This document shows, piece by piece, positions 1 to 64,000 of a DNA stretch of 64,000 nucleotides. A model generated the notes under the pieces. It was given only the letters and a program-made list of their open reading frames with translations. It was not told the origin of the DNA and ran no database searches. The position numbers were made by a program, and so were the translations under genes. The DNA comes from an uncultured Opitutia bacterium (GTDB lineage Bacteria; Verrucomicrobiota; Verrucomicrobiia; Opitutales; Opitutaceae). Where the stretch lies: positions 1 to 64,000 of the forward strand of contig CAIRCN010000073.1 in NCBI GenBank assembly GCA_903877135.1, read 5' to 3'. Positions within the stretch are counted from its first letter, which is position 1; each line of letters opens with the position of its first letter.

Positions 1-337
1 ATCCGGCGTGCGGGTCCGCACCGGGCGGTTCTTGAGTGTCACCTTGCCACCTTCGTCACCGACGCTTGCGCGTCCGGGGCCGACTGCGCGGCTGTTCAAT
101 GTTGGAGATAGCGCCGAAATGACGCGTGCCAATAGGCACCGATATTGGGACAATGAAACTCCGCGCGGCTAACCTCGTAGGGAGTTCATCACGAGTTGGG
201 GGGAGGATTTTGGCACAGCCGATTTTGGCGATTTCAGACTATCCGCCGCCACGAGTGACCGCCGGACTTTGCCGCAACCGTTGTCCACGCACACCAGCGG
301 CCTAAAACGTGGCTCCGATGAACCGCTATGAGTTTGA
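1..337. other. No gene recognised
   Basis: I see no reading frame with recognisable protein features, no RNA gene and no convincing repeat. The stretch borders the decayed response-regulator remnant on its right and may hold further decayed coding sequence. Confidence 0.5.
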
Positions 338-373
338 GTGCGAGCAGTGGCGAGAACGTCACGGTATCTGCAG

Positions 374-706
374 ATGCCGCTGCTCGGCGGCGCGGCGCTG
401 GCCGTCACGCTGCGCCGATTCCAACCGGCCCTGCCCATATTCGCCATGAGCGGCTTGGACAGCCACACCAGCGCCACGCACAAGGACTTCGCTGCGGCCT
501 TTCTGGCCAAACTCTTTCATGCAGAAACGCTGCTCTCGCTCGTGCGCCGCACGCTCGATGCCTCCCCGCACCCGCTGATCACCGCCCGCGAAATCGCCCG
601 CCGGTTGGGCATTGCAACCGAGCCCGTCGGGAAATACCGCTTCCACATCTTCCGCAAACGCGACCTCCGGACGACCGCCGAATTGGTGCGCTACTCCACG
701 GACTAA
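374..706 (+). pseudogene. Decayed receiver domain fused to a LuxR-type HTH tail
   Basis: The frame reads like the second half of a receiver domain: MPLLGGAAL resembles the usual MPgmdG loop, IFAMSG resembles the beta-4 Ser motif, and FLAKLFHAETLL resembles the conserved FL.KPF..e.L, with Leu in place of Pro after the Lys. After about 60 residues it runs straight into a sequence like a NarL/LuxR helix-turn-helix tail: REIARRLGIA, then FHIFRKRDLRTTAELVRY. The phosphoacceptor half of the receiver is missing and there is no plausible start or full-length architecture. I infer a deletion fusion of two-component genes that is no longer functional. The frame is open further left to 338 but that part has no recognisable features. 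Confidence 0.5.
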
Positions 707-1041
707 GGTTTCACGCTGGTGGCGCCAGCTGGCCGCGTCGGGGCATTGCTGCCATGAGCAAATCGATTTCGCGGCGTAGGGTGGAGGGTTTATGCACCAT
801 GACTTAAATTTCCGCCCCTTCATCTCCTGCGGTGGCGCTCAATGCTCGAAGGCGCACATGTGTTTTTTTACAAAACTTAAATCAGGCGTTTCACCATGTC
901 TGATTTCACATTCGATTTTAGTGGCCCAATAAGAACCACAATTTAAGAAGAGCTTTCTCGGCTCGCGCAACGCACTCAATTTCATTGCATTGCGAATACA
1001 CTTAAATAAATCGACCTCAGTTCTATTCAGAAAAAACTGGC
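707..1041. other. No gene recognised
   Basis: Between the receiver/HTH remnant and tRNA-Ser I see no supported gene. The part nearest the tRNA (about 850-1030) is noticeably more AT-rich than most of the window, which fits foreign or decayed DNA beside a tRNA 3' end. Confidence 0.45.
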
Positions 1042-1131
1042 GGAGAGAGAGGGATTCGAACCCTCGGTAAGGATTTAAACCCCTACAACGGTTTAGCAAA
1101 CCGTCCCTTTCGGCCACTCAGGCACCTCTCC
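1042..1131 (-). tRNA. tRNA-Ser (anticodon GCT)
   Basis: Read on the minus strand the 90-base sequence folds as a class II tRNA. The acceptor stem GGAGAGG pairs with TCTCTCC (one G-U), the anticodon arm ACGGT-TTGCTAA-ACCGT is perfect, there is a long variable arm, and the T arm is GAGGG-TTCGAAT-CCCTC. Anticodon GCT reads AGC/AGU serine codons. The CCA end is not encoded. The 3' end points toward position 1, so any island integrated at this tRNA would lie to the left, where the response-regulator remnant sits. Confidence 0.95.
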
Positions 1132-1276
1132 ATTTATCTGTCTACCAGACACTTATCGTATTAATTATCTGTTATTTCCTAAACCCAGAAATCGGCCAAA
1201 AAACGCCCATATTTGAGGTGTTTTTGGGGGTTACGAAGGGGATAAAAAAGAACAGTAAATCACAGAGAGCAAGCAC

Positions 1277-2083
1277 TCAAAGGAACGAGTTGCCGCCAAC
1301 TCTGTCAAGCGCGGGCTTTTCGTCGGCTGGCCACAACGGGATGGAAAGGGGAGCCAGACGTGGCGATCCGGCTCCGGCGCACCCAGCGGTTTGAGCACGG
1401 CTTTCGCTTCCCGGTGCCACTCTTTGGTGCAGGGTGCGCTCGGCCCGCCAAACCGCGGACAAGGGGTGAGGCGCCGGCCCGGTGGCTCCTAGCGAGCGGA
1501 GGAGCCGCACGGGATTTCCCCAGCGAGCTACCGTCGCATACTCGAGCACTGAAAGACACTGGGCGACCGCGTTCGGATTTGCGCCGCCCTTAACGAGGCC
1601 CCGCATGGCCTCGCCCAGACTCAAGCGGGCTGCCACCATCAACGGTGTCAGTTCATCCTGATCGCGCGCGTCCGGCTTCGGCCCCGTCGCCAGCAGGAGG
1701 TTTAGCATTTTCACACTGCGAACACCAAAATGCAGTGCCGACGGTTTCCCGGGTCTGCGGCCATAGACATCCGCGCTTCGCGCGAGGAGCAGTTGCGTGC
1801 TGAGGACAGCATCGTCGATCGCCGCTTGCTCCAGCGGCAACAACCCGTCACGCGAGTGCGGTTCGTCAACCGGAGCGCCCGCCTCGAGCAGCAGCGTGAG
1901 TCTTTGCTAGTGGCCCCGCTTGGAATTGTCCGTAACGGCATCGGCCACCATCACCCATTCCGGTGCAATTCTGCCATGGATAGCGGCACTCGCCGCTTTT
2001 ATTCTTGCCCAGGATACCCAGCGTTTGACGCGAGCTGCGTCGCCCGAGCACAGCGCTTTCTGCAAGGATTCGCGAAATGGCAC
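1277..2083 (-). pseudogene. Ankyrin-repeat-type protein gene with in-frame stop
   Basis: A continuous minus-strand frame from a GTG at 2083 reads as helical repeats of ankyrin character, with fragments such as LQKALCSGDAARVKRW, LTLLLEAGAPVDEP, LNLLLATGPKPDARD, LTPLMVAARL and LVKGGANPNA. The frame is interrupted by a TAG codon at 1907-1909 between two repeats. The last 60 or so residues are rich in Pro and Arg and no longer repeat-like, suggesting a further frameshift near 1480-1560. Ankyrin repeats mediate protein-protein contacts; no enzymatic domain is attached. I treat the locus as a pseudogene; a shorter product starting after the stop, from a TTG at 1843, is possible. Confidence 0.5.
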
Positions 2084-2427
2084 CCCTTGGGACTGAGGAC
2101 TTGCCGGTGCGCGCGCAAGCAGCGTCGTCCTAGCCTGCGGCCGAGGGACAGACCCTGCATTTGATCGAGGTCAAATCCTCGTTGCTTAAAGCGGAGACTG
2201 GCGAGGAGGAAAATGAGGCCCCATCTCCCTTCCTCGGTTGAAGGGCAAGAACATGGTCTCAGTTTCATTTCGGCCCTAGCCGACGGGCCTCGGATGGCCT
2301 GCCGACTCCATCGCAACCGAAAAAGCGGGCTCGTTCCTCATGGTTCGCGCTGCTTGTTGACAGGGTCTGATTGCCACCATGGGCGCCCAAAGCCACTGGT
2401 AATCTCGGATATCATGCATAATCACGC

Positions 2428-2457
2428 TTGACAGGATGCACGTTATTCGTGCATAAG
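2428..2457 (+). promoter_or_regulatory. Promoter and operator of the higBA pair
   Basis: A TTGACA hexamer at 2428-2433 is followed after 18 bases by CATAAG at 2452-2457, a plausible sigma-70 promoter ending about 13 bases before the toxin start. Between and overlapping the two elements lies a perfect palindrome, TGCACG (2437-2442), five bases, CGTGCA (2448-2453). This is where an antitoxin repressor such as HigA would be expected to bind and shut off its own operon. The palindrome is visible; its use as operator is inferred from known autoregulation of HigBA modules. The 2084-2427 stretch upstream has no supported gene. Confidence 0.6.
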
Positions 2458-2470
2458 TAAACTCTCGCGC

Positions 2471-2752
2471 GTGATCCAATCCTTTGCCAATAAACCAACC
2501 GAGGCCCTGTGGTTGGGGCGCCGTCCCCCCGAGTTGCCTCCTGCCATTCTTAAAACGGCCCTGCGGAAACTGACTCAGCTTGAAGCCTCCTCTTCGCTCG
2601 ATGAGCTTCGCATCCCCCCCGGTAACCGGCTCGAAGCCCTCAGAGGTGATCGGGCCGGGCGGCACAGCATCCGGGTCAACGACCAGTATCGAGTTTGTTT
2701 TCGCTGGGACGGGCAAAATGCGCACGAGGTAGAAATAACCGACTATCACTAA
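2471..2752 (+). CDS. higB: HigB-type mRNA interferase toxin
   Basis: A 93-residue protein of the RelE/HigB toxin superfamily. Members cleave mRNA, usually on the ribosome, and are held inactive by the paired antitoxin. Family-like features are the start IQSFANK..EALW, the LEALRGDRAGRHSIRVNDQYRVCF core with its basic residues, and the terminal EVEITDYH. The start is a GTG, chosen because the HigB family begins with an I.SF motif and the promoter lies just upstream. The toxin gene precedes the antitoxin gene, the usual order for higBA, with four bases between them. Length and motifs look intact. Confidence 0.9.
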   Translation: MIQSFANKPTEALWLGRRPPELPPAILKTALRKLTQLEASSSLDELRIPPGNRLEALRGDRAGRHSIRVNDQYRVCFRWDGQNAHEVEITDYH

Positions 2753-2756
2753 ATCC

Positions 2757-3053
2757 ATGAAGACACATCTTAATATTCACCCGGGGGAATTGCTGCGCGA
2801 GGACTTCCTAATCCCAATGGGCATCACCCCCTACCGTCTGGCCAAGGACGCGAAGCTCCCGCACCAGCGGGTCAATGAAATCGTCAACGAGAAGCGGGGT
2901 ATCACCGCAGAGACGGATCTGCATCTTTGCGCCTACTTTGGCCTGGCTCCGGGCTATTGGCTGCGGGTGCAGCTCGCTTATGAGCTGCGCGACGCGGTCA
3001 ACCACCTCGGGGCCAAGATCAAGGCCAGTGTCCATCCCCTGAGAGCCGCCTAG
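2757..3053 (+). CDS. higA: HigA-type antitoxin, XRE-family HTH
   Basis: A 98-residue antitoxin of the HigA/VapI type. The N-terminal IHPGELLREDFL segment is the family signature, followed by a helix-turn-helix around residues 25-60 (ITPYRLAKDAKLPHQRVNEI, then NEKRGIT). The C-terminal part, with LCAYFGLAPGYWLRVQLAYELR, is also characteristic. It is expected to neutralise the HigB-type toxin encoded four bases upstream and to repress the operon by binding the palindrome at 2437-2453. It appears full length. The pair sits between a pseudogene and an IS remnant, so it probably arrived horizontally. Confidence 0.92.
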   Translation: MKTHLNIHPGELLREDFLIPMGITPYRLAKDAKLPHQRVNEIVNEKRGITAETDLHLCAYFGLAPGYWLRVQLAYELRDAVNHLGAKIKASVHPLRAA

Positions 3054-3069
3054 CGGGCTTTTCGCCCGC
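3053..3069 (+). terminator. Weak hairpin after higA
   Basis: GCGGGC, TTTTC loop, GCCCGC forms a perfect six-pair stem that begins on the last base of the higA stop codon. No T-run follows, so intrinsic termination is uncertain. Confidence 0.3.
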
Positions 3070-3215
3070 GATCACCCGGTTTGATGTCAGCGGCGCCGTG
3101 ACGTTCGAATGTGATCAGATCGGTCCGTAGTCCTTGATCTTCCTCGGGCGGTCACGAACGCACCCGACTTGCGGATCGGGGCGGCTGGCGGGGAGTTCGC
3201 ACTAGCATGCCACTT

Positions 3216-3619
3216 TCAACCTGTCGCATCGCTGCGGACGCCCGCCTGATACCACCACGTCGCCCGCGCCAGCCGAAAAATGCGACAACCCGCCCGCGCG
3301 AGGCATAGCCCATCGCCAAGGACGGCTGTCACCATCTGCTCTTTGTGCCTCAGGCTCACAATTTTTTCGACCACATACTCCAGCACCCGCTTCGCGAGCA
3401 GGGCCTCCGCCAGGGTTTTCGTCAGCTCTGTGCCTTCCCGTTCGAGTTCCTTCAGGCGTTTGGCCTCGTTCGCGTTCCTCTGGCCAAATTGTCTTTTCCA
3501 GCGGTGGAAGGTCACCTCGGAGTTGTTCTTCTTCTTGCAGACCTCCACGATGTCTTTGTCGTCGTCGGCGTCCCGCAGAATGCGGATCTTGTCTCGGTCG
3601 TGTAGTGTTTACCTTTCAT
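3216..3619 (-). pseudogene. IS3-family OrfA remnant, frameshifted
   Basis: The start MKGKHYTTE matches the usual IS3 OrfA beginning. A frameshift near 3590 is needed to continue into DKIRILRDADDDKDIVEVCKK and then VTFHRWKRQFG, the helix-turn-helix of OrfA. EAKRLKELEREGTELTKTLAEALL is the leucine-zipper region used for OrfA dimerisation. After it the frame reads LARAGCRIFRLARATWWYQAG, which resembles the first residues of OrfB and then ends. The gene is therefore broken twice: by the frameshift near its start and by loss of nearly all of OrfB. Confidence 0.7.
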
Positions 3620-3655
3620 GTTCTGGGTCCTTTCGGTTGGACCCAGACTGTCTCA
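3216..3655 (-). mobile_element. Truncated IS3-family insertion sequence
   Basis: Read on the minus strand, a candidate left end starting TGAGACAGTCTGGGTCC (from 3655) leads into the start of an IS3-type OrfA at 3619. The coding part stops after only a few OrfB-like residues at about 3216. The DDE catalytic part of OrfB and the right end are missing, so the copy cannot transpose. The end assignment rests on the 5'-TG start and on its position at the point where a neighbouring small frame is cut. I have not seen a matching right inverted repeat. Confidence 0.6.
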
Positions 3656-3853
3656 CTCGGCGGCTCGATTTGGCGAGATCACGTCACCAATGGGCTCGAT
3701 CCGGGCGCGAATCGCGGCGGCCGTTTCAGGGCTGATCGCCTGCTCCGTTTCCAGCGAAGCAACGGGAGCAAGAACAATTTTCGCTTTTTTCTTGGTGAGT
3801 CGCATAGGAAAAAAGAGGCCAGCGGGAAATTTCAGCCAACAGTATTTCATCAC
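3653..3853 (-). pseudogene. Small frame cut by the IS left end
   Basis: A 66-residue frame whose second half (SPETAAAIRARIEPIGDVISPNRAAE) has GC-rich third positions like real genes in this window. Its TGA stop is formed by the first bases of the presumed IS end, so the frame was probably longer before the insertion. I do not recognise the protein. The remaining bases from 3854 to the terminator at 3933 hold nothing I can support. Confidence 0.3.
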
Positions 3854-3932
3854 GACCGCGCGGTGGCGAGCGTTTGTCTAGTTGGGCCGTGTGAGCATAT
3901 CGACCCCATGAGGTATGACCTAGTCTAGTGCT

Positions 3933-3971
3933 CAAAAAACGAAAAAAGCTCCAGCGCGGGGCTGGAGCTTT
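3933..3971 (-). terminator. Strong intrinsic terminator after pal
   Basis: On the minus strand an 11-pair perfect stem, AAAGCTCCAGC / GCTGGAGCTTT, with a five-base loop is followed by TTTTTTCGTTTTTT. It lies 17 bases beyond the pal stop codon and is the clearest intrinsic terminator in the window. Confidence 0.93.
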
Positions 3972-3988
3972 CAGCCTTGAAAAGGAAA

Positions 3989-4540
3989 TTACTTTTTCAA
4001 AATCACGATGTCTACGCGGCGGTCTTTGGCCATAGTGGCATCGTCGGCGTTTTTCGCAGCCTCCAGGCTACCCTTGGAGAGCGTCTCTGCTTTATCAGCA
4101 CCGACGCCTATACTGTTGAGATATTTCTTTGCCGCGGAAGCGCGTCGATCACCCAAGCCGAGATTGTATTCGGCGGTGCCGCGCCAGTCGCAATGGCCTT
4201 CGAGGAGTAGGCGTTGGTCGGCGTGGTCCTTCAGGTATTTCGCGGCATCCTGCAGTTTTACGCGCTCGCTTTCCTTAATGTTGGACTTGTCGAAGTCAAA
4301 GAGCACGGGTTCAAACTTATTGCGAAGCTGGCCGTTCATGTCGAACTCTTCGCGCTGCGTGAGCCCTGCCGCAGTTAGGTCAGTCGCCGGAGTGACCTCT
4401 GTAGGATTCACAGTGCCACCAGGATTCTGGCCGATCAATGTCGCACTGGGATCGGGGCGTTTCGGTTTTTTCTGGCAGCCCGCGAGCAACAGCGCGGCAC
4501 TGGCGATGACGAGGCAAAATTTCTTCGTGGCGGTGTTCAT
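3989..4540 (-). CDS. pal: Pal-type OmpA-domain lipoprotein
   Basis: A 183-residue lipoprotein with a lipobox LLAGC giving lipidation at Cys22, a Pro-rich linker, and an OmpA/Pal peptidoglycan-binding domain from about residue 75. Family motifs are VLFDFDKSNIKES, LLLEGHCDWRGTAEYNLGLGDRRASAAKKYL and a terminal DRRVDIVI. Pal anchors the outer membrane to peptidoglycan and works with the Tol system in other Gram-negative bacteria. No tol genes are in this window. The gene lies 60 bases after a response regulator on the same strand and is closed by a strong terminator, so the two may share a transcript. Confidence 0.9.
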   Translation of the reverse strand: MNTATKKFCLVIASAALLLAGCQKKPKRPDPSATLIGQNPGGTVNPTEVTPATDLTAAGLTQREEFDMNGQLRNKFEPVLFDFDKSNIKESERVKLQDAAKYLKDHADQRLLLEGHCDWRGTAEYNLGLGDRRASAAKKYLNSIGVGADKAETLSKGSLEAAKNADDATMAKDRRVDIVILKK

Positions 4541-4600
4541 GGAGGAGAGGGAGGGTCGATAGAGAGTAATTGGGCAAACGGTCCCTGCGCGGCAAGGTTT

Positions 4601-5248
4601 TTACATCGATTTCTTGTGTTCGATCAGACCGACCTCAAGCGCGTAGCGGGTGAGACTGGCCACATCATGCAGGTTGAGTTTGCGCATGAGGTTCGTGCGG
4701 TGGTTGTCGACCGTCTTGACACTGATGCCTAGTTTCGCGGCGATTTCACGTGTGCTGTGGCTTTCCGCCACGAGTTGGAGAATCTCTCTCTCGCGGTCGG
4801 TCAGAAAATCGGCAGTGTTGCTCGCAGTCGGGTTGGCCACGACATTGCGGAGCAGCGCCGCGACAGCCGGACCGAAATAGGTGCCGCCTTGGGCGACGGT
4901 TTCAAGACCTTTTTTGAATTCAAACAGGCCAGCGGTTTTTTCGACGAAGCCGTGGGCGCCGGCTTCGAGCATTTCGCGAATCAGGACAGGGTTCTCATGA
5001 CCGGAAAACACCAACACGCGCATGTCGGGCAACTTCTTACCAATGCGGCGGAGTAAATCGACACCGTTCAACCCAGGCAGCTTGGCATCGAGCACGAGGA
5101 GGTCAGGTTTGACCTCGAGTATGAGCGCTTGGGCGCTTTGGCCGTCACCGCTTTCACCCACCAGTTCATAGTTGGCATCAAGCCGCAGGATTTCCACGAG
5201 CATCTCTCGGATGGCCGTTTGATCCTCCACGATCACAAGACGTTTCAT
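4601..5248 (-). CDS. NarL/FixJ-type response regulator
   Basis: A 215-residue regulator with an N-terminal receiver and C-terminal LuxR-type HTH. Receiver residues are the acidic pair at 8-9 (VIVEDQ), phosphoacceptor Asp54 in [13 protein letters not shown], and Lys104 in FVEKTA, where the usual KP is KT. The HTH spans about 150-205 ([39 protein letters not shown]). The start [10 protein letters not shown] was preferred to a longer frame because the extra codons run through the upstream tRNA. No cognate kinase is adjacent. It sits between tRNA-Lys (45 bases upstream) and the pal-like gene downstream. Confidence 0.92.
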
Positions 5249-5292
5249 AAGGAAGGTATGCCTTCGAAAAACAAAATTGCAGTAAAAAAAGC

Positions 5293-5367
5293 TGGTGGGC
5301 TGGCCGGGATTCGAACCCGGAACCAACGACTTAAAAGGACGCTGCTCTACCATTGAGCTACCAGCCC
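5293..5367 (-). tRNA. tRNA-Lys (anticodon TTT)
   Basis: The minus-strand sequence folds as a class I tRNA with an encoded CCA end. The acceptor GGGCTGG / CCAGCCC and T arm CCGGG-TTCGAAT-CCCGG are perfect. The anticodon loop CTTTTAA gives anticodon TTT. The anticodon stem GCGTC / GTCGT contains a T-T mismatch at the 30-40 pair, where T-A would be expected. The response regulator starts 45 bases downstream, so processing of the tRNA may release that mRNA. Confidence 0.93.
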
Positions 5368-5495
5368 CCAGACACGGAACAAGCAAAATGGGTTTCGGCT
5401 TCCCTTCTTGGCAAGTAATTTTTCCAGCGAAGCGTGGGGTTGCCATTGACCGGTCGCGACGCGCACCCTATGCAGCACTGCTTTCATAAAATCTT

Positions 5496-5523
5496 GGGAA
5501 CAATTCAAAAATACACCTATCAG
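5496..5523 (+). promoter_or_regulatory. Possible ECF-type promoter before the sigma gene
   Basis: GGGAAC at 5496-5501 resembles the -35 element used by many ECF sigma factors. TATCAG lies 16 bases further on at 5518-5523 as a possible -10. ECF genes often activate themselves, which makes the match worth noting, but the implied start of transcription nearly abuts the ribosome site GAGGGAGG at 5523-5530, so the call is weak. Confidence 0.3.
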
Positions 5524-5538
5524 AGGGAGGAAGAACGT

Positions 5539-6141
5539 ATGTCCTCCAAAGCTCAGGAAGTGGCCCTCGACCGCGTGCTCGTGGATCGATTCAAGAATGG
5601 CGACCAATCCGCCTTTGACGAGATGGTTGCGCGTTATTGGGATCGCATCTTTTCCATGGTAAATCAACTTCTGCGCAACTCTCAGGACGCCGAAGAGGTT
5701 ACGCAGGATGCCTTTATCCGTGCCCACCGCGGGCTGGTGAATTTCCGGGGCGACTCGGCGTTTTCCACTTGGCTTTACCAGATCGCCACCAATCTGGCGC
5801 GCAACCGCTATTGGTATTGGTGGCGCCGGAAGCGCGATAAATCCGTGTCGATCGATGCACCGGTCAGCGCAGAGAATTCCACTACGCTGGCTGATATCAT
5901 CCCGGCGGAAGTTGAAACACCCGACGACATCACGGTCACTCAAGAATTCATTGCCCGTATTGGTCAGGGCATGGAGAAGCTGAGCACGAAGCACCGCGAG
6001 ATACTAATTCTCCGCAACGTCAAAAACCATTCCTATGAGGAGATCGCTGTCATTCTTGGCATCTCCGTTGGAACGGTCAAAAGCCGAATTGCCCGCGCCC
6101 GCGAAAGCCTGCGCTCCAGACTCGGCGAGGATTTCAAATGA
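5539..6141 (+). CDS. ECF-type RNA polymerase sigma factor
   Basis: A 200-residue sigma-70 family protein with region 2 (FDEMVARYWDRIF, NSQDAEEVTQDAFIRAHRGL, FSTWLYQIATNLARNRYWYWWRRKR) and region 4 (LSTKHREILILRNVKNHSYEEIAVILGISVGTVKSRIARARESL). Regions 1 and 3 are absent, as in the ECF group. The start was set at the ATG after GAGGGAGG rather than at an earlier in-frame ATG. Its stop overlaps the start of the next gene (ATGA), which encodes a membrane protein of anti-sigma type; such pairing is standard for ECF factors. The inducing signal cannot be read from the sequence. Confidence 0.93.
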   Translation: MSSKAQEVALDRVLVDRFKNGDQSAFDEMVARYWDRIFSMVNQLLRNSQDAEEVTQDAFIRAHRGLVNFRGDSAFSTWLYQIATNLARNRYWYWWRRKRDKSVSIDAPVSAENSTTLADIIPAEVETPDDITVTQEFIARIGQGMEKLSTKHREILILRNVKNHSYEEIAVILGISVGTVKSRIARARESLRSRLGEDFK

Positions 6142-6803
6142 AAGAGACTAAATTCATCGAACTGCTCAATCTCTATGTGGATCACGAAATCAGCGTGGCA
6201 GACGCGGCGCTGCTGGAGGCCGAGATCGAGGCGAATCCCGCACGCCGCCGCGTTTACCGGCAATATTGCCAGATGCAGAAGGCGTGCACCGTCCTGACGC
6301 ATGACTTTGCTACCGCAGCCGCGGTGTCGACTGGCAACCGGCTCCAATTCCCTGTGCGCCGTCGCACCTCGCAAATTTGGACGTTTGCCACGGGCTTGGC
6401 CGTGGCAGCCGCCTGCGTGGCCTTCGTGTTTATCAGCCGGAGCCGGACTGAGGGAAAGGGCGCCAATATTTTCCCGCACAACGGACCGGCGCAGTTGGTG
6501 GCGCAGGCCGATCTGCCGATCACAGTGCAAGTTCTGACGACGAGGAGCGGCGTCACGGCACGGCCCGTGTTGCAAACGGTCTTTACGGGTCTGGTGAGCG
6601 AATTGCCTGATAGCGAGGCGCCATTGGCGAACGACAGCGGCAATCAGTTTGATTGGATGAACCGGGTGCAGTTGCAGCGCGTGGCCGTGGAAGAATTAAT
6701 ATTTGAAGCCAAGCCAAGTCTGCAGCCCGACATACGCGCCTACCGGAGCCGGCAGTCGCTCAAGGGGCAGGTGGAAATGTCGGCGTTTCAAGTCCAGCGC
6801 TGA
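6138..6803 (+). CDS. Membrane anti-sigma factor candidate
   Basis: A 221-residue protein translationally coupled by a four-base overlap to the ECF sigma gene. The N-terminal 75 residues (LLNLYVDHEISVADAALLEAEIEANPARRRVYRQY) look like the cytoplasmic sigma-binding helices of anti-sigma proteins. A single membrane helix follows (IWTFATGLAVAAACVAFVFI, about 80-100), then an extracytoplasmic tail with no recognisable domain. The canonical zinc motif HxxxCxxC is absent; two cysteines in YCQMQKAC are spaced C-x5-C. By position and layout it should hold the sigma factor inactive at the membrane. The gene ends one base from ruvA, which converges on it. Confidence 0.72.
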   Translation: MKETKFIELLNLYVDHEISVADAALLEAEIEANPARRRVYRQYCQMQKACTVLTHDFATAAAVSTGNRLQFPVRRRTSQIWTFATGLAVAAACVAFVFISRSRTEGKGANIFPHNGPAQLVAQADLPITVQVLTTRSGVTARPVLQTVFTGLVSELPDSEAPLANDSGNQFDWMNRVQLQRVAVEELIFEAKPSLQPDIRAYRSRQSLKGQVEMSAFQVQR

Positions 6804-6804
6804 G

Positions 6805-7413
6805 TCAGTTCAGCGCTTTCTTGATCAGCGATTCAGTGGTAGCCTTCGCGCCGAGTGACAGCGCGGCCTGCCGCACTGCTTTATCCGCATCGTCGGAGCG
6901 GTAGCCCAGCGCGACGAGCGCCGCGACGGCATCGCGGTGCGGGTTCTCGGCCAAAGCCGCCCTGACTGACTCTATGCTAGGGGAGACGATGGCGCCCGAG
7001 GAATCCAACGCGCCCACTTTCGATTTCAGCTCGATGACCAAACGCTCGGAGGTTTTTTTCCCGATGCCGGGGCATTTTGCGAGTGTCGCGACATCGCCCA
7101 TTCGAATCGCACTTTCCAATAGCGGCAGCGAGAGGCGGCTCATGATCGTCAGGGCCACTTTTGGGCCCACGCCGCTCACTTGCTCGATCATGAGACGGAA
7201 AAAATCACGCTCCGCAGCTGTCGCGAAGCCATAGAGTGTTTGCGCATCCTCGCGGTAGATGACATGCGTGTGTAGTTTGACCGCCGTGCCCACCGCCGGG
7301 AGTTTTTCAGCGGTCGTGACCGGCATGTTCACCTCGTAGCCAAGTCCGTTCAGTTCGATGATGGCGCGGAGCGGGGTGGCCGCGGTGAGCGTGCCGTGGA
7401 TCGAGGTGATCAT
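6805..7413 (-). CDS. ruvA: Holliday junction DNA helicase subunit RuvA
   Basis: A 202-residue RuvA. The N-terminal OB fold starts MITSIHGTL and includes LNGLGYEV. Two helix-hairpin-helix motifs follow (VSGVGPKVALTIMSRL and CPGIGKKTSERLVIELKSK), which bind the junction DNA, then a flexible linker and the C-terminal RuvB-contacting domain (AVAALVALGYRSDDADKAV). RuvA tetramers load RuvB for branch migration. ruvB and ruvC are not in this window. The start overlaps the dapB stop (ATGA), so it is translated as the last gene of dapA-dapB-ruvA. The length is normal for the family. Confidence 0.97.
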   Translation of the reverse strand: MITSIHGTLTAATPLRAIIELNGLGYEVNMPVTTAEKLPAVGTAVKLHTHVIYREDAQTLYGFATAAERDFFRLMIEQVSGVGPKVALTIMSRLSLPLLESAIRMGDVATLAKCPGIGKKTSERLVIELKSKVGALDSSGAIVSPSIESVRAALAENPHRDAVAALVALGYRSDDADKAVRQAALSLGAKATTESLIKKALN

Positions 7414-8141
7414 TTCAGTCCGAGGACGTCCTGCATGTCGTAAACTCCGGCTGGCTGCGCCACCACCCACTGGGCGGCCCGCAGCGCGCCGCGCGCAAAA
7501 ATCCCACGGTCGCTGGCCTTGTGCGTGAGCTCGAGACGCTCGCCGAGTGCAGCAAAAATCACCGAGTGGTCGCCGACGACATCGCCACCCCGCAGGGAGT
7601 GAATGCCCACTTCAGACGGTTGCCGCTCGCCAGTGATGCCCTGCCGGCCGTGCCGGAGCGATTCCGCAGTGAGTTGTCGCTCCGCCAGAATAATTTCTAG
7701 CAACCGCGCAGCTGTGCCGCTGGGGGCGTCTTTCTTGAAGCGATGATGCATCTCTACGACCTCGGCATCGTAGTCAGCGCCGAGCACACTCGCGGCGCGG
7801 CGCGTAAGTGCATAGAGGAGGTTCACGCCGACCGAGTAGTTTCCCGCCCACACACACGGCACACGAGCCGCCAGGGCGAGTAACGCCCTTTTTTCCTCTG
7901 GTGCATGACCGGTCGTGCCGATGACCACAGGTTTTCCGCGTGCGACGGCGAGCTCCAGTAGAGGCCGCGTCGCGTGTGCCGAGCTAAAATCGACAATGGC
8001 ATCCGCCTGAGCAATCCCTGCGGCAAGATCGTCACCGAGATCGACCGCTGCGACGACGGCAAGGCCCAGATCAGTCGCGGTGACCGCGATCTCGCGGCCC
8101 ATGCGGCCTTTTGACCCGTTGATGAGGAGGCGGAGAGGCAT
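7410..8141 (-). CDS. dapB: 4-hydroxy-tetrahydrodipicolinate reductase DapB
   Basis: A 243-residue DapB, which reduces the product of DapA to tetrahydrodipicolinate in the lysine/diaminopimelate pathway using NAD(P)H. The N-terminal Rossmann motif is INGSKGRMGREI, the nucleotide-side loops are VDFSSAH and VIGTTGH, and the catalytic/substrate segment is EMHHRFKKDAPSGTA, which carries the family histidine pair, lysine and DAPSGTA loop. The start MPLRLLINGS was chosen because it sits 10 bases after the dapA stop and matches the usual family start. It overlaps ruvA by four bases. Confidence 0.97.
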   Translation of the reverse strand: MPLRLLINGSKGRMGREIAVTATDLGLAVVAAVDLGDDLAAGIAQADAIVDFSSAHATRPLLELAVARGKPVVIGTTGHAPEEKRALLALAARVPCVWAGNYSVGVNLLYALTRRAASVLGADYDAEVVEMHHRFKKDAPSGTAARLLEIILAERQLTAESLRHGRQGITGERQPSEVGIHSLRGGDVVGDHSVIFAALGERLELTHKASDRGIFARGALRAAQWVVAQPAGVYDMQDVLGLK

Positions 8142-8151
8142 GGGTGGCAGA

Positions 8152-9039
8152 TTATCGACCGAGGGCGCTGAGCGCATGTTCAAGTGCATGGAAACTTGCT
8201 GGCCCGATGGGACTCAGCGGAGCACGGACTTCCGGCGAACTAATGAAACCGGCGCGGGCGAGGGCGGCTTTGATCGGGACAGGGTTGGGCTCGAGGAAAA
8301 GTGCTTTGAAGGCCGGGTAAAGTTTGCGGTGCAGCTGGCCCGCCTTCGCGTAGTCGTTGGCCAAGGCCAGACGCACCAACTGTCCGACCTCTCGGACGAG
8401 CAGGTTGGACGCCACGCTGATGACGCCCTCTGCGCCGACCGCCATGAAAGGCAGGGTCAGCGAATCGTCGCCGCTTAACACCGTGACATCGTTACCTAGG
8501 GCGGTCTTGAGCTGATCGACGCGATCGACGCTGCCACCGGCTTCCTTGACCCAGCGGACGTGTTTGAACCGCTTGGCGAGTTTCTCCACGACCGGCACGC
8601 CGATCTCAATGCCGCAGCGGCTGGGAATCGAGTAAAGGATGATCGGCCGGTCAGTGGCATCGGCAATCGCGCAATAGTGCTGAAACAGCCCGTCTTGGCT
8701 AGGTTTGTTGTAATAGGGGGCGACGACGAGCATCGCATCGGCCCCGGCGGCGTGCGCTAGTTGGGTAAGCTCAACAGCCTCGTGCGTGGAATTGGAGCCG
8801 GTGCCGGCGATGACGGGAACGCGCTTGCGCACGGTTGCCACCACCGCGCGAATAACCTCGAGGTGTTCCTCGTGGCTCAGGGTGGGCGATTCGCCCGTCG
8901 TGCCGACCGGCACGAGGCCGTCGATGCCGCCCTTGATCTGATATTCGACCAGCTTGGCGAGGTCGTCGTAGGCGACCTCGTGGCGCCGGAATGGCGTGAC
9001 GATTGCGGTAATGGTGCCGGTGAGCGGACGGTGTTTCAT
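8152..9039 (-). CDS. dapA: 4-hydroxy-tetrahydrodipicolinate synthase DapA
   Basis: A 295-residue DapA, condensing pyruvate with aspartate semialdehyde at the first committed step of lysine and diaminopimelate synthesis. The Schiff-base lysine is Lys165 in VRWVKEAGGS. The catalytic tyrosine is Tyr136 in IILYSIPSRCG, with the substrate arginine at 141. The pyruvate-binding GTTGE motif is at 46-50. The usual PSRTG reads PSRCG here. It heads the dapA-dapB-ruvA operon and starts 69 bases from the divergent pilT-type gene. The aspartate semialdehyde it uses is made by asd, encoded elsewhere in the window at 43.5 kb. Confidence 0.97.
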   Translation of the reverse strand: MKHRPLTGTITAIVTPFRRHEVAYDDLAKLVEYQIKGGIDGLVPVGTTGESPTLSHEEHLEVIRAVVATVRKRVPVIAGTGSNSTHEAVELTQLAHAAGADAMLVVAPYYNKPSQDGLFQHYCAIADATDRPIILYSIPSRCGIEIGVPVVEKLAKRFKHVRWVKEAGGSVDRVDQLKTALGNDVTVLSGDDSLTLPFMAVGAEGVISVASNLLVREVGQLVRLALANDYAKAGQLHRKLYPAFKALFLEPNPVPIKAALARAGFISSPEVRAPLSPIGPASFHALEHALSALGR

Positions 9040-9108
9040 GCGGGCAGGCAAAGTTGCCTTGCTGAACAAAGCAGGACGAATTACAGATTCCGCAACGCTA
9101 TTTTACCC

Positions 9109-10212
9109 ATGCCCCCTGTCACTCCCCACACCGAAATCATCAACGAATTGCTCAAGCTCGCCGTCGACAGCGGGGTGAGCGACATCATCATCAAATCGAA
9201 CAAGCCCGGCTACGTCCGCCTCGCCGGTAAGCTTAAGCCCGTCGAGATGGACCCCATCACATGTCCCGAGGCGCAGGCGTTTGTGGACGAACACGTGCCG
9301 AGAGTGTTCAAGGCAAATTGGAACGACGAGGGACAGGTGGACTTTGCCTACGCGGCCGAGGGCGTCGGGCGGTTCCGCGTGAATGCCTTTCATCAGCGCG
9401 GCCTGGTTAGCATCGTCATGCGCCACATCAAGGCCACGGTGCCGACGTTTGAGCAGCTCGGTCTCGGACAGACGGCGGACGCGCTGATCAAGCTCTCGCA
9501 AGCCAAGGACGGCATTCTGCTTGTTTGCGGCGCCACCGGCTCAGGCAAGAGCTCGACGATGGCCGCGATGCTGAATTGGGTAAACCAGAACCTGGACAAG
9601 CACATCGTCACCATCGAGGATCCAATCGAATACACGTTCCCAGACGACAAGTCGCTTTTCCAGCAGCGCGAGATCGGCCTTGACGTGCCGAGCTTCGGCT
9701 TGGCGATCAAAGCCGTGCTCCGACAAAACCCCGACATCATTCTCATTGGTGAAATGCGCGACCGCGAAACGTTCGAGACCGCCATCTCCGCCGCCGAAAC
9801 GGGGCATTTGGTATTTTCCACGATGCACGCCGCGACCGTCGCTCAGTCGTTGACGCGGCTGTTCGAATTTTTCCCGCCCGAGGAGCAGATTCAGGCGCGG
9901 CGCGCCATTGCCGGCTCGCTGCGCGGCTTTATCTGCCAAAAGCTCATTCCGACTCTCGAAGGCGGAGGTCGAGTGCCTTCAAACGAGATTCTCACAGCCG
10001 ACACTGTGGTGAAAAATCTCATCCTCGAAGGGCAGTTCGAGAAAATCCAGGGCATCCTTGAGGGCTCTGGCGACTCGAACAGTTTTTCCTTCAACAAGGA
10101 TATCTACCGGCTCATCAAGGCCGGCAAGATCAGCAAGGCCGACGGGCTGCGCTTCTCGCCGAACCCACAGGCTCTGGACATGAATTTGAAGGGCATTTTC
10201 ATAAAAACCTGA
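9109..10212 (+). CDS. pilT: PilT-type pilus retraction ATPase
   Basis: A 367-residue secretion/retraction ATPase of the PilT/PilU branch. The N-terminal PAS-like region (LLKLAVDSGVSDIIIKSNKPGYVRL) is followed by Walker A GATGSGKSST at 141-150, the Asp box IVTIEDPIEY, Walker B ILIGEMRDRETFETAI, and the AIRAVLRQNPD-like and HLVFSTMHA motifs. PilT powers disassembly of type IV pili. The start MPPVTPHTEI is the ATG where family similarity begins; no clear ribosome site precedes it. No other pilus genes flank it. The frame cut by the right window edge cannot be tied to it. Confidence 0.9.
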   Translation: MPPVTPHTEIINELLKLAVDSGVSDIIIKSNKPGYVRLAGKLKPVEMDPITCPEAQAFVDEHVPRVFKANWNDEGQVDFAYAAEGVGRFRVNAFHQRGLVSIVMRHIKATVPTFEQLGLGQTADALIKLSQAKDGILLVCGATGSGKSSTMAAMLNWVNQNLDKHIVTIEDPIEYTFPDDKSLFQQREIGLDVPSFGLAIKAVLRQNPDIILIGEMRDRETFETAISAAETGHLVFSTMHAATVAQSLTRLFEFFPPEEQIQARRAIAGSLRGFICQKLIPTLEGGGRVPSNEILTADTVVKNLILEGQFEKIQGILEGSGDSNSFSFNKDIYRLIKAGKISKADGLRFSPNPQALDMNLKGIFIKT

Positions 10213-10354
10213 AACGCTCGGTCGATATGTTATGGGCGCCGCACTATGTGATCGGCTTCGCCTTTTGGCCGCAAACGGAAGTTTCGGCGAGTGATCCGGG
10301 GCTTCGCTCACCGGACTCAGGTCTTCGGTGCGACCGCTGCTTGTGACCGCGGCG

Positions 10355-11734
10355 CTATGGCTTTGTCATGCTCATCGGATCGAGCACGCGATCCAAGGTG
10401 GCCGCATCCAGCAATTTTCTTTCGAGCACAACCTCCCGCAACGTCCGGTTGGTGGCGAAGGCCACTTTGGCGACGGCCGCCGCCTGGTCGTAACCGAGGT
10501 GGGGACTGAGCGCGGTGACCAGCATAAGCGAGCGTTGCACGAGTTCGGAGCAACGCGCCGCATCGGCCTCGATGCCATGGACGCACATGTCGGCGAAAAC
10601 GCGGGCGCCATTAGCAAGGCAATGAATCGCCTCGTGCAGCGAGTGCGCGATTAGCGGAATCGTTGTGTTAAGCTCAAGCTGTCCGTCACGGCCGCACATC
10701 ACCACGACCTGCGCGAGCCCTTGCACATGGAGGCACACCTGCACGAGCATCTCGCTCATCACGGGATTCACCTTGCCCGGCATGATTGTGCTGCCGGGCT
10801 GCGTGGTCGGCAGGAGGATCTCCGCGAAGCCGCTGCGCGGACCTGAACCAAGCAGGCGGATATCGTTCGCGATCTTCGCGAGGCTCACGGCAATGGTGGC
10901 GAGATGGCCGGCGACCTCGACGGCGTCGTCGCGGGCAGCCTGGGCTTCGAAGTGATTGCGCGCCTCCACAAAGGGGATACCCGTCTGCGTGCTGAGAATC
11001 AGGCAGGCCTTGGCCGCGAATTCCGGATGACCGTTGAGGCCCGTGCCCACCGCCGTGCCACCGAGCGCGAGTTCATGCAGCGCCGCGATCGCCTTATCTA
11101 CGCGTTCCATCGCCTTCGCTACTTGCGCCGCATAACCGGAGAACTCCTGCCCCAGCGTCAACGGGGTCGCGTCCATGAGATGTGTGCGACCGACCTTCAC
11201 CACGGCGTCGAAGGCACGCGAACGGTCCGCGAGTTCGCGCTGGAGATGATCGAGCGCCGGGCACAATTTTTCCCGGAGCGCGAGCGCCACGCTGACATGC
11301 AGCGTCGCCGGCATGACATCGTTCGAGGACTGCCCGAGGTTCACGTCGTCGTTGGGATGCACCGGCGTTTTCGAGCCAACCGGCTGACCGACCAGCTGGC
11401 TGGCCCGGTTGGCAATCACTTCGTTGATGTTCGTGTTCGTCGACGTACCGGATCCGGTCTGGAAGACATCGACGGGGAAATGCTTTTGCAGTCCGCCCGC
11501 GATGATTTCTTGTGCCACTTGCTGAATCAGACGGCTCTTTTCCGGGCTGAGTCGCCCGAGTTCTGCATTGGCCGCTGCGCAGGCGAACTTCACGAGACCG
11601 AGGCCACGGATGAACGCGTCGGGCATCGTGTGTCCGCTGATCGGAAAGTTGAGCACGGCGCGTTGCGTGGAGGCGCCATACAGCGCATCGTCCGGCACCG
11701 GCATTTCGCCCATCGAGTCACGTTCGGTTCTCAT
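10355..11734 (-). CDS. fumC: Class II fumarate hydratase
   Basis: A 459-residue fumarase of the aspartase/fumarase superfamily, interconverting fumarate and malate in the TCA cycle without an iron-sulfur cluster. Hallmarks are GSGTSTNTNINEVIAN at about 94-109, the HPNDDVNLGQSSND region, KVGRTHLMDATP, and the mobile signature loop GSTIMPGKVNP near residue 310. The start MRTERDSMGEMPVP matches the usual fumC beginning. Length is normal. It is monocistronic as far as the sequence shows, flanked by a 142-base gap on its 3' side and a divergent gap on its 5' side. Confidence 0.96.
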   Translation of the reverse strand: MRTERDSMGEMPVPDDALYGASTQRAVLNFPISGHTMPDAFIRGLGLVKFACAAANAELGRLSPEKSRLIQQVAQEIIAGGLQKHFPVDVFQTGSGTSTNTNINEVIANRASQLVGQPVGSKTPVHPNDDVNLGQSSNDVMPATLHVSVALALREKLCPALDHLQRELADRSRAFDAVVKVGRTHLMDATPLTLGQEFSGYAAQVAKAMERVDKAIAALHELALGGTAVGTGLNGHPEFAAKACLILSTQTGIPFVEARNHFEAQAARDDAVEVAGHLATIAVSLAKIANDIRLLGSGPRSGFAEILLPTTQPGSTIMPGKVNPVMSEMLVQVCLHVQGLAQVVVMCGRDGQLELNTTIPLIAHSLHEAIHCLANGARVFADMCVHGIEADAARCSELVQRSLMLVTALSPHLGYDQAAAVAKVAFATNRTLREVVLERKLLDAATLDRVLDPMSMTKP

Positions 11735-12016
11735 TAGTGCAGTATAATCGGCGGCAGGCGTAGTGGCAAAGATGAAAACCAGATTCAGTTAGCTGGTAGC
11801 CATAGAGGGGGCGATTCGGGCGGTTGACCGCCAGTGCAAACCGCCGGGAAATATTCCTCGGTGTAGGGTAACACCCTATAGTGCCTTGGCGACCTATCGC
11901 CTACGCTACCGCGCTGCATCAAGACGATCCCTTCTCTGATGGGAAGCGGTCTTGAGCGCAGTTTTCTTTTTGGGACTCATCAATCTGCAAGCAACCAGCA
12001 TCCCGAGGAAGTTCGT
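11735..12016. other. Divergent intergenic region, fumC / poxB
   Basis: These 282 bases separate two genes read in opposite directions and must carry both promoters. I see no RNA gene and no hexamer pair strong enough to call. An in-frame ATG at 11939 would extend poxB by 26 residues, but that extension has no family match. Confidence 0.5.
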
Positions 12017-13741
12017 ATGGCAAAAGACGTGGCAGAGGTATTCGTCGAAACACTCGCCGCCGCGGGCGTTAAACGTGTCTACGGCGTGGCCGGAGATTCG
12101 CTGAACGCGTTGACGGAGGCGATTCGGCGCCATGACGAGATCGCGTGGATTCACGTGCGGCACGAGGAAGCCGCGGCGTTTGCTGCCGGAGCAGACGCCC
12201 ATCTGACTGGCACGATCGCAGTGTGCGCCGGCAGCTGTGGTCCCGGAAACTTGCGTTTGATCAACGGCCTGTTCGATTGCCACCGCAGCCGGGTTCCCGT
12301 GCTGGCAATCGCCGCGCAAATTCCGAGTCAGGAAATCGGCAGCGGTTTTTTTCAGGAGACGCATCCCGAACAGCTCTTCAAGGATTGCAGCTATTTCTGC
12401 GAACTCATCTCCCATGCAAGCCAGATCCCGCGGATCCTCGGGATCGCACTGCGCACCGCGATCGCGAAGCGCGGCGTAGCTGTCATTGTGATGCCCGGCG
12501 ACATCGCCCTGTGCGAGTGTTCCTCCGCGCCACTCTCACTCGGGATTTTGGACACCGCTTCCATCGAACGCCCTTCCGACTCCGCATTGGGGCAAGCCGC
12601 CGAGATGCTAAATCGCGCGGAGAAGGTGACCATCCTAGGCGGCGCTGGTTGTGAGGGCGCGCATGCGGGTCTGCTCGCCATGGCTGCACAGTTAAATGCA
12701 CCCATCGTCCACACCCTGCGCGGAATGGAGTTCATCGAGTATGACAATCCCTACGATGTCGGCATGACGGGTCTGATCGGGTTTTCGTCCGGTTATCACG
12801 CGATGATGAACTGCGATGTGCTCTTGGTGCTCGGCAGCGACTTTCCCTACCAGCAATTCTATCCCAAGGAGGCGAAGATCATCCAAGTCGACCGGCGCGA
12901 CGAACAGATCGGACGGCGAACGCGAGTGGATTTGGGTTTGATTGGCACCGTGAAAGACACGATGGCCGCGCTTATGCCGCTGCTGCAGGAGAAAACACAG
13001 CGCGCGCAACTGGATGCGTGCGTCGATCACTACCAGCGGGCACGAAAAGGACTCGATGATCTCGCGGTATGCGAACCGGGCCACACGCCAATCCACCCGC
13101 AATTTGTCGCCAAAGTGTTGGTTGAAGTCGCCGCGGACGATGCGGTGTTCATTTGCGACGTCGGCACACCCACCATCTGGGCGGCCCGCTACCTCCGCAT
13201 GAACGGCAAGCGCCGGCTGCTGGGCTCGTTCACGCACGGTTCGATGGCGGCCTCCGTGCCGCAGGCCATCGGGTCGCAGGTGGCGTTTCCGGGACGGCAG
13301 GTGATCACACTCTCCGGCGATGGTGGGCTCGCCATGTTGCTAAGCGACATCCTGACGCTGCTGCAACTGAAGTTGCCGGTAAAAATGGTGGTGTTTAACA
13401 ACAGCTCCCTCGGTTTCGTGGAACTGGAAATGAAGGCGGCGGGGCTGGTCCCCTTTGGGACGGACTTGGTCAATCCCGATTTCGCCAGACTGGCAGATGC
13501 CGCCGGTATCCTTGGCATGCGGGTCGAAAAACCTGAGGAGCTTCGTCCCGCTCTAACGAGGGCGCTCCAACATGAAGGGCCGGCCCTTGTTGACGTGATC
13601 GTTAACCGCCAGGAGCTGTCGATGCCACCGGCCCTCAAGGCGGAGCAGGCGCTGGGCTTCGGACTCTACATGGTCAAGGCCGTGCTGAGCGGTCGGGGCG
13701 ACGAGGTGATCGATTTGGTGAAGACGAATCTTTTTCGTTGA
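12017..13741 (+). CDS. poxB: Pyruvate dehydrogenase (quinone), PoxB
   Basis: A 574-residue thiamine-diphosphate enzyme that oxidatively decarboxylates pyruvate to acetate and passes electrons to quinone at the membrane. The PYR domain has the catalytic glutamate in HVRHEEAAAFAAG at about 50. The central FAD domain runs about 190-330. The PP domain carries LSGDGGLAMLLSDI with the cofactor-binding NNSSLGF. The C-terminus reads QALGFGLYMVKAVLSGRGDE and ends KTNLFR, very close to the lipid-binding peptide of E. coli PoxB, so membrane activation is probably kept. The ATG at 12017 was chosen for its MAKDVAEVFVETL start, and the length is almost that of the E. coli enzyme. Confidence 0.93.
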   Translation: MAKDVAEVFVETLAAAGVKRVYGVAGDSLNALTEAIRRHDEIAWIHVRHEEAAAFAAGADAHLTGTIAVCAGSCGPGNLRLINGLFDCHRSRVPVLAIAAQIPSQEIGSGFFQETHPEQLFKDCSYFCELISHASQIPRILGIALRTAIAKRGVAVIVMPGDIALCECSSAPLSLGILDTASIERPSDSALGQAAEMLNRAEKVTILGGAGCEGAHAGLLAMAAQLNAPIVHTLRGMEFIEYDNPYDVGMTGLIGFSSGYHAMMNCDVLLVLGSDFPYQQFYPKEAKIIQVDRRDEQIGRRTRVDLGLIGTVKDTMAALMPLLQEKTQRAQLDACVDHYQRARKGLDDLAVCEPGHTPIHPQFVAKVLVEVAADDAVFICDVGTPTIWAARYLRMNGKRRLLGSFTHGSMAASVPQAIGSQVAFPGRQVITLSGDGGLAMLLSDILTLLQLKLPVKMVVFNNSSLGFVELEMKAAGLVPFGTDLVNPDFARLADAAGILGMRVEKPEELRPALTRALQHEGPALVDVIVNRQELSMPPALKAEQALGFGLYMVKAVLSGRGDEVIDLVKTNLFR

Positions 13742-13921
13742 GTGCGGCTTGTAGCGTGCAACCCAATAGAGGAGGTGGTGATTTCCACCAACGACGCCAA
13801 TTGCACCTGCTTCAGTGAGACCTTGGCGGTGAAACGCGACGGCGATCCGTTCGATGGTAACTGCTGCCGGCTCGACCTCGGCTGCCCCTGACAATTAACG
13901 GGGCAATCATCGTCTAAGGCG

Positions 13922-14935
13922 TCAACCGGGCGAACCCATGGGCTCGATCTCGACTGCCGCCTTGGTTTGCAGCGACCTGAAGGCGGCCAGATTGAAGCAA
14001 ACACACCGGATACCTTCGTCCAGAGTGGCTAAATCGGAGGGCTGGTCAGCGCAGGCGTTGAGGAAGGCATCGGCTTGGGCTATAAACATGGTGTCGCGCA
14101 CTACGGCGGGCAAGTCGTGCCAAGTCCAATCTGAATCTCCCAAGGCGCATTGGCCCCAGCGATTGAGATGCAACTCCACCTTCACGCTGCCGCGCTCCGC
14201 GTTAAGCAAAATGGTCAGCTCGTTGGGGGCCTGAAATTGCGTGAGCGTGTAGGAGACCATGGCGCCGGCCTCGGTCCGGGCGATGATCGAGACGGTGTCT
14301 TCCACCTCGACATCGGGTAGCGCCTGATGGGTGGCGTCGCAATAGAGCGAGCGTGTCGGCCCGAGGATCCATTCCATGGCGTTGGACATGTGGGTCAGGG
14401 CGTCCTGGATCGCCCCGCCGCCCTGGGCGCGGTCGCGGTAATAAATTTCGCGATAGGCGGGGCGAAACGTCGGGAAGTGCTGGCCGGTGACGACCGCGGC
14501 ATGGCAGACCCGGCCGAACTGGCCGCTGCGAATGAAGGCGCGGGCGGCGGCAATCTCGGGCCGCAGGTGCTGCACATAGGCAATGGCCACGGTCCGGCCG
14601 CTCTGGCGTTGCGCGGCGCGCAGCTCCGCGAGCCCGTTGAGGTTCAGCGAAAGTGGTTTTTCGATCAGGCAGTGACAACCGTGCTGGAGTGCCTCTTGGG
14701 CGATGACAACATGGCTGTTGGCCGGCGTGGCGATGACGACAGCATGGACCGGCTCAGTCCGGTAGGCGGCGCGCCAATCGGCGGCGGTGGAGACGCCATA
14801 GCGCTCGGCCATGGCGGCCAAAATCGCGGTACGCGTGTCACAGGCGACGATCCGGCACCGCCCGGTCTTTAGGAACGTGCGCACATGACGTTCGCCGATA
14901 CTGCCGCAGCCGATGACGAGGATGAGGGGGAGCAT
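13922..14935 (-). CDS. Gfo/Idh/MocA-family oxidoreductase
   Basis: A 337-residue NAD(P)-dependent dehydrogenase-like protein. The N-terminal Rossmann fold begins LILVIGCGSIGERHVRTFL, followed by AVVIATPANSH and the family signature CLIEKPLSLNL. The C-terminal half is the alpha/beta substrate domain, containing YYRDRAQGGGAIQDALTHMSNAMEWILG. Members act on sugars, inositols, or imine intermediates, so the substrate cannot be named. It follows a broken DapA-like gene and a small frame on the same strand, 20 bases upstream, and stands back to back with a DapA-like, class III aminotransferase and M81 peptidase set. A shared pathway is likely but unproven. Confidence 0.88.
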   Translation of the reverse strand: MLPLILVIGCGSIGERHVRTFLKTGRCRIVACDTRTAILAAMAERYGVSTAADWRAAYRTEPVHAVVIATPANSHVVIAQEALQHGCHCLIEKPLSLNLNGLAELRAAQRQSGRTVAIAYVQHLRPEIAAARAFIRSGQFGRVCHAAVVTGQHFPTFRPAYREIYYRDRAQGGGAIQDALTHMSNAMEWILGPTRSLYCDATHQALPDVEVEDTVSIIARTEAGAMVSYTLTQFQAPNELTILLNAERGSVKVELHLNRWGQCALGDSDWTWHDLPAVVRDTMFIAQADAFLNACADQPSDLATLDEGIRCVCFNLAAFRSLQTKAAVEIEPMGSPG

Positions 14936-14955
14936 GGGAAAACGAGTGTGCGCCG

Positions 14956-15306
14956 TCAGAGGCGGGCGAGCAATCGGCGCAAACTTTCGACCGGAGTGGC
15001 GGCGGCCGGGATAAATTTCACGTTGTCACCCAAGGCCAGCGTCAGGGCCGCAAGCGCCGGGTCAGTTTGCAGAAGCGGTCCTCTCCGCCCGATGGTTGCG
15101 GCGTTCGACTGGCCGAACGATTTCTCCTGCATGGCGCCAACAAGCCGGCCAAGTTCCGCTACGGCGTCGCGCACAATCGCCGAGACCGCGCCATCACCGG
15201 TAACCGCCAGAGTGAAAACGTGCGACGCCAGATTGGCGACCGCCACGGGCAAAGTGGGCGGGGCGTCGGGCAAAATCGCCAGCGCGAGGGCATCGGTTGA
15301 CTTCAT
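14956..15306 (-). CDS. Unassigned small protein, ATGA-coupled
   Basis: A 116-residue frame starting MKSTDALALAILP and ending LRRLLARL. Its third codon positions are strongly GC-rich, as in the real genes around it, so it is or was coding. The ATG overlaps the stop of the DapA-like fragment by four bases, which could mean translational coupling or a frameshift within one formerly longer gene. I do not recognise a domain. Features worth noting are an Ala/Leu-rich character and the stretch LVGAMQEKSFGQSNAATIGRR. The Gfo/Idh gene follows after 20 bases. Confidence 0.45.
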   Translation of the reverse strand: MKSTDALALAILPDAPPTLPVAVANLASHVFTLAVTGDGAVSAIVRDAVAELGRLVGAMQEKSFGQSNAATIGRRGPLLQTDPALAALTLALGDNVKFIPAAATPVESLRRLLARL

Positions 15307-15719
15307 CGTGCAGAAGATGGCGCGGCCCAATTCCGAAGGCTCGCCAGATTTTGCTCCGTGCACGAGCCGGCCGAGTTGGGCGGTAGCGGCATGAACACTT
15401 CGGCGCCCAGCCACCGGCAGTATTCCGCGAAGAGCACGGACTCGCCGGTCCACCAGCTACCCGCGGCCACCACGAGCTGGCGCCTGGCGGTCTGCTCAAC
15501 AGTGATGCGGGTGAACTCGGCGATTTCCTGATCTGGCAGGAAGCTATACAGGCTGTCGACGTAGATGAGGAGAATGGCCTCGGTCTTCACCTCTGTGACG
15601 GTAAACTCCGCACAGATTTTCAGCGTGGGCAAATCAATGTCTCCCTCGCGGTCGAACGGCGTACCGACCAAACTGATCTGGCCGGACAGGGGACAGCTGA
15701 TCTTCTCGCGGAAAGTCAT
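15303..15719 (-). pseudogene. DapA-superfamily gene, N-terminal half only
   Basis: A 138-residue frame that matches the first half of DapA-superfamily aldolases: SLVGTPFDREGDIDLPTL, the helix around EIAEFTRITVEQTA, LVVAAGSWWTGES and AEVFMPLPPNSAGS. These enzymes are normally about 300 residues and carry the catalytic Tyr and Schiff-base Lys in the second half, which is missing here. After residue 120 the codon use deteriorates and the frame ends, while the next frame takes over. I read it as a frameshifted and internally deleted copy, although a shortened coupled gene pair is the alternative. Confidence 0.6.
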
Positions 15720-15875
15720 AGGGGGACAGGGGTAATTAGTGATGCCGCTGGGTTCCTTGGCGAGAGGTTAACGCGCAGAATCATCTTGGTGTGTTCACGG
15801 TAAAGTTTGCGTGCAACCGATCTCCGAAGTCGCATTTATTGGTGAAACCTAAATCGAGAAGCTAAGAGAAATCAC

Positions 15876-16823
15876 ATGATCAAAAACGGAATTACCGGCG
15901 GCGTTTGGTCTGCCACTCCCACGCCCCTCACTGCGGACCGCCGCCTCGACCCGGCTTCCGTGCACCGGCTGATCGAGCACCACGTCAAGATGGGCGTCAC
16001 CGGCCTGATGCTCGCGGGCACCTGCGGCGAGGGCCCATGGCTGACGGAGTTGGACCGCGAGCAGTTAATTCGCACCGCTGCAGTGGTCAACCGCGGGCGA
16101 CTGCGCTTGGCGGTGCAAGTGACGGATAACTCTGCGGCGCGGACACTCGCCAACATCGAGAGGGCAGCGGCCTGGGGCGCGGAGATCGCGGTGGTGGCGC
16201 AGCCCTATTTTTTCCTCAACGGCACCGCGAACCGGCAGCTCGGATTTTACCGCGACATCGCTCGGAACAGCCCGCTCCCCGTGGGATTCTACGACCGAGG
16301 CAAGGCCAGTCCCTATATGCTGCCGGACGCTCATCTCGAGGAACTCTTGGCCGAACCGAACCTCGCAATCGTCAAGGACAGCTCGCAGATGCCGGTGCAC
16401 CGCGACCTGTTTCTCGCAGCCCGCAAGCTCCGCCCGGAGCTGGTTGTGCTCGATGGCGACGAGTTCGACTGCGTGAACTACCTGCAGGCGGGCTACGACG
16501 GCCTGCTGCTGGGCGGCGGCATCTTCAATGCCGGGATCGCCCGTCGGATCATCGCGGCAGTGCAGGCGGGAAATGCGGCCGAGGCGGCGCGCCTGCAGGA
16601 GCGGATGAACGACCTGATGCTGCGCGTCTATGGCGGCCCGAAGATCGAGTGCTGGATGACCGGCCTGAAGGAACTGCTCGTGCAGATGGGCCTGTTTTCC
16701 ACTAACGCCAACTTGCTCGACTATCCGATGACCGACCTGTGCCGCCGTCAGATCACGGAGGCAGTCACCGGCACTGACGGACTCGGCCTCAAGGCTGATT
16801 TGTTCGAGCCGGCGCAAGTTTGA
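15876..16823 (+). CDS. DapA-superfamily aldolase/lyase
   Basis: A 315-residue TIM-barrel enzyme of the dihydrodipicolinate synthase / N-acetylneuraminate lyase superfamily. Conserved residues are the TPTPLTADRRLD start, GTCGEG at about 48-53 (the pyruvate-binding GTTGE position), Tyr139 in VGFYDRG and Schiff-base Lys167 in AIVKDSS. The window already has a canonical dapA, and this protein diverges from it, so a catabolic or specialised role on another 2-oxo acid adduct is more likely. It opens a rightward set with a class III aminotransferase and an M81 peptidase, divergent from a broken relative 156 bases away. Confidence 0.88.
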   Translation: MIKNGITGGVWSATPTPLTADRRLDPASVHRLIEHHVKMGVTGLMLAGTCGEGPWLTELDREQLIRTAAVVNRGRLRLAVQVTDNSAARTLANIERAAAWGAEIAVVAQPYFFLNGTANRQLGFYRDIARNSPLPVGFYDRGKASPYMLPDAHLEELLAEPNLAIVKDSSQMPVHRDLFLAARKLRPELVVLDGDEFDCVNYLQAGYDGLLLGGGIFNAGIARRIIAAVQAGNAAEAARLQERMNDLMLRVYGGPKIECWMTGLKELLVQMGLFSTNANLLDYPMTDLCRRQITEAVTGTDGLGLKADLFEPAQV

Positions 16824-16833
16824 GGACGATGCG

Positions 16834-16944
16834 ATGAAACCACCCGCGGCATCGGACTTGCCTTTGGCAATTCTCGGCGATCCCCCGAAGGCTCCGAGTG
16901 TGGCGGTGCGCCCGATCCGCGAGCACGCTGCCGCGAACATCTGA
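16834..16944 (+). CDS. Possible 36-residue ORF
   Basis: A short frame starts at an ATG eight bases after GAGG, which overlaps the end of the preceding gene. It reads MKPPAASDLPLAILGDPP, then KAPSVAVRPIREHAAANI. The ribosome site and GC-rich third positions argue that it could be translated. I recognise no family and it may simply be leader sequence of the aminotransferase, whose start follows 14 bases on. Confidence 0.3.
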   Translation: MKPPAASDLPLAILGDPPKAPSVAVRPIREHAAANI

Positions 16945-16958
16945 AGTACGAATTTCCC

Positions 16959-18302
16959 ATGCTCTACACCTTTGCACGTTCCCAAGAACTCTTTCAACGC
17001 GCCCAGCGCAGCATCGCCGCCGGCGTCAACAGCGGTATCCGCAAAATGGAGGCTCCCGTGCCTCTCTATTTCACGCATGGCAGCGGTCCGAACCTCTGGG
17101 ATGCTGACGGCAACCACTACCTCGATTTCCAGATGGGACAGGGGGCGCTGTTTTACGGCCACGCCCCGACGGGCTTGGCCGACGCCCTCGCGGTGCAGGC
17201 GCGTTTGGGCACACACTGGGCCGCGCAGTGCGAATTGGAGATCGAAGTCGCGGAGCGCCTGCAGGCGATGATTCCCTCGGCAGAGCTGGTGCGGTTCAGC
17301 AACTCGGCCACGGAGGTGGTGCTGACGGCGTTTCGCCTCGCACGAGCCCACACGGGCCGAAAGCTGATCCTGCGCTTCGAGGGGCATTACCACGGCTGGG
17401 CGGACGAGGGGTTGGTGGGATTTGCTAATCCGGCGGACAAGTGGGGCGGCGAGGAAAATCCTGCGCGCCTGCACCCGAGCAAGGGTGTCATCCCGGAGGT
17501 GCTGGACCAGTTCGTCGTCGCGCGCTGGAACGATCCTGCGCACCTCCGCCGTCGGGTGGACGAGTTTCGCGGGCAGATCGCGGCCATCATTTTCGAACCC
17601 ACGCTGTCCAACACCTGCTGCCTCGAGCCGGTCCCCGGCCTGATGAGCACGATCCGCGAACTGTGCGAACGCGATGGCATGCTGATGATTGCGGACGAGA
17701 CGATCACCGGTTTCCGGTTTGGCGCGGCGTGCGCGCAAGGTTACTACGGCTTTCGCCCAGACCTCACGGTGCTGGGCAAAGCCATCGGCGGCGGCACACC
17801 GTTCGCCGCACTGGCGGGCACAAAGGCGGCGCTGGCGAAGATTCTTTCAGGCGAAGTGATACACGCAGGGACGCTCAACGGCAATCCGCTGTGTCTCGCC
17901 GCGAGCAAGTGGTGCCTCGATCAGGTGCGCGCGTTGGGCGCGACGCACCCGGCAGGCATCCAGAAACTCGGCCGCCGGCTCATGGCCGGGCTGGTGGCGT
18001 TGGCCCGCGAACACGGTGTGCCGCTGCGGCCGCAGGGCCCGGGGCTGATTTTCCACACCGTGATGCTGAAGCCGGGGGCCGCCGAGGGCCTGGTGTGCGA
18101 CTACCGCGACTATGTGCGCCGGCACGACGCGCCGCGTTGGGCCCACCTGCGGCGCTGTCTGCTAGAGGAAGGCGTGCGCGCCATCGAGCGCGGGCTCTGG
18201 TCGATTAGCCTGGCGCATGGCGAAAAGGATATCGACGAGGCGCTGGTCCGGTCGGCGCGGGCGTTCAAACGCCATGCGGCCGAGTGGACGGCGGCCGCCT
18301 GA
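16959..18302 (+). CDS. Class III aminotransferase / glutamate-1-semialdehyde-type aminomutase
   Basis: A 447-residue PLP enzyme of fold type I. The PLP lysine is Lys274 in TVLGKAIGGGTP and the ring-nitrogen aspartate is Asp246 in MLMIADETITGFR. Other family motifs are LWDADGNHYLDFQMG, FSNSATEVVLTAFRLAR and GHYHGWADEG. The layout resembles glutamate-1-semialdehyde 2,1-aminomutases, but the context is not tetrapyrrole synthesis (hemC and hemD lie 28 kb away) and the inserted segments differ, so hemL would be a risky name. It probably moves an amino group on a small amino acid handled by the neighbouring DapA-like enzyme. Confidence 0.85.
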   Translation: MLYTFARSQELFQRAQRSIAAGVNSGIRKMEAPVPLYFTHGSGPNLWDADGNHYLDFQMGQGALFYGHAPTGLADALAVQARLGTHWAAQCELEIEVAERLQAMIPSAELVRFSNSATEVVLTAFRLARAHTGRKLILRFEGHYHGWADEGLVGFANPADKWGGEENPARLHPSKGVIPEVLDQFVVARWNDPAHLRRRVDEFRGQIAAIIFEPTLSNTCCLEPVPGLMSTIRELCERDGMLMIADETITGFRFGAACAQGYYGFRPDLTVLGKAIGGGTPFAALAGTKAALAKILSGEVIHAGTLNGNPLCLAASKWCLDQVRALGATHPAGIQKLGRRLMAGLVALAREHGVPLRPQGPGLIFHTVMLKPGAAEGLVCDYRDYVRRHDAPRWAHLRRCLLEEGVRAIERGLWSISLAHGEKDIDEALVRSARAFKRHAAEWTAAA

Positions 18303-18332
18303 GCCTGGCTCCGCCAAATTCGACCTATCCCG

Positions 18333-19841
18333 ATGAAACCCCGCATTCTTTTCGGCGGTCTATTTCATGAGACCCACACGTTTCTGGACCAGACGACGCG
18401 CTGGGAGGATTTCGAAGTTACGCGCGGCGCGGACATCCTGGCCAAGAAAGGCGATGAGTCGCCGACCGCCGGGTTTCTGGAGGAGGCGGAGCGTCATGGC
18501 TGGGAAGTTGTGCCCACGGCCGACGCGCGCGCCATGCCGAGCGGACCGGTGGAGGATGCGGCCTTCGAGCGTTTCTGGGTGGAGTTTGAACAACGCGCCC
18601 GCCCGGCGCTGGCCGCGGGGGTGGAAGCGATCTTCCTGGTGTTGCACGGCGCGATGACCACGGAGTCGATCGAAGACGTCGAGGGCGAGTTGCTGGCGCG
18701 GCTGCGGGCGCTGCCCGGCGCGGCGACGCTACCGCTCTTTGGAGTGCTGGACCTCCACGGCAATGTGACGGCGCGGATGTGCGCCCATGCGAACGGTCTG
18801 GTGTCCTATCGCAAGAATCCGCACACCGACGCCAAGGCCACAGCGGTGCGTGCCGCCCGATTGCTCCACCGCTGTCTGACGACCGGCGGGGTACCGCGCA
18901 TGACGTGGTGCCGTGTACCGATGCTTTGGGCGCCGCCCGGCACGGGCACTCATTCGGACCCGATGCTGGCGCTCACTCGCCTGGCTGGGCAGATCGAAGT
19001 GGCCGATTCATCGATCTGGGCCTGCAATATTCTGGCCGGTTTCTCTTTTGCAGACACGGCAGAGACGGGGGTCACCTTGTGCACGGTCTCGGACGGTGAT
19101 CGTGCGGTGGCTCGACGGTATCTTGAGGTTGGGGCGCGGAAGGTGTGGGCGCTGCGCGAGTGCGGCGTCGTGAATTACCCCTCGGTCGACGAAGTGCTGG
19201 CGCGCATCGGGCCCGCGCCGAGCGGGCCGGTACTGCTGGTGGAGCCCGCGGACAACATCGGCGGCGGCGCTCCTGGCGATGGCACTGGGATCCTGCGGGC
19301 CATGCTCGCGCACCGCGTCGAACGCGGGCTGGTTGCGATCAACGACCCGCAGTCAGTCAGCCGGCTTGCCGAGTTGGCAATCGGCGGCACGATCCGCCTC
19401 GCGGTTGGCGGACGCGGCTGGCGACTTGATCCGGGTCCGGTGGAACTCGACGTGACATTGATGTCTCGCAGCAACGGCGCGTTCCAACTCGAGGATGTGC
19501 ACAGCCACATGGCCTCAATGAGCGGGACGCGGGTTCAGATGGGGCCGTGCGTCGTGGTGCGGCACGCCGGCCTCACGATTCTGCTGACGAGTCGCAAGAC
19601 CCCGCCGTTCGATCTCGGTCAGTTTCGCAGTCAGGGCGTCGAACCGTGCTCGTTCGCGATCATCGGCGTCAAGGCTGCTGTCGCCCACCGCCAAGCCTAC
19701 AATCCGATCACCGTCGCCTCGTATTTTGTCGACACGCCGGGACCATGCTCCAGCAACCTCGCTTCGTTTTCCTTCCAGCGCCTGCATCGCCCGGTCTTTC
19801 CGCTCGATTCGGTCGTGGAACCGAAGTTTCTTTTCTCCTGA
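18333..19841 (+). CDS. M81-family (MlrC-like) metallopeptidase
   Basis: A 502-residue protein of the M81 family, whose best-known member, microcystinase MlrC, hydrolyses small linear peptides. The N-terminal metal domain has ILFGGLFHETHTF, IFLVLHGAMTTES, FGVLDLHGNVT and SYRKNPHTDA, supplying the Asp/His zinc-ligand candidates. The C-terminal domain has LVEPADNIGGGAPGDGT and ends with the conserved SNLASFSFQRLHRPVFPLD. It starts 30 bases after the aminotransferase and closes the cluster. Many M81 proteins occur in organisms that never meet microcystin, so the substrate here is more likely an unusual dipeptide or amino-acid amide. That is inference. Confidence 0.9.
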   Translation: MKPRILFGGLFHETHTFLDQTTRWEDFEVTRGADILAKKGDESPTAGFLEEAERHGWEVVPTADARAMPSGPVEDAAFERFWVEFEQRARPALAAGVEAIFLVLHGAMTTESIEDVEGELLARLRALPGAATLPLFGVLDLHGNVTARMCAHANGLVSYRKNPHTDAKATAVRAARLLHRCLTTGGVPRMTWCRVPMLWAPPGTGTHSDPMLALTRLAGQIEVADSSIWACNILAGFSFADTAETGVTLCTVSDGDRAVARRYLEVGARKVWALRECGVVNYPSVDEVLARIGPAPSGPVLLVEPADNIGGGAPGDGTGILRAMLAHRVERGLVAINDPQSVSRLAELAIGGTIRLAVGGRGWRLDPGPVELDVTLMSRSNGAFQLEDVHSHMASMSGTRVQMGPCVVVRHAGLTILLTSRKTPPFDLGQFRSQGVEPCSFAIIGVKAAVAHRQAYNPITVASYFVDTPGPCSSNLASFSFQRLHRPVFPLDSVVEPKFLFS

Positions 19842-19935
19842 GCACCGCACGTCTTTTTCCCAGAAAACTTATCCCTCGGTCTCGCCATCGGCGTTGGCCA
19901 CGCCGGTCCGGCGTGGGTGGGTATGCCGTGGCGGT

Positions 19936-20808
19936 TCACGTTTGCGCCTGAAGCACTGACCCAACTGTGCGCTGCACGTCGGCGAGGGGAATCGCCTCAA
20001 GAGCCGGACCGCGTTTGACGACGTGAACGTGCGGGCCAGGCGGTGCCCAAACCGCCGGATTCGTAGGACCAAACAGGAGCACGCAGGGTGGGCCGCAGGC
20101 GGCGGCTAAATGGCTCACACCGGAGTCATGGCCTATAAAAAGTCGGCAGCGCGCCAGCCGATCTGCGAGGGTATTGAGGGGCAAACTGCGCAACGGCTGA
20201 CCTAGCTCGGCCAGCAGATTTGCTGGTTCGGCGTCGCCGGAGACGATCACGGGCTCGGCAAGATTGGTGTCGCGCAGCCAAACACAAAGCTGCCGCCAGC
20301 GGGCCAGTGACCAATTCTTCGTAGCGGATCCGCTCCCCGGATGCACCGCGATACTGTTTTGATCGGGCTGCCACGAGCGGAGCCGGTAGCTGAGATCCGG
20401 GCAAGCGAAGCCGAATTCGCGCAGTGGAGCGCAGAAATGAGCGGCGGCGGGGGCGAGAGTGGGATGCGGGCCTGCGCTGAGAAACCGCTGGGCAGAGTGA
20501 CGCGGAAAATGGCGCGCGAGCTGTCCGTCGGGGTCGGGCCAGTAGTTGAGCACCAAGTCGAAGTTCGCGAGCCACGCCGCGAAGCCCGGCGGCAGCGGCG
20601 CTGGGTCGTGGAGCGTGCCCCAACGGCGCTCGTGTTGCGAATGCGCCGCGTCGAGCAGGCCGCGCGCGACTCCGAGGGCGGCGGCGGTGGGGTTGCCCAC
20701 GAGTTCGATGCGCGCCCCGGGCCAGCGCGCCCGCAACGCTGCCAACGCCGGCAGCGTGACGACGAAATCGCCGAGCGCGCCGCCCCTAAGGACGAGAATT
20801 TTTCGCAT
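19936..20808 (-). CDS. Glycosyltransferase family 9 (heptosyltransferase-like)
   Basis: A 290-residue GT-B fold enzyme of family GT9, which adds ADP-activated heptoses to lipopolysaccharide core. N-terminal ILVLRGGALGDFVVTLPALAALRARWP is diagnostic. In the C-terminal half, IAVHPGSGSATKNWSLARW carries the nucleotide-sugar-binding motif, and LFIGHDSGVSHLAAACG and VLLFGPTNPAVWAPPG complete it. The protein is somewhat shorter than most WaaC/WaaF members. Its start overlaps the end of the DUF3108 gene by 23 bases, so the two are co-transcribed and perhaps both act on the envelope. Confidence 0.9.
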   Translation of the reverse strand: MRKILVLRGGALGDFVVTLPALAALRARWPGARIELVGNPTAAALGVARGLLDAAHSQHERRWGTLHDPAPLPPGFAAWLANFDLVLNYWPDPDGQLARHFPRHSAQRFLSAGPHPTLAPAAAHFCAPLREFGFACPDLSYRLRSWQPDQNSIAVHPGSGSATKNWSLARWRQLCVWLRDTNLAEPVIVSGDAEPANLLAELGQPLRSLPLNTLADRLARCRLFIGHDSGVSHLAAACGPPCVLLFGPTNPAVWAPPGPHVHVVKRGPALEAIPLADVQRTVGSVLQAQT

Positions 20809-21595
20809 CTTCGCTCGCGCCAGCCGGGCCGCTTGCCATCACTTTCGACGGCGGCGGCGATTCATAGCCCGTCAATGTAGCCACGCCTGCGCCAAATTTG
20901 AAGTCGACCTCGAATCTCACCGGCAGCCGTTCGCCGTCTTGGGAAATCCAGACGTGCACGTTGGAACCGCGCTTGAACATGCCCTTAGGCGGCGTCTTTT
21001 CCATGCGAGGCTCAAAGACGAGCGTGTTGAAGGTGCCTAGCGACGTGCGGAGTTTTTCATAGCGCATGGCATGGATTGTCAATTGGTAGATTTCATTCTC
21101 GAAAATGACGTTGGCGTCGCGGCTCTCGCCCGGCTTCAGGTCCCACGTCCTCGTCTGAATCAGGCTCCCAATCAGGTCCTGCGGGTGATCAGGCCCGGGG
21201 ATCGCCACTGTCTGGCTTTTCTGAGCTTCGACCATGTCGGTGTAGGCAGCGGTGGATTTTTCATAGTCAAATTGGAGCACGCTGCTGGTGGTCTTCTTGC
21301 CGGAAAAACTTTTCTCCGTGTGGATGATCATACGGTTGGTTATGCCGTCGAAGACTGAGTCGGCTCGTGCTTCGAAAGGGAAAACACGGCCCAGAAAACC
21401 GCGGGTGGAGGTGATGGTGGTGATGACGACCTCGGGCTTTTGGTCGGAGGTATCGGCTGTTGCGGCGATCCTGATCTCCCCGGCATGTGGGAAAATGCCC
21501 CAGCCCACGCTGTAGGTAAGCATCTCGCCCACGCGCAGCGGAAGCTGGGCAGCGCAAACGGGCAGGACGGTGAACAGGAACAAAAGCAGGCGCAT
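20786..21595 (-). CDS. DUF3108-family exported protein
   Basis: A 269-residue protein with a cleavable-type signal peptide (MRLLLFLFTVLPVCAAQLPL) followed by a DUF3108 domain: VGEMLTYSVGWGIFPHAGEI, then VFPFEARADSVFDG and NTLVFEPRMEKTPPKGMF. The family is found in the periplasm of Gram-negative bacteria and its function is not established. The start was moved in from a longer frame because the signal peptide begins there. The gene lies 43 bases after the metallo-beta-lactamase gene and overlaps the glycosyltransferase. Confidence 0.85.
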   Translation of the reverse strand: MRLLLFLFTVLPVCAAQLPLRVGEMLTYSVGWGIFPHAGEIRIAATADTSDQKPEVVITTITSTRGFLGRVFPFEARADSVFDGITNRMIIHTEKSFSGKKTTSSVLQFDYEKSTAAYTDMVEAQKSQTVAIPGPDHPQDLIGSLIQTRTWDLKPGESRDANVIFENEIYQLTIHAMRYEKLRTSLGTFNTLVFEPRMEKTPPKGMFKRGSNVHVWISQDGERLPVRFEVDFKFGAGVATLTGYESPPPSKVMASGPAGASEDAKNSRP

Positions 21596-21638
21596 GGCGG
21601 TGGGTGGACAGCGATTCAGAAGCGGAGTTCGTCCCGAA

Positions 21639-22616
21639 TCAATCCGCGAGCGAGAGTTCGAGCTGATTGTCGTGGCCGAGAGCGAGGGCGTCGATGCCGC
21701 GGGCGCGGAGCGTGGCAGCGAATTCCCGGGCGAAGCCGTGCAATGTAAGCACGCGCTTGGGCTGCACCAGCTCGACGAAACGCAGCAGGTCGTCGAACCC
21801 GGCGTGGTCGGAGAGCGGAAACGCGGCGTCGCTGCGGAATCGGTAGGTCGCGCCGGAGTCGAGCGCCCAGCCGGTGATCGCCGCGGTGCGGCGGGCCGGG
21901 ATGCGGTTGAGCAGGCCATCGGCGTAAGGCGGGCAGATCACGACGTGTCCGCCGGCCTCCGCCGCGCTGAATTCGCGATACGGCGGGAACGCGACGCCGA
22001 GCTGCGCGTAGATTTGCGTGAGCCGGAGCGTCTCGCCATGCAGCATCACCGGCAGCCCCGCCGGGGCGAGTGCGCGGAGGACTTCCTGGCTTTTGCCGAG
22101 GCTGTAGCAGAGGAGGACGGGAGTTGCGCCGGCGTCGAGCGCGTGGCGGCAGAAATCGGTGATGCCGGCGATGATGTCGGCGTCCGGTGGAAAGACGTAA
22201 CGGGGAAGCCCGAAGGTCGTTTCCATGATGAGCACTTCGGCGCGGGGCGTGGCGCAGGGTTCCGCGGCGAGGCCGGCGCGGAGTTTGAAATCGCCGGTGT
22301 AGAGGAGAATGCCGGGATCGCCGGCGATAAGGATCTGGCTGGAGCCGAGAATGTGGCCCGCGGGATGGAGCGTGGCTGTGGTGCCGAACTCGAGCGCGTG
22401 CGGCCGGCCGAATGGCAGCTCGGTCACGGCGCGGCGGCCGGGCAGGCGGGCGTGGAGAAAGCGCGCGGTCGCGGGCGAGCAGAGCACCTCCTTGTGCCGG
22501 GCGATGTGGTCGGAGTGGGCGTGCGAGACGAAGGAGCGGGCGGCCCGGGCCTGGGCGTCGAGCCACCAGCCGATTTGTGGGAGCCAGACGCCCTTGCGGT
22601 ATTCGACCTGCCACAT
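21639..22616 (-). CDS. Beta-CASP metallo-beta-lactamase, exonuclease-like
   Basis: A 325-residue protein whose N-terminus has the metallo-beta-lactamase signature SHAHSDHIARH, then LHPAGHILGSSQI, LLYTGDF and METTFG. It is followed by a beta-CASP-type region ending PLSDHAGFDDLLRFVELVQPKRVLTLHG. This layout matches the group often annotated as ligase-associated DNA exonuclease, but no DNA ligase or Lhr-type helicase gene is adjacent here. RNA processing activity is also known in the beta-CASP group, so the substrate is open. It overlaps nothing and sits 9 bases from the zinc-ribbon gene upstream. Confidence 0.85.
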   Translation of the reverse strand: MWQVEYRKGVWLPQIGWWLDAQARAARSFVSHAHSDHIARHKEVLCSPATARFLHARLPGRRAVTELPFGRPHALEFGTTATLHPAGHILGSSQILIAGDPGILLYTGDFKLRAGLAAEPCATPRAEVLIMETTFGLPRYVFPPDADIIAGITDFCRHALDAGATPVLLCYSLGKSQEVLRALAPAGLPVMLHGETLRLTQIYAQLGVAFPPYREFSAAEAGGHVVICPPYADGLLNRIPARRTAAITGWALDSGATYRFRSDAAFPLSDHAGFDDLLRFVELVQPKRVLTLHGFAREFAATLRARGIDALALGHDNQLELSLAD

Positions 22617-22625
22617 GGCGGGGAA

Positions 22626-22889
22626 TCAGCGCAGGCCGAAGCCGACAAGTGCGAAGAGGGCGATGAGGAGCGCGGCGACGGCCAGCCAATACCAAAGCGG
22701 AGCGCGACGCGCCGGGGACGGGACGGGCTCGTCGTAGGCGTGGTCCGGCAGATCGAGTCCGTCGTCGGGCGCCGATTCGCGCCAGCCGGTGCGCTCATCG
22801 GCGCCGCAATCCGGGCAGGCGAGGGCGCGGGGCGGAATGGCGGCGCCGCACTGGGCGCACTCGGCAGGCGGAGGCGGGCGACGGGCCAT
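22626..22889 (-). CDS. Small zinc-ribbon membrane protein
   Basis: An 87-residue protein with an N-terminal zinc ribbon of two CxxC knuckles (CAQCGAAIPPRALACPDCG) and a single C-terminal membrane helix (LWYWLAVAALLIALFALVGFGL) separated by an acidic linker. The start MARRPPPPAE is the first ATG before the cysteines. Its gene lies seven bases after the AI-2E permease gene and nine before the beta-CASP gene, so the three are probably one transcript. Similar small proteins are common and have no assigned function. Confidence 0.75.
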   Translation of the reverse strand: MARRPPPPAECAQCGAAIPPRALACPDCGADERTGWRESAPDDGLDLPDHAYDEPVPSPARRAPLWYWLAVAALLIALFALVGFGLR

Positions 22890-22896
22890 GGCCGGG

Positions 22897-24048
22897 CTAT
22901 GCCGCGGTCTCCGGCGCGAAATACTTCCGCCGCACGAGCCGCCAGGCGGTGACAAAGAAGGCCGTGAGCGGAACGGCCAGCAGCATGCCGAGCACGCCGC
23001 CAAACGCCGTGCCCCAGAAAAAGATCGCCACGATGATGGCGACCGGGTGCAGGCCGGTTTGGTGGCCCATGATCTTCGGCGTGAGGACCCAGCCTTCGAT
23101 GGCCTGCACGATCACTTTCACGAGCAGCACGAGCCCGAGGAGCGTCCAGCCTCCGCCCGGCTGGAAAAAGGCCAGCGGCAGCGCCACGCCCAGGCCGATG
23201 ATGGTGCCGAGGTAGGGAACGATGTTAAGGATGCCGATCATCAGGCCGACAAAGAGCGCGAACTTGAGCCCGACGAGGGTGAACCCGAGCGCCAGCAGGA
23301 CGCCCATGATGAGCCCGATGACCACCTGACCACGGAAGAACGCCTCGACGATGCCGATGAACTCGCGCACAAGAAACACGATGTCGTCCCGCACGCCGGG
23401 CCGCAGAAACGGCAGGTGAGCGGCGAGGTCTTTGGTTGATCCGCCGCGCGCCAGCAGAAAGAAAAACAGATAGACGGGAACGATGGCGACATGCGCCATG
23501 AGCGCGAAAACGCCCAGCAAGCCCCCACCCGCCACCCGCAAGGCGGTTAGCGCGTGCGTGACGAAAGTTCCGCTCTCGGCGCTCAGCCACTCGGTGAGCT
23601 GACGGGCTGCGGGACTGGCCAACTCATGCTGCGCAAGCGCGACCCACCGGCCATAGTGTTGGTGGAGATAGCCGGTCGCGTCGGCCCAAAAAACAGGCTG
23701 GTAAGCGATAAAGTCCTCGACCTGGCTGATGACAAGCGGGAGCACGGCCAACAGCGCGCCCGTGGCGAGCAGGAGAAACACCGCATACAACAGCACCACC
23801 GCTGCGGGACGGCGGAGCCGGAGCCGGCGCTCGATCACTGCGACAACCGGGCGCAGGATAAGTGCGAGCACGCCAGCCACGGCGAGCGGCCACAGCACGC
23901 CAGAAAAGACGCTGACGAGGCGGCCTAGCACGATGACAGCGCCGATGAGCAGTGCTGCGGCGCCAAGCAACGCGAGCAGGGTCAAGGCAAAACCGGCAAT
24001 GCGGCGCTGGCTGGCGGTGAGGAGTGGCACTGTGGTTTCGGCAGACAT
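22897..24048 (-). CDS. AI-2E-family transporter
   Basis: A 383-residue polytopic membrane protein of the AI-2E (TqsA/YdiK/PerM) family. It has two helices near the N-terminus, a pair around LALILRPVVAVIERRLRLRRPAAVVLLY, a soluble loop, and a C-terminal block with GLKFALFVGLMIGILNIVPYLGT, a family hallmark, followed by VIVQAIEGWVLTPKIMG. Members have been linked to autoinducer-2 export or sodium/proton exchange; the substrate cannot be told here. The start MSAETTVPLL was chosen because upstream codons have no family match. It begins 100 bases after the DUF2126 gene. Confidence 0.9.
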   Translation of the reverse strand: MSAETTVPLLTASQRRIAGFALTLLALLGAAALLIGAVIVLGRLVSVFSGVLWPLAVAGVLALILRPVVAVIERRLRLRRPAAVVLLYAVFLLLATGALLAVLPLVISQVEDFIAYQPVFWADATGYLHQHYGRWVALAQHELASPAARQLTEWLSAESGTFVTHALTALRVAGGGLLGVFALMAHVAIVPVYLFFFLLARGGSTKDLAAHLPFLRPGVRDDIVFLVREFIGIVEAFFRGQVVIGLIMGVLLALGFTLVGLKFALFVGLMIGILNIVPYLGTIIGLGVALPLAFFQPGGGWTLLGLVLLVKVIVQAIEGWVLTPKIMGHQTGLHPVAIIVAIFFWGTAFGGVLGMLLAVPLTAFFVTAWRLVRRKYFAPETAA

Positions 24049-24148
24049 GGCGCGATGTAGGCGGAAAATCCGGTTCCCCGCCAGACCGTTTCGCAGGAAC
24101 GGCGACCCACGCCACAGAGATCGCGAAAGCACTTGGCAAGGAGCCGTG

Positions 24149-26311
24149 TCAACGGGCTTGGGCGGAATAGCGGCGCAGGTCGAGCGTGTGCCGACCCTCG
24201 GGTGGGAAATCGATTTTCGGGATGAAGCGTTGCTGGCCGATCGTGAACAGCCAGGGTTCCCAGCGCTCGGCGCGGCGGGCGGCGGCGGCGCTGTCGCCAG
24301 CAGGTGCGGCGGCATAGGCGGAGTTAGCCGGGTTCCACACATGCCAGCGCGCCGCCGCGACGACCGTCAGGGTGGCGCGGTCGACCCACTCGAGGAGCAG
24401 CGGCGCATGAACGGGCACGTGTGGTTGCAAGGAGGGCGTCAGATAGAACGCACGGTAGCGGATGCCGCAGGCGGCGCCGCCGTCCGCGGCCGCGCGGAAT
24501 TCGCAGGGCAGGCCGTTGACGAGGAGGAGGCCGCCCTCGAGGCAGGCCTGGGCGGACACGTGGGCCTCGATCCGGTCGACGCTGGAGTCGACGGTGCGGG
24601 CGACGGTGCCGGCGTTGGGCGACTCGCCGAGGAGTGGCCAGGCTTCGAGCGCCTGGCGGAATTCGATGGTGAACTCGCCGGCCTTTCTGTCGCCGAGAGC
24701 AAACTCGCCGAGCTTTGGGAAGCGGAACTCCCATGGCGGGCGGAGCCATGCGGGGTCAAAGGCGATGTCGTGTTGCTTGAGGTCGTCACAGATGGTGGCG
24801 AGGTCTTCCGCGACAAATGTCGGGAGGAAAAAGCGGTCGTGGAGTTCGCCGGCCCAGCGGATGAACGGGGCCTGGAACGGCGCGGCGGCGAGCCGCGCGA
24901 GGATGGCGCGGACGAACAGCGCGGTGACGGACAAGACGGAGGGCGCGGGATGCGTCTCAAAGGCGCGAAACTCGACAAGACCGAGCCGACCGTTGGGCGC
25001 CCAGGGATTCCAGAGTTTGTCGACGCTAATTTCGGCGCGGTGGGTGTTGCCCGAGCGGTCCATCAGGAGATCGCGGAAGAGCAGATCGAACAGGGCGAGG
25101 CTTTGCGGCGAGCCGAGGGTCTCCGCGCCGGCGCAGGCGATTTCGAGCTCGTAGAGGGCCTCGAAGGTGGACTCATCGATGCGCGGTGCCTGCGAACTCG
25201 GCCCCAGATAGGCGCCGGTAAACGCATAGCTGAGCGCGGGGTGGTGCTGCCAGTAGCGGATGAGTGACGGCAGCAGCGCGGGGAAGACAAAGAACGGCGA
25301 GAGCAGACCGGCGGGGCCGCCGAAGACGAGGTGTGCGCCGCCGCCCGTGCCGGTTTCGCGGCCGTTGAACTGGAGCTTGCGGGCGGTGAGGCCGCAGGCG
25401 TGCGCAGCGGCATAGAGCTGTGCGAGTTGGGCGTCGTAGTCGGCCCAGGTGGCGCAGGGCGAAAGGTTGATCTCCAGCACGCCCGGATCGCTCGCGAGGC
25501 CGATGGTCGGGAGAGCCGGCTCGGGCGGCGGGGCATAGCCGGCGAGGATGATGTCGCGCAGCTTGAGCGCGGCGAGGGTCTCCTCGATTTTCGCGATCAG
25601 GGTCAGGTAGGCGGCGAGCAAGAGAGGTGGGACGAAGATCGTGAGTGTGCCGGCGCGGACTTCGGCGGTGAGGGCACGGTGGAGGTTCTTCTCCGTGAGC
25701 TTCGCGAGCGGAAGGCGGAGACCAGCGGGGCTATCGCCGGGAAACAACTGCAGCGGATCCGCGCCGAGGAACGGCGTCCAGTCTTCGGTGATCCATTTCG
25801 CGCCGTCGTGATCGAGCGGTAGGACCCAGCCGGTGGCCTTGCGCAGCGCGGTGGTTTCGGCGAGCGGGAGGCAGTGCGTGGAGTCGACGGCGAGGGACTG
25901 CGCCAGGGCGATGGCAAATTTCTTCGCGGCGGCCGGTGTGTGCGTGCCTAGCGCAGTGTCGGCGCGGAGGCGTGTGACATCACGCCAGAGCGGTGTGCCG
26001 TCGGCGCGACGCTGGATGAGGAGCGTCCAGCGGGGGAGCGGTTCACCGGGAAATTGCTTGCCGGAGGTTTCGAGGACGACGGCCCCGGGGAAGGCGGCGC
26101 GGACGAGTTCCCGCGCGAGCCGGCGGGCGTAGCCGAGTTTGGTCGGGCCGAGCGCGGCGGTCTGCCACTCGGCGCCGCTCGGTGCCGTCGGCACGAAGGT
26201 CGGCTCGCCGCCCATCGTGAGGAGCACGCCGCTGCGCTGGAGCGAAGCCTCCACGGTGTCCCCACACCTGAGGATGTCGGCCCAAACGGTGGCGGAATAG
26301 GGAGCGGGCAT
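24149..26311 (-). CDS. DUF2126 putative amidoligase
   Basis: A 720-residue protein of the DUF2126 family, which family databases describe as putative amidoligases related to the glutamine-synthetase / COOH-NH2 ligase fold. Visible family-like features include LTMGGEPTFVPT near residue 30, LGPTKLGYARRLAREL, ALSYAFTGAYLGPSSQAPRID, and SVDKLWNPWAPNGRLGLVEFRAFE. Larger relatives carry an N-terminal transglutaminase domain; here that activity is encoded by separate genes just upstream. The start MPAPYSATVW was preferred because the longer frame runs back into the transglutaminase gene. It is the last of five tightly packed genes likely to form or attach a peptide-like product. Confidence 0.85.
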   Translation of the reverse strand: MPAPYSATVWADILRCGDTVEASLQRSGVLLTMGGEPTFVPTAPSGAEWQTAALGPTKLGYARRLARELVRAAFPGAVVLETSGKQFPGEPLPRWTLLIQRRADGTPLWRDVTRLRADTALGTHTPAAAKKFAIALAQSLAVDSTHCLPLAETTALRKATGWVLPLDHDGAKWITEDWTPFLGADPLQLFPGDSPAGLRLPLAKLTEKNLHRALTAEVRAGTLTIFVPPLLLAAYLTLIAKIEETLAALKLRDIILAGYAPPPEPALPTIGLASDPGVLEINLSPCATWADYDAQLAQLYAAAHACGLTARKLQFNGRETGTGGGAHLVFGGPAGLLSPFFVFPALLPSLIRYWQHHPALSYAFTGAYLGPSSQAPRIDESTFEALYELEIACAGAETLGSPQSLALFDLLFRDLLMDRSGNTHRAEISVDKLWNPWAPNGRLGLVEFRAFETHPAPSVLSVTALFVRAILARLAAAPFQAPFIRWAGELHDRFFLPTFVAEDLATICDDLKQHDIAFDPAWLRPPWEFRFPKLGEFALGDRKAGEFTIEFRQALEAWPLLGESPNAGTVARTVDSSVDRIEAHVSAQACLEGGLLLVNGLPCEFRAAADGGAACGIRYRAFYLTPSLQPHVPVHAPLLLEWVDRATLTVVAAARWHVWNPANSAYAAAPAGDSAAAARRAERWEPWLFTIGQQRFIPKIDFPPEGRHTLDLRRYSAQAR

Positions 26312-26322
26312 GGCGGTCGCAG

Positions 26323-27192
26323 TCACAGGCTGTCGATGGTGAGCTGGGTATGCAGATGGGAGGCCACTCCCCGCGCGCCGAAGAAATTGCCCTGTATCGG
26401 ATTCACGCTCTCCGCGAGGGCGGCGTGGGCGACGGGGACGAAGTGGTCGTCGCAGAAAATCCCGCGCGTGGGGTCGAGGCCGCGCCAGCCGGCCCCGGGC
26501 AGGTAGACTTCGGCCCACGCGTGCATGGTGGGTGGGACCGGGTTCGGGATGTCGGCTGCAGATGGCTCGTGCAGATAGCCGCTGACGAAGCGGGCGGCGA
26601 GGCCGAGGGTGCGGCAGAGCGCGATGAACAAGACGGCGTAATCCCGGCAGGAGCCGCCACCGCACGCCAGCGTCTCGGCGGGGGTCTGGATGCCGGGTTC
26701 GTCGCGGCGGCTGTAGGTCAGTGACTGGCGGACGGCGAGATTGAGCGCGCTCAGAAGCGACACGGTTTCACTCGGCGGCGAGGGCAGATGCGTGGCGAGC
26801 CACCTGCGGAGCTGGCCCTCGTTGGAGCCGGCGGGCACCGCGAGGCACGGGGCGAGGGCGTAGCGCTCGGTCGCGTCGTAGGCAAAGGGACAGGTGAGTG
26901 CATTGGGCTTGAGGAAAAAATCGAAGGGATTGGCGTCGGAGGTCTCGACGAGGAACTCCGAGCGAAACTCGAGGCGAGACGCGATGGTGGCGGCGTCGAA
27001 ATAGGCCCATTCGAGGGCGTTGCCTTCGGCGTCGCCGGTGGGGACGCGGCGGGCGGGGAGCGAGAGGTTCAGCTCAAAGCTATGCAGGCGCAGGCGCGGA
27101 GTCTCGCGCGGGCGCAGGTAGATCGCATGCGGCGCGAACGACACGGGCTGGGTGTAGTCGTAGCGCGTGACGTGGAGGATGCGGAGAAACAT
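26323..27192 (-). CDS. Transglutaminase-like protein (first type)
   Basis: A 289-residue protein with an N-terminal beta domain (LRILHVTRYDYTQPVSFAPHA) and a transglutaminase-like papain fold. The catalytic triad is readable as Cys182 in CGGGSCRDYA, His in MHAWAEVYLPGAGW and Asp in GLDPTRG. Prokaryotic members act as peptidases or amide-forming enzymes. It lies 11 bases before DUF2126 and 13 after a second transglutaminase-like gene, and differs clearly from that neighbour in its N-terminal half and active-site context, so the two are likely to have distinct roles. Confidence 0.88.
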   Translation of the reverse strand: MFLRILHVTRYDYTQPVSFAPHAIYLRPRETPRLRLHSFELNLSLPARRVPTGDAEGNALEWAYFDAATIASRLEFRSEFLVETSDANPFDFFLKPNALTCPFAYDATERYALAPCLAVPAGSNEGQLRRWLATHLPSPPSETVSLLSALNLAVRQSLTYSRRDEPGIQTPAETLACGGGSCRDYAVLFIALCRTLGLAARFVSGYLHEPSAADIPNPVPPTMHAWAEVYLPGAGWRGLDPTRGIFCDDHFVPVAHAALAESVNPIQGNFFGARGVASHLHTQLTIDSL

Positions 27193-27205
27193 GCGTGGCG
27201 GCGGG

Positions 27206-28072
27206 TCAAGGGCTGGCGACGACCGCCGCGGGGGCTTCGCGCACGGTGACCTCGACCTTGAGGGAGCGGGTGGGCGCGCCGCGGTAGGTGCCGTTGACGG
27301 GGCGGATGTCGGTGTAGTCGCGGCCGACGGCGACTCTCACATAGCGGTCGTCGGCCACGCGGTCGTGGGTCGGGTCATAGGCGGCCCAGCCGTAGCCCGG
27401 CATATAGGCCTCGATCCAGGCGTGCGACGCTTCGACCTCGCGCGGCCGCCGCGTGTCGTTGAAAAAATAGCCGCTGACATAGCGGGCGGGGATGCCGACG
27501 CTGCGGCAGAGACCGAGGTGCACATGCGCGAAATCCTGGCAGACCCCCATGTGAAGTTTGAGCGCCTCGATGGCGCGGGTGTTCACGCCGGTGCTTTTCG
27601 GCTTGTAGGTGAATGTGCGGAAAATGTGCGTGCCGAGACGGCGCACATCGCCCCACACGTCACCCCTGCCGCCAGCCAGGGCGTCCTGGGCCTCGCGCCA
27701 AAGTTCGACTTCAAGCGGAACGTAGGGGGAGCTGGCTAAAAATTCGGCCAGCATCTCACGTTCGGGGGAGCGCTCGAGCTCCGCGACGGGCACCACGGGC
27801 ACGGGCGGGCGCCCGGCCGGCGGCACGGTGTCAACGAGCGACGCGGCCTCAACGATGAGCTTGGTGTGCCCGCCCACAATGTCGAAGTAGTGGATCGTGT
27901 TGCCGTAAAAGTCCTCGTATTCGCGGGTGTCCGCCGCGGGTGTGAGCGCGAGGTCGAATTGGCGGCAGTGTTGCGTGGCGTCTGAGACAGGCTTGAGGCG
28001 CACCTCATTGAAGGAGTCGTGGGCCTTGCCCGCGTAAACAAAAGTGGTGCGGTGAATGAGGCGGAGATGCAT
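27206..28072 (-). CDS. Transglutaminase-like protein (second type)
   Basis: A 288-residue transglutaminase-like protein with an N-terminal beta domain (LRLIHRTTFVYAGKAHDSFNEVRLKP) and a catalytic fold with Cys178 in HMGVCQDFAH, His in SHAWIEAYMPGYGW and Asp in YDPTHD. This VCQDFAH type is the one usually found beside alpha-E and circularly permuted ATP-grasp genes. It starts 42 bases after alpha-E and ends 13 bases before the other transglutaminase gene. The product ends with a Val/Ala-rich tail without features. Confidence 0.9.
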   Translation of the reverse strand: MHLRLIHRTTFVYAGKAHDSFNEVRLKPVSDATQHCRQFDLALTPAADTREYEDFYGNTIHYFDIVGGHTKLIVEAASLVDTVPPAGRPPVPVVPVAELERSPEREMLAEFLASSPYVPLEVELWREAQDALAGGRGDVWGDVRRLGTHIFRTFTYKPKSTGVNTRAIEALKLHMGVCQDFAHVHLGLCRSVGIPARYVSGYFFNDTRRPREVEASHAWIEAYMPGYGWAAYDPTHDRVADDRYVRVAVGRDYTDIRPVNGTYRGAPTRSLKVEVTVREAPAAVVASP

Positions 28073-28114
28073 TGACCGGGGTCGCAGCGGCGGCGAGGGA
28101 GTGCGACGGCGGTG

Positions 28115-29167
28115 CTATTGCTGGATTTGCTGTTGCTGCTGCTCGCCCGGCTCGGCCTCGGCTGGATAAAACATTGTCGTCTCAACCACCGCACCGCCGA
28201 TGCGGTCAAGGGCTTTCTGGGTCTCGAGGAGGAACTCGTGGAGGCCCTGCTCCTGAAGCACTTCTGTTATCGTCAGCGACTGGAGATCGGCGAGGAGCCG
28301 GCGCGAGGCGCGGGCGGCGGCGGTGCGGGGCCGGGCGGCATTTTCGCCGAGAATGCGCCGGAGGAGTTCGTCGACCCGGGCGACGCAATAGTGAAGTGAA
28401 CGGGGGAAGGAATCCGAGAAGATGAGGAACTCCGCGGCCTTCCACGGGAGAATCTCGCGCACATAAAAGCGGCGGTAAGCCTCGAGCGCGCTGGCGGAGC
28501 GGAGCACGGCCTGCCACTGCGCGGTGTCGACAGCGCCGCCGACGTCGTTGGCGCTGGGGAGGAGGATGTGGTATTTGACGTCGAGAATGCGGGTGGTTTT
28601 GTCGGCGCGCTCGAGATATTTGCCAAACTCAAGGAACTCCCAACCCTCGTTGCGTGAGTAGGTCGAACTGGTGAGGCCCTGAAAGAGATGGGCGCCGCGC
28701 TTGACGCTCGCGAAGAACTCGTTCGCGCCAGTCGCGCGGATTTCATCAGCCTTGCGGTTGTAGAGGAAGAGGTAGAGCTCGTTGATCGTCTCCCACATTT
28801 CGAGGGAAATCTGGTCGCGGACCATGCGGGCGTTTTCGCGCGCGGAGTAGACGCAGGAGAGGATCGAGTTGGGGTTGCGCAGGTCGAAGGCGAAAAACTC
28901 CGTCACGCTTCGGCTGTCGGCGGTCTCGTAATGTTTCAGGAAGAGTTCCTCGTCGCCCGAGCTGGCGAGGATGGAGTCCCAATGGTCCTTGATGGTGGTA
29001 TCGTTGAAACCGTGAAAATCGAGGAGCAGCTGGTGGTTGACGTCGAGGAGCCGCGCGAGGTTTTCGGCGCGCTCGATATAGCGGCTCATCCAGTAAAGCG
29101 AGTGTGCCACACGGGAGAGCATGATAGTAGCCTGCGGACGCGGAGCGGCGATGGGGGCGGTGGTCAT
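28115..29167 (-). CDS. Alpha-E domain protein
   Basis: A 350-residue all-helical protein of the alpha-E (DUF403) family: MLSRVAHSLYWMSRYIERAENLARLLDVNHQ at residues 16-46, then DSRSVTEFFAFDLRNPNSILSC and ENARMVRDQISLEMWETINELY. The biochemical role is unknown; the family is defined largely by its constant genetic association with circularly permuted ATP-grasp and transglutaminase genes, exactly as here. A C-terminal Gln-rich tail (EQQQQQIQQ) is an oddity of this copy. The start lies three bases after the ATP-grasp stop, so the two are translationally close. Confidence 0.92.
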   Translation of the reverse strand: MTTAPIAAPRPQATIMLSRVAHSLYWMSRYIERAENLARLLDVNHQLLLDFHGFNDTTIKDHWDSILASSGDEELFLKHYETADSRSVTEFFAFDLRNPNSILSCVYSARENARMVRDQISLEMWETINELYLFLYNRKADEIRATGANEFFASVKRGAHLFQGLTSSTYSRNEGWEFLEFGKYLERADKTTRILDVKYHILLPSANDVGGAVDTAQWQAVLRSASALEAYRRFYVREILPWKAAEFLIFSDSFPRSLHYCVARVDELLRRILGENAARPRTAAARASRRLLADLQSLTITEVLQEQGLHEFLLETQKALDRIGGAVVETTMFYPAEAEPGEQQQQQIQQ

Positions 29168-29170
29168 GGC

Positions 29171-30691
29171 TTATTCGTCTCCTTGCAGCACCCAGGTGTC
29201 CTTCGAGCCGCCGCCCTGCGAGGAATTGACGACGAGCGAGCCTTTGCGGAGGGCGACGCGGGTGAGGCCGCCGGGGGAGACGGTGATTTTCTCGCCGTAA
29301 AGGATGTAGGGGCGCAGGTCGATGTGGCGGCCTTCGAGTCGGCCGTCGCACCAGGTGGGCGAACGCGAGAGCATGATCGGGTCCTGGGCGATAAAGTTGC
29401 GGGGATTGGCGGCGACCTGGGTGCGGAACTTGTCGCACTCCTCCTTGGTTGCGGCCGGGCCGATCAGCATGCCGTAGCCACCAGCCTCGTTGGCGGACTT
29501 GACGACGAGCTTGGGGACGTTCTCGAGGATGAATTTCCGGTCGAGGGGCTCGGAGGCAAGGTAGGTGTTCACATTCGGCAGGATGGGGTCCTCGCCGAGG
29601 TAGTATTTGATGAGCTTCGGGACGTAGGCGTAGATGACCTTGTCGTCGGCGACCCCGGTGCCGATGGAATTGGCGAGGGCGACATGGCCGGCGCGGTAGG
29701 CGTTGACGAGGCCCGGAACGCCGAGCATCGAATCCGCGCGGAACACCGTGGGATCGAGGAAATCGTCGTCGATGCGACGGTAGATCACGTCGACGGGCAC
29801 GAGGCCGGAGGTCGTGCGCATGAAGACGTGGGCATCGCGGACCACGAGGTCGCGGCCCTCGACGATCGGGATGCCCATCTGCCGGGCGAGGAAACAGTGC
29901 TCGAAGTAGGCGCTGTTGAAGGCGCCGGGCGTGAGGAGAACGACGTTGGGTTTGTCGTCGCGGCCGGGCGCGATGTGGAGGAGGGCCTTGACCAGTTCGT
30001 CCGAGTAACCCTCGACAGGCCGGACGCGGTAGCTTTGAAAAAGATTGGGGAACGCACGCCGCATAGCCGCCCGGTTCTCGAGCATGTAGCTCGCGCCGGA
30101 GGGGCAGCGGAGGTTGTCTTCCAACACGAGGTAGTTGCCGGCGCCATCGCGGATGAGGTCGGTGCCGCATATGTGCACATAGATGCCACGCGGCACCGTG
30201 CAGTTCATGAACTCGCGCCGGAAATGCTTCGCACCGAGGATGAGCGCGGCGGGCACGATTTTGTCCTTGAGGAATTTTTGCCGGTGATAGACGTCGTCGA
30301 GGAAGAGGTTGAGCGCGGTGATGCGCTGGATGAGTCCGGCCTCGATCCGCATCCATTCGGCGTTGGGGATGATCCGCGGGATAAGGTCGAAGGGGAAGAT
30401 GCGCTCCGTGCCGGCGTCATCGTGATAGACGGTGAAGGTCACACCGCGGCGCAGGAATGCAAGGTCAACGGCCGCGCGTCGCTGGTCGAAGTCGGCCTCG
30501 GTCAGGGTGCCTAGCCGCTCCGCGAGACGGCGATAATGCGGGCGCACCCCAGCGTTGGACGCGAACATTTCATCAAAAAAGCTATCGGATTCGTAAGTAG
30601 GGCTGAGGATCGACACGATGGTTGATAGGAACTGGTCCCACGAAATAGCAGGTCCCTTGCCAGAATGCGTGCCGCGCCGGCTTATGGGCAA
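29171..30691 (-). CDS. Circularly permuted ATP-grasp protein
   Basis: A 506-residue member of the circularly permuted ATP-grasp family (DUF404/DUF407), predicted to use ATP to activate a carboxylate and join it to an amine. Recognisable segments are [22 protein letters not shown] near the N-terminus, [64 protein letters not shown], and [17 protein letters not shown]. It begins 13 bases after the lpdA stop, so it may be transcribed with sucA-sucB-lpdA. The first ATG was kept although a start some 20 residues further in is possible. Confidence 0.92.
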
Positions 30692-30704
30692 ACGGCAGGG
30701 GAAG

Positions 30705-32099
<1,395 letters not shown>

Positions 32100-32103
32100 T
32101 TGT

Positions 32104-33342
32104 TTAAATGCCGAGCATCAGCCGGGTGGGATCTTCGATGACTTGCTTCAGTTTCACGAGGAAGGTGACGGCCTGTTTGCCGTCGACGAGGCGGTGGTCG
32201 TAGCTCAGGGCGACATACATCATCGGGCGGATGACAACCTGGCCGGCGAGGGCGACGGGGCGGTCGTTGATGGCGTGCATGCCGAGGATCGCGGCCTGCG
32301 GCGGGTTGATGATAGGCGTCGAGAGGAGCGAGCCGAAGGTGCCCCCGTTGGTGATCGTGAAGACGCCGCCCTCGAGGTCGGCGAGAGTGATTTTGCCGTC
32401 GCGGGCGCGTTTGGCGGCGTCGGCGATCTTGAGCTCGATGCCGGCCATGCCGAGAGTGTCGCAGTCCTTGATGACGGGGACCATGAGGCCGCGGTCGGTC
32501 GAGACGGCGACGCCGATGTCGAAGTAGTTGTTCTCGACGATGGTGTCGCCGTCGATCTGGGCGTTGACGCCGGGGACTTCCTTGAGGGCGTGAACGACGG
32601 CTTTCACGAAGAACGACATGAAGCCGAGTTTCACACCGTTTTTCTTCACGAAATCGTCCTGGTATTTTGCGCGGAGGGCCATGATGGCGGACAGATCGAC
32701 CTCGTTGAAGGTTGTGAGCATGGCGGCCTCGTGCTGCGCGGCGACGAGACGCTGGGCGATCTTCAGGCGCAGCGGTGACAACTTCTTCCGCGTCTGCTTG
32801 GCAGGCGCGGAAGAAGGATTTTCGATTTTGGATTTGGGGATTTCTATTGGGGGCGGGGCCGCAGGCGCGGCGGGGGCGGAGGAAGGCGCTGGGGCAGACG
32901 GAGCGGCCGCAAGCGAGCTGCCAGCGGCGGAGGCGGCGAGGAGGTCGGCTTTGGTGACGCGGCCGGCTTTGCCGCTACCGGCGACAATGGAGGGATCGAC
33001 ATTGGCCTCGGCAGCAAGGCGCCGGACCGCCGGCGACGGCGTCGCCGGATTTTCGATTGAAGGCGACCGAGCGCTTGCGCCTGGGCTCGCTGTGGTAGAA
33101 GCAGTGCTGGCGGAGTCGATAGTGGCAACGACCTGGCCGATCTTCACTTCGGTGCCGGCGGCAACTTGGAGGAAAATTTTACCCGTGGCCTCAGCGGTGC
33201 CTTCGGAGGTGATCTTGTCGGTCTCAAGCTCGAAGAGCGGTTGGTCTTTTTTGACGGTGTCGCCGTCGCTGACGTGCCACTTGGCGAGAACGCCAGAGGT
33301 GATGGACTCACCCATCGAGGGAATTTTAACTTCGTAAGACAT
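32104..33342 (-). CDS. sucB: Dihydrolipoyl succinyltransferase (E2 of 2-oxoglutarate dehydrogenase)
   Basis: A 412-residue E2 subunit. The lipoyl domain has the modified lysine in [11 protein letters not shown] (about residue 43), followed by an Ala/Pro/Ser linker, the E3-binding domain ([34 protein letters not shown]), a second linker, and the catalytic domain ending with [10 protein letters not shown], which carries the active-site His and Asp. It transfers succinyl from lipoate to coenzyme A. Both linkers contain a short AT-rich repeat read in frame, unusual in this GC-rich gene. The start [13 protein letters not shown] was chosen by the lipoyl domain. It lies 44 bases after sucA. Confidence 0.95.
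32816..32849. repeat. AT-rich repeat in sucB linker, copy 1
   Basis: GGATTTTCGATT followed by a related TTGGATTTGGGGATTTC lies inside the second linker of sucB and is translated on the minus strand as [13 protein letters not shown]. Its base composition contrasts sharply with the surrounding GC-rich linker. The same 12 bases recur in copy 2. Confidence 0.6.
33047..33058. repeat. AT-rich repeat in sucB linker, copy 2
   Basis: An exact GGATTTTCGATT matching copy 1, translated as SIENP in the first linker between the lipoyl and E3-binding domains. Being in a linker, the insert is probably tolerated without loss of function. Confidence 0.6.
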
Positions 33343-33386
33343 GGGAGTTGGAGGCTGTCGGCTGGGGTGCCCGGGCGAAAGAAGAA

Positions 33387-36176
33387 TCAGAGGTTGAACG
33401 CGTCTTGGAGCAAGGCCGCGAGTTCGAAGCGGTGGAGGGCAAGGGCGCCGACGGCGGGCGAGGCCGCGGCGTCGCGGCCGGCGTAGAGCGGCGAGAAGCC
33501 GAAAATGGCGGAGAGGTGCGGCGCGATGTAGGACCAGGCGCCCATGTTCTGCGGCTCTTCCTGACACCAGACGATGCGGGCGCCGGCGTAGTGGTCGGCG
33601 AGCTGGGCGAGGCGGTTGCGGTGGAGCGGATACAGCTGCTCGAGGCGCACGATGGCGGTGTCGGCGACCTGATGTTTGGCGCGGTAGTCGCAGAGGTCGT
33701 AATAGACTTTGCCGGAGCAGAAGATCACGCGGCGCGCGGCGGCGGGCGAGGCGGGGTCGTCGATGATTTCCTGGAACGAGCCGGTAGTGAACTCGGCGAG
33801 GCGTGAGACGGCGGCGGGGTGGCGCAGGAGGGACTTGGGCGACATGACGACGAGCGGTTTCTTCACGTCGCGTTTCACCTGACGGCGGAGGGCGTGGAAA
33901 AAATTCGCGGGTGTGGTGATGTTGGCGACCTGCATGTTGTTCTCGGCGCAAAGCTGGAGGAAGCGTTCGAGGCGGGCGGAGCTGTGCTCGGGCCCCTGGC
34001 CTTCGTAGCCGTGCGGGAGGAGGAGGACGATGCCGCTAGTGCGCTGCCACTTCGACTCGCCAGCGGCGAGGAATTGGTCGATGACGACCTGCGCGCCGTT
34101 GGCGAAGTCGCCGAACTGGGCTTCCCAGATGCCGAGCATGTCAGGGTAGTCGAGCGAGTAGCCGTAGTCGAAGCCGAGGACGGCGGCCTCGGAGAGGAGG
34201 GAGTTGTAAACGCAGAAGCGCGCCTGCTCCGTGTCGAGGTTCTTCAGGGGCGCGTAGGGGACGCCGGTCTCCATGTCGTGGAGGACGGCATGGCGGTGGC
34301 TGAAGGTGCCGCGTTCGCAGTCCTGGCCGCTGAGGCGGATGGGCGCGCCCTCAAGCACGAGCGTGCCGAAGGCGAGGGCTTCGCCGAAGCCCCAGTCGAT
34401 GGGGCCACCCTGCCGGTGCGCGGTCACGCGGGCGTCGAGGAAGCGGCGGATTTTCGGGTTGGGCTTGAACGTGGTGGGCAGGGTGGTGAGGCCGCGCACT
34501 ACGCGGTCGATCAGCTCGGGGCCGACGCCGGTCGGGACGGGGCGGAAGTGAAAGGTTGGCTGGAAGACGGCGGTCGAGCCTTCGAATTTTTTTTCATCGG
34601 CGGCGGCGGTCGCGGCGCGGCGGGCGGACTTGGCGGACTCGGAGGCGCGGGCTTTGGCGAGGTTGGCTTCGAGCGTGTTGGAATACTCGGTGCGGATGGC
34701 GTCGGCCTCGGGCTGGGTGATGGTGCCCTCGGAGATGAGCTTGCGGGTGAGGACGGCGGAGACCTGCGGGTGGGTGGCGATGATTTTGTAGAGGAGCGGC
34801 TGGGTGAAGGCAGGCTCGTCGGTCTCGTTGTGGCCGTGCTTGCGGTAGCAGAACATGTCGATGACGGCGTCGCGGGCCCACTTGGCGCGGAACTCGAGGG
34901 CGAGCCGGGCGACGAGGCAGACGGCCTCGGGGTCGTCGCCGTTGACGTGGAAAATGGGGGCCTCGATCATCTTGGCGACATCGGTGCAGTAGAGGGTGGA
35001 GCGGGAGTCGCGGGGCAGGGTAGTGAAGCCGATCTGGTTGTTGACGACGAAGTGGAGGGTGCCGCCGGTTTTGTAGCCGGGGAGCTGGGAGAAGTTGAGC
35101 GTCTCGGCGACGACGCCTTGGCCGGCGAAGGCGGCGTCGCCATGGATAAGGAGCGGGAGGACGCGGTTGCGATCGTCGGTGGCGCCGCGCATGCGCTGGC
35201 GGGCGCGGGCCTTGCCCTCGACGACGGGGTTGACGATCTCGAGGTGGGAGGGATTTGCGGCGAGGCGGACCTCGACGGGCCGGCCGGCGGCGGTGTCGAG
35301 GACGGCTTCGTAGCCGAGGTGGTATTTCACGTCGCCGTCGCCGCCGACGGTCTCGGGGATATAGTTTTCGGAAAACTGCTCGAAGAGGAGGTCAAAGTTT
35401 TTCCGCATGACGCTGGTGAGGATATTGAGGCGGCCGCGGTGGGCCATGCCCATGACGACCTCCTCGACGCCGACGTGTGGGCAGTGTTCGATGATCGTGT
35501 CCACGGCGGCGATCAGCGTCTCGCCGCCCTCGAGGGAGAAGCGCTTCTGGCCGACATATTTGGTGTGCAGGAAGCGCTCGAAGAGCTCGGCCTTGTGCAC
35601 TCGGCGGAGGATGCGGATTTTCTCGGCTGGGGCAAAATCGGGCTGGTTGCGGGAGGACTCCATTTTCTCCTGGAGCCAGTGGCGGGCCTCGACGTCTTGA
35701 ATATGGGTGTATTCGACGCCGATGTGGCCGCAGTAGGTCTGGCGCAGCACGGCGACGATGGCGCGGAGCTTCATCTGGCCGCCGCCGAGGTAGGTGCCGA
35801 TGTCGAAGGCAGTGTCGAGGTCGGCGTCGGAAAGGTGAAAATGCTCGAGACTGAGCTTGGGGAACGGAGCCGGAGGGCCGCTAAGGGGATCGAGGTGCGC
35901 CTCGCGGTGGCCGATGGCGCGATAGGAGTTGATGAGGTGGTGGACGCGGGACTGCTTGAGGCTATCGATGATCGGAGCTGTGGCGGCCGCAGCAATGTGG
36001 CTGGCGGTGGCTGCGGCGAGAGCCGCGGCCGTGGTGCCGCCGCTGCTGCCGAGGGCGAAGCCTTGAAAAAAGGCGCGCCAAGTGGGATCCACCGAATCGG
36101 GGTTTTGCAGCCACGACTCATACGCCGCCTCGATGGCGGCGGAGTTGGCGCTGGCGGGAAAATTGAGCAGATTCAT
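33387..36176 (-). CDS. sucA: 2-oxoglutarate dehydrogenase E1 component
   Basis: A 929-residue thiamine-diphosphate E1 that decarboxylates 2-oxoglutarate and succinylates the lipoyl group of SucB. The N-terminal segment [24 protein letters not shown] is the E2-contact region typical of OGDH. Core motifs include [64 protein letters not shown], and [29 protein letters not shown]. The start MNLLNFPAS was chosen over a longer frame by homology. It heads the leftward sucA-sucB-lpdA run and stands 188 bases from a divergent small gene; an AT-rich TTGACA-containing patch in that gap is a likely promoter area. Confidence 0.97.
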
Positions 36177-36364
36177 GGACAATAAGAAATGCACGCAGCC
36201 GGCGGACACTGCGGGCCAGCGCCCGCTGGGTGCATTATTAGAAAATATGTTGTCAACACTGCAGCACGGCGGCGTTGCATACACAAGTTTCGCGCGGCAC
36301 GTCTCCGAGATTGCAATCGCGCTTAAGCGGGGTAGCAGCGTCATTAGTTATTTCGCGCTCCCGC

Positions 36365-36607
36365 ATGGAAACCCAAATCAAAGAATCACTCGTTGCACTG
36401 CTGGCCGGCATCAAGGCGGCCGACAGTCAGATCATCGCTGACGAAATGGCTCGGTTGGATGATTTTCTGAAGCGGGGACGGCTGGCGCTGCATCCCCAGT
36501 TGGTGCATTTTCTGCAAAACCGCAGCTATGCCAAGGCGATGATGTTTCTGGGCGGTGAGACCAATATTCCGGCGGGTGCCTGCGGAGGCCGGCCGGCTAA
36601 GGGCTGA
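36365..36607 (+). CDS. Conserved-looking small protein before SUI1
   Basis: An 80-residue protein (METQIKESLVALLAG, then LALHPQLVHFLQNRSYAKAMMFLGG) with an amphipathic helical N-terminus and a GGETNIPAGACGG tail. I recognise no family with certainty. The ATG of the SUI1-type gene follows its stop by one base, so the two are translated as a pair, which suggests a ribosome- or RNA-related role. The Cys in the glycine-rich tail does not form an obvious metal site. Confidence 0.65.
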   Translation: METQIKESLVALLAGIKAADSQIIADEMARLDDFLKRGRLALHPQLVHFLQNRSYAKAMMFLGGETNIPAGACGGRPAKG

Positions 36608-36608
36608 C

Positions 36609-37004
36609 ATGGGCGGAGAGCGGAAAATTACCACCGACGGCGGCGGCGGACTGGGGCACAATCCGTTTGGCGCACTCAGTAGCGCTGGACTGCGGGCGGC
36701 TCCGAAGATGGTGCTGGAGCAGGCGGCTGCGTCCAAGACGGTCGTCGTGCCAGCCAGGAATCGGGGTCGCGTCGATATCAAGAGGGAGATCGGTGGTCGC
36801 GCGGGCAAGACTGTGACGGTCGTAACGGGGTTTGTCGGAATTGGCCTGCTGGAGAAGGAGCAACTCGCGAAAAAGATACGGGCGGCGTGCGGCTGCGGCG
36901 GGACGGTGAAAGACGGAGCGATCGAGATTCAAGGCGACCAGCGCGACACGGTGGCGCGGATGTTGAGCGAGGCGGGATTCCGGCCGGTATTCGCCGGAGG
37001 GTGA
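36609..37004 (+). CDS. SUI1/YciH-family translation factor
   Basis: A 131-residue protein whose C-terminal 80 residues are the SUI1 (eIF1-like) domain: KTVTVVTGFVGIGLLEKEQLAKKIRAACGCGGTVKDGAIEIQGDQRDTVARMLSEAGF. The CGCGGTVK loop and IEIQGDQR segment are signatures. Bacterial YciH-type members bind the small ribosomal subunit and influence start-codon selection. The N-terminal 50 residues are Gly/Ala-rich and probably unstructured. It is coupled to the small gene before it. Confidence 0.9.
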   Translation: MGGERKITTDGGGGLGHNPFGALSSAGLRAAPKMVLEQAAASKTVVVPARNRGRVDIKREIGGRAGKTVTVVTGFVGIGLLEKEQLAKKIRAACGCGGTVKDGAIEIQGDQRDTVARMLSEAGFRPVFAGG

Positions 37005-37063
37005 TGCGTATGAATTGCCGCTCTCGTTGGCCGCCCTTGACGGCAAAGACGACGGGCCACCTG

Positions 37064-37549
37064 TCACTGAGCCCGTTTGGAATCAGGCGCGAAAGCGGTT
37101 ACTACGACCCCAAGATAATTCCGCCCGGTCATCAGGTCGGGATCATCTTGTGGACGATTCAACGCACGGGTAACCCACCCATCTTGGGACTGGGCGATCA
37201 GCGTGTGAGCGATGCGCGATCCGGTGCGCGTGTAGAACACGACGGTCATGCCGCGTTTGAGCTGTCGATAGCTTAGCGGCTCGGCGACGAGCGCCGTGCC
37301 TTGGGCATACCGCGGCAGCATGTCATCGGTCTGTGTATAGAAAATGAATGTGTTGGGGCGGGTGGCTGCAAAGCGCTCTGCCGACTCCATCACCTTGATG
37401 GGCGGAACCACGAAGGCCGAAGGGGACAGGGCCACATCGGCCGATTGCACAATATTGTCGTCATCCACCGCGACGCAGCCCGCAGACGCGGCACACAACG
37501 CGGTCACGAAGGCGGCGCGCAGCCACGACGTTGCTTTGCACGGAATCAT
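37064..37549 (-). CDS. Lipoprotein with signal-peptidase-like (S24/S26) fold
   Basis: A 161-residue protein with a lipobox ASAGC after a short signal peptide (MIPCKATSWLRAAFVTALCAA). Its second half resembles the S24/S26 peptidase beta fold: TQTDDMLPRYAQGTALVAEPLSYRQLKRGMTVVFY, then RIAHTLIAQSQDGWVTRALNRPQDD and NYLGVVV. At the position where those peptidases have catalytic Ser followed by Met, this protein has Asp-Met, so proteolysis by the usual mechanism looks impossible. It may be a binding or structural derivative. The start was set at the signal peptide. PP2C and helicase genes lie upstream on the same strand. Confidence 0.65.
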   Translation of the reverse strand: MIPCKATSWLRAAFVTALCAASAGCVAVDDDNIVQSADVALSPSAFVVPPIKVMESAERFAATRPNTFIFYTQTDDMLPRYAQGTALVAEPLSYRQLKRGMTVVFYTRTGSRIAHTLIAQSQDGWVTRALNRPQDDPDLMTGRNYLGVVVTAFAPDSKRAQ

Positions 37550-37715
37550 GATCGCCGGATGGCCGCCATCGTGCGGTCCATCACCGGGCGAAAATCCCTT
37601 ACGAGTGCCCGTTTTCATGGGTGTAACCCACCACGGGCGAGGCGCGGCGCTCCGCACGCTTTGGCCAAAGTCCCGCAGTTTTTTCCGGTGGCGCTTGTCG
37701 ACTACGGCAGGGCGC

Positions 37716-38441
37716 TCACCCAAGGGCGTCGATAAACAGGAGCACGCCGGTGGCGTTGTCGGACCCGCCGCGGCGCACGGACAGATCTACGATCTCGCGC
37801 ATGGCCACAGCCGGCTCGCGCGGCAGCGCCACCATTTCGGCCAGTTCGGAATCGCGGATCAGGCGGGGGACACCATCGGTGCAGAAAAGGTAGCGGTCGC
37901 CAGGCTGTAATGGGCTACTCACCAGGTCAACGGAGAGCGGCGTAGGTTGGCCGATGCAGCGCGTGAGGGCGTTGCGGTTGCCCTGATGGTAATAGAACAC
38001 CTCGCCGCGCGCGCGGCGTTGGCGCGCCTCATTTTCCACCGAATGATCCTCGGTAAGCTGGCTAAATTTGCCTTCACGCCAGCCATAGCAGCGGGAGTCG
38101 CCAACATGCGCGATCAACAGCGTCGAACCCCAGATATGGCCGAACGTTAGCGTCGAACCGATGCCCATTACAGGGCTGATTCGTAGCCCGAGGCCATGCA
38201 CTCGGTCGTTAGTTTGCCTAGTGATGGCCACGAGGTCGGGCATTTCTCCCGCCGCCGTCCCGCGGACGAGATCGGCGACGGCGTCCACGCTAGCTTGGGC
38301 CGCCTCGGCGCCACAGGGCAAGCCACCGACGCCGTCGGCCACGCCAAAAAGCAAGGCGCCCTCATCATGCAGGAAACGGTCCTCGTTTTCCGAGCGCACG
38401 CGCCCGATGTCGGTGTGGGCTGCGGAGCGAAGTCGAATCAT
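37716..38441 (-). CDS. PP2C-family serine/threonine phosphatase
   Basis: A 241-residue metal-dependent protein phosphatase (PPM/PP2C). Metal and phosphate residues are in RSENEDRFLHD, LFGVADGVGGLPCGAEAA, LLIAHVGDSRCYGWREG, FCTDGVPRLIRDSEL and the terminal GGSDNATGVLLF. It should dephosphorylate Ser/Thr residues, usually opposing a Hanks-type kinase, but no such kinase is within the window. Its gene lies 21 bases after the DinG-type helicase gene and may be co-transcribed with it. GLP replaces the more usual GG.. after VADGVGG but all metal-binding aspartates look present. Confidence 0.92.
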   Translation of the reverse strand: MIRLRSAAHTDIGRVRSENEDRFLHDEGALLFGVADGVGGLPCGAEAAQASVDAVADLVRGTAAGEMPDLVAITRQTNDRVHGLGLRISPVMGIGSTLTFGHIWGSTLLIAHVGDSRCYGWREGKFSQLTEDHSVENEARQRRARGEVFYYHQGNRNALTRCIGQPTPLSVDLVSSPLQPGDRYLFCTDGVPRLIRDSELAEMVALPREPAVAMREIVDLSVRRGGSDNATGVLLFIDALG

Positions 38442-38462
38442 GAGACTGGCAGACTAACTGAT

Positions 38463-40550
38463 CTAGTGTCCGGCGAAAGGATGAAATTGATATTCGCGCG
38501 TTTCGCGCGTCATTCGCACGAACTCCGGCTGAGGGAGACTGGCGAGGAAAAGTCGCCCATAACTCTTCGCCAGCACCCGCGAATCGAGAATGGTGATGAG
38601 GCCGCGGTCGCGTTTCGTGCGAATCAGCCGGCCGACGCCTTGGCGAAATTTGATAATCGCGTCGGGCAGCGTGAGTTCATTGAACGGGCTGCCTCCGGCG
38701 TCGCGGATGTGCTCGCATTTCGCCTCGGTGACGGGGTGCGTGGGCGGATCGAAGGGCAGGCGGGTGATGATGACCTGTGCGAGGGCATCGCCGGGCACAT
38801 CAACACCGGTCCAGAAGCTGTCGGTGCCAAAGAGCACGGCGTTGCCGAGTTCGCGCATCTGGTGCGCCAGCTCGGTGCGCGACAGCGTCTCGCCCTGCAT
38901 GAAAAAGGGCCGCGGCGCCGCGCGATATTCCGGTTCGAGCGTGGCGGCCACGGCGCGCATGTCGGTGTAGCTGGTGAACAGCACGAGCGAGCCACCGGGC
39001 ACCCGGGCTGTGCAGAACCGGATGTAGTCGGTGAGCGCGTCGAGGGAGAGGCGCGCCTCCTGGGACGAGGGGAGTGGCACATCGGCCGCCACGTAAACGC
39101 GCATGTGGCGCTCGAAATCGAAGGGTGAGCGGACCAGGACGGCGCGCGCCGCATCGGCACCAAGCCGCGCCGCGAACGGCGCGATCTCGCCGCCCATCGC
39201 GAGCGTGGCGCTGGTGCAGACGACGCTGGTGCCGCAGCCGAAGAGGTGTTTGCGCAGCTCCGGCGCGACATCGATGGGCGCGCTGCGCAGGGTGACAATC
39301 GTCTGCCGGCGCCCGCCGCGCTCCACCCAGTAAACATGGCCCTTGTCGCCGAGGGTGAGCCATTCGTTGATGCCGGCCTGCAAGGCTTTGATCCGCTGTT
39401 TCTGCTCCAAAAGTTCGTCGCGGGCACGGCCTTCCTCGAGCTGATCGGCCAGTTTGCCGATGAGCCGGTGGAGCGCGCTCAGCGGGCCGTCGAGCGTGGG
39501 CTCGGCCACGCCCGCCTCGCGCACGCGGACGACGGGGCGCGCGGCCAGCAGCGTCGAGGCGAGAAACTCGAAAAACTGGCCGGAGGCCTCGAGCGCGTCG
39601 GCGACGAGTTGTTGCGCTTCCGCGCCGCCAAGTTTGCGCAGGAGGCCGCGTTTGGTGCGCGGGTTGAATAGATATTTGAGGGCGCGGTCCACGCCATAGC
39701 TACTGAGGGACAGACCAAAGCTCTCCGTGGCGACCTCCGGCACGGTGTGGGCCTCGTCGAGCACAAGGAAATCGTCCGGGAAGAGCACCCCGCGGGTGCT
39801 GACACTGGTCCCATGCGCCTGGGCGCCGCCGGCGTTGATCAGCGCGAAGAGCAAAGCGTGGTTGATGATAATGACATTGGCGGCGCGAGTGCGGGCGCGT
39901 GCCCGCTGGTAAAAACATTTTTCGCAGTTGCAGTGTTTGCGCGAACAGGAGGAGGAATCAGCATTGACGGCGTCCCAGACTTCGGGGCGCGGTGGCGGCT
40001 GCAATTCGTGGCGGAGGCCGGTTGTGCTGGTTTCGACCCAGGCGGCGATGCGCTGGAGTTCGCCGTAGTCGGCGTCGGCGAAGAGACTGGAGCGATCGGC
40101 CAGCGCATGACCTAGCCGGGTCGTGCAGAGGTAGTTCGACTTGCCGACGAACACGGCGGACTTGAAGCCGGCGTAAGGCGCGAGTTCCGGCGACGACTTG
40201 AAGAGCCGGCGGCAGATCGGGAGGTCTTTGGTCTCGATCTGCTCCTGCAGCGAGATGGTGTGGGTCGAGACGATTAGCTGGCGCGAGCAGTCCAGCGCGT
40301 GGATGAGGCCGGGCACGAGGTAGGCGAGGGATTTGCCGACGCCGGTGCCGGCCTCGAAGAGCAGGGGCTCGTCGTCGCGCATGGCGGCGGCCACGGCCCG
40401 TGCCATTTGTTCCTGTTCGGAGCGGTGTTCGAGCGCCAGGCCCTCGTGCAGCCAGCCGTGCTCAGCAAAGATCTTGGCGGCCAATTCCGGGGCGCGACTC
40501 TGCGCGGGTGGCGGCAGGCTAGGGGCGGTTTCGTCGCTGAGGCCGATCAT
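38463..40550 (-). CDS. dinG: DinG/XPD-type ATP-dependent DNA helicase
   Basis: A 695-residue superfamily 2 helicase. Motif I is FEAGTGVGKSLAYLVPGL at about 65-82; the DEAH box is VLDEAHTVPEVA. Between them four cysteines in CSRKHCNCEKC suit the iron-sulfur cluster of the XPD/DinG group. C-terminal motifs are VLFTSYTDMRAV, ALFGTDSFWTGVDVPGD-like LFGTDSFWTGVDVPG, and the QGVGRLIRTKRDRG arginine-finger motif VI. DinG resolves R-loops and other structures 5' to 3'. The start MIGLSDET was preferred over a longer frame. It is divergent from the metal ATPase gene, 173 bases away. Confidence 0.92.
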   Translation of the reverse strand: MIGLSDETAPSLPPPAQSRAPELAAKIFAEHGWLHEGLALEHRSEQEQMARAVAAAMRDDEPLLFEAGTGVGKSLAYLVPGLIHALDCSRQLIVSTHTISLQEQIETKDLPICRRLFKSSPELAPYAGFKSAVFVGKSNYLCTTRLGHALADRSSLFADADYGELQRIAAWVETSTTGLRHELQPPPRPEVWDAVNADSSSCSRKHCNCEKCFYQRARARTRAANVIIINHALLFALINAGGAQAHGTSVSTRGVLFPDDFLVLDEAHTVPEVATESFGLSLSSYGVDRALKYLFNPRTKRGLLRKLGGAEAQQLVADALEASGQFFEFLASTLLAARPVVRVREAGVAEPTLDGPLSALHRLIGKLADQLEEGRARDELLEQKQRIKALQAGINEWLTLGDKGHVYWVERGGRRQTIVTLRSAPIDVAPELRKHLFGCGTSVVCTSATLAMGGEIAPFAARLGADAARAVLVRSPFDFERHMRVYVAADVPLPSSQEARLSLDALTDYIRFCTARVPGGSLVLFTSYTDMRAVAATLEPEYRAAPRPFFMQGETLSRTELAHQMRELGNAVLFGTDSFWTGVDVPGDALAQVIITRLPFDPPTHPVTEAKCEHIRDAGGSPFNELTLPDAIIKFRQGVGRLIRTKRDRGLITILDSRVLAKSYGRLFLASLPQPEFVRMTRETREYQFHPFAGH

Positions 40551-40723
40551 GGGAGGCGCAAAGACGTGACGCGTCACGCGCCGGACTTCAACTGGCATAT
40601 GCTGTCGCTGTCGAGAAGGCGGAGCGTCAGCGACGACTTTGAGCGCTTATAGTCGAAAATTGCCCCGCAAACTCCAATTCTGCGCTTCGCTCTCCGCCGC
40701 GAAGTGTGGCAGTCTGCCTAACT

Positions 40724-42961
40724 ATGGCAGTTTCATGGACCGAGACCTTGGCGGAATTTCTCAAGCGCGAGCCTGGGATCGAAGCCGTGCGCCTCGATCC
40801 CTCGTCACGTAAAGTGTCGGTGGCGACGCTGGGTAATGTCGATCTGGCCGAACTGCAAAAACGGCTGGCTGAAACCATTGCTGCGATCGAGTCCGAGCTG
40901 AGCAAGACGGCGGCGGCGCCGAAGGGTTTCACCCTCAAGCGGGAGGGCGCGGTGACGGAGATGGCAGGGCCGGATAGCAAGACAGCACCGAAATTCTGGC
41001 AATGGCGCGAATTCGAGTGGCCCAAACTTGAGCCGGCGGTGGATCCGCATGCCGAGAAGGCGGAATGGAAGGAACTGACGGTGCTCGCATCGGTCTGCGC
41101 GGTGTTTGGTCTCGCGGGTTTTGCCGTTGACAAGCTGACCATCGGCCCGGCCTGGCTGCACATTGGCCTTTACGCCATTGCGCTGACCGCCGGGGGATGG
41201 GACGCGGCGGCCGACTCGTGGAAAAGCATCCGCGCGGGCAAACTGGACATCCATTTTCTCATGCTGTCGGTCGCCATCGGGGCGGTCTGTGTCGATGCGT
41301 GGACGGAGGCGGTGCTGCTGCTGTTCCTGTTTTCGGCATCGGGGGCCATGGAGGAATTTGCGATGGACCGCACGCATCGCGAAGTCAGCGCGCTCCTCAA
41401 GTCGGCTCCGAAACGCGCTACGCTGCTTCCTGCCGAGGGAGGTGAACGCGAGGTGCCGGTTGAACAGATCGCGGTTGGCGACCGCCTGATGGTGCGACCA
41501 GGCGAGGCTTTCGCCGCGGATGGCAACATCGACAAGGGCAAGAGTGCAAGCGACGAGTCGGCGCTCACCGGCGAGGCGGTGCCCGTAGAAAAAGGCGTGG
41601 GCGACGCGGTCTTCAGCGGGACACTGAATCTATGGGGCGCGGTCGAGTTCAAGGTGGCCCGATTGCCCGCCGAGAGCACGCTGCAGAAAATTATCCGCCT
41701 CATCCAGACGGCGCAGAAACTTCGCGCACCGAGCGAGCGTTTCACCGACCGCTTTGGCGGAACCTACACGCTAGCCGTACTCGGCGCCTGCGCCGTGATG
41801 TTTCTGGTGTGGTGGCTCGGGTTCAACCTCCCGCCCTTTGCCAATGTGCCGGCGTTGGCCGGCCAACCGGAGGTGCGCTCGGCGTTTTACCGCGCCATGA
41901 CACTGCTCGTAGTGATGAGCCCGTGCGCGCTCGTGCTTTCGATTCCCTCTGCAATTCTGGCAGCCATCGCCTGGGGCGCGCGGCATGGTGTGCTTTTTCG
42001 CGGCGGGGCGGCCATCGAGAAACTCGCAGATGTCAATGTCGTCGCTATGGACAAGACTGGCACGCTCACGACGGGCGAACTTGCAGTCGTCGGCTACGAG
42101 AGTTTTCCCCCGGGGCGGGATCGTGAAGTGATGGAACTCGCCTACGCGCTCGAAGCCAAATCCCAGCATCCGCTGGCGCGCGCCATTGTTCGCGATGCGA
42201 AGGCGCGGGGAGTGCGCGAGGTCGGGCTGGAGGAATTTCAGTCGATCACGGGGCAGGGAGTGGCGGGCCGGATGGGCGGGGCGCAGGTGCTGTTGGGCCG
42301 CCGCGAAATGCTCGAAAACGGGCCGCTCGCCGAGTGGTCGCGCAGCCTGCCACAGGCCCCGGCTGAACTCGCCGAGGTGTGGGTTGTCGGAAAAGATATG
42401 ATGGGCCGCGTGCTCTTGCGCGATCAGATCCGCGCCGAGTCGGTCAGTGTGCTGGCGGAACTAAAGCGTCTGGGTCTGACGACGGTCATGCTCACCGGTG
42501 ATCGGCGGCAAGCAGCGGAATCGGTGGCGCACGAACTGGGATTGGACGAGGTAAAGGCGGGCATGACCCCAGAGCAGAAAGTTGAGGCTATTCAGGCGTT
42601 CCGCGCCAGCGGCAGGAAGGTCGCCATGGTGGGTGATGGCGTGAACGACGCACCGAGCCTCGCCGCGGCCGATGTGAGTGTGGCGATGGGTGCCCGCGGC
42701 AGCGACGCGGCGCTCGAACAGGCCGAGGTGATCCTGATGCACGACCGGATCGAAAATTTTCTCGCGGCCCTCCGCCTCAGCAAACGGGCCAAGAAGGTGA
42801 TTCGTCAGAATCTGGCCATTTCGCTCGGGGTGGTGGTGCTGATGGCGGTCGCCGCGATCTTTGGCATCATCCCGCTGGCGGTCGGCGTCGCGGCCCATGA
42901 GGGCAGCACGGTGGTGGTGTGCCTGAATTCGCTGCGACTGCTGTTTGGAAAAAACGTATAG
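40724..42961 (+). CDS. P1B-type metal-transporting ATPase (P1B-4-like)
   Basis: A 745-residue heavy-metal P-type ATPase. The phosphorylated Asp443 is in DKTGTLTTGE, the actuator motif is ALTGEAVPVEKG, and the hinge GDGVNDAPSLAAADVSVAMG is present. The membrane metal-site motif in helix 6 is Ser399-Pro-Cys (SPCALVLS) and helix 8 has HEGST (725-729); together these define the P1B-4 group, linked to cobalt, zinc or iron export. The N-terminal 60 residues resemble an HMA domain but lack the metal-binding CxxC. No metal-responsive regulator is adjacent. The ATG at 40724 was chosen over an upstream GTG. Confidence 0.9.
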   Translation: MAVSWTETLAEFLKREPGIEAVRLDPSSRKVSVATLGNVDLAELQKRLAETIAAIESELSKTAAAPKGFTLKREGAVTEMAGPDSKTAPKFWQWREFEWPKLEPAVDPHAEKAEWKELTVLASVCAVFGLAGFAVDKLTIGPAWLHIGLYAIALTAGGWDAAADSWKSIRAGKLDIHFLMLSVAIGAVCVDAWTEAVLLLFLFSASGAMEEFAMDRTHREVSALLKSAPKRATLLPAEGGEREVPVEQIAVGDRLMVRPGEAFAADGNIDKGKSASDESALTGEAVPVEKGVGDAVFSGTLNLWGAVEFKVARLPAESTLQKIIRLIQTAQKLRAPSERFTDRFGGTYTLAVLGACAVMFLVWWLGFNLPPFANVPALAGQPEVRSAFYRAMTLLVVMSPCALVLSIPSAILAAIAWGARHGVLFRGGAAIEKLADVNVVAMDKTGTLTTGELAVVGYESFPPGRDREVMELAYALEAKSQHPLARAIVRDAKARGVREVGLEEFQSITGQGVAGRMGGAQVLLGRREMLENGPLAEWSRSLPQAPAELAEVWVVGKDMMGRVLLRDQIRAESVSVLAELKRLGLTTVMLTGDRRQAAESVAHELGLDEVKAGMTPEQKVEAIQAFRASGRKVAMVGDGVNDAPSLAAADVSVAMGARGSDAALEQAEVILMHDRIENFLAALRLSKRAKKVIRQNLAISLGVVVLMAVAAIFGIIPLAVGVAAHEGSTVVVCLNSLRLLFGKNV

Positions 42962-42987
42962 GTGGGTCGGCGCCGGGTCGAGGCCGC

Positions 42988-43524
42988 TCAGTCCACGATC
43001 AGCACCTGGTCACCCGCACGCACCTGCTCGTAGAGCTCGATAATGTCGAGGTTGCGCATCAGCACGCAGCCGGCGCTCAGCGGCTCGCCAATGCGGTCCT
43101 CGTGGTTCGTGCCGTGGATATAAACGTAGCGCTCGTAGGTATCGACGTCGCCGCCGCAGTTGACGCCCGGTTCGAGGCCGCGGAGCCAGAGAATGCGACT
43201 GGTGATGAGGTTGGGCGCGGTGTCCGCATCGGAAAGTTCTGAAAAATGGCGGCCGGTGGGCACGCGCGACGTGAAGACCATGCCGGGCGGTTGCCCGGCG
43301 CCGATCCGCTCGGCGATTTGGTGCAGCCCCTGCGGTGTGCCGAGGGAGTTTTTCACGTTGGAGGGCGGGCGCTTGGATGTGGAAATGAAGTAACTCTTGG
43401 CCAGCACGCCGCTCCGGTAGAATTGCAGTGTCGCGGCGCCGATGCGCACGAACAGAATATGCTCTGCGGGCTTGATGCCCAGCGCGAGACAGGTTTTGTT
43501 CGCCCGTTCACACGGAGAATCCAT
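42988..43524 (-). CDS. L,D-transpeptidase (YkuD fold)
   Basis: A 178-residue protein with the YkuD-type active site: His in YIHGTNHEDRIGEPLSAGCVLM with the catalytic cysteine at 153. The usual SxGC(I/V)R motif reads SAGCVLM here. The N-terminal strand HILFVRIGAATLQFYRSGVLAKSYFIST is also typical. These enzymes crosslink peptidoglycan or attach lipoproteins in the periplasm, yet no signal peptide or membrane helix is visible, which is odd. The ATG chosen here interlocks with the asd start in CCATGG; an in-frame GTG at 43545 would lengthen the overlap. Confidence 0.88.
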   Translation of the reverse strand: MDSPCERANKTCLALGIKPAEHILFVRIGAATLQFYRSGVLAKSYFISTSKRPPSNVKNSLGTPQGLHQIAERIGAGQPPGMVFTSRVPTGRHFSELSDADTAPNLITSRILWLRGLEPGVNCGGDVDTYERYVYIHGTNHEDRIGEPLSAGCVLMRNLDIIELYEQVRAGDQVLIVD

Positions 43525-44572
43525 GGACAATAAACCATTTTTCACGGTTGGTATCGTCGGCGCGACAGGCGTTGTCGGTCAAGAACTGCTGCACCTCTTG
43601 CAGGAGCGGAATTTCCCGATTGCCACGCTGCGGCTCTTCGCTTCGGCGCGCTCGGCGGGCAAGGTCGTGGAGTGGGCGGGCCGGAAACTCACGGTGGAGG
43701 AGGCGAGCCCGGGGGTGTTTGCCGACATTGATGTGGCGTTTTTTGCAGTCGATGGGTCGACAACGCGGGCGCTGGCGCCGGACGCCGTCAAGGCGGGCTG
43801 CCTCGTCATCGACAAGAGTTCGGCCTACCGGATGGACCCGGCGGTGCCGCTCGTCATCCCCGAGATCAACCCCGAGGGGCTGCGCTCACATCACGGCATC
43901 ATCGCGAACCCGAATTGCTCCACCGCCGTCACGCTGATGGCGCTGTGGCCGCTTCACCTAAAGTTCGGCCTGAAACGCTTTTTTGCCGCGACCTACCAGT
44001 CAGTCTCGGGCACGGGGGCCGATGCCGTGGACGAACTCGATACACAGGTCCAGGCCCACGTGAAGGGCACGACGATTCCGCGGAAGGTTTACCCATATCA
44101 GATCGCGTTTAACGCCATCCCGCAGGTCGATTCATTTGGCACCGATGGCTATACCGGCGAAGAAACCAAGATGATGCAGGAGAGCCGCAAGATCATGGGT
44201 CTCCCAAACCTGAAGGTTTCCGCCACCTGCGTCCGCGTGCCGGTTGTCCGGGCGCACTCAATTGCCGTCAATGCCGAGTTCGAGCGGCCGGTCAGCGTTG
44301 CGGCGGCGCGGGCGGCGATCGCGGCGTTTGCCGGCGCGGAGCTGGTGGACGACCCCGCGAGGCAGGTTTACCCGACCCCGCTCGATTTCAGCCGCAAGGT
44401 GCGGTGCGGCGTCGGCCGCATCCGGCTCGACACCGCGCTGGACAACGGCCTCGCGCTCTGGGTCAGCGGCGACAACCTCTGGAAAGGCGCGGCGCTGAAT
44501 GCCCTCCAAAACGCCGAGCTCATAGCCCGCGAAGGCTGGCTCAAGCCCAAGGCCGCCTTGGCCCGCACATGA
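43523..44572 (+). CDS. asd: Aspartate-semialdehyde dehydrogenase
   Basis: A 349-residue enzyme reducing aspartyl phosphate to aspartate semialdehyde, the branch point for lysine/diaminopimelate and threonine/methionine. It has the NADP motif TVGIVGATGVVGQELL, catalytic Cys132 in IIANPNCSTAV, the Gln/Glu region ATYQSVSGTGADAV and active-site His in RVPVVRAHS. GGAG five bases before the ATG supports the start. Its product feeds DapA, encoded at 8-9 kb. The start codon overlaps that of the divergent L,D-transpeptidase gene, so two cell-wall-linked genes are physically tied. Confidence 0.96.
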   Translation: MDNKPFFTVGIVGATGVVGQELLHLLQERNFPIATLRLFASARSAGKVVEWAGRKLTVEEASPGVFADIDVAFFAVDGSTTRALAPDAVKAGCLVIDKSSAYRMDPAVPLVIPEINPEGLRSHHGIIANPNCSTAVTLMALWPLHLKFGLKRFFAATYQSVSGTGADAVDELDTQVQAHVKGTTIPRKVYPYQIAFNAIPQVDSFGTDGYTGEETKMMQESRKIMGLPNLKVSATCVRVPVVRAHSIAVNAEFERPVSVAAARAAIAAFAGAELVDDPARQVYPTPLDFSRKVRCGVGRIRLDTALDNGLALWVSGDNLWKGAALNALQNAELIAREGWLKPKAALART

Positions 44573-44649
44573 GCCGCCCGCCCCAACGTCATACCCGAAT
44601 AATTCCTTGTCATCGCCCCGGCCCGCCCGCTTTCTTCAGCCCTCGGCTC

Positions 44650-44726
44650 GGACGGCTAGCTCAGTTGGTTAGAGCATCTCGTTTACACCGAGGGGGTCGG
44701 GGGTTCGAGTCCCTCGCCGTCCACCA
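44650..44726 (+). tRNA. tRNA-Val (anticodon TAC)
   Basis: A 77-base class I tRNA with encoded CCA. The acceptor GGACGGC pairs with GCCGTCC, the anticodon stem TCTCG / CGAGG encloses the loop TTTACAC (one mismatch-prone end pair), and the T arm is GGGGG-TTCGAGT-CCCTC with a wobble pair. Anticodon TAC reads valine codons. The ilvN start codon follows only 19 bases after the CCA, so the tRNA is probably the first part of the ilvN-ilvC transcript. Confidence 0.95.
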
Positions 44727-44745
44727 TCACCACCACTATAATCAC

Positions 44746-45216
44746 ATGCGACACACGATCTCTGTCCTCGTTGAGAACAAATTTGGCGTTTTGGCGCGCG
44801 TGGCCGGCATGTTTTCCGGCCGCGGCTTCAACATCGACTCGCTCAACGTCGCCCCAACTCACGATCCCTCGCTCTCGCGGATCACCGCGGTCCTCAAGGG
44901 CGACGATGTCGCGCTCGACCTGTGCACCAAGCAACTGCGGAAACTGATCAACGTGGTCGACGTCACCGACTTCAAGGAAGGCCAGGCCGTCGCTCGCGAA
45001 CTGGTGCTCGTGAAGGTCAAGGCCGATGCCAAGTCCCGCCCCGAGCTGCTGCAAATCAAGGACATTTTCCGCGCAAAGATCGTCAACCTCACGCCGGACT
45101 CGATCATCATCGAGGCGACGGGTGACGACGAGAAGGTCAACGCGCTTCTCGGCCTGCTCGAGCCGTTCGGCATCATCGAACTCGCCCGCACCGGCCGCCT
45201 GGCGCTGAAACGCTAG
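44746..45216 (+). CDS. ilvN: Acetolactate synthase small (regulatory) subunit
   Basis: A 156-residue regulatory subunit. The N-terminal ACT domain is HTISVLVENKFGVLARVAGMFSGRGFNIDSLNV at residues 3-35 and supplies the valine-sensing fold; the C-terminal domain contains KIVNLTPDSIIIEATG and GIIELARTGR. It stimulates the catalytic large subunit and makes it feedback-sensitive to valine. The large subunit gene is not next to it or elsewhere in the window. Length is close to IlvH/IlvN of other bacteria. It sits between tRNA-Val and ilvC. Confidence 0.95.
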   Translation: MRHTISVLVENKFGVLARVAGMFSGRGFNIDSLNVAPTHDPSLSRITAVLKGDDVALDLCTKQLRKLINVVDVTDFKEGQAVARELVLVKVKADAKSRPELLQIKDIFRAKIVNLTPDSIIIEATGDDEKVNALLGLLEPFGIIELARTGRLALKR

Positions 45217-45233
45217 CGTTGCCGCGCAGTTGA

Positions 45234-45303
45234 AAGATGAAAGTTGAGGGTTGAAAGTTTCGACCCTTCGGCTTCCGGTCTTTCAACCTTCACCCTTCAA
45301 CTT
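45234..45303. repeat. Palindromic intergenic repeat before ilvC
   Basis: Left arm 45234-45257 and right arm 45280-45303 are inverted repeats matching at 20 of 24 positions (core GGTTGAAAG / CTTTCAACC) around a 22-base loop. The purine/pyrimidine-biased arms end 13 bases before the ilvC ATG, so the hairpin could influence ilvC expression or mark a dispersed REP-like element. Confidence 0.75.
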
Positions 45304-45316
45304 CCCCTTTCCCACC

Positions 45317-46342
45317 ATGCCCGCCAAAGTCTACACCGACAAAGACGCCGATCTCGGCGTGTTTCAAAACAAAACGCTCGCCATCCTCGGCTACGGTTCG
45401 CAGGGCCACGCCCATGCGCTCAATCTGAAGGATAGCGGCTGCAAGGTCATCATCGGCCTTTATTCCGGCTCGAAGTCGCGCGAGGTCGCCGTGCAGCACG
45501 GCTTCGAGGTGTTCGACACCGCCGAAGCAGTCCGCCGCGCCGACGTCATCATGGTTGCTCTCCCCGACATGAAGCAGGCCGACGTTTACGCGAGCGACAT
45601 CCTCCCGAATCTCGCCAAGGGCAAAACGCTGCTCTTCTCGCACGGCCTGAGCGTGCACTTTGGGCTGATTAAGCTGCACAAGGACATCGACTGCATCATG
45701 GTCGCGCCGAAAGGTCCCGGCCATATGGTCCGCCGCCTCTACGTTGAGGGCAAGGGCATGCCCGCGCTCATCGCGGTCGCCCAGGACAAGTCCAAGACCG
45801 CGAAAAAACAGGCGCTCGCTTGGGCCAAGGGCATCGGTTCGACCCGCGCCGGCGTGTTGCAGACCTCGTTCAAGGAGGAGACCGAGACCGATCTTTTCGG
45901 CGAGCAGGCTGTCCTCTGCGGCGGAGCCAGCGCGCTCGTGCAGGCGGGCTTCGAGACGCTCGTCGAGGCCGGCTACCAGCCCGAGATGGCCTACTTCGAG
46001 TGCCTCCACGAGCTGAAGCTGATCTGCGACCTCATGTATGAGAGCGGCATCGCCGGCATGCGTTTCTCGGTTTCCGAAACGGCGAAATACGGCGACATCA
46101 CTCGCGGCCCGCGCGTTGTGAACAAGCAGACAAAGACCGTGATGAAAAAGATTCTGAAGGAAATCCAGACCGGCCAGTTTACCCGTGAATGGGTGAGAGA
46201 ATACAAAGGCGGGCTAAAGAAATACAACGCGCTCCTTAGGAAGGGCGAGAAGCACAAGATCGAGAAGACCGGCACCTACCTCCGCAGCATGATGCCCTGG
46301 ATGACCAAGAAGAACCTCAAGGGAGTCCAGGCCAGCTACTAA
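45317..46342 (+). CDS. ilvC: Ketol-acid reductoisomerase
   Basis: A 341-residue class I KARI, converting acetolactate or acetohydroxybutyrate to the dihydroxy acids of valine/isoleucine synthesis. The NADPH motif [21 protein letters not shown] is followed by a SGSKS loop; the metal and substrate domain shows [36 protein letters not shown] and [16 protein letters not shown]. The ATG at 45317 was chosen because the longer frame runs through the palindromic repeat. It follows ilvN by 100 bases and precedes hemC. Confidence 0.96.
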
Positions 46343-46357
46343 GCTAAACTGAAACGC

Positions 46358-46404
46358 AGAGCACGCGGAGGTCGCGGAGTGAGTCGCGCTATCCTCCGCG
46401 CTCT
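46358..46404. repeat. Palindromic repeat overlapping the hemC 5' end
   Basis: AGAGCACGCGGAGG (46358-46371) and CCTCCGCGCTCT (46393-46404) form an imperfect inverted repeat around the candidate GTG start of hemC. The left arm also supplies the GGAGG that would serve as ribosome site. It differs in sequence from the repeats at 45.2 and 48.1 kb. Confidence 0.65.
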
Positions 46405-47275
46405 CGCACCCGTCGCGTTGAAAAAAATCATCCTCGCCACCCGTAAAAGCCCGCTGGCCCTCGCGCAGACCGAAATGGTCGCCGCGCACCTTCGGCAGTC
46501 ACTCGGTGTCCCCACCGATCTCCTCAAGCTTGTCACCACCGGCGATAAGCAAGCGGACTGGTCACTCGAACAGAAGGGCGGGAAAGGCCTGTTCACGAGC
46601 GAACTCGAATCGGCTCTGCTCCGCGGCGAGGCCGATGTCGCTGTGCATAGCACGAAGGATCTGCCGGGCGACATGCCCGCCGGTCTCGCCATCGCCGGCT
46701 ATTTGCCGCGCGAGGACACGCGCGACGTGCTCGTGCTGCGCAACGGCGTCGCCGTGCCGAAGACGCTCGCCACCGGCAGCCCGCGCCGCCGGATGCAGGT
46801 GAGCCTGCTCTTTCCCGAGGTCCGGTTCACCGAAATACGCGGTAACGTGGACACACGCCTGCGCAAGATCGGCGAGCAGCACATGGCAGATGGAACCGTG
46901 CTTGCCGCGGCTGGACTCAACCGCCTCGGCATCGGCAACTGGCCCGGCGTCGAGTTCCACGCGCTGGGTTTTAACGACATGGTGCCCGCGGTCGGGCAGG
47001 GCGCGGTGGCCGTGCAATGCCGCGCGGCCGAAGTGGCGCGCTTCGCGGGCGTCTTCGACGCCAGCACGGCGCGGTTCGTCACGCTTGAGCGCGCATTCCA
47101 GCACGCGCTGGGTGGCGGGTGCCACACAGCGTTTGCGGCCCACGCGACCGCTGACGCGCTTTACCTCTTCCACGAAAACATCGGCCGGCGGAGTCTGCCG
47201 CTGACCGACGCCGACTTTGCGGCGCCGGCCGCCACGGCCGCGCGGGTGCTGAAGCAGCTCGGCCTGTTGTCATGA
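46379..47275 (+). CDS. hemC: Hydroxymethylbilane synthase (porphobilinogen deaminase)
   Basis: A protein of up to 298 residues that polymerises four porphobilinogens in tetrapyrrole synthesis. Family motifs are LATRKSPLALAQTE, KGLFTSELESALLRGEADVAVHSTKDLP, LATGSPRRRMQ, EIRGNVDTRLRK and the dipyrromethane cofactor cysteine in GGGCHTAF. The start is uncertain. A GTG at 46379 has GGAGG seven bases upstream but lies in a palindromic repeat; a TTG at 46418 begins right at the homologous region. The stop overlaps hemD by four bases. Confidence 0.94.
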   Translation: MSRAILRALAPVALKKIILATRKSPLALAQTEMVAAHLRQSLGVPTDLLKLVTTGDKQADWSLEQKGGKGLFTSELESALLRGEADVAVHSTKDLPGDMPAGLAIAGYLPREDTRDVLVLRNGVAVPKTLATGSPRRRMQVSLLFPEVRFTEIRGNVDTRLRKIGEQHMADGTVLAAAGLNRLGIGNWPGVEFHALGFNDMVPAVGQGAVAVQCRAAEVARFAGVFDASTARFVTLERAFQHALGGGCHTAFAAHATADALYLFHENIGRRSLPLTDADFAAPAATAARVLKQLGLLS

Positions 47276-48060
47276 GTGCGACCCCCGCCTTGTCCGGCCG
47301 GCGCATCGCGGTCACCCGTGCCCGCGAGCAGGCGTCCGAGTTGTCCGCCAAGCTGGCCGCGCTCGGCGCCGAGGTCATCGAGCTGCCGCTCATCCGCGTC
47401 ACGCAGCACATCGAGAAGGACGTGCTCGCCGACGTCATGCTCGGACTCGGCACCTACGACTGGGTCGTGTTCACGAGCGTCAACGGCGTGCGGTTTTTCT
47501 TAGAGGAGTTCTTGCGGTTGTTCGACGACATCCGCGCGCTCGGCCTGCTGCGGATTGCCTGCGTGGGCGAAACCACCGCGGCGGCGGTGCGGGCCTTTCA
47601 TTTGAAGGTCGAGTGCCTGCCGTCAGTCGCGACGGGCGACGCGCTCGCCGCCGAGCTCATCGCCACGGGCAGCCTCGACAGCGCGAAGGTGCTGGTCGTC
47701 GCCGGCAACCTCAACCGCGAAACCATAGTGAAAACGCTGGAGGGCGCGCGGGCCATCGTGGACTGCCTGCAGGTTTACCGGACGGAAAAGACCGATCTCA
47801 CCGGCGATCCGGCCGCAGCGGATTTCCGGGCGCACGGGGCCGACGCGATCCTGTTCGCGAGCTCCTCCGCCGCGCAGTCGTTCGTCGATCAGGCGGCGGC
47901 CTTGCAACTGGCCAAGGACGCCAAGCGCCCGCTCGCCGGCAGCATCGGCCCGCAGACCAGCGAGACGATGAAGAGCGTCGGTCTCCCCATCGATTTCACC
48001 GCGAAGACGCCCAGCCTGGACAGCCTCGTCGCGGCGCTGGCCAAGAAACTCGGGAGGTAG
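47272..48060 (+). CDS. hemD: Uroporphyrinogen-III synthase
   Basis: A 262-residue HemD, which closes and rearranges hydroxymethylbilane to uroporphyrinogen III. The family is poorly conserved, but RRIAVTRAREQASELSAKLAALGAEVIELPLI, WVVFTSVNGVRFFLEEF, RIACVGETTAAAVR and AILFASSSAAQSFVDQA match its two-lobed layout. The ATGA overlap with hemC supports the assignment. Its stop codon forms part of the next palindromic repeat. Confidence 0.92.
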   Translation: MSATPALSGRRIAVTRAREQASELSAKLAALGAEVIELPLIRVTQHIEKDVLADVMLGLGTYDWVVFTSVNGVRFFLEEFLRLFDDIRALGLLRIACVGETTAAAVRAFHLKVECLPSVATGDALAAELIATGSLDSAKVLVVAGNLNRETIVKTLEGARAIVDCLQVYRTEKTDLTGDPAAADFRAHGADAILFASSSAAQSFVDQAAALQLAKDAKRPLAGSIGPQTSETMKSVGLPIDFTAKTPSLDSLVAALAKKLGR

Positions 48061-48121
48061 GAGCCTGCTTGCAGGCGATTACTTCACCGACAATGTCTCC
48101 CTTCGCCTGCAATCGGGCTCC
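48060..48121. repeat. REP-like palindrome between hemD and the DegT gene
   Basis: GGAGCCTGCTTGCAGGCGA (48060-48078) and TCGCCTGCAATCGGGCTCC (48103-48121) pair at 17 of 19 positions around a 24-base loop. The left arm contains its own palindrome GCCTGC-TT-GCAGGC. The layout is like REP elements of other bacteria, which are dispersed in many copies; only one copy is in this window. Confidence 0.75.
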
Positions 48122-48127
48122 TCCAAG

Positions 48128-49222
48128 ATGAAAGTCCCCTTCCTCGATCTCAGCCTCCAGCACCGGGCGCTGCGCGAGCCGGCGCTCGCCGCGCTTGCCG
48201 CCACCTACGACGCCACGCGTTTCTGCCTCGGCAAGGACGTCGAGGACTTCGAGAAGAACTTCGCCGCCACGCTGGGCTACCCGCGCGCCCTCGGCATGAA
48301 CAGCGGCACGGCGCCGCTCCACGTCGCGTGCATGATCGCCGGCTTCGGGCCCGGGGACGAGGTCATCGCGCCGGCGTTCACCTTCATCTCGACGGCCTGG
48401 GGCGTGAGCTATGTCGGCGCGACGCCCCGTTTCGTCGATATCGAGGAGGGCACGTTCAACCTCGACTCCGCGAAGATCGAGGCCGCGATCACGCCGCGCA
48501 CGAAGGGCATCATCGTCGTGCACCTCTTCGGTCAGCCGGCGCGGATGGACGAGATCATCGCCGTGGCGCGCAAATACGGCCTCTATGTGATCGAGGACTG
48601 CGCGCAGGCCGTCGGGGCGAAATACCGCGGTATGCCGGTGGGAATCATCGGCGACGTGGGCACGTTTAGTTTTTATCCGACGAAGAATCTCGGCGCCTGC
48701 GGCGAGGGAGGGGCGTTTGTGGCGAAGGACGAGGCGGTCCACACCAAGGCGCGGCATATCCGCGTGCATGGCTCCGACCGGCGCTACTATCACGACATCG
48801 TCGGCGGAAACTTCCGCATGGACGGGTTTCAGGGCGCGCTGCTCAACGTGAAGTTGCCGCACCTGGCCACGTGGACCGCGCGCCGCCAGGCCATCGCCGC
48901 GCGCTATCTCGCCGGCATCAAACTCGCCGAGGTGCGGCTGCCGGAGCAGCCTGCCTACGGGCAGTCGGTGTATCACCAGTTCACGATCCGGCATCCGCGT
49001 CGCGACGCGCTGCGAGAGCACCTGACGAAGCATGAGGTCGGGACCGACCTGATCTATCCCGTGCCGTTGCACCTGCAGAAGTGCTACGCCGAGCTCGGCT
49101 GGGGCGCGGGCGCGTTTCCGGTGGCGGAGCGAGCGGCGGCGACGTGTGTCAGCCTGCCGATTTTCCCGGAGCTGACCGACGCGCAGGTCGAGCACGTCAT
49201 CGCGAGCGTCAATTCGTTCTAG
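48128..49222 (+). CDS. DegT/DnrJ/EryC1-family aminotransferase
   Basis: A 364-residue PLP-dependent sugar aminotransferase-type protein. Motifs are FCLGKDVEDFEKNFAATLG, ALGMNSGTAPLHVA, EVIAPAFTFISTAWGVSYVGATPRFVDI, VIEDCAQAVGA with the ring-contacting Asp, and the PLP lysine in FYPTKNLGACGEGGA. Members aminate keto-sugars for lipopolysaccharide, glycans or secondary metabolites. No sugar-nucleotide genes flank it, so the substrate is unknown. It starts six bases after the REP-like palindrome and ends just before trpF. Confidence 0.92.
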   Translation: MKVPFLDLSLQHRALREPALAALAATYDATRFCLGKDVEDFEKNFAATLGYPRALGMNSGTAPLHVACMIAGFGPGDEVIAPAFTFISTAWGVSYVGATPRFVDIEEGTFNLDSAKIEAAITPRTKGIIVVHLFGQPARMDEIIAVARKYGLYVIEDCAQAVGAKYRGMPVGIIGDVGTFSFYPTKNLGACGEGGAFVAKDEAVHTKARHIRVHGSDRRYYHDIVGGNFRMDGFQGALLNVKLPHLATWTARRQAIAARYLAGIKLAEVRLPEQPAYGQSVYHQFTIRHPRRDALREHLTKHEVGTDLIYPVPLHLQKCYAELGWGAGAFPVAERAAATCVSLPIFPELTDAQVEHVIASVNSF

Positions 49223-49227
49223 CTGCC

Positions 49228-49881
49228 ATGATCGCCGGCATCCGCCTGAAAGTCTGCGGGCTCACCTCCTACGTGGACGCGGAGGTTGCCGATCATTGCG
49301 GCGCGGACTATTTGGGTTTCATCCTAGCCCCGCAATCGCCGCGGCACCTCGGATTGGAGCAGTTTCGCGCGATGGCGGCGCGGCTGCCGGACCGGCGCAA
49401 AGTGGCCGTGTTGGTCGAGCCGGCGCTCGCCGATCTCGCGGCAATGAAAGCCGCCGGCTTCGACTTCTTCCAGATTCATTTTCGGCACGATCTGCTGATC
49501 GCCACGGTCGCAGGCTGGGCCGAGACGGTCGGCGCGGAGCGGCTTTGGCTCGCGCCGAAGCTGCCGCCCGGTGTGGACGTGCCGGCGGCGCTGCTGCCAC
49601 TCGCGAAATTTTTCCTGATCGACACGTTTCACGTCTTAAAATTTGGCGGCACGGGAGAGACAAGCGACTGGGCGAAATTCGCGCGGCACCAAACGGCGCA
49701 TCCTGAAAAGGTGTGGATTCTGTCCGGTGGGTTGAACCCCGACAACATCGGTGCGGCGCTGCGCGCCAGCGGCGCGAAGTTTGTTGATGTGAACAGCGGC
49801 GTGGAGGCGGCGCCAGGCGTGAAGGATCACGCGAAGCTCCAGCGCTTCGTCGCGGCGATGCGCAGCGCCGTCGGTCGGTGA
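49228..49881 (+). CDS. trpF: Phosphoribosylanthranilate isomerase
   Basis: A 217-residue TIM-barrel enzyme of tryptophan synthesis. The catalytic cysteine is in IRLKVCGLTSYVDAE; FILAPQSPRHLGLEQF, FQIHF, WILSGGLNPDNIG and FVDVNSGVEAAPGVKDH (with the catalytic Asp) are family motifs. The usual Q.HG stretch reads QIHFRHD. The ATG starts five bases after the aminotransferase stop. No other trp genes are in the window. Confidence 0.9.
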   Translation: MIAGIRLKVCGLTSYVDAEVADHCGADYLGFILAPQSPRHLGLEQFRAMAARLPDRRKVAVLVEPALADLAAMKAAGFDFFQIHFRHDLLIATVAGWAETVGAERLWLAPKLPPGVDVPAALLPLAKFFLIDTFHVLKFGGTGETSDWAKFARHQTAHPEKVWILSGGLNPDNIGAALRASGAKFVDVNSGVEAAPGVKDHAKLQRFVAAMRSAVGR

Positions 49882-49902
49882 CACACCGCGATCTTGATGA
49901 TT

Positions 49903-50094
49903 TTATCGGGTGGCCTGGCGCAGGGCGAGCCAGAGGAAGGCGGCAGCGGCAAGATCGATGGCGGCGAGCAACAGCCGGAGCGGGAGCAGGATCTTTGTCG
50001 CAAGGAGTGTGAGGAGCACGGCACCGAGCACGAGTACGACAATCAGGACCTTGAGTATGCGCTTCGGGAGGGCGGCTTTGTCTTCGGTGTTCAT
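49903..50094 (-). CDS. Small two-helix membrane protein
   Basis: A 63-residue protein with a charged N-terminus (MNTEDKAALPKRILK) and two membrane helices (VLIVVLVLGAVLLTLLA and LLLAAIDLAAAAFLWLAL). I recognise no family. It is the last frame of the leftward glnD, kinase, cupin run, starting 12 bases after the cupin stop, and converges on trpF. Confidence 0.55.
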   Translation of the reverse strand: MNTEDKAALPKRILKVLIVVLVLGAVLLTLLATKILLPLRLLLAAIDLAAAAFLWLALRQATR

Positions 50095-50106
50095 GGGGAA
50101 GTCGGG

Positions 50107-50433
50107 TTAGCGGTAGTCTTCGCGCACGGGACAGACTAGGTCGAGGACGCGACAGTCGGTCAGCGCGTGGCAACCGTGCGGCGCGCCGCACGGGATGAGG
50201 GCGCAGTCGCCGGCCGCCATGACGCGGGTCTCGTCCCCGACGTTGAATTCGAGGCGGCCGGAGAGGACGTAGCTAACCTGTTCGTGCGGGTTTTGGTGCG
50301 ACGGGACAACGACGCTGGCGGCGCGCGCAACATCGCTGAGGCTCATGCGTTCGAGGTGGACATAGCGACCCGTGATGCCGGGGAAGGGGGCCAGAGCGCG
50401 GGCGGGGAGTTGAGCGGAGGTGACGAAGGACAT
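50107..50433 (-). CDS. Small cupin-domain protein
   Basis: A 108-residue single cupin. The first metal motif is HQNPHEQVSYVLSGRLEF and the second is ALIPCGAPHGCHALTDC, giving His, His and Glu ligand candidates. Single-domain cupins may be small metalloenzymes or sensors; the substrate is not predictable. The gene starts three bases after the histidine kinase stop, so it may have a role in the same signalling unit. Confidence 0.85.
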   Translation of the reverse strand: MSFVTSAQLPARALAPFPGITGRYVHLERMSLSDVARAASVVVPSHQNPHEQVSYVLSGRLEFNVGDETRVMAAGDCALIPCGAPHGCHALTDCRVLDLVCPVREDYR

Positions 50434-50436
50434 GGG

Positions 50437-52134
50437 TCAGGAGGTGTTTTTGGCTAGCGGCAGGCATACGCGCATGATGGTGCCGGCGGGGCCGGTGGCG
50501 ACGAGGGCGATGGAGCCGTGATGGCTTTCCAAGATGCGTTTGGCAATCGCCAGGCCGAGACCGGTGCCACCGGGGCGGCTGGTGAGGAACGAGTGGAAGA
50601 CGCGGTCGCGGATGTCGGCGGGGATGCCGGTGCCGGTGTCGGCGACATCGAGGAACGCGGTGTGGTGTTCCACGCCGAGTGTGAGGACGAGTTCGCCGCC
50701 ATTGGGCATGGCGTCCATCGAGTTGAAGAGCAGGTTGAGCAGCACCTGCTGCAGCTGGCCCTTGTGCGCGTCGACGATGAACGGCGCGGCGGGCGGGGTG
50801 AACCGCACGCCGACCCGGGCCTGGGCAAGTTTGGGGCGGACGAGGACGAGGGTGTCGTGGACGATGTCGGCGAGCGACCAGCGCGAGTGCAGCTCGGCGG
50901 GCGCCCGGCCAAACTGGAGGACGCGAAGGACGATGCCCTCGAGCTGGTCGAGCTTTTCGTTGATGACGCGCAGGTCGGTGTGGCGCGGGTCGCCGGGGGC
51001 GAGGTCGAGCCCAAGGCCGCCGTGGAGGAGTTTTAAGACGGTGAGGGGATTGCGGATTTCGTGGGCGATCTCGGCGGCGAGCAGACCGAGGGTGGTGAGC
51101 TGCTCGTTTTTGCGGAGCGTCTCCTCGCTCTGGAAAACGCGGGCGTAAAGCCGGGCGTTTTGCAGCGCCACGGCACCGAGGCTGGCAAGGGTGAGACAGG
51201 CGCGTTTCTCGTCGTCGTCGAAGCGGTGGAGGCGGTCGTGGAACACGACGAGAACGCCCAGTGCCTCGCCTTCGTAGAGCAGAGGAGTGAGCAGGGCCGA
51301 GCGGAGCGAGAGATCGGCCGGCAGGTCCGCGACACCCTGGAAATCGGGCGACTGGATGTCGGCGACCGCGAGCTGGCGCCGGGTGTGCAGGGCGCTCGCG
51401 GCGAGGCAGGTGGCCACCGGCAGTTCGCCGGCGGGGGCGACGATGAGGTCAGCCGAGTCGGTCGCCACACAGCGGATAGTGGCGGTGGCAGTGTCATAGA
51501 TGAAGAGCAGGCAGGCGCGGGCCTGCATCATCAGGCGGGCGTCGCGGGTCAGCGTCGCGAAAAGCTGCTGGGTTTCGAGTTTGGCGACGAGGGACTGGCC
51601 GGTGGTGAGGAGGGTTTCGAGCTGGCGGGCCTTGGCTTGCAAGCCGCGGGTGCGCCAGAGCTGGCGGACAACGTGGGTGGCCTCCTGCGCGAGGCGTTCG
51701 AGCAGCGCGAGGTCGGCCGGAGCGAAGCCCTCGGCGCGGTCGCTTTCGAGGTCGATCACGCCCATGAGGTGGTCCTCGTCGTGCATAGGCGCGGCCATCT
51801 CGCATTGCGTGGCGGCGCGCACCGCGATGTAGCGCGGCTCGAAGCCTACATCGGGCACGAGGAGTGAGCGGGCGTTGAGCAGGCACCAGCCAGTGACGCC
51901 GTGGCCGGGTTTCAGGGCGAAGCGGGCGGTGTCGGGTGCGCCGCGCTGCACTTCGGTTTCGAGCTGACCGGTAGTGGGGTTGAGCAGCGCGATGGAGCCG
52001 GCATCGGCGCCAAACGTGTCGAGCAGGATGTCGAGCATCTCGTCGAGCGCATCGCGCGGGTCGCCGGTCCGGCCGGCGAGCGAGCTCAGCCGGTAGAGCG
52101 CGGGCAGTGCGCGGGGATCGGAGGGCGTGGACAT
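50437..52134 (-). CDS. GAF-domain sensor histidine kinase
   Basis: A 565-residue kinase without membrane helices. Two GAF domains occupy about 15-170 (LLDTFGADAGSIALLNP) and 190-340 (RDARLMMQARACLLFIYD). The dimerisation helix carries phosphoacceptor His358 in EIAHEIRNPLTVLKLL; ATP-lid motifs are QQVLLNLLFNSMDAMPNGG, DVADTGTGIP and GGTGLGLAIAKRI. It probably senses a cytoplasmic ligand. There is no adjacent response regulator; it lies 62 bases after glnD. The start MSTPSDPRAL was chosen by the first domain. Confidence 0.93.
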   Translation of the reverse strand: MSTPSDPRALPALYRLSSLAGRTGDPRDALDEMLDILLDTFGADAGSIALLNPTTGQLETEVQRGAPDTARFALKPGHGVTGWCLLNARSLLVPDVGFEPRYIAVRAATQCEMAAPMHDEDHLMGVIDLESDRAEGFAPADLALLERLAQEATHVVRQLWRTRGLQAKARQLETLLTTGQSLVAKLETQQLFATLTRDARLMMQARACLLFIYDTATATIRCVATDSADLIVAPAGELPVATCLAASALHTRRQLAVADIQSPDFQGVADLPADLSLRSALLTPLLYEGEALGVLVVFHDRLHRFDDDEKRACLTLASLGAVALQNARLYARVFQSEETLRKNEQLTTLGLLAAEIAHEIRNPLTVLKLLHGGLGLDLAPGDPRHTDLRVINEKLDQLEGIVLRVLQFGRAPAELHSRWSLADIVHDTLVLVRPKLAQARVGVRFTPPAAPFIVDAHKGQLQQVLLNLLFNSMDAMPNGGELVLTLGVEHHTAFLDVADTGTGIPADIRDRVFHSFLTSRPGGTGLGLAIAKRILESHHGSIALVATGPAGTIMRVCLPLAKNTS

Positions 52135-52196
52135 GATGGCGCCCGGAGAATGAGGGCGGCACGCGCCGTGGAACAACCCGAAACGGCGGGGGCGCG

Positions 52197-54992
52197 TCAG
52201 ACGGTCGGGGCAGGCTTGATCACGCCGGTCAGCGCGTCACGGAGAGTTTCCAGTCGGGTTTGGTCGATGGGGCGTGCCGGCTCGGAACTCTCGATGTAGA
52301 AGGTGTCGATGGCGACGCCGCGCTCGGTGCCAATGCGCGCGAAGGTGATGTCGAAACCGTGGTCCGAGATGGTCTTGGCCAGTTGGTAGAGCAGGCCGAT
52401 CTGGTCGCGGGCCTGGATTTCCACGATGGTGCGCTGCATCGACAGCTCGTGGTAAACCTCGACGGTCGGCGGGAACGAGGTGTGCAGCGCCTCGCCGTTC
52501 GTCGCCGCGGTGTAGTGAGTGGCGGCGAGTTTTTTCGCCTGGGCGACGATCTCCGGGTAGAGGTCTCGGTTGGCCACGAGCGCGGTTTCGATGGTGCGGG
52601 CGAAGGTTTCCTGCGCGGCCTCATTCTGCACCACGCCGCGGCTGGGCTCGACCACGTAGAAGGTGTCGATGGCGATGTGGTCGGAGCGCGAGATGACCTT
52701 GGCGCCGAGGATGCTGAGGCCGGCGACGCTGAAGGCCCCGGCGAGCTTGTAGAAGAGACCGGCGCGGTCCCAGGTGACGACGTTGACGACGGTGAGGGAG
52801 CGGTTGAGATCGTCCTTCCAGTCGATGATGGGCTTGAGCGAGCCGACCGAGTCGGCAGTGGCGATCGACTTGAAGAGCCGGTTCACCATCTGGATGTGCA
52901 GGGCGATCTCGTCGGCATCGGTCTGGATGAAGTAACGCTCGGGCAGCAGGCCGAAATGGGCGGTAATCTCGTCGGCACTGATGCCCGGAATCTGTCGGGC
53001 GATGAGTTCCTGGTGGATCATGTGTTTTTTCTTTTCGTGGGTGGCGTGCACGGCCTCGCCGAGGCTCAGGCGTTCGAGGGTAGCGAGATAAAGAGAGGTA
53101 TGCAGGGTGTCTTTGTAGCTGTTCCAGAGACTGGCCGCGGTGCCGCGCGCGTCACAAAACGTGTGAACGTAGAGATTGCGGAGCTTTTCGGCATCTCCGA
53201 CGAGTTCGGCAAAGGCGGCGGCGGTCTTGGGATCATCGACATCACGCTTCTGCCAGAATCGTGCCATCGCCAGATGATTTTTTATCACAAACGAAACGAG
53301 TTCGCGGCCCTCAGGCGAGACACCCAGCCGGGCCATGATCGGCGCGGCGATCTGCATGCCGCTTTCGGCGTGGCCTTTGATGCCGTGGGCCTTGCCGATG
53401 TCGTGAAGCAGGAGGGTGAGGTAGAGCAGGGCCGGGTCGGCGGTTTCGTGGAGCGCCTTGCGGTATTTCAGGGTGATGGGCTCGGCCTCGGTGAAGATAA
53501 GATCCAGCTGCCGGATCGCCTCCAGCGTGTGCACATCGGCGGTGTAGCGGTGGTAGAACTCGTGCTGCACGAGACAGGTCAGCCCGTGAAACTCCGGCAC
53601 GAAGCAGCTGAGCACGCCCAACTCGTGCATGAGGTCAAGGATCGGAAACACCGCTCCGACTTCGGAGAGAATCGCGCGGAAACAGACGTTGGCGTCGGGC
53701 GAGGCGCGCACCTCGTCGGTCAGCAGCGGGAGCGAATCGCGGATGAGCGTGGCAAGGTGGAAATCCAGCGTGCACTCGAGTTGCTGGCAGTGGCGGAAAA
53801 CCCGGACCAGCCGAACTGGGTCCTCGCGGAAAACCTCCGGCTTCTCGGCGGCGAGCTCCTGCCCGCGCAGGACGAAGCCGTCGAGGCGCTTGCTGCGGCG
53901 GAAACGCGAGGCCAGCAAGCTTTCGCGGATAGAAATGCGACCGCCATGGGAGTCGCGGCCAATAGTGAGCGCCAGCCGGCTCTCGACGCGTTTTGAGATA
54001 CGGAAGATAACCTGGGCGGCGCGGTAGTAGTCTTGCATGAACTGCTCCACGCGCTGGAGCATGTCGGGCTCGGTGTAGCCGAGGTTGAGGGCGACACGGG
54101 GCTGCAGGTCGAGGTTGAGGACGTCGGTGGCTCGGCTACTGAGAAAATGGAGCTCATTGCGCACGCGTAGGAGGAAATCGTAGGCGCGTGTGAAATCGGC
54201 CAATTCGTCCGGCCCGAGATAGCGCTGGGTGGCGAGCTCTTCGATCCGGGCGATGCCGAGTTTTACGCGGGCCATCCAGAGAGCGTTCTGGTAGTCGCGC
54301 AGGCCGCCGACGCCGTTCTTCAGGTCCGGCTCCTGCAAGAAGACGGTGCCGCCATATTTTTCACGCCGGTGCGCCTGATCGTCGAGGCGCGCGGATATGT
54401 AGCCCTTGGGATCCTCGGTCGTAGAGAACGCCCGGTAAGCCTGCACAAACGTCTCGTAGAGCGTGGTCGATCCGGCGATCAGCCGCGACTCGAGGAGCGA
54501 GGTGAGGGTCTGGATGTTCTTGCGCGCCTCGACAAAGACCTCGTCGACGTTGCGGGTCGAATGGCCGACCTTAAGGCCGCTGTCCCAGAGCGGGTAAAGG
54601 ACCTCGTTGGAGAGATGCTCAAGAAAGGGTTTGGTGAGGGCCGGCTTTGTCTTGGCCGGGAAGAGGAACATCACATCGACATCGCTCAACGGGCTGAGTT
54701 CGCCGCGGCCGTAGCCGCCGAGGCCGACGAGTGCGACGGGGGCAGGAGGTTTGCCGTGGACGCGGTTGTAGGTGCCGAGGGCGTTGTCGAACAGCCGCAG
54801 CAGCATCGTGTCGAGCGTGGTGGCCCGGGCGCGCACGAGTTCCAGCCCGGAGGCGCCGCCGGCATGGCGGGCGCGCAGGTCAGCGCCCTCGGCCTGCAGG
54901 TAGGCCTTGCATGCGGCGAGCCGCTCCGCAGCGGTGGTGCCGGGGGTAAAACTCAGGTGCAGGCTGGCGGTGGGCGGGAGGGCGTCGGACAT
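52197..54992 (-). CDS. glnD: [Protein-PII] uridylyltransferase GlnD
   Basis: A 931-residue bifunctional sensor of nitrogen state that adds and removes UMP on PII proteins. The nucleotidyltransferase site is VGLGGYGRGELSPLSDVDVMFLF (about 88-110), the hydrolytic HD domain has LLLHDIGKAHGIKGHAESGM, and two C-terminal ACT domains begin near VNVVTWDRAGLFYKLAGAF and EIQARDQIGLLYQLAKTI. The start MSDALPPTAS and the length fit the family. glnB, amtB or glutamine synthetase genes are not in the window. It is divergent from valS, 108 bases away. Confidence 0.95.
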   Translation of the reverse strand: MSDALPPTASLHLSFTPGTTAAERLAACKAYLQAEGADLRARHAGGASGLELVRARATTLDTMLLRLFDNALGTYNRVHGKPPAPVALVGLGGYGRGELSPLSDVDVMFLFPAKTKPALTKPFLEHLSNEVLYPLWDSGLKVGHSTRNVDEVFVEARKNIQTLTSLLESRLIAGSTTLYETFVQAYRAFSTTEDPKGYISARLDDQAHRREKYGGTVFLQEPDLKNGVGGLRDYQNALWMARVKLGIARIEELATQRYLGPDELADFTRAYDFLLRVRNELHFLSSRATDVLNLDLQPRVALNLGYTEPDMLQRVEQFMQDYYRAAQVIFRISKRVESRLALTIGRDSHGGRISIRESLLASRFRRSKRLDGFVLRGQELAAEKPEVFREDPVRLVRVFRHCQQLECTLDFHLATLIRDSLPLLTDEVRASPDANVCFRAILSEVGAVFPILDLMHELGVLSCFVPEFHGLTCLVQHEFYHRYTADVHTLEAIRQLDLIFTEAEPITLKYRKALHETADPALLYLTLLLHDIGKAHGIKGHAESGMQIAAPIMARLGVSPEGRELVSFVIKNHLAMARFWQKRDVDDPKTAAAFAELVGDAEKLRNLYVHTFCDARGTAASLWNSYKDTLHTSLYLATLERLSLGEAVHATHEKKKHMIHQELIARQIPGISADEITAHFGLLPERYFIQTDADEIALHIQMVNRLFKSIATADSVGSLKPIIDWKDDLNRSLTVVNVVTWDRAGLFYKLAGAFSVAGLSILGAKVISRSDHIAIDTFYVVEPSRGVVQNEAAQETFARTIETALVANRDLYPEIVAQAKKLAATHYTAATNGEALHTSFPPTVEVYHELSMQRTIVEIQARDQIGLLYQLAKTISDHGFDITFARIGTERGVAIDTFYIESSEPARPIDQTRLETLRDALTGVIKPAPTV

Positions 54993-55100
54993 GGAACGCG
55001 CACAGTGAAGGGAAAAGCGAGTGGCGGGCGAGGGGATTTAACCACTTGCTTCTGGGCGACGCGGCGGGTTTTCTCCCCGTTTTGAGCCCAGCACCGACCC

Positions 55101-57803
55101 ATGGCCGAGATCACCAAGAGCTACGAACCGCGCGACGTCGAAAAGAAATGGTATGCCGCCTGGCTGAAGGCGAAGTGCTTCCGCGGAGTCGTTGACGCCA
55201 CCCGCGAGCCCTACGGCATCATGATCCCGCCGCCCAACGTCACCGGCGTGCTGACGATGGGGCATGTGCTGAACAACACCATCCAGGATATCCTCATCCG
55301 CCGCGCGCGGCTCGAGGGCAAATCGGCGCTCTGGCTGCCGGGCACGGACCATGCCGGCATCGCGACGCAGACCGTGGTTGAGCGCGAGCTGCGCAAGCAG
55401 AAGCAGACGCGGCATGATTTCGGCCGGGAGAAATTCGTCGGGAAGGTCTGGGAATGGCGCGCCGAAAAGGGCGGCATCATCCTTGAGCAGCTCCGCCGCC
55501 TCGGCGCGTCTTGCGACTGGGATCGCACGGCGTTCACGATGGACCCAGCCTACTCGAAGCGCGTGCTGCACGTCTTCGTCGAGCTGTTCCAGCGCGGCTA
55601 TATTTACCGCGGCAAGCGCATGGTGAACTGGTGCCCGGTTTCGCTGACGGCGCTCTCCGACGAGGAAGTGATCATGAAGCCCGTCAACGGCACGCTATAT
55701 CGCGTGCGTTACGAGCTGGTGAATCAGCCCGGCCGCTTCATCGAGGTGAAGACCACGCGCCCCGAGACGATCCCGGGCGACGTCGCCATTGCGGTGCACC
55801 CCGACGATCCGCGCTACGCCGACATCGTCGGCCAGATGGTGTGGCGTCCGCTCAACCGCACCCAGATTCCGATCATCGCCGACAGCGCCGTGGACCGGGA
55901 ATTCGGCTCCGGCGCGCTCAAGATCACGCCCGCGCACGACAAGGTGGACCACGAGATCGGCCTGCGCCACCACCTCCCCGCAATCGACGTGCTCAACCCC
56001 AATGGCACGCTCAACGAACTCGCCGGCCCCGGGCTCGTCGGACTCGACCGCTTCGCCGGCCGCAAGCTCGCCGCCACGCTCCTCAAGGAAGCCGGCGCCC
56101 TCGTGGACGAGGAGGCTTACTCCAACAGCGTTGGCTACTCCGAGCGCGCCGAAGTGCCGATCGAGCCGCGGCTCACCGAGCAGTGGTGGCTCAAGTATCC
56201 GAAGCTCGAGGAGGCGAAGGCTGCGGTGCGCGACGGGCACATCAAGTTTTATCCCGAGCGCTGGTCAAAGGTTTACCTGCACTGGCTGGAAAACATCCAG
56301 GACTGGTGCATCAGTCGCCAGCTCTGGTGGGGCCACCGTATTCCGGTCTGGTATCGCAAGGGCGGCGACCGCGCCGACCCGCAGAATTGGCATGTCTCGG
56401 TGGACGGTCCCGCCGACCCGGTCAACTGGGAACAGGAAGAGGATGTGCTCGACACGTGGGCGTCGTCGTGGCTCTGGCCCTTCGTGACGCTCGGTTGGCC
56501 CGACGCCGACGAGATGAAGCGCGACGGTTTCGACTATTTCTACCCGACCACGACACTCGTGACGGGACCCGACATCATTTTCTTCTGGGTCGCACGCATG
56601 ATCATGGCGGGGCTGGAGTTCACGCGCCCCGGCGAGCCGATCGAGCGGCGGATTCCGTTCAAAAATGTCTATTTCACTGGCATCATCCGCGACCAGCAGG
56701 GCCGCAAGATGTCGAAATCCCTCGGCAACTCGCCCGACCCGCTCGACCTCATCGACACCTACGGCGCGGACGGGCTGCGCTTCGGCATCATCTCCATCGC
56801 GCCGCAGGGGCAGGACATCCGCTTCCAGGAGGACCGCATCGAGGGCGGCAAAAATTTCTGCAACAAGCTCTGGAACGCCTCGCGCTTCCGCCAGATGAGC
56901 GGCCCGGCTGGCGACAACTCCTCGCTCGACGCCATCCTCGCCCGCCTCGTGCCGGCGCAGTTCGACGCCGACGACCACGCCATCCTCGACCGGCTCTTCG
57001 CGACGACGCGCGAGGTGGACCGCTGTTTTGGCGAGTTCGAGTTCAGTGCCGCGGTGCAGGCGCTCTATGGATTTTTCTGGAGCGATTTCTGCGACTGGTA
57101 TGTGGAGGTCTCGAAGTCGAAGCTCCAGGCGCCCGACACGAAGGACAACTGCCTCGCGATCCAGGACCTCGTGCTGCGCCAGACGCTGCTGCTGCTGCAC
57201 CCGTTCATCCCGTTCATCACCGAGGAACTGTGGGCGCTGCTCGGCTACGGCGCGCCCGGGAGTTTCATCGGCGACGCGCGCCTCGAAAACGCCTCGCACC
57301 TCGCCACCTCGTCGCGGGCCCGCGGCCTCACGCTCGACCGCGCCGCGGTCGCCGCCGTCGAGAAGCTCAAGGGCGTCGCCTCGAAGGCCCGCGCCCTCAA
57401 GGCCGAGCACAACCTCGCCAGCCGCCGCGATGTGAAATTCCTCGTGACGACCAGCGACGCCGACTGGGGGACGCTGGCCGCTAGTCTCGCCAAGCTCGCT
57501 CGCATGACCGGCGCCGCCGAGATCGTGCGCCGCGATGCCGTCGAGGGCGCGCCCGCCACCGTGACGCCGCTCGGCACGTTCTATCTCGACCTCGCCAGCA
57601 CCGTCGATGTCGGCGTCGAGAAAGTGCGGCTCACGAAGGAACTCGATCTTCTCGCGAAGCACATCGCCGGCACTGAGGCGCGGCTCGCGAACCAAGCCTT
57701 CGTCAGCAAAGCCCCGCCGATAGTGCTCGAAGGGGCCCGCAAGCAGCTTGCTGACCAGCAGGCAAAGCGCGCCGAGTTGGCGCGATTGCTGGCCGGGCTG
57801 TAG
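55101..57803 (+). CDS. valS: Valyl-tRNA synthetase
   Basis: A 900-residue class I synthetase charging tRNA-Val. The HIGH-type motif is in PPPNVTGVLTMGHVLNNTIQD (about 43-63), the editing domain includes ETIPGDVAIAVHPDD, the KMSKS motif is GRKMSKSLGNSPDP at about 534-547, and the C-terminal coiled coil reads LTKELDLLAKHIAGTEARLANQAF. Length and order are normal. A stem-loop follows the stop codon at once. The tRNA-Val gene at 44.6 kb encodes one of its substrates. Confidence 0.97.
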   Translation: MAEITKSYEPRDVEKKWYAAWLKAKCFRGVVDATREPYGIMIPPPNVTGVLTMGHVLNNTIQDILIRRARLEGKSALWLPGTDHAGIATQTVVERELRKQKQTRHDFGREKFVGKVWEWRAEKGGIILEQLRRLGASCDWDRTAFTMDPAYSKRVLHVFVELFQRGYIYRGKRMVNWCPVSLTALSDEEVIMKPVNGTLYRVRYELVNQPGRFIEVKTTRPETIPGDVAIAVHPDDPRYADIVGQMVWRPLNRTQIPIIADSAVDREFGSGALKITPAHDKVDHEIGLRHHLPAIDVLNPNGTLNELAGPGLVGLDRFAGRKLAATLLKEAGALVDEEAYSNSVGYSERAEVPIEPRLTEQWWLKYPKLEEAKAAVRDGHIKFYPERWSKVYLHWLENIQDWCISRQLWWGHRIPVWYRKGGDRADPQNWHVSVDGPADPVNWEQEEDVLDTWASSWLWPFVTLGWPDADEMKRDGFDYFYPTTTLVTGPDIIFFWVARMIMAGLEFTRPGEPIERRIPFKNVYFTGIIRDQQGRKMSKSLGNSPDPLDLIDTYGADGLRFGIISIAPQGQDIRFQEDRIEGGKNFCNKLWNASRFRQMSGPAGDNSSLDAILARLVPAQFDADDHAILDRLFATTREVDRCFGEFEFSAAVQALYGFFWSDFCDWYVEVSKSKLQAPDTKDNCLAIQDLVLRQTLLLLHPFIPFITEELWALLGYGAPGSFIGDARLENASHLATSSRARGLTLDRAAVAAVEKLKGVASKARALKAEHNLASRRDVKFLVTTSDADWGTLAASLAKLARMTGAAEIVRRDAVEGAPATVTPLGTFYLDLASTVDVGVEKVRLTKELDLLAKHIAGTEARLANQAFVSKAPPIVLEGARKQLADQQAKRAELARLLAGL

Positions 57804-57825
57804 GGCGGCATCACCGAATGCCGCC
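57804..57825 (+). terminator. Stem-loop directly after valS
   Basis: GGCGGCAT, six-base loop, ATGCCGCC: a perfect eight-pair stem beginning on the base after the valS stop. There is no T-run, so it may be a terminator acting with other factors or an mRNA 3'-end protecting hairpin. Confidence 0.45.
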
Positions 57826-57918
57826 GCGTAGCCGCGCTGGAGCACAGGCGACAGCGTGGTCTGACAGACGCCACGTTTTTGGCCGCTGGCCTTCAAACGC
57901 AGCCACGCGGCCTATCTT

Positions 57919-57967
57919 GTAGCTTTTGGCTTCCCGATCCGCACGGAGCCGGAAGCGGCTCCGCTAC
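57919..57967. repeat. REP-like palindrome in the valS-TPR gap
   Basis: An outer pair GTAGC (57919-57923) / GCTAC (57963-57967) encloses an inner perfect hairpin GGAGCCG-GAAG-CGGCTCC (57945-57962). It is unlike the other palindromes in the window. The rest of the 57804-58126 gap holds no supported gene apart from the sequence block shared with the upstream region of the second paralogue. Confidence 0.6.
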
Positions 57968-58126
57968 AGGATCACGCGGCAACTTCGCAGCGTTTTCAAT
58001 TTGTTCCGCGACAGGGGCGGCGCGGCATCTACTTGACCAAAATACACTCAGGCGCACGCCGGGATTTTGTTTTGCGGTTCCGGCGAGTCGTTGCTGATTC
58101 TGCTTATCTACCGCACTCCACTTCCC

Positions 58127-60223
58127 GTGCAACTCCGCTTCAGATTCGTTTGGGACAAGATTATGCAGCGCGTCCGACACGCGCTTGATCGTATAGGTCT
58201 GGCATGGGTGATCGACACAAAGGAGGTCGTGGACCGTCTCAAGACGATCTGGCTTAACGCACGTGAGCCGCTCAAACTCGGCGCGTCGATCGCCTTTGTG
58301 CTATGGCTTGGCACTGCGGAAGTGTTGTATTTTTGGGTGCAATGCGATCCCCACAATTGCATCGGGCTGACTGACCTCGCGTTTCCTTGGCGTTGGAATC
58401 AGATTCGCGATTTGCGGGGCCAGGGCTACATCGCCGAGGGACTCGAGGCGCTCGAGGCGGGGCGGATCAATGATGGGTTGTTTCAAATCCGGCAGGGACT
58501 CGCCCGGCATCCGGACGATTCCGCGGTGCGATTGGCGGTGGCGCGCCTTTACGCTCAGGCGGGCTATTACGCCGGTGTCCGCGAGATTATGCTGCCCCAG
58601 CTCACGCTCTCGCCGCCACCGCGCAAGTCCATCCGTTTTCTAGTGGCAGCCGCCCAGCAGAGCGACGACGACGCGACCGTCTTGGCCGCATGCGACTGCA
58701 CCTTGGTGGCCGGCGGGTTGGCGGTGGCCGAGCGTGGCTGGCTGTTGGAGCAAAAGGCACAGGCGCTCATTACTCTGGGAAAACCGGCCGACGCCCTGGT
58801 GGCGCTCGATGAGGCAGGGCGCGAGCGTTCCATCGATTGGCGACGCTTGCGGGTGAACGCTTTGTTTGGCACCGGCCGGGCGGCGGAGGCTGTAGCCGAG
58901 ATTCGGGCGTGGCCCGCGGGAGGAGTTCCGGAGGAATTTCGCCTACAATTGCTCGCGGCGGCGTGCCGGCGCACGGGGCAACCGGAGAAAATGGCGGCGG
59001 CGCTGCAGGAACTCCAGCGCTCGCGCTCCACAGAGATCGAACCGTGGATCGTGACGATCGAGCAATACGTGCAAGCGGGTTGGGGGGATGCGGCTTGGAA
59101 CGAGTTGCAGGAGTGTTTGAGGCGTTTTGACGCCGATGCAGCTGCGGTCGCCCGCATTGAGCAGACTTGTGTCGAAGCCGGCGCACCTGACCTAGTTGCC
59201 TTGTGCGTGGAAAACGCCCGGGAACTCGGCCGGCCGCTAATTCCGCTGCTTGGCGATCTCGCGTTGACGCAATTGCGGGCGGGCGACGCTGCGGCGGCCG
59301 AGCGTACATTTGAGCACCTGCTGGAGGAGGATCGCAAGGCGCGCGACCACGTCCTTGGGTTCACGGAAGAATTGCTCAAGTCAGCGCCGGGCTCCCGAGA
59401 TTTTGGTGGCGGCTTTGGCGGGACCGTGCCAAGCGCGCCCGGAGCAGCGGCCGGCCTGTCACTAGCGACGCGCGATTTTCTACGCACGCTGCTAGATGCC
59501 GTCGTGCAACCAGCGCGCGACCGGGCAGAGGCGCATTGTGGGGTGTTGTTGAGAGGCAACTTCCGGCTGGCCGCTTTCACCGGCGGTGCCGAGGTGCTCG
59601 CAAAATTCGGCCACTGGCAGGCGGTGGCGGCGGTGGCTCGGGTGGGGTTGACGCAATTTCCCGGGAGCACGCAGCTCACCCGGTGGAGCACAGCGGCAGC
59701 GGAGAAAGTCAAGGCGCTCGCGTCACCCGCTGCCACGGGCCCGCTCGTGTCGAAATCGGCGGCCCCACTCGCCCGCCAGCACACGGTCCCGCCTCCACAG
59801 AGCGACGCAGACATGTCGGAGGGAGACTTTTTTTCGAAATTGGATGACGCGGCGCGGCGCAGAGCCTGGTCCGAAGTCGCGACCATGATTCATGCGGCCA
59901 GAGTTACCGCGCCGCAATGGCTTCCGCAGGTTGAGGCGGAACTTGCGTGGCGCGAGGTGCGGGTCGCGTTCGAGCAGGACGACCGTCCGCAATTGCTCTA
60001 CTTGATCAGTCAACGCCTCAGGACGCGGAAAGGGGAGGGGGGTAGAGCGCTGGAGTTTGCGCGCTGGTATTGCGATAGAGGCGAACTCGAAATCGCGCGT
60101 TTGCTTGCCAAGAGAATCCTGCAGGAGGTGCCGAGCTACGTCGCCGGTCGGAATTTCCTGGTGGAACTGGACAAGGCAGTGGAGACACAAGGTCTGCCCG
60201 CACGTGCACCCAGGCAGAAATGA
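58127..60223 (+). CDS. Membrane-anchored TPR-like protein, paralogue 1
   Basis: A 698-residue protein of unknown function. A basic N-terminus is followed by one membrane helix at about 49-72 (LKLGASIAFVLWLGTAEVLYFW), a conserved FPW.W segment, and then TPR-like helical repeats, for example GQGYIAEGLEALEAGRINDGLFQIRQGLARHP and AVRLAVARLYAQAGYY. Later come LAACDCTLVAGGLAVAERGW, an FFSKLDDAARRRAW segment and a LAWREVRVAFEQDDRPQLLYLI tail domain. The GTG start was chosen because it is conserved, with its following codons, in the adjacent paralogue; an ATG at 58163 is the alternative. Relatives may act as scaffolds, but nothing shows a specific role. Confidence 0.75.
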   Translation: MQLRFRFVWDKIMQRVRHALDRIGLAWVIDTKEVVDRLKTIWLNAREPLKLGASIAFVLWLGTAEVLYFWVQCDPHNCIGLTDLAFPWRWNQIRDLRGQGYIAEGLEALEAGRINDGLFQIRQGLARHPDDSAVRLAVARLYAQAGYYAGVREIMLPQLTLSPPPRKSIRFLVAAAQQSDDDATVLAACDCTLVAGGLAVAERGWLLEQKAQALITLGKPADALVALDEAGRERSIDWRRLRVNALFGTGRAAEAVAEIRAWPAGGVPEEFRLQLLAAACRRTGQPEKMAAALQELQRSRSTEIEPWIVTIEQYVQAGWGDAAWNELQECLRRFDADAAAVARIEQTCVEAGAPDLVALCVENARELGRPLIPLLGDLALTQLRAGDAAAAERTFEHLLEEDRKARDHVLGFTEELLKSAPGSRDFGGGFGGTVPSAPGAAAGLSLATRDFLRTLLDAVVQPARDRAEAHCGVLLRGNFRLAAFTGGAEVLAKFGHWQAVAAVARVGLTQFPGSTQLTRWSTAAAEKVKALASPAATGPLVSKSAAPLARQHTVPPPQSDADMSEGDFFSKLDDAARRRAWSEVATMIHAARVTAPQWLPQVEAELAWREVRVAFEQDDRPQLLYLISQRLRTRKGEGGRALEFARWYCDRGELEIARLLAKRILQEVPSYVAGRNFLVELDKAVETQGLPARAPRQK

Positions 60224-60508
60224 AGCCATAGATCCCGGACGGGCGACCTACCCCACCGCCTTCCTCGGCGCGAGCGCCCTCGCTGTCATTCGCTGCGCCT
60301 GTATGGGCGTCTCTCCGAGACTTCCGCTTTGCACGGAATCGCAACACCCCTAATGCGGACGGCTCAGAGAGGCGTGCCTTCTACCTGAAACTTTTTCACG
60401 CCGCTTTGCGTGTGCAAAACACCAGCCGCTACGCAGGGGTTTTGTTTTGCGGTTCAGCTTAGGCATCGCTGTATCTCCGGTCTCTTTCACGTCCACCACC
60501 AACCCCAC

Positions 60509-62620
60509 GTGCAACTCCGCGTCAGATTCGTTTGGAACAAGGCTACCCATCGTGACTGGCGGGCACGCAAGCTTATCGGCCTGACTCTGGTGTCTGAGGA
60601 GGAGACGACCAAGGGGCATTTTAAAACGGTTTGGTTGGACGCCAAGATGCTCCTCAAGCTCGCAGCCGTCGTGGCGGCCGTAGGTTGGTTTGCTGCGTCG
60701 GGTGGACTGTGGGTATGGCTCGATCGTGACCCCTTTAATCGCGTCGGCTTTGCCGATCTCGCCTGTCCGTGGCACTGGGAAAAGATCAGTGACCGGCGCG
60801 GCCAAGGCTACCTCGCCGCGGGGCTCAATGATCTCCGCGAGCACAAGATCAATGAGGCGTTGTTCGCCATCCGGCAGGGGCTGGCCCGCCATCCTGACGC
60901 CCCTGCCGCCCGGCTCGCCGTCGCGCGTCTCTACGCACGTTCGGGCTTTTATACCGGTGTCCGCGAGATCATGCTGCCCCAACTGGCACTCACCACTCCA
61001 CCGCATGAATTTGTCCGCTTTCTCCTGGATGCTGCGGCGCAAAATGACGATCACGTCACGATGCTTGCCGCATGTGACCGAGCGCTGGTGGCAGACGGAC
61101 TGACTGCAGCAAATCATGGCTGGTTGCTTGAGCGAAGGGCCGCGGCGCTCATCGCCCTAGGAAAACAGAGCGAGGCGTTGGCGGTGCTCGATGTGGCGGA
61201 CCGCAACCGCACACTGGAGTGGCGCAAGCTGCGGGTCACTGCGTTGTGCGGTGCGGGCCGAGCAGCTGAGGCCGTTGCCGAGATTCGGGCTTGGCCCGTG
61301 GGTGGAGTTCCCGGGGAATTCCGTCTGCAATTGCTTGCTGCTGCGTGCCGCCACTCAGGGCAGTTGGACGGGATGTCGGAGGCGCTGAGAGAACTCGTGC
61401 GTCTGCACCCGGGTGAACCGGAGCCGCGCATCGAGGCGATCGGGCACTATGTGCGGGCTGGCTGGGATGATGCTGCGTGGAATGAGTTGCAGGAGTGCCT
61501 GCGGCGGTTCGACGCCGATGCGGCTGTCGTTGCCCGCATTGAGCAAGCCTGTGTCGCGGCTGGCGCCCCTCAACTGGTGGCTGCGTGTGTGGAAATCACC
61601 CGGGAACTCGGTCGGCCTCTGGTCATGCCGCTCTGCGATCTCGCGCTGACACAGTTGCGAGCGGGCGACGCCGCGGCCGCGGGACGCTCTTTTGAGCGAT
61701 TGCTGGCGGAGGATCGCAAAGCGCGCGAACGCACGGCTGGGATTACGAAAGAACTGCTCATGCCTGCGTTGGGTTCCCCTAGTTTCGGTAGTGGCCTGAG
61801 AGGGACGTTGACCAGTGCAAACGGAGCAGTGGCCGGCATGCCACGAGCTATGCGCGATTTCATTCAAACACTCTTGGATGCAGTCGCGCAACCCACGAGC
61901 GACCGGGCGGAGGCGCACTGTGGTGCGCTGCTGAGGGGTAATTTTCGACTGGGCGCTTTTGCCGGCAGCGCCGAGGTGTTTGCAAAATTTGGCCACTGGC
62001 CGGCAGTGGCGGCGGTGGCCCGGGCGGGGTTGACGCGATTTCCCGGGAGCACGCAGCTCACGCAGTGGAGCGAGACCGCGGCCGGAAAAATCGCGGCACT
62101 CCCATCGCCCGCACCAACTGCGCTGGCGGTGGTGGTAAGGAATGCACCGACTTCCGCCGCGCAGATTGAGGTTGCGGCTGCTGTCCCACTACGGCCGAAC
62201 TACGAGGTGATGCCGCAGACGGAGTTTTTTGCCAAGCTGGACGATGCTATGCAACGCAAGGCCTGGGCTGTAGCAAGTGACTTGTTGCGCGGGATCCGCA
62301 CCGCCGCGCCACCCTGGCTTTCGCGCGTTGAAGCTGATCTCGCGTGGCGCGAGGTGCGGATCGCGTTCGAACAGGATGACCGTCCGCAATTGCTCTACTT
62401 GATCGGCCAACGCATCCGGACGCGGAAAGTCGAAGTCTCCCGGGCGCTCGAATTCGCGCGCTGGTATCGGGAAAAGGGCGAGTTCGATATTGCGCGCTTG
62501 ATTGTGGGTAAAGTCCTGCAGGAAGTGCCGGGCTACGTCGCAGGGCAGGATTTTCTGACGGATATGATGAAGTCCGCCCAGACGCAGGCTCGTCCACCAG
62601 CCGTCCCGACCCCGCATTGA
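60509..62620 (+). CDS. Membrane-anchored TPR-like protein, paralogue 2
   Basis: A 703-residue protein collinear with its upstream neighbour from the first residues (QLRVRFVWNK against QLRFRFVWDK) to the tail (LAWREVRIAFEQDDRPQLLYLI). The membrane helix at about 50-72, TPR-like repeats and the FFAKLDDAMQRKAW segment are all kept. Divergence is strongest in the cytoplasmic N-terminus (THRDWRARKLIGLTLVSEEET) and in a Pro/Ala-rich linker near residue 540. The GTG start is the only conserved one; the ATG used as an alternative in paralogue 1 is ACC here. The pair arose by tandem duplication that also copied upstream DNA. Function unknown. Confidence 0.75.
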   Translation: MQLRVRFVWNKATHRDWRARKLIGLTLVSEEETTKGHFKTVWLDAKMLLKLAAVVAAVGWFAASGGLWVWLDRDPFNRVGFADLACPWHWEKISDRRGQGYLAAGLNDLREHKINEALFAIRQGLARHPDAPAARLAVARLYARSGFYTGVREIMLPQLALTTPPHEFVRFLLDAAAQNDDHVTMLAACDRALVADGLTAANHGWLLERRAAALIALGKQSEALAVLDVADRNRTLEWRKLRVTALCGAGRAAEAVAEIRAWPVGGVPGEFRLQLLAAACRHSGQLDGMSEALRELVRLHPGEPEPRIEAIGHYVRAGWDDAAWNELQECLRRFDADAAVVARIEQACVAAGAPQLVAACVEITRELGRPLVMPLCDLALTQLRAGDAAAAGRSFERLLAEDRKARERTAGITKELLMPALGSPSFGSGLRGTLTSANGAVAGMPRAMRDFIQTLLDAVAQPTSDRAEAHCGALLRGNFRLGAFAGSAEVFAKFGHWPAVAAVARAGLTRFPGSTQLTQWSETAAGKIAALPSPAPTALAVVVRNAPTSAAQIEVAAAVPLRPNYEVMPQTEFFAKLDDAMQRKAWAVASDLLRGIRTAAPPWLSRVEADLAWREVRIAFEQDDRPQLLYLIGQRIRTRKVEVSRALEFARWYREKGEFDIARLIVGKVLQEVPGYVAGQDFLTDMMKSAQTQARPPAVPTPH

Positions 62621-62648
62621 CAGGGGCTAACCCATGGCCTGGGGATGA

Positions 62649-63773
<1,125 letters not shown>

Positions 63774-63790
63774 GCCAAGGTAGTGCTGAC

Positions 63791-64000
63791 ATGGCTCCGG
63801 AACACCGTTCACTCCTGATGCGCGCCAATCGGCTGATGGGCGCCAACCTGGTCGAGACTAACCTCGTCAAACTCGAAGATCTCGAGAAAGCTAACGAGCG
63901 GCTGCTGGAAGTGGCGGCGTCAGACCTGCCCCGACAAAGCACGGTGCTTGGCATCCTCGCTTTCGAACTCAAAGTCCTGCGCGAGGAGGATGTGCTTCAG
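63791..64000 (+). CDS. Unassigned gene, cut by the window edge
   Basis: A frame starting at an ATG 17 bases after obgE stays open to the last base (70 codons). It reads MAPEHRSLLMRANRLMGANL, then VETNLVKLEDLEKANERLLEVAAS and LGILAFELKVLREEDVLQ. The pattern of a short helical start followed by LEDLEKANERLLE is reminiscent of N-terminal domains of type II/IV secretion ATPases, but the visible part is too short to assign. GC-rich third positions support coding. Confidence 0.65.
   Translation, partial: MAPEHRSLLMRANRLMGANLVETNLVKLEDLEKANERLLEVAASDLPRQSTVLGILAFELKVLREEDVLQ

Follow-up and report, generated by a model that had tools for sequence, protein, structure and literature searches.

Two proteins encoded in tandem in the window (the whole 64,000-nucleotide stretch of DNA analysed here), P1 and P2, are the products of a lineage-specific tandem duplication that is fairly recent and later than the split from the same-genus relative. 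They belong to a family that has no curated name in Pfam, NCBIfam or PADLOC, is confined to a single order in the genome sample, and has three recurrent linkages: to smc, to MacB/FtsX-type ABC permeases and to Wza/Wzc export genes. Our preferred reading, to which we give a probability of roughly 0.55, is that both copies are single-pass inner-membrane scaffolds of the envelope with a periplasmic solenoid. The pair alone is a modest, ordinary case of gene duplication; the family with its three linkages matters more and deserves experiment.

The gene pair and its predicted architecture

The two genes, the element before each of them and the predicted segments of P2 are located as follows.

58062..58080, + strand: conserved upstream element GGATTTTGTTTTGCGGTTC before copy 1, putative promoter/operator part
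58127..60223, + strand: copy 1 (P1), GTG start, 698 aa, predicted single-pass membrane TPR-solenoid protein
60437..60455, + strand: the same upstream element (GGGTTTTGTTTTGCGGTTC) before copy 2, putative promoter/operator part
60509..62620, + strand: copy 2 (P2), GTG start, 703 aa, predicted single-pass membrane TPR-solenoid protein
60509..60640, + strand: P2 N-tail, residues 1–44, basic, probably cytoplasmic, kept in orthologues
60641..60724, + strand: P2 membrane helix, residues 45–72
60725..61747, + strand: P2 solenoid one, residues 73–413, starting with the juxtamembrane motif PFNRVGFADLACPWHW...RGQGYLAAG
61841..62104, + strand: P2 solenoid two, residues 445–532, the best-conserved segment of the pair (74%)
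62105..62203, + strand: P2 linker, residues 533–565, mostly low-confidence in the model
62204..62584, + strand: P2 C-terminal helical repeats, residues 566–692

The two large collinear proteins of the preliminary description are both present as plus-strand reading frames and share 61% identity over 678 aligned columns. The GTG start occupies the same alignment position in P1, P2 and two orthologues, and the residues just behind it (approximately R-x-[RKN]-[FLV]-[VI]-W) are shared by most of the aligned relatives, which are about 22–28% identical. The copies differ with dN 0.27 and dS 1.07 (NG86; dS is near saturation), a dN/dS of about 0.25, so purifying selection acts on both reading frames. 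Identity is highest in solenoid two, followed by solenoid one (67%). The tail (43%) and the linker (36%) are diverged, as had been noticed, and so is the membrane helix (36%). The C-terminal domain, which had been described as conserved almost word for word, is only 59% identical, below both solenoids. The 13-mer FEQDDRPQLLYLI common to the two C-terminal domains is a local match that is altered to FEQDDKPELIFQV and LELQDPLSAAIFV in the orthologues L036 and L061, respectively; its identity in P1 and P2 reflects the recent duplication and not a family-wide motif.

The P2 structure, predicted from an input of four sequences (mean pLDDT 75.7, pTM 0.57), contains the single membrane helix that had been read from the sequence (residues 45–72), a low-confidence tail, helical solenoids at residues 87–421 and 446–530, a low-confidence linker (residues 533–561) and more helical repeats (residues 570–692), which makes the solenoid all-helical. 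The smc-linked relative L055 is predicted to have the same architectural plan. The TPR_14 model of Pfam scores 42.5 and 34.6 bits for the two copies, above its cut-off of 23.5, and is present in 14 of the 15 members of alignment A1; together with the all-helical solenoid of the P2 model, this places both copies among TPR-repeat proteins, as the label TPR-like had implied. The juxtamembrane motif of the family, roughly P-x-N-x(3)-[FYW]-x-D-x(2,3)-P-x-[RH]-[WR]-x(6)-[RK]-G, reads PFNRVGFADLACPWHWEKISDRRG in P2 and PHNCIGLTDLAFPWRW in P1, where the aromatic position is L. A looser pattern is detected by machine in 44 of 74 members, and many of the remaining 30 show a variant by eye.

Duplication history and genomic setting

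The only same-genus relative has one orthologue. In the tree, P1 and P2 are sisters (support 97/94) and are joined next by this orthologue (96/85); the fragments L035, L086 and L087 and the duplicates L054 and L055 were left out. In a second tree, two short rows with long branches (L121 and L040) group with the long form, and the order of L036 and L061 is left unsettled. The P2 tail is 50% identical to that of L036 and 57% to that of L061, compared with 54% and 48% in solenoid one and 62% and 66% in solenoid two; between L036 and L061, the corresponding values are 55% (tail), 41% (solenoid one) and 58% (solenoid two). At sites where both outgroups agree, the tail has changed six times in P1 versus once in P2, and the membrane helix three times versus once. 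These counts suggest that mainly P1 departs; the tail excess of P1 relative to the rest of the protein is not significant (Fisher p = 0.12). The proposal that the inner-side partners of the two copies differ is therefore a weak reading: the tail has diverged between the copies, but the orthologues keep it and mainly P1 departs.

The upstream element is a probable promoter or operator part and offers a ready handle on the regulation of the pair. The 14-nt element has no occurrence in the genome of the window beyond the two before P1 and P2, and occurs once in the same-genus relative, before the P1/P2 orthologue. Four other genomes (G003, G037, G051 and G056) also match the 14-mer, but the 3-kb stretch around each of these matches lacks a family gene, and they were taken as chance. 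No RNA element was matched in Rfam to E 0.1 within 57700–62800, and in a consensus scan of the interval from P1 to P2, sigma-70 promoter and terminator signals stayed at chance level.

The pair sits between valS and obgE, and the smc of the same genome is on another contig (C14). A conserved valS–obgE operon including the pair was rejected, since in the other nine genomes searched the two genes are either on different contigs (six drafts) or share a contig at a distance of at least about 200 kb (G004, G069 and G021). Both flanking genes look incidental to the pair, and no neighbour is conserved among the stretches compared for the window, L036 and L061.

Family distribution and recurrent linkages

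The family occurs in at least 32 of 288 genomes of the phylum at E 1e-15, all in the order of the window, which sequence likeness suggests is Opitutales. The three profile searches scored at most eight, six and four first-look candidates per genome, respectively, so absences are soft. A contig scan found two loci, both in Verrucomicrobia MAG isolate SZAS-20. Both copies match the A1 profile at full length (N-tail, membrane helix, solenoid and C-terminal repeats), by construction, because they are rows of A1; independently of A1, P1 matched 11 relatives from smc loci in a BLASTP search of a small database, with E-values from 4e-46 to 9e-21. Long-form members occur in three settings, immediately after smc, next to MacB/FtsX-type permeases, or alone like the pair, and short-form members are mostly divergent from a Wza/Wzc-type export operon. 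Gene calls in the relatives and most gene names come from ORF heuristics and reading, with Pfam run on ten.

In at least 46 of the 66 genomes with a strong match listed, smc is followed on its own strand by a family copy, and the gap, measured from the smc match to the family match, is below 100 nt in 40 genomes. The count takes 96 places, namely all 94 down to E 2.4e-43 and the weaker G168:C124 and G074:C42, and leaves out other weaker places, mostly of the short type. In six of the 46 genomes the SMC match ends early, giving gaps of 0.9–2.4 kb; in one of these, G006, the genes are 63 nt apart (L049). Two degraded copies (G164 and G074) are included. G073 was scored as unlinked, yet L058 shows an smc-like gene end just before the family gene, so that 46 is a minimum. 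Two genomes were scored as non-adjacent: G004, at about 4.8 kb, and G063, where about 8.8 kb separate the two on one strand of a single contig. In the genome of the window, 4 nt separate the smc stop from the start of the smc-linked paralogue. The pair itself is not directly downstream of smc, and the trees place it apart from the clade with the smc-linked rows, a clade that also has rows without smc linkage.

MacB/FtsX-type permeases adjoin seven of nine long-form loci of one clade (Pfam on L077 and L053); no permease was seen at L073 and L076, and L080 and L084 are outside the neighbour count. A Wza/Wzc-type export set is divergent from 13 of 20 short-form loci, chosen from the matches listed without sight of the neighbouring genes; the count excludes L035 and L051, which were known beforehand. 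The export set at the 13 loci clusters with the Wzz/kinase, Poly_export and beta-barrel genes of the window's own genome (L035; Pfam), although the kinase gene is the only export-set gene called at two of them (L106 and L107). The export-linked family copy of this genome is broken.

Topology, role and comparison with known systems

K+R is higher before than after the membrane helix in 36 of 54 members, lower in 10 and equal in 8, and net charge is higher before the helix in 39, lower in 10 and equal in 5. This charge bias suggests that the P1/P2 tail is probably cytoplasmic and the solenoid probably periplasmic. The smc-linked L087, in which only C-terminal repeats remain after an N-terminus resembling a signal peptide, is as expected of a periplasmic domain. 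On the preferred reading, the short basic tail would stay in the cytoplasm, free for a partner there; the protein would cross the inner membrane once and place a TPR-type solenoid of about 600 residues in the periplasm, where it may be a scaffold for docking and holding together an envelope or export complex. The pair would be a duplicated free-standing ('satellite') family member with its own promoter-proximal element, both copies being kept by selection. The duplication, the conserved element, the linkages and the single-order range in the sample are computational results; we infer both the orientation and the scaffold role, and the architecture is a prediction; the scaffold proposed in the preliminary description is plausible and comes from the fold alone. 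The topology rests on charge rules, and close to the pair their signal is weak: P1 has five K+R before the helix and two after it, P2 four and three, L036 three and three, and L061 four and four, and the net charge of L036 and L061 opposes an N-in orientation. P1 and P2 each have 9–10 cysteines, many for an exported domain, and the best-populated linkage of the family, smc, is to a cytoplasmic machine. Other clades adjoin envelope-export genes (MacB/FtsX-type permeases and Wza/Wzc/beta-barrel genes), in support of the preferred reading.

The same modest charge bias, the near-neutral P2, L036 and L061, the cysteines and the smc linkage could also fit an N-out protein with a cytoplasmic solenoid, by analogy with LapB, an inner-membrane-tethered cytoplasmic TPR adaptor of which the short-form L111 gives a weak match. 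We consider this somewhat unlikely, given the members that point N-in, the L087 variant and the export-gene linkage of family clades. The smc linkage raises instead a membrane-to-chromosome link, in which the cytoplasmic tail of the smc-linked member, with its conserved consensus R-I-K-x-x-W-G ... L-A-I-S-x-R-G, would bind condensin and tie it to the envelope, which would explain co-expression with SMC, the pair being extra anchors. The number and tightness of the smc-linked copies speak for such a link, but it seems quite unlikely: the protein is probably mostly periplasmic, as the charge statistics weakly indicate; in L093 and L094 the genes behind smc are zwf and, before it, a UPF0102/YraN-like gene (identified by eye), and the family gene is missing; two smc-linked copies are decayed (L086) or cut down (L087); and the pair is neither smc-linked nor in the clade that contains such rows. 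We know of no membrane TPR protein among the known SMC partners, ScpA and ScpB. With its recurrent smc–membrane-protein gene pair, this group lends itself to asking directly if condensin is tied to the envelope.

A broader version, which we hold to be very doubtful, would make the family a transmembrane coupler: the smc-linked tail would bind SMC condensin while the periplasmic solenoid docks wall or outer-membrane structures, and paralogues, including the pair, would use the same design to link the envelope with further cytoplasmic machines, namely ABC exporters and polysaccharide export. That one copy is heading to loss, a transient duplicate with no divided function, is highly improbable. 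The single orthologue in the same-genus relative, the excess of tail and helix changes in P1 and the decay of other family copies (L086, and the C20 copy of the same genome, which carries stops) are consistent with it, but both frames have stayed open for about 700 codons at a dS of about 1.1 and the dN/dS given above, and each copy is still preceded by an intact upstream element.

The preliminary description recognised no described family, and profile searches of Pfam, NCBIfam and PADLOC found none. For P1 and P2, Pfam and NCBIfam returned only short TPR models, and a defence system was rejected, as PADLOC had no match for P1, P2 or the smc-linked paralogue of the same genome. No paper on such proteins was found in the open-access literature by title or abstract beginning. 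A fold search for a characterised family yielded generic helical repeats only (Tom70/71, OGT, NatA and IFT-A subunits; TM-scores 0.10–0.42 among the 50 matches listed), and the best PDB profile match of the family is eukaryotic TTC37/Ski3 (E 7e-9, positions 88–151); fold and sequence thus say little about role.

Among known systems, the smc operons of bacteria are followed by long-form relatives, whereas the window pair lies elsewhere, and Wza/Wzc-type polysaccharide export loci adjoin short-form relatives and not the pair. PrsT (TIGR02917), PilW (TIGR02521), LapB (NF008757) and HemY-type (TIGR00540) proteins share TPR repeats with the family, and the export-linked L111 weakly matches all four models; its LapB score (24.6 bits) is far under the curated cut-off of 363. 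P1 reaches 12.9 bits (E 0.018) against the PrsT threshold of 312.2, P2 being absent among the matches listed, and the copies score 14.1 and 14.3 bits against the PilW threshold of 154. The family profile also gives a partial, weak match to the bacterial TPR protein PA4667 (positions 184–406, E 3e-4), which we take to be LbcA, an envelope protease adaptor. PA4667 is outscored by TTC37/Ski3 and is a lipoprotein, unlike the family, which is signal-anchored with a conserved tail; it resembles the family in its TPR solenoid and, presumably, as a TPR scaffold of the bacterial envelope.

The tandem pair and its origin

The pair is flanked by two genes whose names were assigned from the translated sequences:

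55101-57803: valS, on the copy 1 side
58127-60223, + strand: copy 1, GTG start
60509-62620, + strand: copy 2, GTG start
62733-63773: obgE, on the copy 2 side

The mechanically listed longer open reading frames of both copies open upstream of the GTG. On alignment, this codon coincides between the two copies and the orthologues L036 (from G001, the only relative of the same genus) and L061 (from another genus), and the residues that follow it are common to most of the far relatives aligned. The copies are 61% identical across 678 columns (5 gapped positions), and each carries a single membrane helix and TPR repeats, as the preliminary description had correctly observed. Their dN/dS is about 0.25. 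A careful 55-row tree pairs the two copies as sisters (97/94); the lone G001 orthologue joins them next (96/85), followed by L061 (100/99). The duplication thus most likely took place after the lineage had parted from that of G001. A second, quick tree, restricted to 400 residues starting at the membrane helix, also places the copies together (SH-aLRT 95), within a group of the four rows already named (98), without fixing the order of L036 and L061. Our verdict is that the pair duplicated recently, within a family that has no name, belongs to a common fold class and was seen in a single order.

The upstream DNA is also common to both copies. The 14-mer TTTTGTTTTGCGGT starts upstream of the GTG by 62 nt in copy 1, 69 nt in copy 2 and 56 nt in the G001 orthologue. 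It occurs twice in the pair's own genome and once in G001, every time before these family genes; the other 55 genomes scanned contain four matches, none with a family gene in the surrounding 3-kb stretch. No 12-mer common to all three upstream regions appeared in 20000 mononucleotide shuffles. TTTTGTTTTGCGGT probably belongs to a promoter or operator; by eye, the upstream region of L061 has no clear match. Before copy 1 also lies a dispersed repeat (57824-57967), with 79-95% identity to pieces that the pair's own genome carries on contigs C74, C13, C85, C51 and C44.

Divergence between the copies

If the last ten residues (30% identity) are set aside, the copies are least alike in the tail (43%), the membrane helix (36%) and the linker (36%). 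The divergence of tail and linker proposed earlier is thus borne out, but the C-terminal domain is not the best conserved part, as its 59% is intermediate and lies below the two solenoids (67% and 74%). In the tail, copy 2 is 50% identical to L036 and 57% to L061, and these two orthologues are 55% identical to each other; for solenoid one the corresponding values are 54%, 48% and 41%, and for solenoid two they are 62%, 66% and 58%. At tail sites where both outgroups agree, copy 1 has changed six times and copy 2 once (Fisher versus the rest, p = 0.12). Because the orthologues hold the tail and the changes are concentrated in copy 1, copy 2 appears to have kept the old tail, with drift in copy 1. 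The earlier interpretation is partly right: copy 1 may possibly have different inner partners; the tail is held in copy 2 and the orthologues.

Forms and gene company of the family

A profile built from 15 relatives has matches in 85 of 150 genomes from the window's family (E 1e-5), 90 of 177 in an order sample that includes family genomes (E 1e-10), and 32 of 288 in a phylum sample (E 1e-15), all 32 within the window's order. The family has two forms, which have in common the membrane helix and, just behind it, a motif of varying completeness, roughly P-x-N-x3-Y-x-D-x2-P-x-R-W-x6-R-G.

The short form (about 510-600 residues) is a separate clade in the quick 400-residue tree (SH-aLRT 100), except for L121 and L040, which lie elsewhere on long branches. 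Among 20 short-form loci, chosen before their context was known, 13 are divergent from all or part of a set of Wzz/BY-kinase, Poly_export and beta-barrel genes, and seven are not. The pair's own genome has this export operon, whose Wzz/kinase, Poly_export and beta-barrel genes are open frames with hits in a Pfam run on that set; the adjoining short-form TPR gene is broken by internal stops (L035:8797-9282, contig C20).

The long form (about 620-800 residues) has the C-terminal repeats and falls into several clades. One holds rows directly after smc, together with rows elsewhere in the genome. A family copy lies downstream of smc in 46 of the 66 genomes with a strong listed match, with less than 100 nt between the matches in 40 of the 46; in the pair's own genome, SMC is confirmed by Pfam and the gap to the family gene is 4 nt. 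The link is lineage-specific and dispensable, since two family genomes have an smc-linked copy that is decayed or truncated and other genes come after smc in G013 and G068 (L093, L094). One of these two copies is a decayed 128-residue remnant downstream of smc (L086:1293-1679).

In a second long-form clade, MacB/FtsX-type permeases adjoin the family gene at 7 of 9 loci examined (Pfam was run on the set at L077 and on the ATPase of L053). In one genus, three genomes carry an older tandem pair beside such permeases, the two members being far more diverged from each other than those of the window pair:

L079:6943-11304
L081:6555-10867
L082:5989-10303

Another long-form tandem pair, sisters in the tree, lies near a long repetitive extracellular-type protein (L068:6552-12073, G094).

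The window pair belongs to a third long-form clade without a constant neighbour, and "satellite" means just that. valS and obgE were seen together in none of the 9 other genomes searched. Comparison of the window (position 48000 onwards) with the available flanks at L036 and L061 gave no neighbour common to all three; the sole clusters shared were antisense frames of the family genes themselves.

Architecture, topology and possible role

Pfam detects TPR repeats alone in both copies and TPR_14 in 14 of the 15 members of the family alignment, and an NCBIfam search of both copies gave no match above cut-off. An AlphaFold2 model of copy 2, built from four sequences (pTM 0.57), begins with a low-confidence 44-residue tail and one membrane helix, followed by three helical-repeat blocks with two loose stretches between them; the smc-linked relative L055 is predicted to have the same plan (pTM 0.55).

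Given the fold, the anchor and the gene company, we favour, with a probability of about 0.55, a reading in which these proteins would be anchored in the inner membrane as docking scaffolds for several envelope-facing machines, with the solenoid probably on the periplasmic side. The K+R count around the helix favours this orientation, with the tail inside, in 36 of 54 members (10 against, 8 tied). A smc-linked natural variant, L087 (2257-3084), retains the C-terminal repeats alone, apparently duplicated, behind a start that resembles a signal peptide by eye; this one case would suit a periplasmic domain. In the pair's own clade the charge signal is weak: K+R before and after the helix is 5/2 in copy 1 and 4/3 in copy 2, it is tied in L036 and L061, and the net charge of these two points to the opposite orientation. 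This weak signal slightly raises the standing of a cytoplasmic solenoid, which we still consider unlikely, and slightly lowers that of the periplasmic scaffold. Among the alternatives of interest, the strongest concerns the smc clade, whose members would link condensin to the envelope; the predicted topology, itself weakly supported, speaks against it. That the pair is simply a transient duplicate seems very improbable.

Among the open-access papers listed by literature searches, none dealt with such proteins in its title or the opening of its abstract. The PDB entries displayed by a structure search are generic helical-repeat proteins with low TM-scores. The best matches of the family profile in the PDB are the eukaryotic TTC37/Ski3 proteins, with bacterial PA4667 behind them (E 3e-4).
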